Shown here one piece after another: positions 1 through 27,659 of a stretch of 27,659 nucleotides of DNA. Every line of letters begins with the position of its first letter. Position 1 is the first letter of the stretch. Both the position numbers and the translations under genes were made by a program. Origin of the DNA: a virus; the IMG/VR virus record IMGVR_UViG_3300032291_004401, positions 1 through 27,659 of that record. One strand, 5' to 3'. Below the pieces are notes generated by a model that worked only from the letters and a program-made list of their open reading frames with translations, had not been told where the DNA came from and did no database searches.

Positions 1-234
1 CACATAGACCCAAGCGAAAAAGCTATTAGAATAGCTACAATTTGGAGTCGAAAAAAAGAAGTAAGAGAAAAAGAATTGGCTAAATGTCAAGTCCTATGTA
101 AGACGCACCACATTGAAAAAACCTCAAAAGAAAATAGTTTGCTTGGACACGGTACTCCAGAAAGATATAAAGATAAAAATTGCAATTGCGCCTCATGCCG
201 AGCGGCGAAGAAAAAAGCTTCTTTTAAATCTTAG
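1..234 (+). CDS. HNH-endonuclease-like protein, 3' part only
   Basis: The frame is open from the left edge, so the N terminus is missing; 77 residues are visible. Residues 29-41 carry a C-x3-C-x2-H-H pattern followed by IEKT, which resembles the end of an HNH nuclease fold (LCxxCHxxKT). A second cluster, C61-x-C63-x2-C66-R, follows an HGT..RY segment, as in many small actinophage HNH-like proteins. The expected role is metal-dependent DNA cleavage, either as a homing endonuclease or in packaging. The first half of the HNH motif lies outside the window, so activity cannot be judged. It could instead be a structural zinc protein. Confidence 0.55.
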   Translation, partial: HIDPSEKAIRIATIWSRKKEVREKELAKCQVLCKTHHIEKTSKENSLLGHGTPERYKDKNCNCASCRAAKKKASFKS

Positions 235-244
235 TTTTCCCCTC

Positions 245-282
245 AGATTATTACTATAGCCAAACGTCAATAATCTAGGAGG
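245..282 (+). promoter_or_regulatory. Candidate -10 box inside a dyad that ends at the ribosome-binding site
   Basis: AGATTATT (245-252) and AATAATCT (269-276) form a perfect 8-bp inverted repeat with a 16-base loop. The right arm ends directly before the ribosome-binding site AGGAGG (277-282) of the gene starting at 289. A TACTAT -10 candidate occupies 252-257 and predicts a start near 264, downstream of the left arm. Read-through RNA could form the hairpin; RNA started locally could not. No convincing -35 box is seen. Confidence 0.45.
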
Positions 283-288
283 TGTACC

Positions 289-492
289 ATGGCCGGCAAA
301 AAACCAGCTAAAGTTAATTCGTCAGGAAGCGTAAAGCAGGCTGAACAAATTGGTAAGATAATTAAATATATCGGTGCCGCTAAGGGCGTCTTTCACACCT
401 GCCCCACTTGCAATAGTAAAGTTAACAGAGGCCTTGTCTATGAGCACGGCAACATAACTTATTGCACTAGAAATTGCATACCAAAAGCTTAA
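289..492 (+). CDS. Small zinc-ribbon-like protein
   Basis: This 67-residue protein has a basic N terminus and a four-cysteine cluster, C38-x2-C41 and C59-x3-C63, that could hold one structural zinc. The start is set by a strong AGGAGG 6 bases before the ATG. It has no signal peptide or membrane segment. Small zinc ribbons in phages can bind nucleic acid or the transcription machinery, but nothing here fixes a role. The following gene starts 16 bases downstream and has its own promoter-like box. I do not recognise the family. Confidence 0.75.
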   Translation: MAGKKPAKVNSSGSVKQAEQIGKIIKYIGAAKGVFHTCPTCNSKVNRGLVYEHGNITYCTRNCIPKA

Positions 493-514
493 GTGCTACT
501 ATAGCAGTATGCAA
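474..514 (+). promoter_or_regulatory. Leaderless-type promoter with a start-codon-masking dyad
   Basis: An extended -10 box TGC-TACTAT (494-502) lies exactly 6 bases before the ATG at 509, so the mRNA is predicted to begin at or near the start codon. No ribosome-binding site is present. TTGCATAC (474-481) and GTATGCAA (507-514) form a perfect 8-bp inverted repeat whose right arm contains the ATG. A smaller TGCTA/TAGCA hairpin (494-506) nests inside. The left arm lies upstream of the predicted transcript start. Confidence 0.45.
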
Positions 515-895
515 AATTACTGGCTTTCTAACGTTAACTATCAAAAATCCGTAGTTAAAAATATTAACGAGATGAAACATAAACCCATGCAGGGCACAGT
601 AGCCCCAGCTGAGAGAGAATTCGCTGATTCTTTATTGGCAATCGTAAAAAAATACGGCAAGCTTTCAAATAACGACGGTAACGGAATTTGGGTTGGGTAC
701 GTTCCTGAAGCAGAAAATGAAAATTACGAAATTGGAGTACGTTGCGAAAATTGTATTCTTCATGAATCAGCATCAGTTTGTAAAATTGTTAAACAAAGAA
801 TTCAACCTGGCGGATACTGTAGATTAGCGGCTATACCCGATGGGGTTGTGGGATCATCTAAAGATGATGATGATGATGATTCAGATGAAGAATAG
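509..895 (+). CDS. Four-cysteine protein with an acidic tail
   Basis: This 128-residue protein has an N-terminal helix-rich half and a cysteine cluster C79-x2-C82-x8-C91-x12-C104. It ends in a strongly acidic tail of Asp, Ser and Glu from about residue 118. The sequence around the cluster (CENC...C..V...I.PGGYCR) resembles small phage proteins with a possible HiPIP-like or zinc-binding cysteine pattern; whether it holds iron-sulfur or zinc cannot be told. No ribosome-binding site is seen before the ATG, which follows a leaderless-type -10 box. The next gene encodes a ferredoxin, so a redox partnership is conceivable but only inferred. Confidence 0.7.
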   Translation: MQNYWLSNVNYQKSVVKNINEMKHKPMQGTVAPAEREFADSLLAIVKKYGKLSNNDGNGIWVGYVPEAENENYEIGVRCENCILHESASVCKIVKQRIQPGGYCRLAAIPDGVVGSSKDDDDDDSDEE

Positions 896-910
896 ATTTG
901 AAAATAAACA

Positions 911-1156
911 ATGAGAGTTTGGATTGACCAAGACCTATGTACTGGAGATGGACTATGCGCAGAGATAGCACCAGATGTATTCCACATGATGCCAGATGGT
1001 CTTGCGTATGTAAAAGAAGGGGACAAGATTTATGCGGCCGCTGTGGGGAACCCAGAAGGCGCAGCAGGTTTAGCATCCTTTTCGGACGAAAGACTAGGAG
1101 ACGTAATTGACGCAGCAGAAGAATGCCCAGGAGAATGTATCTTCATCGAGCCCTAA
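911..1156 (+). CDS. Small ferredoxin with a CxxDxxC cluster motif
   Basis: This 81-residue protein has the fold signature of single-cluster ferredoxins common in Actinobacteria: an N-terminal RVWIDQDLC strand, C10-T-G-D13-G-L-C16, a PDVF segment, and a C-terminal C72-P. Asp13 sits where a [4Fe-4S] protein would have its second Cys (CxxCxxC). This suggests a [3Fe-4S] cluster, or a [4Fe-4S] cluster with an Asp ligand as in Pyrococcus furiosus ferredoxin. An extra Cys76 lies four residues after Cys72. Relatives carry single electrons to cytochromes P450 and other oxygenases. The redox partner is unknown. No strong ribosome-binding site is seen. Confidence 0.88.
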   Translation: MRVWIDQDLCTGDGLCAEIAPDVFHMMPDGLAYVKEGDKIYAAAVGNPEGAAGLASFSDERLGDVIDAAEECPGECIFIEP

Positions 1157-1253
1157 AGCCCTTCATTATTTAACTATTGAAGAAAAGCTAAAAGAATTGT
1201 GGGAAAAAGAAGAAGAATTTTTAAGATCTGTTGGGGTTGAGACAACCAGCTAG
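1107..1253 (+). CDS. Possible small TTG-start protein overlapping the ferredoxin
   Basis: After a stop codon at 1104-1106, a frame opens with TTG at 1107, preceded by AGGAG at good spacing, and runs to TAG at 1251. It would encode 48 residues ending in a charged, probably helical segment (LTIEEKLKELWEKEEEFL). It overlaps the end of the ferredoxin gene by 50 bases in another frame. No ATG or GTG is available. If it is not coding, the 154 bases between 1157 and 1310 hold only the regulatory dyad before the holin-like gene. Confidence 0.35.
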   Translation: MTQQKNAQENVSSSSPKALHYLTIEEKLKELWEKEEEFLRSVGVETTS

Positions 1254-1279
1254 TAACTGGTGTATCCCACATAGGCAAT

Positions 1280-1311
1280 TACTATAATCCCAGCAAACAG
1301 GAGGGATTATA
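1280..1311 (+). promoter_or_regulatory. -10 box merged with a hairpin that masks the holin-like gene start
   Basis: TATAATCCC (1283-1291) and GGGATTATA (1303-1311) form a perfect 9-bp inverted repeat with an 11-base loop. The right arm takes in the GGG of the ribosome-binding site AGGAGGG (1299-1305) and the A of the ATG at 1311. TACTAT (1280-1285) is a -10 candidate preceded by AT. A 6-base spacer places the transcript start at 1292, the first base after the left arm. A locally started RNA would therefore lack the left arm. Confidence 0.55.
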
Positions 1312-1568
1312 TGGAACAAATTAAAAATATTATAATGCGCATTGTTGCGACTTTCGCAGCTTCGGGCTTAGGCGTAATTGGTGCTGGCACAATAGCCGGT
1401 GTGCCACTCTGGAAAGCCATTTTCATGGCAGGTATTGCTGGCGTAGCAACTGTAGTAGAAGGTTTATCTAGGGCGTTTCTTGATGACGGTAAATTATCTG
1501 TTGCAGAAATAAATGAAGTCTTTAATGGAGTAGACAAAAAAGTTAAAAAAGCAGCAGATGCCAAATGA
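1311..1568 (+). CDS. Holin-like small membrane protein
   Basis: The protein is 85 residues long. It has two hydrophobic stretches (about 9-31 and 33-51) rich in Gly and Ala, then a charged cytosolic-type tail. This layout fits small phage holins, which pierce the inner membrane at a set time to release endolysin. Residues 58-71 (DDGKLSVAEINEVF) look like the second half of an EF-hand loop and helix. It heads a three-gene cassette coupled by ATGA overlaps to a lipoprotein and another two-TM protein, which supports a lysis role. It could instead be a virion or superinfection-exclusion membrane protein. A strong AGGAGGG sets the start. Confidence 0.6.
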   Translation: MEQIKNIIMRIVATFAASGLGVIGAGTIAGVPLWKAIFMAGIAGVATVVEGLSRAFLDDGKLSVAEINEVFNGVDKKVKKAADAK

Positions 1569-1774
1569 GGAAAGTGCTTTTAGTGTTTGGGATTTTAGTT
1601 TTATCCGCGTGTGGATACGATGGAAATTACAGATATTCATGTCAAGATCCAGAAAATTGGGAAGCACCAGAATGCAACCCACCACTTTGCAACGTGGATG
1701 GAAACTGTACAGAAACTTTACTTGGATTCAATCCAAACGAAACAACAACAACACAGGAGATAGTCGCCCCATGA
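1565..1774 (+). CDS. Small phage lipoprotein
   Basis: This 69-residue protein has a type II signal peptide: basic MRK, a hydrophobic core, and the lipobox L13-S-A-C16, so the mature protein would begin with a lipid-modified Cys16. The mature part is short, with four further cysteines (26, 37, 42, 48), a WEAPEC-PPLC segment and a Thr-rich end. Its ATG overlaps the stop of the holin-like gene (ATGA), and its own stop overlaps the next start. Phage lipoproteins can act in lysis (as Rz1 does in Gram-negatives) or block superinfection. The lysis-like context is suggestive only. Confidence 0.72.
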   Translation: MRKVLLVFGILVLSACGYDGNYRYSCQDPENWEAPECNPPLCNVDGNCTETLLGFNPNETTTTQEIVAP

Positions 1775-2052
1775 AAAAACGTTTAACACCAGCAGAACTT
1801 GATGCTCGACTTAAGTTTGTGGTTGGTTGCGTTATGGCAACCGTTTTAACCCTTACAACTATTGGAGTTATTTACGCTCTTGTATTTGTTACACAGCCAA
1901 TTGGTGCTCAAGCAGAAAATGACAAAATGTTTTTTAGTGTTTTGTCCAGCATTGCGACATTTATTACTGGAACACTAGCTGGACTAATGATTTCAACTGG
2001 TGGCAATAAAGAAGATAAAAACGGTAACGGGATCCCAGACGACGAAGAGTAG
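1771..2052 (+). CDS. Two-TM holin-like protein with an acidic calcium-loop-like tail
   Basis: The start is the ATG at 1771, which overlaps the lipoprotein stop (ATGA) and follows AGGAG; a longer frame beginning at 1558 has no support. The 93-residue product has transmembrane segments at about 16-40 and 54-76 and ends in D82-K-N-G-N-G-I-P-D-D-E-E. That tail resembles the DxNGNGxPD calcium-binding loops of thrombospondin type 3 or dockerin repeats. The topology fits a second holin or antiholin for the upstream protein. Another membrane function cannot be excluded. Confidence 0.6.
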   Translation: MKKRLTPAELDARLKFVVGCVMATVLTLTTIGVIYALVFVTQPIGAQAENDKMFFSVLSSIATFITGTLAGLMISTGGNKEDKNGNGIPDDEE

Positions 2053-2053
2053 T

Positions 2054-2692
2054 ATGAATATTTCACCAGAAATGAATGCGTGGAATACGTGTTCATTAGA
2101 AGATTTATGGATTTTTGATAAATTAATTGTTGCCAAAAAAGCTGGTCACTTATGCGGGCCACGTGGGATACCCGTACCAAAACCTGGTGAATATTTTGTA
2201 AAGCCAGTTATTAACATTGAAGGTATGGGAGAGAGAGCCCGAGTAGAGTATCTTGAGCAAGATACATGCCATCTGCACCCTGGAGAATTTTGGTGCGAAA
2301 TATTTACCGGCGAACACATCAGTGTTGATTATAAAAAATACGAACCAATATTATCTGTCGTTGGGACTAAACACAGTAAACATCCATACAAAAGATTTAC
2401 TTACTGGGAAAAAACAGAACAAACACATCCTCTTCCACACTTTTTAGGTCTCGTTCCTCTTAGGTATGAAAAAATTAATTGTGAGTTTATTGGTGGAAAA
2501 TTAATTGAGATACACCTACGTGGCAATAGCGATTTTTCACATAAGAATACATCAATGATTCCAGTATGGAAAGATGAACACCCAGAAAACTTTGATGTTA
2601 ACTTTCATTACACCCACCTGATCAGAGATGGATACCGCTTTATTAGCGACAACGGCCAAGAGTTAGAACGCCTAGGAATTTGGGTTCGTTAG
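2054..2692 (+). CDS. Conserved phage protein of unknown function, possibly ATP-grasp-like
   Basis: The likely start is the ATG at 2054, just after the stop of the previous gene, giving 212 residues; an upstream in-frame ATG at 2000 would overlap that gene. The N-terminal part has WIFDKLIVAKKAGHLCGP, then PKPGEYFVKPVINIEGMG, then a segment rich in aromatic and acidic residues (HPGEFWCEIF.G.H.SVDY). I recall similar sequences in aquatic phages, without a known function. The VKPV and acidic-aromatic segments recall the nucleotide-binding lobe of ATP-grasp ligases, but no complete motif set is visible. It is the last plus-strand gene and faces a convergent oxygenase gene 16 bases away. Confidence 0.7.
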   Translation: MNISPEMNAWNTCSLEDLWIFDKLIVAKKAGHLCGPRGIPVPKPGEYFVKPVINIEGMGERARVEYLEQDTCHLHPGEFWCEIFTGEHISVDYKKYEPILSVVGTKHSKHPYKRFTYWEKTEQTHPLPHFLGLVPLRYEKINCEFIGGKLIEIHLRGNSDFSHKNTSMIPVWKDEHPENFDVNFHYTHLIRDGYRFISDNGQELERLGIWVR

Positions 2693-2708
2693 TCCGGTAT
2701 TATTACGG

Positions 2709-3302
2709 TTAAGCGTACTGCTTACCCTTCCACTGCTTCACTTTCCAAAAAACAGTAGTAGTATATCTTTCCCCAGAAGTTACAGTTTTAACACCGTGTG
2801 CATAATTTGCGCCACCTGGGAAGTACACTAGCGTTCCAGCCTTAGGCTTAAAAGATATATCGTATTGGCTAAAGAAAAATTCTCCACCCTCGTAATCATC
2901 AGTGTAATACAAAACATTGCTTAAGTCTCGCCAAGATTCACACACCTTGTCAGCGTGCTCGTTTAGATGATCGCCAGGTAGGTATCTCGCCACTTGGTTA
3001 AATACTCCAGGCTCCACTTCGCAATCAAACTTTTCCTCTAAAAGAACTTGAACTTTTTGTCTATAAAAATCCATCAGCTCAACCAACTCTTTATCTTCGT
3101 TAAACTTTAATATAGATAAAGGAAATTCTACTGGATTAGGGTTTTCGGCAAACCCTGTTTTTTTAATAAAATCATTAACTATTTTTAAGTGTTCTTCAGA
3201 GATAAAATTTTCAACTATATAAATATTCTTTACATCTTCAGGGTCTATCAATACATCTTCAGAACCTTCGTAAAAATATCCGCTGTTATTTTTTATGTAC
3301 AT
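2709..3302 (-). CDS. 2OG-Fe(II) oxygenase, prolyl 4-hydroxylase type
   Basis: The protein has 197 residues, with the jelly-roll signature of the prolyl 4-hydroxylase superfamily. The iron ligands are H116-A-D118 and H169, and R179 (SGERY) should bind 2-oxoglutarate. The segments LYYTDDYEGGEFFF and PKAGTLVYFPGG are typical of phage members of the family. The expected reaction couples decarboxylation of 2-oxoglutarate to hydroxylation of a protein, nucleotide or small molecule; the substrate is unknown. It starts 1 base after the stop of the TauD-like gene and probably shares its transcript. All key residues are present, so it should be active. Confidence 0.9.
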   Translation of the reverse strand: MYIKNNSGYFYEGSEDVLIDPEDVKNIYIVENFISEEHLKIVNDFIKKTGFAENPNPVEFPLSILKFNEDKELVELMDFYRQKVQVLLEEKFDCEVEPGVFNQVARYLPGDHLNEHADKVCESWRDLSNVLYYTDDYEGGEFFFSQYDISFKPKAGTLVYFPGGANYAHGVKTVTSGERYTTTVFWKVKQWKGKQYA

Positions 3303-3303
3303 T

Positions 3304-4029
3304 TTAATACCAAACTGGCTTTGAGCCTTGTGTTATAATTTTTTTGATCTTTGAACCCGGGGCTGCATTTATTGAATAGGTGGTGCATCTGTTGTCCCAA
3401 ACTATTATATCACCAGTACTCCAAGTAGTCGAAAAAACATTTTGCTCATCCTGAAAAAACTCAAGCAAGTAAGCTAAATATTTTTGCCAAACATCATTGT
3501 CTTTACCTATAGTAGAAGGGCCGCTATAAAAAACTGATTCCCTATTTGTCTCTGGATGGATGCGCAATGCCGGGTGCTTATATTCTTGTTGAGACTGTCT
3601 TTGATGTAAGTCTCTTGGGTTTTTAATATTCCAACCAGTAATATTGTGTTTAGTTATAAATTCAACAATTTTTGGATCCAACAAATTTCTTACTTTTTCT
3701 AAATCAACCCAACTAATTAAATTAGATTCCCCTACAGATTCAACAATCTCCATCATACATATATCTGCTACCTTAGTGTCCCAGCACAGATCATTTTGCC
3801 ATCTTGCGTAATAGCCATATTCTCCAGGGCCAGCATTTTGTAGCGGGGCAAAGAAAGAGTAGTCGTAATCCTCGTCAACCAAAATTGAAGATTCACCTGG
3901 AGCAAATGCTTCAATAAGGCTTTCTGTATCTTCAGGACAAAAATCTTTGAATACCAACACTTTATGGTCTAAAAGTAGACAGGGATCGTCAATTATTCCA
4001 TTTTCAATTATTTTACCAAAATTAGACAT
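3304..4029 (-). CDS. TauD/TfdA-like protein with degenerate active site
   Basis: This 241-residue protein matches the TauD/TfdA fold over its length: W-x-x-D then LCWD, a HPALRIHPETNR segment, and WSTGDIIVWDNR near the end. The catalytic residues are changed, however. The HxD iron motif reads Q78-N-D80, the distal His after WDNRCTT is Y218, and the 2-oxoglutarate-binding Arg region holds only Lys (227, 229, 230). As read, it should not bind iron in the usual way and may be a pseudoenzyme, perhaps regulatory or with another ligand. The frame is intact and a promoter-like box precedes it, so it is not an obvious decayed gene. The neighbouring oxygenase is complete. Confidence 0.82.
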   Translation of the reverse strand: MSNFGKIIENGIIDDPCLLLDHKVLVFKDFCPEDTESLIEAFAPGESSILVDEDYDYSFFAPLQNAGPGEYGYYARWQNDLCWDTKVADICMMEIVESVGESNLISWVDLEKVRNLLDPKIVEFITKHNITGWNIKNPRDLHQRQSQQEYKHPALRIHPETNRESVFYSGPSTIGKDNDVWQKYLAYLLEFFQDEQNVFSTTWSTGDIIVWDNRCTTYSINAAPGSKIKKIITQGSKPVWY

Positions 4030-4032
4030 ACG

Positions 4033-4084
4033 ACAATTATAGCATTTTATATTTTAAAAATCTTATACAATTAAAAAATTGTTG
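4033..4084 (-). promoter_or_regulatory. Extended -10 promoter for the TauD-like gene, probably leaderless
   Basis: On the minus strand TGC-TATAAT (4044-4036) stands 6 bases before the ATG at 4029, with no ribosome-binding site. This is a perfect extended -10 box at the spacing expected for a leaderless mRNA. A weaker dyad pairs ACAACAATT (about 4085-4077) with AATTGTCGT just before the ATG, with one mismatch. An alternative AATTGT copy (4072-4067) competes for the same arm. No -35 box is evident. Confidence 0.5.
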
Positions 4085-4243
4085 TTAACCAACTAAATTG
4101 TAGATGTCCAATAACATATTCTCAATTTCTTGATGAGTAAACAGTTCTCTATTTTGTCTTGTTACCTCTGATAATAGTGACTCAACTGATGCCTTAACGC
4201 TAGCTAGCTTTGCGTCGTCTTTATTTAAAAGTAATCTACTCAT
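4085..4243 (-). CDS. Short uncharacterised protein
   Basis: The frame encodes 52 residues starting MSRLLLNKDD, mostly helical and charged, with a heptad-like middle (VKASVESLLSEVTRQN). Its ATG lies two bases after the stop of the large surface-protein gene, and the end of that gene supplies a GAGGA sequence. This close spacing suggests translational coupling. It has no signal peptide or membrane segment. I do not recognise it. Confidence 0.6.
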   Translation of the reverse strand: MSRLLLNKDDAKLASVKASVESLLSEVTRQNRELFTHQEIENMLLDIYNLVG

Positions 4244-4245
4244 AT

Positions 4246-7200
4246 TTAGTCCTCATCGTTTTGTAGCATTTGGTGCGTGTAGTGCACAGCCAAAGCAACA
4301 CCAGTAGCTATCATAGCTATCTTTCTTGTGTCACCTGACAGTGTAATAAATACTACCACGCTACCTGCTAATGTAAACGATAGTCCAGCTGTTTCTTTAG
4401 CGAACTTCTTAATGAAGCCCCATAAGTTGAACTTTCTTTCCATTGTACCCTCCTCGTATTTAAATATACTATTTCTTGTGAATTTTCCGTTTTCGTCTTC
4501 TTCTGGGCCGGCAATTTCTCCGGCTGCTTCTTGACCCTCTTCTTCTCGCCTGCTGCGTCCTTCAGTATTAGTACTACCAGATCCTCCAGAGCCACCTCCA
4601 GAACCACCTCCAGAGCCGCCTGTAGAGCCTCCAGAAGCTCCTCCTGTAGCTGCAGCTCCAACTACGCCAGCAACAGCTGTAGTAGCTGCTATAAGCGTTC
4701 TACGGCTTCCTACGTCAACCTGGGAACCTACAGCAACATAGTCGTCAAAGCCTTCTCCATAGATATCGACTTCTTGCTCAAGAGCATCTTTAATATCGTC
4801 TGGTGCATTAGTGAGGGCTTCTGCCAATTGGGCTTCTTGCTCTGGTGATACATTTGCCACATCTAGGGCAGCAAAAACCTCAGTAGCTTGGTCGGGGGTT
4901 ATGCTTTCTAGAACTTTAGGGCTTGCGGAAAGTTCAGCTGATTGACCTGGATCAATGCCACCCTCTTGACCCGTGATCAAGTCAACGACTTGTGATACTT
5001 GGTCATTTGTAATTGTGTCTGACTCAAGGACATCTACGATGACACCAACTGATTCGGCATCCAGTTCATTGCCCAAGACAGCGGTGAAGGTTTCAACTAA
5101 AACTTCAGTGCTTACTTCTTCGTCAAAGACTGCACCAAGAGCAGCGCCAAGATTCTCTGCGGTTAGACCGTCCTCCAATACATCAACGATGAGGTCAATG
5201 GTTTCTGCGTCGGAAAGGTCACTGTCAAACACGCTGTCAAAGATTGCTTCTGTTTCTGACATGCTCAGGTTTGTTTCAAGCAAGTCTCCAAGAACGGTCA
5301 TGGTGTCCGCAACCGAAATGTCTTCGTCAAATACGGCTGCCATAACTGTGTCTAGGTCGCCAGAACTAAGCGGACCATCAAAGATTGACACCAAAGCCGA
5401 CACCATGTTCTCAGCAGAAGTATCTTCCGAGAACGCCGAATCCAAAACTGCCGTCAACTGTGCGCTAGTGATTTCTGCGTCTAGCATTGTTGTTAGTGCT
5501 TCGGTGAATACATCTGCTGAAACATCTTCGGTGAACACAGCTTCTAGGACATTGTCAAACTGAGCGTTGGTGAGTTCTGCGCCAAGGAGCGTGTCAAGAA
5601 CAGCACCAACCTCGTCAGCCTCAATATCAGTAGTGAACGTATTTTCTAGGATATTGTCCAATATGACTGTCGTGATTGGCTCGTTGTCTTCTATGTCTGT
5701 GAAGGTATAATCATCTGGTGGAATTATTACTACTACCGTTTCGGTTTCTGTTGGGTCTATTCCAATTGGTTCTGAGTATTCTGGAATTGTCTCTGTTGGC
5801 AATTCAATTCCAGTTCCTGTTTCTACGGGAAGCGGCACCGTTGTGGATTCTGTTTCAGGCTCTGGGTATTGCGGGAGTGGCACTGTTGTACCGTTTGGGG
5901 GAGTCACGACGACAGGAGCGACGGTCGTACTGGTCGTAGTTGTAGTAGTAGATGAAGTAGTTGTCGGGTCAAGAACAATTGCATCAACGGTTACTTCAGG
6001 ACCATACACACATGAACCTACGCCTGCATTAGAAAAGCAACTTTGATTTCCCGCTTTGACACCAAAGCGCACAGGTCCATATCCAGTCGTGACGGGATTA
6101 CTTCCAGAGAACATCCCAGTGCTTAACGAGTAGTTGGTTCCTTGGTTAGTCCAAACTCCCCAACCACCTGATGTTGCTCCACCAATTACGGTTAGGTCGT
6201 AAAAACTAACCGAGTAACCGTAGATAGCGGTATTGCTTGCCGCCGATGCATCCCAATCAAGGTCAACACTTCCGTCTGCGTTTGCAACAGCAGTCAAGTT
6301 TGTAACTGGATTCAGGTAAGCAGCAGTGGGGGCAGGAATATCGTTTGGTACAAAAGATACAGTTGGACTGTATGCTGTTCCAGAAGCGTTGGTTACTTTT
6401 AGGCGATAGTAATAAGTAGTTGAGCCAGTCAAATCAGAAACAGTCGTAGAAACACTCGTATCTGATGTTCCAGTCAAGTTTCCAGCAACTGGCACATCAA
6501 CTATAGTTCCAGAGAAGTCTGATGTAGTACTGTACTGAAACACTGCCGTAGCGCTGAAACCGTTTGGGTTAACTGTTCCAGTCAGTGTTACAGGACCGTC
6601 GTCAACGGTGACTGTTGGTGCCTCTGAGGAAATGGTTGGCGCTGTTGCTGAAAGAGTGCCAAAGTCAAATACAGCAGACTCTGTTGTTCCAGTTTCATTG
6701 GTTGCAACAATCTTTGCATAGTAGGTTTCGCTTGGGTCAAGACCAGTAATCTCTGCATCAATGGCTAATTCATCAGAACCAGTGAAAGTTCCCATTGATA
6801 CCGAACTTGAAGTGCCAAAATCTGGGTCAGTTGAATAGACCAGTGTCGCAGTAGTCGAGAACCCCTTGGGGTTTACTGTTGAAGCAACAGTCGCAGATGT
6901 CTGGCCAATACCGCTTACCACTGGTGCGCCTAGAACTGGAGCATTATTTCCTTCTGCTGAGAGTACATAGCTAATACGGAAAGAAGTTGAAGCGCCAGCA
7001 CCAAGGGTTGGAACCTGTAGAGCAACATAAAGACCAGCATCAGCACCAAGTTCGCCGACATTACCCAAGTATGTTCCGCTAGTTGCAAGCGTATTACCAG
7101 CATTCCAAATGTCAGCAGGGTCTGGAGAAGAAAATCCACCAGTTTGTCTGGCCACACGAGCGCGAGCATCAAATGACTGCAGAGCAATGAAGGAGCCGTT

Positions 7201-7920
7201 TCCCCAGCGCGATGTTGCTTGAGCCTCTGTACCTTGACCAGTAACCGCATTACACGAATAAAACATGCCTGTAGTTATTGTTGAGCCGCCACATGTCATG
7301 TCGCCGTTTCCAGTTGCATTATCTGGGTCAAACCCACGACCAAAATAAATGTCGCTAACAGCAGAGTCAGTCGTATTGGTGAGCGTCACGTCTGTATGTA
7401 GAGCCTGCCCTGCGGTTGGCACGCAGTATCTCTGGGAAATACTGACACCGTTATAAGGGCTTGCGCTATTCCATGAAACACACTGAGAAGAACCCGAGTT
7501 CTGGTCATCAGAAACTGCTCCAGAGACTCCAGTCTGACCATGGTCGTTTCTACCAAGGCTTGAACCAACCTTCACCTGCCAGCCCTCAAACGGAGAACCA
7601 GGGCAGAAATAGTCGCCGTCATCTGTTGTCGTTCCCCAGCCGTCCATTTCTCTGTCAACACGAAAACCCAAACATGAAGATGGGTTCTGGTGAAAGCCGG
7701 ATGGAACTCCTGTTGAACCAAATGCTCCGTTTGCACGTACGCCAACCTCGGCAAATTCTCCCTGCAAGTATCCTTGGCTGTTAGCTATCTGGGTGTTTGT
7801 TGTAAATGTTGCTTGGGCTGGACTGGAAACTGGGACAAAAGATCCTATCAAAAATAATGGAACAAAAATCCATGCGGCTTTGCGCGTAAAAGCATATTTC
7901 AATCTAGTAGTTATATTCAT
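4246..7920 (-). CDS. Large secreted surface protein with Fn3-like domains and seven 34-residue acidic repeats
   Basis: The protein has 1224 residues. A signal peptide (about 1-38, ending VSSPAQA) is followed by a domain to about 320 with GFHQNPSSCLGFRVD and CPGSPFEGW segments. Two Fn3-like domains share NP-K/N-GFS (about 326-525), and a third, more ordinary Fn3 domain follows. Next come a Thr-rich linker near 660, seven tandem 34-residue acidic repeats (749-986), a region with DVGSRRTLIAATTAVAGVV, a Gly/Ser-rich stretch (about 1088-1121) and a C terminus with hydrophobic segments (about 1174-1208). It should be exported and may be membrane-anchored. It resembles surface proteins I associate with planktonic Actinobacteria. 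Base composition looks richer in GC than its neighbours (29 of 60 at 5101-5160 against 15 of 60 at 9541-9600), suggesting acquisition from a host. Confidence 0.85.
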   Translation of the reverse strand: MNITTRLKYAFTRKAAWIFVPLFLIGSFVPVSSPAQATFTTNTQIANSQGYLQGEFAEVGVRANGAFGSTGVPSGFHQNPSSCLGFRVDREMDGWGTTTDDGDYFCPGSPFEGWQVKVGSSLGRNDHGQTGVSGAVSDDQNSGSSQCVSWNSASPYNGVSISQRYCVPTAGQALHTDVTLTNTTDSAVSDIYFGRGFDPDNATGNGDMTCGGSTITTGMFYSCNAVTGQGTEAQATSRWGNGSFIALQSFDARARVARQTGGFSSPDPADIWNAGNTLATSGTYLGNVGELGADAGLYVALQVPTLGAGASTSFRISYVLSAEGNNAPVLGAPVVSGIGQTSATVASTVNPKGFSTTATLVYSTDPDFGTSSSVSMGTFTGSDELAIDAEITGLDPSETYYAKIVATNETGTTESAVFDFGTLSATAPTISSEAPTVTVDDGPVTLTGTVNPNGFSATAVFQYSTTSDFSGTIVDVPVAGNLTGTSDTSVSTTVSDLTGSTTYYYRLKVTNASGTAYSPTVSFVPNDIPAPTAAYLNPVTNLTAVANADGSVDLDWDASAASNTAIYGYSVSFYDLTVIGGATSGGWGVWTNQGTNYSLSTGMFSGSNPVTTGYGPVRFGVKAGNQSCFSNAGVGSCVYGPEVTVDAIVLDPTTTSSTTTTTTSTTVAPVVVTPPNGTTVPLPQYPEPETESTTVPLPVETGTGIELPTETIPEYSEPIGIDPTETETVVVIIPPDDYTFTDIEDNEPITTVILDNILENTFTTDIEADEVGAVLDTLLGAELTNAQFDNVLEAVFTEDVSADVFTEALTTMLDAEITSAQLTAVLDSAFSEDTSAENMVSALVSIFDGPLSSGDLDTVMAAVFDEDISVADTMTVLGDLLETNLSMSETEAIFDSVFDSDLSDAETIDLIVDVLEDGLTAENLGAALGAVFDEEVSTEVLVETFTAVLGNELDAESVGVIVDVLESDTITNDQVSQVVDLITGQEGGIDPGQSAELSASPKVLESITPDQATEVFAALDVANVSPEQEAQLAEALTNAPDDIKDALEQEVDIYGEGFDDYVAVGSQVDVGSRRTLIAATTAVAGVVGAAATGGASGGSTGGSGGGSGGGSGGSGSTNTEGRSRREEEGQEAAGEIAGPEEDENGKFTRNSIFKYEEGTMERKFNLWGFIKKFAKETAGLSFTLAGSVVVFITLSGDTRKIAMIATGVALAVHYTHQMLQNDED
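4963..5676 (-). repeat. Seven tandem 102-base (34-residue) coding repeats
   Basis: Residues 749-986 of the large surface protein divide into exactly seven units of 34 residues without gaps, 714 bases in all. Each unit has two half-units of about 17 residues with the pattern L(T/S)-x6-VL-x2-VF-D/E-D then (I/V)S-A-x6-L-x2-LL-x2-E. The units are diverged at DNA level but keep length strictly. They are acidic and should form paired helices, as in a solenoid. I do not know a named family for them. Confidence 0.85.
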
Positions 7921-7942
7921 TTGCCCTCCGCAAATAATAGTA
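7919..7942 (-). promoter_or_regulatory. -10 box and hairpin presenting the ribosome-binding site of the surface-protein gene
   Basis: On the minus strand ATTTGC (7935-7930) and GCAAAT (7924-7919) form a 6-bp perfect inverted repeat with GGAGG in the 5-base loop. Adding one U-G and one U-A pair outward gives 8 pairs. The right arm contains the AT of the start codon. A TACTAT box (7942-7937), preceded by AT, predicts a start near 7930, at the end of the left arm, so local transcripts would lack the hairpin. Confidence 0.45.
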
Positions 7943-7966
7943 ATGACTAGATAATAAATATTTTGA

Positions 7967-10183
7967 TTAATCTATACCAAGAAGCCAAGAATTAAAAGCT
8001 TTCTTCTTTCCACTTTCCATATAAGAACTTAAATCAGTAAGTTCTTTTAGTGCTCTAGTTTCAGCTTGTGCTTGTGTTGGTTTAGTGTTAGTTTCGAAAG
8101 AAAAAACACCATACTTTTTGAACCAGTTAACCAACACATTAAAAGTTACATTAACGTCAACATCATGTTTCCAAGTATTTTCTGTGCTTACATTCCAAGG
8201 GTTCAACATAAAACCTTTCTGTGGCCAAGGTTTACTTAAGTCAGTCACTATAGACATTTGAGGTATGTATGGAAATTTGATACTTGCATTTTGCTTAACT
8301 AAATAATCAGGAGACAAACTGAATTTAGATTTCATCATCCAAACTTGGTTTGCTGGGATCCTTGCCCAGTCTGCTAGATAAGAAGACGCATTTATCTTAT
8401 CCGCTATGTCATATACATCTTGTCCTGCTGCGTTTTTTCTTAATACTGGATGATTTGCCTCGATTAATGCTATTGCTGATTTTTGAGCAGCGGGCGAAGA
8501 ACTAGAGCCCTTAGCTTTAATTTCTTTTATAATATTTTCATCTTTGATGAAAGCTTCCCACGCATATTTTTTGTTATTTTTTGTAAGGTCTGGTTCTCCA
8601 TTTGCGTTATAAGGAACTGACCAAAGAAGTGACGAACCAAGCCAACCATTTTTTTTATCAAAACTATCATTATAGTTTCCTTCTGGTTTGCATCTTAATT
8701 GAAAAAACCCCATATGCTCAGACCCATTGGCTACACCTATACCTATTTGGTTGTAAGTATAATTCCCTTCTCGAGAAGAAATTCCCGTAAGAACAGCAGC
8801 TACCGCAAAAGAAAAATTCCCAACCAATGGATGGATCATCATTTCAAAATATTCATCGTAAGTTAAATAACCACCTCTATTGGCTTCAGATGAACCCTTG
8901 TATGGTTGAGCCATTGTAAATATTTTAGGAGAAAGACCGTCTAATTTTTTGAGGCTAGGAAGCACCGTAAATTTACTGCTAGTTACTGTTGCTTGTCTGC
9001 CAAAAGCACCACCTCCTGTTTGAAGTGGCGTTGAACTTTTACGTGCAGGAGCATCAAAGTTTGTAGAAAAATATTTTGAATTAAGAGGAGTTGTTGACCC
9101 TACTTCTGGACTAATACGTTCTTTAAATTCTTTTGGAAAAATATCTGCTGGAACTAGTGGGTTAAATATACTTCCTGTAGTTAAAAGTTTAAAAATAAGA
9201 TTTAAATTTTTTACAGTTACTGCCTTATCAATTGCATCAAGTTGATATGCCGGTCCTCTCAAACCAGAAAGATCAGCAAATACATCTAATTTTGTTCTTG
9301 TATCTTCTGCCCCGAAAAGTTCATGTCTTTTAAAAAGTATCTCTGCAGCGAGGTCAACCGATACTTGTAATGCTCGTTCAAAAGATCCAAGAAAATTATT
9401 AGATACTGAACTTGATGAATTTGATGAATAAAAATTTGGAGTAGCTGAATCATTATTTTTATTAACAATAATTTGTTTTACCGGAAGACTAGTTAAGGCC
9501 GGCGTTGAACTTACTTTTTTTGTCGCGCTAACTATGTTTGGATTAACTTTATTTAAAACTGGTTTAATAGCTGAAGATTTTTTGAGATCTTCCATTTTAC
9601 TTATAACCAAGGGGGTAGCAAAAGCTACTATGTAATATGTTATGTGCCATTGATCATCAAACAATCGTTCTCTTGACCAGCCATAGTTCAACATATTATT
9701 AGCCATCCAATCGATAGCTTTTTTATTTTTAAAAATATCGTTATGCAAATCTACAGATATGCCCCAACCATGATTCGACATCCCGGGTGTCGCCATAGGT
9801 GGATCTCCAGCTTTAGAATATTCTCTTTTTTTATACCACCATTTTCCGCTGTCATTAGGGTGTAAAGAATTTGGCCACCAATACTTTATATAATCATTAC
9901 CAACAAAACTCCCACCATATGCAGAAGAAGATCGGCTGACACCATCTTCAAGTACAGGGTTAGCCGCCACTGTCGGGAACTCATGGTTGTTAATAAATAG
10001 TTTTCCGTTACGCCTCCATTCAGGTTTATCGGCGAAATACGCTGGGTATCTTCTATCGTATTTTCTAGACCACGGAGTTGGTGAATACTTTTGTTTAAAG
10101 TTTTTTACTGCGTTGTTTAAATCTCTAAAAGCTGAAGTGACTCTTAGTTTATATTTTGTTGCGGCATAAAGGTCATCTGCCAT
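7967..10183 (-). CDS. Tail-associated bifunctional lysin: M15 peptidase plus lysozyme-like domain
   Basis: I chose the ATG at 10183 (738 residues): it overlaps the stop of the preceding small gene by 11 bases, while the frame extends only to an unsupported TTG at 10240. The N-terminal domain carries the M15/VanY zinc motif S136-N-H138-x6-D145 and D177-Q-W-H180, with Asp where VanY enzymes have the catalytic Glu. A long linker follows. The second domain (about 446-680) has ISSRE472-GNYTY then MGFFQL, like the catalytic Glu and GxFQ motifs of lysozyme-like transglycosylases. No signal peptide is present. Its position after the fibre gene suggests a virion enzyme that cuts peptide and glycan bonds of peptidoglycan during entry. 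Confidence 0.78.
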   Translation of the reverse strand: MADDLYAATKYKLRVTSAFRDLNNAVKNFKQKYSPTPWSRKYDRRYPAYFADKPEWRRNGKLFINNHEFPTVAANPVLEDGVSRSSSAYGGSFVGNDYIKYWWPNSLHPNDSGKWWYKKREYSKAGDPPMATPGMSNHGWGISVDLHNDIFKNKKAIDWMANNMLNYGWSRERLFDDQWHITYYIVAFATPLVISKMEDLKKSSAIKPVLNKVNPNIVSATKKVSSTPALTSLPVKQIIVNKNNDSATPNFYSSNSSSSVSNNFLGSFERALQVSVDLAAEILFKRHELFGAEDTRTKLDVFADLSGLRGPAYQLDAIDKAVTVKNLNLIFKLLTTGSIFNPLVPADIFPKEFKERISPEVGSTTPLNSKYFSTNFDAPARKSSTPLQTGGGAFGRQATVTSSKFTVLPSLKKLDGLSPKIFTMAQPYKGSSEANRGGYLTYDEYFEMMIHPLVGNFSFAVAAVLTGISSREGNYTYNQIGIGVANGSEHMGFFQLRCKPEGNYNDSFDKKNGWLGSSLLWSVPYNANGEPDLTKNNKKYAWEAFIKDENIIKEIKAKGSSSSPAAQKSAIALIEANHPVLRKNAAGQDVYDIADKINASSYLADWARIPANQVWMMKSKFSLSPDYLVKQNASIKFPYIPQMSIVTDLSKPWPQKGFMLNPWNVSTENTWKHDVDVNVTFNVLVNWFKKYGVFSFETNTKPTQAQAETRALKELTDLSSYMESGKKKAFNSWLLGID

Positions 10184-10388
10184 TATTTTGAAAGATATTG
10201 CAGCTGTTCCGAGAGAGTTTAAAATTTTCTCCAAGACCAAAGCTTTGAAGGGTTGAGCTAAAGTGGGAAGCTACCCCATTTTCATTAGGTACGTATAGAC
10301 CAGAACTCTTATCGTAATGAGTCCATGTTTCAAATGGGTCTCTACTTAGTTCCCTTATTGGCCAATCATTTCTTGTTTTTAAACTCAT
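10173..10388 (-). CDS. Small protein between fibre and tail lysin
   Basis: This 71-residue protein starts at an ATG that overlaps the fibre stop (ATGA), and its stop lies just after the lysin start. The sequence is soluble, with several aromatic residues early on (DWPIRELSRDPFETWTHYDK) and no membrane segment. Coupling on both sides points to a structural or chaperone role in the tail module. Fusion to the lysin by a +1 frameshift was considered, but ordinary overlap explains the arrangement. I do not recognise it. Confidence 0.6.
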   Translation of the reverse strand: MSLKTRNDWPIRELSRDPFETWTHYDKSSGLYVPNENGVASHFSSTLQSFGLGENFKLSRNSCNIFQNNGR

Positions 10389-13300
10389 TGTGATTTATAC
10401 ACTCCTCTTGCGCCATCTAAGCTAAAACCTATCGGTGTTATAAATTTAGCTGAAGCTTTTCTTTCTTTAACATTTGTTTTTTCTGATTCAGGGCCAGAGT
10501 ATCTAACATAATTTCTTGTAGCATCAATATTGAGATAGTCTGACGGAACAAAAATTTTACCTAAAGGATATGTTCTTCTTAAAGTTTTATTCCAGACCAT
10601 TCCATACCACCAGTTGCCATTTATTATAAATGTATTTGGATTATCAAAGATTGCAGCTTGAGTAATGTTTAGTGTTGCAGAAGCTATTTGGAACCACTCT
10701 AAACCATTCCACATATATATTTTATCTGTATCAGTTTCATATATTGTTTCAGAAAATCCTGGTGCCACAGGTCTTTCCGTAGACAAACACTTGTATGTAA
10801 CATTATATTCTTGTGTTTGCGATTCCGACAAAGAAACTCTGAATTCAAAAGAGTCACCATTTCTCCAAATTAATTTGTTCCTCAAAGATAAACCAGGACC
10901 ATGATCCGTCACCCTATTCTCACACGGCGCTTGCCTGTATCTATCGACTGCTAGTTCAGGAATAGATTTCATTCCACCATACATAGAAAAGAAACACACC
11001 GCCAAAGAATCTGTTTCTCCAGTGCACTTAGGTGCGTCCCTCTCTAAACCTATTTTTCCGATATTCTTTACCAATCCCGCATCATCTGATATATTAAATT
11101 CTAAAATCCAAGAAGTGTGTGAAGCTATTTGAGATATAATTAAATCTTGTTTTAATGATTTAAATTTTGTTCCAGCAAACTCAGCGTCGCGTGCCCATAG
11201 ACCGTCGTTAGATTGAAGTGTTGTTTCATTCTTCACTGGATCATTAATAACTATTACGCCATCAGTAGGTGGTTGAACAGTTTCATTAGGTGGAGTTACC
11301 TCTGGGTTTCCAGGAATTACTGGAGCTGGCTTTGGCGGCGTGACTCCTGGAGTTGGATTTGGGTTTACTGGTTTAGGTTTTGTTGGCTTAGGTTTTGGAG
11401 CCGGCGTTGGAGAAGGTGCTGGAGCCACTGGAGCTACTGGCGTATTTGGATCAGGTATAGTTGTGAACGTTATGCTATCCCACTTACCTGCGTTACCAGA
11501 CCAAGATTTGCCGGCAGATGACTTAAGAACATGGGCCCCAATCATGACACTTATATCTGTGTTATAAGGCAAAACATTTTTAGGCGTAATAGTTATACTG
11601 TTGTAGTCCAAGAAAGAAACTTCAGAACTAAATATATCTATTTTAGCTAAAGCTTTAGAAGTATTTTTTTTGTAGAAGAAAATAGATCCAGTATTTCTTA
11701 CCATAGACAAGTCAAAATTTAGTGTTAACTTAACATCTATGTTAACTTTTTGATTATCATTTTCAGGGGTTAATGAAGTAACTGAATATGATATGAATTT
11801 TGGCTCAGGAACTGTTGGACCTAAAGGAATAGTAGTCGTAGGAGGCGCAACACCATCTCTTTGATCTGGAAGAGTTATCTTAGGAACGGGGACTGTTGTG
11901 ACCGGCACTGTTGTCACAATCGTACTTGACGGTGATCCGTTAGCAGGAGCTGTAGTAGTGGAAGGTGTGACCACTGTTGTGGTCGTAACTCCATTAGCAA
12001 CAACAGTTGTTGTAGTAGAAGTGCCATTTGGAGCAACTGTTGTAGATGTACTTGGGACGTAAGGTGGTAGCACTGGAATTTTTGGCGGAAAAACAATAGT
12101 TGTAGTAGTTATAGAACCATTTGGATTCTTGACTATAGTTGTTGTAGACTGTTGTGCTGGCAGAGTTGTTGTAGTAGTTGCCCTGGGTGTCGTCGTGCTT
12201 GTTGTAGTGGTTGCTATCGGTCTTGGAGCGCCAATGCCAGCTGCTCCAGCTCCAGGCCTTGCGCCCGGTGCAGCTGGTATGTATGTTGTTACAGTTGTTG
12301 TAGATGATGGCAACGAAGTAGTAGTCGTCCCAATCGGCACTGTAGTTGGAGTTGTTGAAGAAGTAGGCGGAATATTAATAGGTGCAGTCGGGATCTTCGT
12401 AATTAAACCATCTACGATACCAACATAATTTGGTGGGTGTATACCATCGTAAGGAGCATCAAAATCACCAACAAATATATAACCATATTTTTTGCAAAGC
12501 ATTTCTAATTTAAGATTAAAATATGTTCCAGGATACTTATCATTCAATTGTTTAGATATTCCTATAACATAAACTAAAGCAATTTTTTTTCTATCTGTAA
12601 AAGGTTTTATATCGTCAAATTGCAATTTTGCATCACTTAACGCGCCGCTCACATCACTAGCTTGTTTTATTTGGTTTGATGCTCCAGTAGATAGCCATAA
12701 TATTCTATTGTTTAATTGCTTGTCTTTCTGATCTATGTATGTAAGAACACGATATATTCTGTTCCCAACTTCATACATATTATCCCCACTTTTATGATGA
12801 TACCCATCCCAAGCACAAAAATAGCTTCTTAAATCCCCAGGAAACAAGGTTTCATCTTCACAAGCATAAATATTCTTTTCACCATTGCTGTAAAGAAAAA
12901 CGTTTGGCACGACTTGTGAAGTTTCCACTCCTGGATTCAAAAAATCATATCTATCAGACAATCCTTTTGCGATGCTATCTCCAACTATAATCGGAACCTT
13001 GTTAGTTATAGTTGTTACGTTTGGTCGAGTTATTGTTGTTGTCGGAGACAGATCATCTCTTTGATCTGGATAAACTATTTTAGGAGCGACAGTTGTAGTG
13101 GTAGACTTTGGCGCAACAGTTGTTGTTGTTGACTTTTTGGGTATAGTTGTTGTGGTAGTTGCTTTAGGTATTGTTGTGCTAGTTGTGGGTTTTGCCGGGA
13201 TAGTGGTTGTTGGCGCAGAAGGAACAGTTGTTGTTACTGGAATATCTTTTCTTATATTTGAATTTCTTAATATTTCATCTATTTTTGCTCTTTCTTTTGT

Positions 13301-15295
13301 AACACCAGAACTTAAAAAACCTCCAACTTTTCCCGCATCGTCTCCTAACACTGGCACCCAGGTTGGTAGACTGTCTGGCAAAAAATTTTTTAACATAGTA
13401 GTTCTAGTGTCTAAAATTGTTTCGGTACCAGGAATAAACATTATGTTAAATGGAGAAATGGTTGTAACTGAAAGTTTTACTGGATAAACTTTGTTGTCTA
13501 ATCTAGTAACACGAGCCCAATAATTTGCCGGCTTATTATCTGGAGTTGCCGTTCCTAAAGGCCATTTCTCGACCTTTTTAAATACGTCAACAGTATTTTT
13601 AGTTCTGCTCGCTACGGGATTAAACGGGAAGGTAGAACCTGGATTAATTGAATAATAAGAATTATTGAATGTAAACTCTCTAGTCTCAAGTTTGTTGTAT
13701 ACATAATCTAGGTCATTTAAAATTACAATTTTTCCGTTTTTCATTACATCAGCCAAAGGGCCAGGTGCTGGTTTAAGACTATATTTATATAATGAATCTT
13801 TTTGAAATACCGTTAATCTAGATGTATTCAACATTCTTCCATTAAGTTTATCTAACAATGGAACAAAATTTTTCTCTACATAATTTTTGTATTCTGGCGA
13901 ATAGTATATCACAGAATCGTAAGGGGCCTCAGAGTACTTAAGTATCCCTAATGGGTTGCTTGATATCTTGCCCGAGCCATATTCCATTAAATCTGAATAG
14001 TTTATTGATTTAACATTTTGAAATTTTTCTACTACTATATGACGTTCAGAAGTCTTCTCGTGCGCAACAATATTGTTTTTCATCTGTTCTGGGTAAAGTG
14101 TATTTTTGTTTTTACTTAAAATTTCTTTTCTAAAACCCCATACGTAATTATAGTATCTAATGATCTCGTCAACAATGGGCTGTTCGCCAATAGTATCTTG
14201 TTCCACAATTCTTTTTTTTGTAAGAATAGCTGGACCCCTTATCCCAATATAATTTAATGTATCTGCTATTATTCCGCCGTAACCTCCCAAGTCCGTAGGA
14301 TTGACTACTAACACAGTTGGTCCATTAATTTTAGGTATAATATTATTATCCCAAGGAGAAGATCCAATTGGTTTAACTGGCGTAACTGTAGTGGTCTTTG
14401 TTATCGGCTCTACAACAGTTTCCCAGTAGCCACCACTTCCACCTGGAATTATTGAGGGAATTTCAACATTTTTGCCAGATTCATCAACACCAGTTATTGT
14501 GTTACCCCCCCCGTTCCCTGGGTCTGGGACCCATACTCTTTTTGGCGTGGTAGTAGGTACGGTTTTTGGCACAGTTGTTGGCACAGGCTTAAATTCATCT
14601 ACTTCTTCCGTTGTTCTATCTGTGTATTTACTTGGCTTAGTTTTTGCTGCGTAATAAACTAATGTATTTTGAAAATCTGGATCAGTTTTAGGCATATCGC
14701 TACACCAGCTCCACCCATAGCTTGCGCCATTAGTTTTAATGAAATTAATTATTTTATCATTATTGTTTTTTATCTGGATGCAAAGACCAGTGCCAAAAAT
14801 ATTAAACCCAGGAAGGGGGTTGTACTTTATTATAGTTGTTGGGTACCACTTCACCCCAGCATAAATTCTTCCGTTTTTTACTTCTGGAATACCAGAAGCT
14901 TTAGAAACATTAGTCGGAGTCTTGCTGTTTATTGCTTTAAATTCTTTTTCTTGAACAGATAAAGTTTTATATACAGTTGTATATTCTATTTTTATCCCTT
15001 GTTTTTTTGCAGCTTGCACCATGTCGTCCAGTGTCCACGCTGGTGCGAAAGGAAGCTTAATAGATGATTTATAAAAATCTTTTTCCGGCAATGTTCCGTT
15101 ATATGCGCCATAACTTTTTGCTTCAGTGGTATAAAGATACCTTAATATTTTGCCAAAATATATAATTTTTGGTCGTGACGTAAGTTGCGGTACTATAGGG
15201 ATAGCAGTTGCATCAAACCCCCCCTGATCGCCAGGCAGCTTATACTGAAGCGGGTTAGCCGGCAAACTATTTACATCTACTCTTGTTACACCCAT
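10385..15295 (-). CDS. Giant modular tail fibre or baseplate protein with an SGNH hydrolase domain
   Basis: The protein has 1636 residues and no signal peptide. The N-terminal 750 residues are of unknown fold, broken by Thr/Pro-rich linkers. An SGNH/GDSL hydrolase domain follows, with G772-D-S774 as nucleophile block and D950-G-I-H953 as the catalytic Asp-His pair; such domains deacetylate or de-esterify surface sugars. Next come Thr-rich linkers, an SbsA-type Ig-like domain (about 1162-1279), a Pro-rich stalk (about 1285-1400) and a C-terminal part with an ETIYETDTDKIYMWNG motif (about 1510-1535) typical of phage fibre stalks. The ATG follows AAGG. It most likely binds and modifies the host surface glycan. 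Confidence 0.8.
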   Translation of the reverse strand: MGVTRVDVNSLPANPLQYKLPGDQGGFDATAIPIVPQLTSRPKIIYFGKILRYLYTTEAKSYGAYNGTLPEKDFYKSSIKLPFAPAWTLDDMVQAAKKQGIKIEYTTVYKTLSVQEKEFKAINSKTPTNVSKASGIPEVKNGRIYAGVKWYPTTIIKYNPLPGFNIFGTGLCIQIKNNNDKIINFIKTNGASYGWSWCSDMPKTDPDFQNTLVYYAAKTKPSKYTDRTTEEVDEFKPVPTTVPKTVPTTTPKRVWVPDPGNGGGNTITGVDESGKNVEIPSIIPGGSGGYWETVVEPITKTTTVTPVKPIGSSPWDNNIIPKINGPTVLVVNPTDLGGYGGIIADTLNYIGIRGPAILTKKRIVEQDTIGEQPIVDEIIRYYNYVWGFRKEILSKNKNTLYPEQMKNNIVAHEKTSERHIVVEKFQNVKSINYSDLMEYGSGKISSNPLGILKYSEAPYDSVIYYSPEYKNYVEKNFVPLLDKLNGRMLNTSRLTVFQKDSLYKYSLKPAPGPLADVMKNGKIVILNDLDYVYNKLETREFTFNNSYYSINPGSTFPFNPVASRTKNTVDVFKKVEKWPLGTATPDNKPANYWARVTRLDNKVYPVKLSVTTISPFNIMFIPGTETILDTRTTMLKNFLPDSLPTWVPVLGDDAGKVGGFLSSGVTKERAKIDEILRNSNIRKDIPVTTTVPSAPTTTIPAKPTTSTTIPKATTTTTIPKKSTTTTVAPKSTTTTVAPKIVYPDQRDDLSPTTTITRPNVTTITNKVPIIVGDSIAKGLSDRYDFLNPGVETSQVVPNVFLYSNGEKNIYACEDETLFPGDLRSYFCAWDGYHHKSGDNMYEVGNRIYRVLTYIDQKDKQLNNRILWLSTGASNQIKQASDVSGALSDAKLQFDDIKPFTDRKKIALVYVIGISKQLNDKYPGTYFNLKLEMLCKKYGYIFVGDFDAPYDGIHPPNYVGIVDGLITKIPTAPINIPPTSSTTPTTVPIGTTTTSLPSSTTTVTTYIPAAPGARPGAGAAGIGAPRPIATTTTSTTTPRATTTTTLPAQQSTTTIVKNPNGSITTTTIVFPPKIPVLPPYVPSTSTTVAPNGTSTTTTVVANGVTTTTVVTPSTTTAPANGSPSSTIVTTVPVTTVPVPKITLPDQRDGVAPPTTTIPLGPTVPEPKFISYSVTSLTPENDNQKVNIDVKLTLNFDLSMVRNTGSIFFYKKNTSKALAKIDIFSSEVSFLDYNSITITPKNVLPYNTDISVMIGAHVLKSSAGKSWSGNAGKWDSITFTTIPDPNTPVAPVAPAPSPTPAPKPKPTKPKPVNPNPTPGVTPPKPAPVIPGNPEVTPPNETVQPPTDGVIVINDPVKNETTLQSNDGLWARDAEFAGTKFKSLKQDLIISQIASHTSWILEFNISDDAGLVKNIGKIGLERDAPKCTGETDSLAVCFFSMYGGMKSIPELAVDRYRQAPCENRVTDHGPGLSLRNKLIWRNGDSFEFRVSLSESQTQEYNVTYKCLSTERPVAPGFSETIYETDTDKIYMWNGLEWFQIASATLNITQAAIFDNPNTFIINGNWWYGMVWNKTLRRTYPLGKIFVPSDYLNIDATRNYVRYSGPESEKTNVKERKASAKFITPIGFSLDGARGVYKSQ
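11850..13075 (-). repeat. Duplicated PDQRD linker pair flanking the SGNH domain
   Basis: The motif PDQRD followed within a few residues by PTTTI occurs at fibre residues 743-747 (13055-13069) and again at 1143-1147 (11855-11869), exactly 400 residues apart. The DNA around both copies is alike (shared CATCTCTTTGATCTGGA). Thr-rich linkers surround both. The SGNH domain lies between them, so the pair looks like a duplicated seam at which a domain was inserted or exchanged. Confidence 0.7.
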
Positions 15296-15319
15296 AGAAA
15301 ATAAACCTTAATTTAATAG

Positions 15320-15364
15320 TTTAGATATACTAATAGTAACTAAGAGAAGCTTATGCTATCTAAA
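15320..15364 (-). promoter_or_regulatory. Candidate promoter of the fibre gene within an inverted repeat
   Basis: On the minus strand TTTAGATA (15364-15357) and TATCTAAA (15327-15320) form a perfect 8-bp inverted repeat enclosing a TACTAT -10 candidate (15338-15333). The predicted start is near 15326. The left arm overlaps the stop codon of the GT17 gene. Unlike the other dyads, the right arm ends about 12 bases before the AAGG ribosome-binding site, so masking would be weak. It may instead be an operator or part of a weak terminator. Confidence 0.35.
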
Positions 15365-16108
15365 ATTCTTACGAACCCAATCAGGATATGTCTCGTCTAC
15401 CTCATAGTATTTTAGTGGGAACCTATCAAATGGATCCATACCCTCGCTTATTCTGCGAAGTATCTCTTTATCATCTTTAAATTCTTCTAGATTGTATTCA
15501 GTATGAGCAAAAGATTCTATCTTATTCTTTATGTTTTCAATGTCTGTGAAAAAAGAAAAATGCCAGCCAGCGTCAGGTATCGTATACCAGGTTCCAGCTC
15601 TCAACTCTTGGCAAGATTGAGCCTCTACATCTTTAAATCTAGCAGCAATTGGTCTAGCCCCCTGATTGCAGTGTTCCGGAACTTGCCAGTTATAATTCCA
15701 AAAATATTGTTTAACATCTAATCTAGCTGGCGTTTCAACTAGCTTTAATTGATTAATAATATTTGAGCTAATTATTTCATCCGCGTCAGAAATGATTACA
15801 ATATCATCTGCTTCGGCTTTATCTAGGCCAAAGCGAATAGCGTTGCGTTGGTAATGTTCTCTTTCCCAAGGGGACTTAACGGTGGAAAGATCTGGAGAAT
15901 TGAAATGTATTTTAATTCTAATTATTTTATCTTCCCATTTTTTAACCCAATCAGGTAGTTGGTCAAGGTAAAATGGTTTTTCTTTTCCAGTAAATGTTTC
16001 GGATGCTTCAACTATAACAAAGTGATCGACAATATCACCTAGTTCTTCAAATCTTACGCGAAGCATCTCTTCTTCATTAAAGTAAGTGAAACAATCAAAT
16101 ATTTTCAT
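15356..16108 (-). CDS. Glycosyltransferase family 17 protein
   Basis: The protein begins with the family signature MKIFDCFTYFNEEEML (ATG at 16108; 250 residues), so I prefer this start to the in-frame ATG at 16120. FVIVEASETFTGKEKP, the catalytic D108-A-D110-E in IISDADEI, and GWHFSFF further on are all typical of GT17, the family of the beta-1,4-mannosyl-glycoprotein GlcNAc transferase. In phages such enzymes transfer a sugar from a nucleotide donor onto an unknown acceptor. It overlaps the preceding methyltransferase gene by 14 bases and is the last gene of the sugar cassette. Confidence 0.9.
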   Translation of the reverse strand: MKIFDCFTYFNEEEMLRVRFEELGDIVDHFVIVEASETFTGKEKPFYLDQLPDWVKKWEDKIIRIKIHFNSPDLSTVKSPWEREHYQRNAIRFGLDKAEADDIVIISDADEIISSNIINQLKLVETPARLDVKQYFWNYNWQVPEHCNQGARPIAARFKDVEAQSCQELRAGTWYTIPDAGWHFSFFTDIENIKNKIESFAHTEYNLEEFKDDKEILRRISEGMDPFDRFPLKYYEVDETYPDWVRKNFR

Positions 16109-16556
16109 AGATACGAACATCCTTATTATTGAATAACGAATATCTTTTTATTTCTTTTTCGATCTGCGAATCTACGGTAAATTCAGACTCAAGATTAGAT
16201 GCCCACTTACCAGGGTTTACCGCCAAAATAAAACCACCTGGTTTTAAAACTCTTTTAATTTCTTGAGCTATTTGATGATAATTGTTGTTAAATATTTCTG
16301 GGTCATAATTAATTGAAATAAATAAATCAACACAATCATCAGAAAACAACATCGGATTTAAACCAGCTGGCCAGTAGTAGTTATTCTCGCTATTTTCCCA
16401 TGGTGCCTCAAGTGCACTCCACAATCGCATTGCGCCGATCCCATGCTCTGTTGTATAGAGAATGTTCGCTAAATCCATGTCCTCTTGATAACAAACAGTA
16501 AAAGAGTTATTTTTAAAAATGTCTCTTATTATATGTGCTACATGATTCCAGTTCAT
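16095..16556 (-). CDS. Short class I methyltransferase-like protein
   Basis: This 153-residue protein retains the second half of a class I SAM methyltransferase fold: VDLFISINYDPEIF at the strand 4 position and IKRVLKPGGFILAV at the usual motif III region. A clear glycine-rich SAM-binding motif I is not visible, so it may be divergent, depend on a partner, or be degraded. It lies directly after a second methyltransferase and overlaps the GT17 gene; the pair might form a heterodimer. Its ATG follows the upstream stop as TAAATG. Confidence 0.65.
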   Translation of the reverse strand: MNWNHVAHIIRDIFKNNSFTVCYQEDMDLANILYTTEHGIGAMRLWSALEAPWENSENNYYWPAGLNPMLFSDDCVDLFISINYDPEIFNNNYHQIAQEIKRVLKPGGFILAVNPGKWASNLESEFTVDSQIEKEIKRYSLFNNKDVRIYENI

Positions 16557-17096
16557 TTACTTGACAGGCTTAATTGCGTCTACCTTAAGCCAACCCCATT
16601 CATCTCCACGTTTAACATCTAATATTTCAAAACCCATTCTCTCAAAATCGTCTTGAAGCATTCTATGAGTTAAGCCAACAAAGTGAAAATCAAAAGGATT
16701 TAGTTGCTCGGCAAAAAAGATCTGTTGCATTCTTCTATCGCCATCAAGGGAGTCCATTTGAAGTATTTGGTTGCAGGCCAATAAGAAGTCTGGAACTTCA
16801 ATTCTAATCATCCCACCAGGCTTAACTATTCTGCACCATTCGGCCAAAACAGCTTGGTATTCTTTCCACGGAAAATGCTCAAGACACTCTGAGTTATATA
16901 CGATGTCTGCAAAATTATCTGGAAGATTAATCTTTCTAGCATCGCACACTACATCGACTGGAACATAAGTTTTATTAGCGTGGTCATACAGTGGTGTTGG
17001 ATCTATATCAATATGAATCCAGTCTGGACCAAGATATGTTCTAGTGCCAATTACAACTTTTGTGCCTGCGCCTTGTGGGATAGTTTCTAATCTCAT
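16557..17096 (-). CDS. SAM-dependent methyltransferase
   Basis: This 179-residue protein is a compact class I methyltransferase. HIDIDP supplies the acidic end of strand 2 that binds the SAM ribose. LPDNFADIVYNSECLEHF matches the strand 4 and catalytic region, and WCRIVKPGGMIRIEVPDF the motif III region. It is shorter than typical enzymes at the N terminus, with VVIGTRTYLGP in place of a classic GxGxG. A GGAAA sequence precedes the ATG. In a cassette with RmlC, RmlD and two glycosyltransferases, O- or N-methylation of a sugar is the simplest guess. Confidence 0.8.
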   Translation of the reverse strand: MRLETIPQGAGTKVVIGTRTYLGPDWIHIDIDPTPLYDHANKTYVPVDVVCDARKINLPDNFADIVYNSECLEHFPWKEYQAVLAEWCRIVKPGGMIRIEVPDFLLACNQILQMDSLDGDRRMQQIFFAEQLNPFDFHFVGLTHRMLQDDFERMGFEILDVKRGDEWGWLKVDAIKPVK

Positions 17097-17101
17097 TTTT
17101 C

Positions 17102-17653
17102 CTACGTTCTTAAGGGCCAGACAGGCATCTTTGTAATATCTATTTCACTTAAAATTGGATTAGCACTATCTCTTGCTGAGAGGATAGGATCTTGCACAGA
17201 CCATTCTGCACCGATCATTTTATCGTCCCAAGCAACTCCAAGTTCGTCAGCTTGATTGTAATAATTATCTACCAAATAAGTTAAGATCATATCTGTAGTA
17301 GCAGAAAAACCATGGGCAACTCCTGGTGGAATATACAATCCAAGATTATTATCTCCTGTTAAATCTACTGAATATATCTCACCTTCTGTTGGTGACCCTA
17401 TTCTCATGTCATAAATAACTGATCTTGCTTTGCCAAAAGGAACATACCAATAGTCAGACTGATGCAGATGGTAATGAAATCCAGCTAGGGCACCTGCAGA
17501 TTTAGATGATCTATTTGTTTGTATTACTTCTCTTGATCCCGGTATCCAATCTCTTCTATAAGATTCGGTGAAGAAACCTCTATCATCACCAAATTTTTGT
17601 GGCTCTACTAAGAAAGCACCTTTAATATTTGTTTCTTGTACATTTGCGCCCAT
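17102..17653 (-). CDS. rmlC: dTDP-4-dehydrorhamnose 3,5-epimerase-like protein
   Basis: The 183-residue cupin has the RmlC landmarks in order: FGDDRGFFTESYR, QTNRSSKSAGALAGFH60 with the catalytic His, IPPGVAHGF, YLVDNYY with the expected catalytic Tyr near 132, and ELGVAWDD. RmlC epimerises carbons 3 and 5 of dTDP-4-keto-6-deoxy-glucose on the way to dTDP-rhamnose. The usual LRGLHYQ reads LAGFHYH here, so a relative making another deoxysugar is possible. The ATG overlaps the stop of the GT2 gene by one base (TAATG). Confidence 0.88.
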   Translation of the reverse strand: MGANVQETNIKGAFLVEPQKFGDDRGFFTESYRRDWIPGSREVIQTNRSSKSAGALAGFHYHLHQSDYWYVPFGKARSVIYDMRIGSPTEGEIYSVDLTGDNNLGLYIPPGVAHGFSATTDMILTYLVDNYYNQADELGVAWDDKMIGAEWSVQDPILSARDSANPILSEIDITKMPVWPLRT

Positions 17654-18513
17654 TAGATTATTCTTCCTCTGTAAAAATTAGTCCATCTAGGGACTTTGAT
17701 AAGATCAACTTCTCTACCCAGAGCAGCAATGTATACTGTTTCTGGATTTTCATTTAGTCCTTTAAGTTCTGGCTGTGATTGGTACCACTCTTCTAGGTAG
17801 ATGGCACTCCAGTCTTCAAATCTAGTTACATTAGGACTATGGTATGTGACATTCGGGCCAACGTAATATTTATTCCACTTGTTAACCCAATTAACAACAC
17901 CTTCGTTAATTCTATTTTTAGAAGCGGGATCGTTTGAACTAGTCGAATCATGCCCAACATGGATGGATGGATCAGCTATCATCTTCCAGCCATCAAGTCT
18001 AAGACGAGTTTGATAATCTACTTCTTCTTGGTGACCAATCTTAGTATCAAATCCACCAATTCGCAAGTACGCTTGCTTCTTAAGCATCCAGCAGAAGCCA
18101 ACTCCCCATAGTATTTCTGTGTACTTAGGTCTTGGAATTTGATAAGCCCCACCGTTAGGAAAGGCCATTGCAACTTCTAAGTTTGTAGCAAGATAGCCTG
18201 CAAGTTTTTCGTCCCATCCATGAGTTGCTACATAGGCATCGTTGTCTAAGTAGCCAACATAATCTGTTTCTGCCCACTCTAATATTTGATTGACTGCTCC
18301 AACGTATCCACTATTGCTATCTAAGAATCTTGGAATAATTCTTGAATCTTCACTAACGTGTCTTTCAATTACTTCTCTAACACCTGGATCCGTGGATGCA
18401 TTATCGATAACTAGAAATCGCCAATCAGAAGTAGAGCATTGTCTCATGTTAGTGAGCATCGTGTTTAACTTGTCAGGATTATTGTAGCTAGCAGTGCCCA
18501 TATCTATTCTCAT
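17653..18513 (-). CDS. Family 2 glycosyltransferase
   Basis: The ATG at 18513 overlaps the upstream stop (ATGA), giving 286 residues; a GTG 15 bases upstream is less likely. The GT-A fold is shown by MGTASYNNPDKLNTML, LVIDNASTD, NSGYVGAVN and the metal- and nucleotide-sugar-binding D90-N-D92 in GYLDNDAYV, followed by the GGFD and EEVDYQTRLRLDGWKM acceptor-side motifs. Rhamnosyltransferases are common in this family and would fit with RmlC and RmlD, but the sequence does not fix donor or acceptor. Confidence 0.9.
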   Translation of the reverse strand: MRIDMGTASYNNPDKLNTMLTNMRQCSTSDWRFLVIDNASTDPGVREVIERHVSEDSRIIPRFLDSNSGYVGAVNQILEWAETDYVGYLDNDAYVATHGWDEKLAGYLATNLEVAMAFPNGGAYQIPRPKYTEILWGVGFCWMLKKQAYLRIGGFDTKIGHQEEVDYQTRLRLDGWKMIADPSIHVGHDSTSSNDPASKNRINEGVVNWVNKWNKYYVGPNVTYHSPNVTRFEDWSAIYLEEWYQSQPELKGLNENPETVYIAALGREVDLIKVPRWTNFYRGRII

Positions 18514-19265
18514 GGCTTTACCCACCACTGTCCATTTTCATGTCGGACAAATCCTATTTGAACTAACATTGTATCCCATTCCCATTCGTATTTATTATTG
18601 ATAGAAAGGTGCATCGGGATAGAATTCCCGTGCTCCGCATCCCCTATGCCAAATGCATTATGAGGGATAAACACACCGTTTTTCTTTAAGCAGTTAAAAA
18701 TAGCCAATGCCCATTCGTCTACGTTTACAACGTGCTCTAAAAAATCTAAAGCAACAACGCCATCAAACTCGTTTACGCCAATTTTTGGGGCAAAAGTATC
18801 GGTGAATATAATTTTTATACCTAGATCAGGACGCTTGCTAAATCTATGCTGAGCAAAACCGGCTGTTTTGCTGTCCTCTAGATCATGGTATGTAGTATTT
18901 AATCCTTCTTCGGCCATTCTCAAGCTCAGTGTACCGATACCGTCACCAATGCTCAGGACATCTTTCTTCCCAGCATGCGCTAGTCCCAAACTAATACCCT
19001 CACACATGCCCTTGTAGTTAAAGCCATCATCTAAGTGATATGAAGAAAGCTCCCAAATATAAGTATCTGTATTTCTATACCAATTAAGAAGAGAGTCTGG
19101 ATCATCTACATTCGTATTGGTGGAAGTAAAATCTTCTGCGACCATGTGGTGATTAGCATGAAAGCCTAAAGATAAACGCTCTTTAACCTTATCTAATCTA
19201 ATGCCCAAATATTCTGATATGTCGTTTGCTTGTGTTTCTAAGTTCACTTTTTTATTTTTTCCCAT
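18510..19265 (-). CDS. Class I SAM methyltransferase of the sugar cassette
   Basis: I place the start at the ATG of MGKNKKVNLE (251 residues); the frame also has an ATG four codons upstream. An N-terminal helical extension of about 95 residues precedes motif I (VLSIG107-DGIGTLSLRMA). TYHDLED provides the acidic residue after strand 2, and FDGVVALDFLEHV the strand 4 region. Full-length enzymes with this layout methylate sugars or other small molecules. It overlaps RmlD by 22 bases and GT2 by 4 bases, so it is co-translated with both. Confidence 0.85.
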   Translation of the reverse strand: MGKNKKVNLETQANDISEYLGIRLDKVKERLSLGFHANHHMVAEDFTSTNTNVDDPDSLLNWYRNTDTYIWELSSYHLDDGFNYKGMCEGISLGLAHAGKKDVLSIGDGIGTLSLRMAEEGLNTTYHDLEDSKTAGFAQHRFSKRPDLGIKIIFTDTFAPKIGVNEFDGVVALDFLEHVVNVDEWALAIFNCLKKNGVFIPHNAFGIGDAEHGNSIPMHLSINNKYEWEWDTMLVQIGFVRHENGQWWVKP

Positions 19266-20119
19266 TCCAAATAGCATTTTTCTAAACCATACATATAATC
19301 AGTCATGTATAAAGATGTTCCATCTTCCCAAGTGGTATCCTTGGGTCTTGCTACAATGCTGGTGAAATAAGTATAGGATACTGGTTTAATTTCAGTATCT
19401 AGTTTACCACGAGAAGCTGTTTTTATATCACTAGCTATAGAAAATCTTGAACATTTTATTGGATTACCTATGTGAGTAATTTTTTGATCATTTTCTTCAA
19501 AACGAAGAGCGGCGTCCCAAAGCAACATAGCAGCGTCGTAAGCAAAGACTGGAGAAAAGAATCTATCATCAACTTGAAGCTGCTCTTTTTTTTCCATCAT
19601 AATTTCTAATGGATTTTTTCTGCCTATATCCTGGAAAGGTCTTACGCCAATAACAAAAGTTAACCTAACTATTTTTACATTATTATATGAAATAATAAGT
19701 TCTTCAGCAAGCGCTTTTTGCCTACCATACCATGTAACAGGATCGGGTTTGGAGTTGGTATTATAATTAGCATTTTCTCCGCTAAAAATACCCTGCGTAC
19801 TAACTTGTATTAATTTTTTATTGTTATCACTAACCCATGTAGCTAAAATAACAGGCAGGTTTACATTAACATGTACTGAGTCATGTGGGTTTTCCTCTAC
19901 AACGTCGACTATGTTTTGCCCTGCTAAGTTGATGATTACATCGGGAGAGTTAGCATTAAGCCAAGCTTGTATATTATCTTCGCCAACGTTTAGTTGCGAC
20001 CAAACTCCATCCCCTTTTGTTCTCGTGAAAATAGCATCAGCCCATTCAGGCTTATTGACCATCATGTGCTGGCCTATTATACCACCAGCTCCTATCACAA
20101 CAACTTTTTTATTTTGCAT
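19244..20119 (-). CDS. rmlD: dTDP-4-dehydrorhamnose reductase-like protein
   Basis: This 291-residue short-chain dehydrogenase of the extended type has the NAD(P)-binding loop G10-A-G-G-I-I-G16, DVIINLAGQN, the STQGIFSG segment with the catalytic Ser/Thr, and Y131-G-R-Q-K135. This order is that of RmlD, which reduces the 4-keto group in the last step to dTDP-rhamnose. AAGGA precedes the ATG. Enzymes for the first two steps (RmlA and RmlB) are not in this window. A related reductase making another deoxysugar is possible. Confidence 0.85.
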   Translation of the reverse strand: MQNKKVVVIGAGGIIGQHMMVNKPEWADAIFTRTKGDGVWSQLNVGEDNIQAWLNANSPDVIINLAGQNIVDVVEENPHDSVHVNVNLPVILATWVSDNNKKLIQVSTQGIFSGENANYNTNSKPDPVTWYGRQKALAEELIISYNNVKIVRLTFVIGVRPFQDIGRKNPLEIMMEKKEQLQVDDRFFSPVFAYDAAMLLWDAALRFEENDQKITHIGNPIKCSRFSIASDIKTASRGKLDTEIKPVSYTYFTSIVARPKDTTWEDGTSLYMTDYMYGLEKCYLEWEKIKK

Positions 20120-20210
20120 CTTTTGAGTCCTTCATCTTTTATTTTAATTTTTCTATATAGGGTAAAATTGGGAAAAAATTTTTAGGGCCAAATTGGTTTT
20201 TGACCTTTTT

Positions 20211-20993
20211 CTAATAGCCGGAAAAAGTAGTTGTGATAACACTACCCTCTCTTTGATCAAGAGGTGGTAGTTCTTTTCTAACCAAAACTCTTTGCACCCA
20301 TCTATCGGTCCCATCATATCTTGCTTGGAAAGGTTTTCTACCATGAATTGTTTTTCTATTATCTATAACTAATAAATCACCTGTTTTTAATACGATTTCT
20401 TTTGTGCATTTTTGGATTGCATCTTCAAGTTCTTCAAGAACTAATCTAGCCAGATAGTCATTCGGCTTCATCACAGTTGCATCGTAAGTAAAAGTTAACA
20501 TCCCATCAGCTTCTCCAATTATAGAAATAGGTATCTCCTGATCCTCTTCTCCATTTGTCCTAAAGCTAAGATCTATTCCTGTTGTAAACATTTTTGACTT
20601 CAACATATGTTTAGTCTCTACCCTAATATGCTTAAGTATGTCAGACAAATTAGCATAAGTAGTTACCGCCTGAGGATCGCCTCTAAGGCAAAACAAAACT
20701 ACATAATCTGGCTTGTAAGGGTGGAATGCAGTCTCCGTATGAAGAGCTAGTTCAGTCTTAGATGAAGTAGATATCTGCTGATACTCAGTCTTATGAACGG
20801 GAACTATGTTCTGTATTATTTGACCGTTTTGTTCCTGGATATAACCAATCGGATGACCATATTTTTTGACATGATCAAGAAGAATTAGGGTGCTTTCTTT
20901 TGAGCTAGCGTGCTTGGGCGAACTGATAATCGGCGTAGCTGGCGTTGGAGGCACATAGCCAACATCTAGATTTTCGTAAAGAAAAATTCCCAT
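20211..20993 (-). CDS. Clavaminate-synthase-like 2OG-Fe(II) oxygenase
   Basis: The protein has 260 residues. H85-T-E87 (LALHTETAFHPYKP) gives the HxE iron motif used by clavaminate synthase, AsnO and VioC type enzymes, instead of HxD. H217 follows in IDNRKTIHGRKPF, and R231 or R235 should bind 2-oxoglutarate. The stretch VVLFCLRGDPQA is also typical. Relatives hydroxylate free amino acids or peptidyl residues; the substrate here is unknown. The active site is complete, unlike the TauD-like protein at 3304-4029. It lies upstream of the sugar cassette, 91 bases from RmlD, a gap in which I see no clear signal. Confidence 0.88.
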   Translation of the reverse strand: MGIFLYENLDVGYVPPTPATPIISSPKHASSKESTLILLDHVKKYGHPIGYIQEQNGQIIQNIVPVHKTEYQQISTSSKTELALHTETAFHPYKPDYVVLFCLRGDPQAVTTYANLSDILKHIRVETKHMLKSKMFTTGIDLSFRTNGEEDQEIPISIIGEADGMLTFTYDATVMKPNDYLARLVLEELEDAIQKCTKEIVLKTGDLLVIDNRKTIHGRKPFQARYDGTDRWVQRVLVRKELPPLDQREGSVITTTFSGY

Positions 20994-21002
20994 AAAATAC
21001 TT

Positions 21003-21212
21003 TTAAGACGACAAAACCTTTAGTATTAAAAAGAATACTTTGCTCAGATTGTCAGGAGCAATACTAAAAACGTGTTCTTTTTCAAGGGTTTTAATTGTTA
21101 TACAATGTACGTCTACTAAATCTCCATTTGAAGTTATAGAAGCTGTAGGCTTAGATATGGAAATGTCAGTAATAGTTGGCATAAAGCCATCGAACATCCC
21201 GTTATTTTCCAT
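21003..21212 (-). CDS. Small uncharacterised protein
   Basis: This 69-residue protein looks like a small beta-rich fold (PTITDISISKPTASITSNGDLVD...) with a hydrophobic C-terminal helix (VFFLILKVLSS). No known motif is seen. A leaderless-type promoter precedes it and no ribosome-binding site is visible. Because of that promoter it may be the first gene of a transcript running into the oxygenase and sugar genes. Confidence 0.65.
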   Translation of the reverse strand: MENNGMFDGFMPTITDISISKPTASITSNGDLVDVHCITIKTLEKEHVFSIAPDNLSKVFFLILKVLSS

Positions 21213-21229
21213 GCTACATTATAGCACAG
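21209..21229 (-). promoter_or_regulatory. Leaderless-type extended -10 promoter within a start-masking hairpin
   Basis: On the minus strand TGC-TATAAT (21226-21218) stands 5 bases before the ATG at 21212. TGCTA (21226-21222) pairs with TAGCA (21216-21212). With two G-U pairs and a closing C-G, the stem reaches 8 pairs and takes in the whole ATG. The left arm lies upstream of the expected transcript start, so only read-through RNA could fold this way. Confidence 0.5.
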
Positions 21230-21230
21230 G

Positions 21231-21395
21231 TTACTTCTTTTTCTTTGCCGCTCTCATATTGTCTATTAAATTTGGATAGGGGCGACCAGCAGCTTTTGCA
21301 GACGCTTTAGCTGAAGCCTTGGCCTTAGACGAAAGCTTCTTTGGCTTCTTACTTGGACTCGGGCTGTCCCAAACGGCTACTTTTTTTGCAGCCAT
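21231..21395 (-). CDS. Tiny Lys/Ala/Ser-rich basic protein
   Basis: The frame encodes 54 residues. After MAAKKVAVWDSPSPS the protein is mainly Lys, Ala and Ser up to about residue 36, then has GRPYPNLIDNMRAAKKKK. It resembles histone H1-like tails and could bind DNA or RNA. Its ATG overlaps the stop of the upstream gene (TAATG). It is one of about nine small basic proteins encoded between 21.2 and 24.9 kb. Confidence 0.65.
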   Translation of the reverse strand: MAAKKVAVWDSPSPSKKPKKLSSKAKASAKASAKAAGRPYPNLIDNMRAAKKKK

Positions 21396-21598
21396 TACGA
21401 TATCTTTAATATGAGATATATTTGGACTGCGTGAAGAGCGAAGTAGACACAGTTTAATCCCCAGCCCTTAAAAGAATTTTTGTTTATATGCCAGTGCATG
21501 TCGTGAGGGTTGTGGCTTTGACCCATATTGGAACCAGCAGAAGCTTGGCCACATGAATCCCCGTTATCAACGTGATGATTTATATTTGTGCAGTTCAT
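21395..21598 (-). CDS. Small His/Cys-rich protein with a C-terminal membrane segment
   Basis: The 67-residue protein has an N-terminal half rich in His, Asn and Cys (nine or so metal-binding candidates, including HH, HNPHDMHWH and three Cys). It ends in a hydrophobic segment (about 47-67, LNCVYFALHAVQIYLIL) that may be a tail anchor. Metal binding is possible but unproven. It sits between small basic genes just downstream of the endolysin genes, and starts 3 bases after an upstream stop. Confidence 0.55.
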   Translation of the reverse strand: MNCTNINHHVDNGDSCGQASAGSNMGQSHNPHDMHWHINKNSFKGWGLNCVYFALHAVQIYLILKIS

Positions 21599-21600
21599 AA

Positions 21601-21801
21601 TTATTTTTTCCTGTTAATCTTTCTAAGTGTTTTAGCAAGGTTTGCTTGCTTTACAGTTAAGGGACTATATTTATCTGGATTCTTGGTAACAGCTGATGCC
21701 ATCCCAGCCACAGATTTGCCGGCTTTTTTAGCTTTTGCGGTAAAAGCTCCAGGCCTTTTGATCGCACCCTGTATCCATTTCTTATCTTTTTTTGCTGCCA
21801 T
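21601..21801 (-). CDS. Small basic phage protein (WIQGAIKRPGAFTAKAKKAG type)
   Basis: This 66-residue, strongly basic protein begins with a WIQGAIKRPGAFTAKAKKAG segment and ends LAKTLRKINRKK. I recall this pattern in many small proteins of aquatic phages, without a proven role; nucleic-acid binding or a virion role is likely given the charge. Its start overlaps the end of the membrane coiled-coil gene by 20 bases, so it is probably co-translated with the lysis genes. Confidence 0.72.
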   Translation of the reverse strand: MAAKKDKKWIQGAIKRPGAFTAKAKKAGKSVAGMASAVTKNPDKYSPLTVKQANLAKTLRKINRKK

Positions 21802-22072
21802 TATTATCTCGCGTTGCTTTAACTTTTTCTCCTGTTTTAAATTTTAGATTTTCTAAATTAAACTGGTTAGTAATATGATTATTAAGATGTGTGTCTATCT
21901 TAGCTTCTATATGCGATATATCATCATCTATATCTGCAATGTCTTCTTTTATAGAATCTAAGCGATCTTTGACAAAGCCGTGGTCACGAACATTCTCACG
22001 ACGCCCCTTCTCTATGAGAAGCATCAAAACGCCAAACGCGCCAGTAACAGCGGAAGCCCATACGATTTCCAT
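21782..22072 (-). CDS. Membrane-anchored coiled-coil protein next to the endolysin
   Basis: This 96-residue protein has one N-terminal membrane segment (about 3-20, WASAVTGAFGVLMLLIE). An RRENVRDHGFVKDRL segment and a heptad coiled coil (about 38-70) follow, and the tail is basic. Its ATG overlaps the endolysin stop (TAATG). Similar one-TM proteins with an RxxNxxDHGxV motif sit beside endolysins in many phages and are thought to aid lysis as holin-like or spanin-like partners. That role is inferred from position. Confidence 0.72.
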   Translation of the reverse strand: MEIVWASAVTGAFGVLMLLIEKGRRENVRDHGFVKDRLDSIKEDIADIDDDISHIEAKIDTHLNNHITNQFNLENLKFKTGEKVKATRDNNGSKKR

Positions 22073-22833
22073 TAAAGACCAAGCAATTCTTTGACCTTTG
22101 GTCCAGCAACCGAATCTGCAGGAAGTTTATTAGCTACCTTGAAAGCTTTTACAGCTGCATCTGTTGCTGCATCTTTTTGGCCATTGATTTCACCCTTGTA
22201 AAATCCCTTTGCCTTAAGTGCTTCCTGGAGTTTCTGTATATCTCCACCACCCGAAGCTGCTGGGGCAGCAGAACCTGCTGGCTTTTCCCAGTTGTTCTTA
22301 GTCATCCATTCAACTACTGCTGGGGGAGGAGTATCACCATTTACATATCTCAGATGCCATGGCTCTGAAGGAACAACTTCCCATGAGAAACCAAACTTCT
22401 TGACATTCGCGATCATCCAGTTAAGACGCTTTGGTTCCGATGCTGAGTGAATATCAACAGCCAAACCCAAATTATGCTGGCTCTTACCAGGAGTAGCCAA
22501 CATAGCCATACCTTTTTTAAGATACCAGGTCTTGCCTTCAAAGGACTTTGTACTTGTTCCAGCAACTGGCTCAAGCTGATATCTTTGTTTAAAACCAGCA
22601 AGCTGGCTCTCATAAGTCCTATACGTATCGCCTGCTGAAGTAGGCTTTAATTCTAAGCCATCAGCTTTTGCTGCTTCATCCATTGCATTATAAGCAGCTG
22701 CTGCAAGCCAATGCATTTTTCCACCAGCCTCAATCGGACGCAAAAGGTGTGCAGGCAGTTTGCCTGGCTCAATCCCTTTTAAATCTTTTGGAAGTACTAC
22801 TGGAACTATATAATCCCAAGCGAGTTTACTCAT
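22072..22833 (-). CDS. Endolysin: M15 D-Ala-D-Ala carboxypeptidase-like domain plus peptidoglycan-binding domain
   Basis: The start is the ATG at 22833 after AAGGAG (253 residues); the longer frame upstream belongs to a different small gene. The M15B/VanY domain (about 60-175) shows zinc ligands in S118-Q-H120-N-L-G-L-A-V-D127 and H160, with catalytic E157 in EPWHLRY. A Gly/Ala/Pro linker leads to a PG_binding_1 domain (199-253, IQKLQEALKAKGFYKG...). The enzyme should cleave peptide bonds in peptidoglycan stems for host lysis. It has no signal peptide, so a holin is needed. The membrane coiled-coil gene follows directly. Confidence 0.93.
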   Translation of the reverse strand: MSKLAWDYIVPVVLPKDLKGIEPGKLPAHLLRPIEAGGKMHWLAAAAYNAMDEAAKADGLELKPTSAGDTYRTYESQLAGFKQRYQLEPVAGTSTKSFEGKTWYLKKGMAMLATPGKSQHNLGLAVDIHSASEPKRLNWMIANVKKFGFSWEVVPSEPWHLRYVNGDTPPPAVVEWMTKNNWEKPAGSAAPAASGGGDIQKLQEALKAKGFYKGEINGQKDAATDAAVKAFKVANKLPADSVAGPKVKELLGL

Positions 22834-22834
22834 T

Positions 22835-22945
22835 TTAGTTCTCCTTAGTTTTTTTGCTAGCTTTTTTTGGGGCAGCTTTTTTAGCTGCCTTTTTAACCGG
22901 CTCTTGTTTTGCAGCAGGCGATACATTTTGTGCGTACTTAGACAT
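22835..22945 (-). CDS. Tiny Lys/Ala-rich protein before the endolysin
   Basis: The frame encodes 36 residues: MSKYAQNVSPAAKQE followed by Lys/Ala/Pro repeats. It ends one base before the endolysin ATG, and the endolysin ribosome-binding site AAGGAG lies within its last codons, so the two are coupled. AAGGA precedes its own start. The composition suggests a nucleic-acid-binding tail. No family is recognised. Confidence 0.6.
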   Translation of the reverse strand: MSKYAQNVSPAAKQEPVKKAAKKAAPKKASKKTKEN

Positions 22946-22977
22946 AGTAATAATAATCCTTGATTTATTTTATTTTT

Positions 22978-23121
22978 CTATTTTGAGTTTTTCTTAGGAC
23001 GATTCTTTTTTCCGTCAAACATTGGGGTAGTCATACCCTTTTGCATCAAGCCAGTAACCTTTTGCTTCTTCGAAGCAGCAGCTGCTGGGTCTCCTTTACT
23101 AGTCTTTTTTTTCATAGCCAT
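22978..23121 (-). CDS. Tiny basic protein, MAMKKK type
   Basis: The frame encodes 47 residues beginning MAMKKKTSKGDPAAAASKK, with a middle part VTGLMQKGMTTPMFDG and a basic end. The MAMKKK start is shared with the next gene upstream (23126-23254), which suggests a duplicated or convergent small family. No good ribosome-binding site is seen; the upstream gene stops 4 bases before the ATG, so reinitiation is likely. Confidence 0.6.
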   Translation of the reverse strand: MAMKKKTSKGDPAAAASKKQKVTGLMQKGMTTPMFDGKKNRPKKNSK

Positions 23122-23125
23122 TATA

Positions 23126-23254
23126 TTATTTCTTCTTCTTCTTAGCCATAGCTGCCTGAATAAATGGTGGAAGCTTCTTTTGAGCGGCGGTCATGCCAGC
23201 TTTTGCTGCTGGAGCCTTTTTTGCTGCTGCTGGTGCTTTCTTTTTCATTGCCAT
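23126..23254 (-). CDS. Tiny Lys/Ala/Pro-rich protein, MAMKKK type
   Basis: The frame encodes 42 residues: MAMKKKAPAAAKKAPAAK, then MTAAQKKLPPFIQAAMAKKKKK. The QKKLPPFIQAAMAKKK end recurs, as I remember it, in small proteins of other aquatic phages. A strong AGGAGA precedes the ATG. The function is unknown. High charge and position in the structural and lysis region suggest a virion DNA-compacting or head-associated role. Confidence 0.65.
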   Translation of the reverse strand: MAMKKKAPAAAKKAPAAKAGMTAAQKKLPPFIQAAMAKKKKK

Positions 23255-23288
23255 TGTTTTCTCCTATTTTGATTAGTTGATTTATATA

Positions 23289-23552
23289 TTAACAATCCCA
23301 TTTGCGCAGAGACAAAGCTTTGCGAGTGGGACGACCTTTAGAATCCTTCATTGGCCCCGGCATACCGCCCATGCGAGCACAAAATGACTTACGTCGAGCC
23401 GCCGCTTTAGGTGACTTCTTTGCCTGCTTAGATGACACTGGCGGCTTTAGTGTACCACCAGTCTGAGCCTTGTATGACGCACGGCCTTTAGCGTTCAAAC
23501 CACCAGCAGGATTCTTGCCCTCTTTACGTTGCCAAGCAGCAGTTTTAGCCAT
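23289..23552 (-). CDS. DUF6321-type small phage protein
   Basis: The 87-residue protein has the pattern AAWQRKEGKNPAGGLNAKG, then a Lys/Ala/Arg-rich segment, RRKSFCARMGGM, and LRKWDC at the end. I recognise this as DUF6321, a basic family found in many phages and some plasmids, with no established function. The two Cys residues (58 and 87) are family hallmarks. Its ATG overlaps the stop of the upstream gene (TAATG). Confidence 0.82.
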   Translation of the reverse strand: MAKTAAWQRKEGKNPAGGLNAKGRASYKAQTGGTLKPPVSSKQAKKSPKAAARRKSFCARMGGMPGPMKDSKGRPTRKALSLRKWDC

Positions 23553-23689
23553 TACTTTTTTCCTTTTTTATTTTTATTTACCTTTGGCGACTTACGAGGC
23601 TTTGGTGCGCTCTTTAGTTCCACACCATGTAAGAAATTATTTTGCCCCATTCTGGGACCAGCTATGTAAATGCTTTTTTTCATAACCAT
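23552..23689 (-). CDS. Tiny basic protein upstream of the DUF6321 gene
   Basis: The frame encodes 45 residues: MVMKKSIYIAGPRMGQNN, a short middle part and a Lys-rich C terminus. AAAGGA lies upstream at a rather long spacing; an in-frame ATG two codons further in is an alternative start. Coupled to the DUF6321 gene by TAATG. No family is recognised. Confidence 0.6.
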   Translation of the reverse strand: MVMKKSIYIAGPRMGQNNFLHGVELKSAPKPRKSPKVNKNKKGKK

Positions 23690-23703
23690 AATTAAATTAT
23701 CCT

Positions 23704-24381
23704 TTAAAAAGTTTCAACTAAATTTTTAACAGCTATATTTCTTGACATTGTGTTAGCAGTTAGTGTGGTTTTTCTAAACCATTTTAAAACGATATTATAT
23801 CTAGTACCGCTTTTAACCTGATTTACACCATGTAAATACATTGCGTTTGTTGGGAACGTAACAACCTCTCCGGCCTTAGGGCTTATTACTAAATCATATT
23901 CTGGGAATACAATTTCCCCACCTTCATAGTCATCATTTAGATAAACTAAAGAAGAATAATCAGATAAAAATCTAGGTATATGAGTATGCCAATGTGGGTC
24001 TGAATCATTTATTTCTAAAGCTAATTCAGAATTATTATACTCACTGTCAGAATGTATAGTTTGGAAATCTCCAATAGACCAAACCCTGCCCCATATTTGG
24101 GGGTCACAAACCAATCTTTGCCCGTACTTATATTCAAGCCTATCTTTTACTTGATTAATTAAGTTAAATAAAACTGGCTTAAGATCATCAGAAATAGTAA
24201 AATATGGCACTGCTTTGACAGTAACGGGATCACCATTTGGATAATAGTCACAGCCTAAACCGTTTGGCATCAGGTCGTTCCAGTCATCAGGACACTTCAT
24301 GTGTCCCAATAAACTGTGAACGTCTTCGGTTGATATTACATCATTATTTATAACAATATTATCTACAGAACCAATACCCAT
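23704..24381 (-). CDS. 2OG-Fe(II) oxygenase, prolyl 4-hydroxylase type (second copy)
   Basis: This 225-residue protein has the prolyl hydroxylase superfamily core: iron ligands H110-S-D112 and H184 (YLHGVNQVKSGTRY), 2-oxoglutarate-binding R194, plus SLVYLNDDYEGGEIVFPEYD and SPKAGEVVTFP. Compared with the paralogue at 2709-3302 it has an extra loop of about 20 residues after the HxD motif (NNSELALEINDSDPHWHTH) and a longer C-terminal tail. The active site is complete. The substrate is unknown; its position among basic virion-type proteins makes a protein target worth considering. Confidence 0.9.
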   Translation of the reverse strand: MGIGSVDNIVINNDVISTEDVHSLLGHMKCPDDWNDLMPNGLGCDYYPNGDPVTVKAVPYFTISDDLKPVLFNLINQVKDRLEYKYGQRLVCDPQIWGRVWSIGDFQTIHSDSEYNNSELALEINDSDPHWHTHIPRFLSDYSSLVYLNDDYEGGEIVFPEYDLVISPKAGEVVTFPTNAMYLHGVNQVKSGTRYNIVLKWFRKTTLTANTMSRNIAVKNLVETF

Positions 24382-24386
24382 AGCAA

Positions 24387-24485
24387 CTATTTCTTCTGTC
24401 TCTTCTCCAAAGCTTCAGCTATATCAGATAACTTAAATACTATCTTCCAAAAAAAATCAGTTAGACTAAAATATTTTTTACTCAT
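24387..24485 (-). CDS. Very small protein ahead of the oxygenase
   Basis: The frame encodes 32 residues (MSKKYFSLTDFFWKIVFKLSD...), probably one amphipathic helix with a charged tail. Its start overlaps the stop of the upstream gene by 8 bases, and its stop lies 5 bases before the oxygenase start. It could be a leader-type reading frame that couples translation. No further evidence supports a function. Confidence 0.42.
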   Translation of the reverse strand: MSKKYFSLTDFFWKIVFKLSDIAEALEKRQKK

Positions 24486-24582
24486 TGTTTTTTTTCTTTG
24501 GCTTATCCGATACGGGTTCTCCTAGAACCTTAACTGGAGCTGCGTTACCTTTAGAAACTTTTCTGAATTTAGCCAAAGCCAT
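24478..24582 (-). CDS. Tiny basic protein
   Basis: The frame encodes 34 residues: MALAKFRKVSKGNAAPVKVLGEPV, ending in DKPKKKNNE. The ATG lies directly after the stop of the 103-residue Lys/Ala-rich gene. The composition matches the other small basic proteins around it. The function is unknown. Confidence 0.55.
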   Translation of the reverse strand: MALAKFRKVSKGNAAPVKVLGEPVSDKPKKKNNE

Positions 24583-24894
24583 TTATTTAGCAGACTTTTT
24601 TGGACGACCCTTGCTTGCCTTAGTCGAACTTGCTGCGCGTGCAGCGTCTTCGGGACGAGGACCGACCTTGCCTGTCTTAGGAGCAGTGGCCTTCTTAGCA
24701 GCTTTTGCAACTTCCTTCTTTGCATCTGCAACGATATTCTTAGCTGCGTCTTTGGCTATTTCGGCTACAGCGTCTGCTTGGTTAACAAGATCATCAATGA
24801 TCTTCGCTTGCGCTTTTGCCATAGGGCCGTCTGCTTGTATCTTTTGTGCCTTGAAGATTACTTGCTTTATTTTGCTTGCCATTTTCTTAAACAT
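24583..24894 (-). CDS. Lys/Ala-rich histone-like protein
   Basis: This 103-residue protein has a helical first half (MFKKMASKIKQVIFKAQKIQ...), a run of Ala/Lys/Asp helices with AKDAAKNIVADAKKEVAK near the middle, and an unstructured basic tail rich in Pro, Ser and Lys. It looks like histone H1-like or nucleoid-associated proteins and might bind phage DNA. AGAGGT precedes the ATG at 24894; an ATG four codons further in (MASKIK) is an alternative. A promoter-like box lies 24 bases upstream. Confidence 0.68.
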   Translation of the reverse strand: MFKKMASKIKQVIFKAQKIQADGPMAKAQAKIIDDLVNQADAVAEIAKDAAKNIVADAKKEVAKAAKKATAPKTGKVGPRPEDAARAASSTKASKGRPKKSAK

Positions 24895-24916
24895 GTTACC
24901 TCTGTTTTTGTCTTGT

Positions 24917-24930
24917 GATGATAATAGTAA
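24917..24930 (-). promoter_or_regulatory. Candidate -10 box for the small basic gene block
   Basis: On the minus strand ATTACTATTAT contains TACTAT at 24929-24924, the same hexamer seen before the genes at 289, 1311, 7920 and 15295. It lies in a 73-base AT-rich gap, with a predicted start near 24917. No dyad masking the 24894 start was found. Confidence 0.35.
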
Positions 24931-24967
24931 TATTATATATTATATAATTATAATTTGCAACTAGCTC

Positions 24968-25294
24968 TTACTTATTGCCCTGTTGTGATTCTTTAATTAA
25001 AGAATATCTGTCACCAGTTTCTTTAGAAACAACAGCAAACCCGTACGCAGCTGCATCTTCTATGGCCAACCTAAGGCCTTCTTTATCTTCAAATGAAACG
25101 TTTGGCAATGGTATTGTTACCGCAGCATAGACGTCAATATTCTCAAAGTTGCCAATGTTTATTTTTCTATTTACCCCACAAATAAACACTGGTGATGTCG
25201 TAATCGCCAGATCTGCGGAAACAGAATTCATTACATTGTCTATGGGAGAATCAAATGAGGATGATTCTTGAGCACTTTTATTAATCTTAGGCAT
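24968..25294 (-). CDS. Uncharacterised protein with an NIGNFENIDVYAAV segment
   Basis: This 108-residue protein has a disordered Ser-rich N terminus and a compact C-terminal domain (RKINIGNFENIDVYAAVTIPL, then GLRLAIEDAAAYGFAVV). Proteins with a K-NxGNFE start to the domain are frequent near replication genes in actinophages, without a known role. Its start overlaps the end of the dNMP-kinase-like gene by 8 bases, suggesting co-translation. AGGA lies upstream. Confidence 0.65.
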   Translation of the reverse strand: MPKINKSAQESSSFDSPIDNVMNSVSADLAITTSPVFICGVNRKINIGNFENIDVYAAVTIPLPNVSFEDKEGLRLAIEDAAAYGFAVVSKETGDRYSLIKESQQGNK

Positions 25295-26066
25295 TATTTT
25301 TTATTCCTATTCCGAGGCACTCTAGTGTTGCCGCAACTTGTTGTTCTAAATTCATATTATTAGTATCTATAACAGCAGAAGCTATTTGCTTAACTTCTTC
25401 TGCTTCCATCTCTGAACTGTGCCCAGACTGTTCACTGTTCATTATAGCACCATCTCGTTTCAAAATTCGCTTATCAAGGACTTCTTTATCTGCATCAAAG
25501 CTTATAATAAATCCGTTCGGCTGCTTAAGGATACTCTTGGCTTCGTTTACATAACGCACATCAGACACTATAACGCACATCGGATTGATGTTATCTTCTT
25601 CATGATTCTTTAAATAGTTTCTATATATTTTATTAGCTTTTATTATTGCCCAGTTTGAAAAACAATTTTCATCGTATTCCCTACAGATATCACCAGCTTT
25701 TTGAAGAAATGTTCTAGGCTTGGAGCCCTCTTCCTCTATTGGGGTGTTGTAAATCTGCTTTACCTTTTCAATTAAGATATCATAATGAGGCATGTTCCCT
25801 ATCGATGATCCACCATACACTTCATACAAAACTTCGTGAAGTGAATAAAGTTTTCTTGATTCTTCATTAAAGCCTATTATGTTTTTCTTTACTGATGCCA
25901 TCTCATAAAGTGGAAGAGCGTAGAAAATATGATCCCAATTTATGCCAAACTTTACAGTTTCCATTGAACCTTTTGGGATTATTGATTCTGCTACAGAAGT
26001 TTTTCCACTTCCAGCTTTACCAGACAGGCCAAGTATTATCGGTTGGTTATTAATAAATTTTTTCAT
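25287..26066 (-). CDS. Deoxynucleoside monophosphate kinase-like P-loop protein
   Basis: This 259-residue protein has Walker A G16-K-A-G-S-G-K22-T23 near the N terminus. RTFLQKAGDICREYDENCFSNWAI follows, and then VIVSDVRYVNEAKSI, as in phage dNMP kinases such as T4 gene 1. SGHSSEMEAEE near the C terminus matches the nucleotide-lid region of that group. It probably phosphorylates dNMPs to feed phage DNA synthesis. The start lies in a leaderless-type promoter with a masking dyad, and no ribosome-binding site is visible. Another P-loop kinase activity is possible. Confidence 0.75.
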   Translation of the reverse strand: MKKFINNQPIILGLSGKAGSGKTSVAESIIPKGSMETVKFGINWDHIFYALPLYEMASVKKNIIGFNEESRKLYSLHEVLYEVYGGSSIGNMPHYDILIEKVKQIYNTPIEEEGSKPRTFLQKAGDICREYDENCFSNWAIIKANKIYRNYLKNHEEDNINPMCVIVSDVRYVNEAKSILKQPNGFIISFDADKEVLDKRILKRDGAIMNSEQSGHSSEMEAEEVKQIASAVIDTNNMNLEQQVAATLECLGIGIKNNA

Positions 26067-26095
26067 GCAATAAGTATAGCAGAAAATTATTGCAT
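26064..26095 (-). promoter_or_regulatory. Leaderless-type promoter inside a perfect 9-bp dyad
   Basis: On the minus strand ATGCAATAA (26095-26087) and TTATTGCAT (26073-26065) form a perfect 9-bp inverted repeat with a 13-base loop. TGC-TATACT (26081-26073) is an extended -10 box standing 6 bases before the ATG at 26066. The left arm encodes the last Met-Gln-stop of RNase H and lies upstream of the expected start. The right arm contains the first two bases of the start codon. Read-through RNA would hide the start; local RNA would not. Confidence 0.55.
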
Positions 26096-26515
26096 TTTTT
26101 GATTTCTAATTTCTAATTCATCCAGAAAAGCGTTGGCTAATGCATCGGGTTCCCATACGAAAGATCTTGGGACTTGAATCACCCTAAAATTATACTCTGA
26201 TTTTATTTCCTCGATAGTCATCAACAAGGGTAGCAACAGTCTATTCTTGCATTCCCACTTGCCATTTATTTGATTTGCGACCACAGCTGAATCAGTATAG
26301 ATAATAGGATCGGACAAATCAGCCATAGCAGATATCAATAGTCCAGCTATAACAGCTTCATACTCAGCTTCATTATTTGTTCTTGGGCCAAGGCCTCTGG
26401 AAAATTGTGCTATTTTTTTTCTATTCTTATAGACAACTACGGAACAAGCAGCTTCGCCAGTTTTCTTTTGCCCTTGCCCTCTTGATGCCCCATCGCAAAA
26501 AACTTCAAAGTTCAT
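26087..26515 (-). CDS. Ribonuclease H-like protein
   Basis: The protein has 142 residues and all four acidic active-site residues of RNase HI: D8 in CDGASRGQG, E51 in TNNEAEYEA, D75 in IYTDSAVVANQI and D124 in PDALANAFLDE. It should cut RNA in RNA-DNA hybrids with two metal ions, removing primers or transcripts during phage replication. It lacks an extra hybrid-binding domain. Its ATG overlaps the upstream stop (TAATG), and its end forms part of the dyad before the kinase-like gene. Confidence 0.92.
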   Translation of the reverse strand: MNFEVFCDGASRGQGQKKTGEAACSVVVYKNRKKIAQFSRGLGPRTNNEAEYEAVIAGLLISAMADLSDPIIYTDSAVVANQINGKWECKNRLLLPLLMTIEEIKSEYNFRVIQVPRSFVWEPDALANAFLDELEIRNQKMQ

Positions 26516-26724
26516 TAATCTACTTCAACGTCGTAAGGGATGTCCAATTCGATAGCTCTATTCTTAATATTATTTTCTTGGCTACCGCCGGAAATAGTAT
26601 GGGTAGATACTAATAGGTATCTTTCCTTTTTATACTCAACCTGAGTAGGGAAATCTAATTTTTTTCTTTTACTAGAATAAAATTCTTTAGCTTTATCAAC
26701 CGCTCTATAATGACCTATAAACAT
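26515..26724 (-). CDS. Small uncharacterised protein
   Basis: The 69-residue protein (MFIGHYRAVDKAKEFYSSKR..., then QVEYKKERYLLVSTHTISGG) appears soluble, basic at the start and acidic at the end (ELDIPYDVEVD). AGGAGA precedes the ATG, and it is coupled to RNase H by a TAATG overlap. I do not recognise it. Confidence 0.65.
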   Translation of the reverse strand: MFIGHYRAVDKAKEFYSSKRKKLDFPTQVEYKKERYLLVSTHTISGGSQENNIKNRAIELDIPYDVEVD

Positions 26725-26735
26725 AATTGTCTCCT

Positions 26736-27251
26736 CTAGTATGTAGTAAAATCACTTTCAAGATAATGACCCTTACTTTCTCTCGATGCAGCAATTTGCA
26801 TAGATTGCACTTTGTCCATCAATTTTCTAGCTGACTCTGAAGATATTCGAGCAGCACTCTCCATTGATTCAGCTAGGCTCATGACAGCTTCGCATGTGAT
26901 TAGGGCTGAGTATTCATCCTCTGCTGCCTCCATGGCTGCTGCTTCTCTCTCCGCCTCATTCTTGCCCACTCTGGAAGACTTGTATTTCTTTTTATATTTA
27001 CCTTCCATTATTTTATAGTTGGCTCGGGCCATGCCAGCAAATCTTGCTGCTCTACCATAAACGTTAGACGTCTTGGCCACAAGTGAAGCCATGTTTTCGA
27101 TGCCCAGGTCAACAGTATCTTCGTCCGGTATCTCTATGAAGTATTTATTATTTTTTGTTACATCAACATAAGAATTAATTACTTCTTGGATTTGTGGTCC
27201 AAGAAAGTCTGAGAGTAGTTGTTGGAGTTTTTCTAAACTCTGATTATTCAT
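26736..27251 (-). CDS. Helix-rich uncharacterised phage protein
   Basis: This 171-residue protein is nearly all helical by composition. An N-terminal LQQLLSDFLGPQIQEVI helix is followed by NVYGRAARFAGMARANYKI, a basic KGKYKKKYK-like stretch and a long Ala/Glu-rich helix to the end. It recalls actinophage proteins near replication or recombination genes that have no settled function. AAGGA lies before the ATG. Its start overlaps the end of the HTH protein gene by 8 bases. Confidence 0.65.
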   Translation of the reverse strand: MNNQSLEKLQQLLSDFLGPQIQEVINSYVDVTKNNKYFIEIPDEDTVDLGIENMASLVAKTSNVYGRAARFAGMARANYKIMEGKYKKKYKSSRVGKNEAEREAAAMEAAEDEYSALITCEAVMSLAESMESAARISSESARKLMDKVQSMQIAASRESKGHYLESDFTTY

Positions 27252-27659
27252 TTTTATCCTTTTTGATTAAACCAAATTGTTTTAATAGTGGTTGCAATTC
27301 TTCATCGGTTTTAATTATTGAAACTATTTTTTCTCTTATTTCTTTTAGATGTTCCCTAACAGTGTTAGGATGTTCATTGATTTTTAAAGATATATCGCTG
27401 GACCTCTTACCATCTACATACCTCCATTTTATCAGCTGCCTCTCCTGTATTGTCAACTTATCGAAAGGAGGAAAATTATTTTCTCCTACCACCCAAGCTT
27501 CATCTATATCTTCTGCAGATAGGATTGATTCCAAGGAATATTCTCTAGGTTCTGCTTTGAATCCTGTTTGAAAATTTTCACTTTCTGGGTCAGTGTCTGC
27601 GTCGTCGTCTATTAGAGGAAATGTTTTTCTTCCTAGCTGATCTATCAAAAATGTATCAA
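27244..27659 (-). CDS. HTH protein like sigma-70 region 4 or LuxR, 5' end cut off
   Basis: The frame is open to the right edge; an internal TTG at 27648 is the only possible start in view, so the N terminus is probably missing. Counted from that TTG, residues 65-108 (KLTIQERQLIKWRYVDGKRSS.ISLKINEHPNTVREHLKEI) have the helix-turn-helix of sigma region 4 and LuxR-type regulators, which also occurs in small phage terminase-like and transcription factors. An acidic N-terminal part precedes it. A phage transcription factor that recognises the TACTAT-type promoters would fit, but this is speculation. Confidence 0.62.
   Translation of the reverse strand, partial: DTFLIDQLGRKTFPLIDDDADTDPESENFQTGFKAEPREYSLESILSAEDIDEAWVVGENNFPPFDKLTIQERQLIKWRYVDGKRSSDISLKINEHPNTVREHLKEIREKIVSIIKTDEELQPLLKQFGLIKKDKNE

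Follow-up and report, generated by a model that had tools for sequence, protein, structure and literature searches.

A probable leaderless, extended -10 gene start flanked by inverted repeats in a phage linked to actinobacteria

The junction between two four-cysteine genes of a phage genome in all likelihood carries, at 494-509 (+), a leaderless gene start of the extended -10 type, whose message would also be translated as a leaderless mRNA; the hairpin that can be drawn around it appears to be mostly incidental. The window, i.e. the whole stretch of DNA analyzed, is 27,659 bases long and represents a complete virus record. The promoter class, its spacing and its conservation come from comparison of this record with others; the transcription start, the sigma factor and leaderless translation are what we infer from them.

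The extended -10 element and its conservation

The upstream gene (289-492, +) encodes a 67-aa, four-cysteine, zinc-ribbon-like protein, is preceded by the Shine-Dalgarno (SD) sequence AGGAGG and terminates in a TAA stop codon at 490-492. It has a leadered promoter with the -10 element ATTACTAT at 250-257 (+), 31 nt 5' of its start. The downstream gene (509-895, +) encodes a 128-aa protein with a HiPIP-like four-cysteine C-terminal domain, and transcription is predicted to start at 509. Immediately 5' of it lies the extended -10 element TGCTACTAT (494-502, +), with TG at 494-495 and TACTAT at 497-502, followed by the six-base spacer AGCAGT (503-508, +) and the ATG at 509. These coordinates, read directly from the sequence, agree with the initial annotation, which had placed an extended -10 six bases before an ATG without an SD; sequence inspection found no SD upstream of 509. 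The 6 nt between the last base of TACTAT and the ATG fit the leaderless pattern of TANNNT placed 6-7 nt before ATG or GTG, and the TGN directly 5' of the hexamer is that of an extended -10.

The junction was found in four distinct versions, namely the window type and those of L139, L007 and L005 (the version in L153 is identical to that of L005). TG-N-TACTAT-A and the 6-nt spacing, including the TGN, are invariant in all four, against a diverged upstream stretch. In L139, L007 and L005 the upstream gene spans the identical -10, whereas 493-508 is noncoding in the window; because the upstream gene stops before this segment, conservation of the -10 in the window is not driven by coding. The ATG at 509 is correctly placed, as the SD-led homologs in L008 and L146 begin at the equivalent methionine, but behind an ordinary leader with an SD. 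The gene thus has a leaderless start in some relatives and an SD-led one in others.

The initial annotation had further read the left arm of the outer inverted repeat (474-481) as a possible -35 box. Its spacing of 17 bases to TACTAT holds, but the proposed role is not supported: TTGCAT matches TTGACA at three of six positions, L005 has ATGCAT instead, and no -35 signal, in the form of a TTGACA-like hexamer 16-18 nt upstream, was found in 23 sites of the leaderless class. We therefore reject a -35 role for this arm, the class as a whole showing no such signal.

In the mechanism that we propose, the extended -10 would direct initiation to position 509, the A of the start codon; a transcript with this start point is therefore leaderless, and it would be translated via the leaderless route common in actinobacteria. 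Lying where the preceding gene has its 3' end, the promoter would let the second gene be transcribed independently of the SD-led message that originates from the 250-257 promoter.

Promoter classes in the phages and in the candidate host lineage

Genes were called in 1.3 Mb of sequence from nine phage records, namely the window and eight relatives; a simple custom script assigned the starts without regard to the -10. Across these records TGNTANNNT occurs exactly 6 nt before 22 starts lacking an SD, where 1.8 would be expected (Poisson P 7e-17), a count that includes orthologs common to related records, and the site at 494-508 is a member of this class. Altogether 55 leaderless sites with distinct proteins, at spacings of 5-7, were listed; further members in the window precede the starts at 4029 and 26066, as well as that at 21212 with a 5-nt spacer. 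Within the class TACTAT is less common as a -10 than TATAAT. The host-lineage genome, a single MAG with a related ferredoxin and hence standing for a candidate host lineage only, shows a comparable peak of TANNNT-to-ATG distances at 6-8 nt (20, 24 and 15 against about 3). The enrichment of the spacing in both the phage records and this genome supports the leaderless promoter originally proposed. The leadered class is separate: where RTTACTAT was found within 62 nt of SD-led starts, it lies 20-40 nt before the start in 43 of 56 cases.

Several observations concern the leadered promoters and possible promoter recognition by the phage. At the promoter of the zinc-ribbon gene (window 245-276) there is a palindrome of the form TTACTAT-N6-10-ATAGTAA, present as AGATTATT/AATAATCT, which is frequent at promoters of zinc-ribbon genes in the relatives (L030, L033, L061, L069, L083, L139 and L141) and shows an apparent compensatory change in L139. 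Leadered sites overall have a slight excess of TTACTAT/ATAGTAA-type repeats (p 0.02). On the opposite strand, 27244-27648 (-) encodes a protein with a domain resembling sigma-70 region 4 (E 2e-05, narrowly missing the Pfam cut-off), which makes this protein a candidate phage promoter-recognition factor.

With regard to the host, positions 1353-2000 of the window are 73.5% identical to the Actinomycetia phage DSL-LC01, a genome from a lake metagenome with a predicted actinobacterial host (PMC10611076). The gene that comes after 509-895 encodes a 4Fe-4S ferredoxin (911-1156), whose best identity, 78%, is to Acidimicrobiia and Ilumatobacteraceae genomes; these matches suggest a host in the Acidimicrobiia/Ilumatobacteraceae lineage.

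A precedent for the arrangement is presented by the leaderless genes of actinobacteria (Zheng et al., 2011, PMC3160421; Cortes et al., 2013, PMC3898074). In actinobacterial genomes leaderless genes, which average 19% of the total, are recognizable by a TANNNT some 12 bp 5' of the start (PMC3160421). The phage site resembles them in that a T of TACTAT lies at a distance of 12 bp from the ATG, an SD is lacking, the class is without a -35 signal and the start codon occupies the expected +1. It differs in belonging to a phage gene and in that the TG-extended -10, present in just 7% of TANNNT promoters of M. tuberculosis (PMC3898074), is prominent in these phages. With extended -10 (TGN) promoters the site shares the TG one base 5' of the hexamer and the lack of a -35 signal; unlike them, it has zero leader. 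On these comparisons of sequence we regard the leaderless promoter as very probably genuine, its arrangement being already known in actinobacteria and ordinary for such phages.

The inverted repeats and competing readings of the junction

The nested hairpin sequences described at the outset are indeed present. The outer arms, TTGCATAC (474-481, +), which encodes Asn(part)-Cys-Ile-Pro(part) in the upstream gene product, and GTATGCAA (507-514, +), which overlaps the start codon, are 8 bp long, 25 nt apart and 100% complementary by direct reading and repeat search. The inner hairpin TGCTA-CTA-TAGCA (494-506, +) pairs 5-bp arms at 494-498 and 502-506 across the loop CTA. Folding of the 61-base region is unexceptional (z = -0.72; 50 of 200 shuffles equally good). 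The window has 35 8-bp inverted repeats of comparable kind against 23.7 in shuffles, and five nested ones against 2.1 (single-shuffle maximum 6). With both proteins kept constant and their synonymous codons resampled, a junction stem of at least 8 bp arose with P = 0.018, a value for this one junction, uncorrected for how many junctions the window contains. A search of Rfam returned nothing above the gathering score.

Conservation does not bear out an RNA switch as a functional element, as the initial annotation had suggested. The inner hairpin is unconserved: in the alignment of relatives its pairing is lost in three of the four versions, through G.G or G.A breaks in L139, L007 and L005, while the -10 is kept; the covariation of the outer stem lies within the shuffle range. 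Moreover, with a start at 509 the left arm is missing from the leaderless mRNA, and a switch is therefore possible only in read-through RNA.

Start-codon-masking RNA hairpins occur in read-through transcripts, and at the phage junction, too, a stem over the AUG can be drawn. The outer stem might hide the AUG at 509 in read-through RNA from 250, with translation only from the leaderless transcript. We consider this unlikely, even though the outer helix is drawable in all four versions with 96.9% of cells paired, one pair changing from C-G in the window type to G-C in L139 and L007 and G-U in L005, and though the stem dominates the ensemble folds of the window and L139, where the AUG is predicted to be 98-100% paired. 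TGCATA is also invariant while the remainder of the upstream gene has diverged, and other zinc-ribbon homologs mostly have different codons at this position. Against it, five of the eight pairs are unvarying and overlap coding sequence, being located in the Cys-Ile codons and around the ATG, and the covariation, from just four junction versions, is equaled by 105 of 500 shuffles. Unlike in the masking hairpins, the pairing is not part of every predicted fold (probability 0 in L007 and about 0.2 in L005), there is no SD to hide, and the left arm is absent from the leaderless transcript; most other leaderless sites also lack such a stem. Its extension to a promoter-choice switch, wherein one set of bases keeps the gene silent on the polycistronic mRNA but lets it be expressed from the leaderless one, is a shade less probable; it would be a neat coupling of promoter choice with translation, but the evidence is not in its favor.

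Two further readings dispense with RNA masking. Translation of the 509 gene might proceed on the upstream mRNA, through coupling or reinitiation, TACTAT being inactive as a promoter: the neighboring genes are just 16 nt apart in the window and 4 nt in L139, L007 and L005, without an SD. With so short a distance, coupling might in these three relatives yield the protein also alongside an active leaderless promoter. This is improbable, as TG-N-TACTAT with its exact 6-nt spacing is kept even where noncoding, and the 6-nt peak is strong throughout the class. Least credible is a DNA operator, with a dimeric regulator on arms at about -35 and +1. The arms do flank the promoter, 33 bp apart from center to center, and a second leaderless promoter, that of gene 25287-26066 (-), has an 8-9 bp flanking repeat too (ATGCAATAA/TTATTGCAT, 26066-26099, -). 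This latter repeat is, however, missing in the G001 ortholog despite an identical -10, and an operator model built on it was rejected; likewise, flanking repeats at the 55 leaderless sites are not longer than permuted pairs (p 0.16), with those of at least 8 bp confined to two sites, both within this window.

The nested hairpin around the leaderless promoter is therefore most likely incidental. Its inner part probably arises from the near-palindromic TGCTACTATAGCA, and its outer stem where the Cys-Ile codons (TGCATA) happen to meet T-ATG-C. Elsewhere in the window, a 9-bp repeat (TATAATCCC/GGGATTATA, 1283-1311) separates the -10 of a holin-like gene from its SD/start at 1311, and could cover the SD of that gene.

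The gene product and the two promoter classes

In profile searches with 14 relatives, the C-terminal four-cysteine region of the 509-895 product recovered weak matches to the HiPIP-type PioC (E 0.0019) and to HiPIPs (E 0.04-0.06), and the product is probably an iron-sulfur protein; its predicted structure (mean pLDDT 40) was too low in confidence for use. In DSL-LC01 the homologous stretch forms the end of a protein annotated as a capsid maturation protease. L015 and L153, compared with the window and L141, keep the promoter of the 509 gene together with its first 13-21 codons and have the C-terminal part exchanged for another four-cysteine domain.

The comparison indicates that in phages of uncultured aquatic actinobacteria the leaderless arrangement of the host forms a definite promoter class, beside the leadered TTACTAT class. 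Recognition of these two classes would allow better calling of start codons and promoters in such phages.
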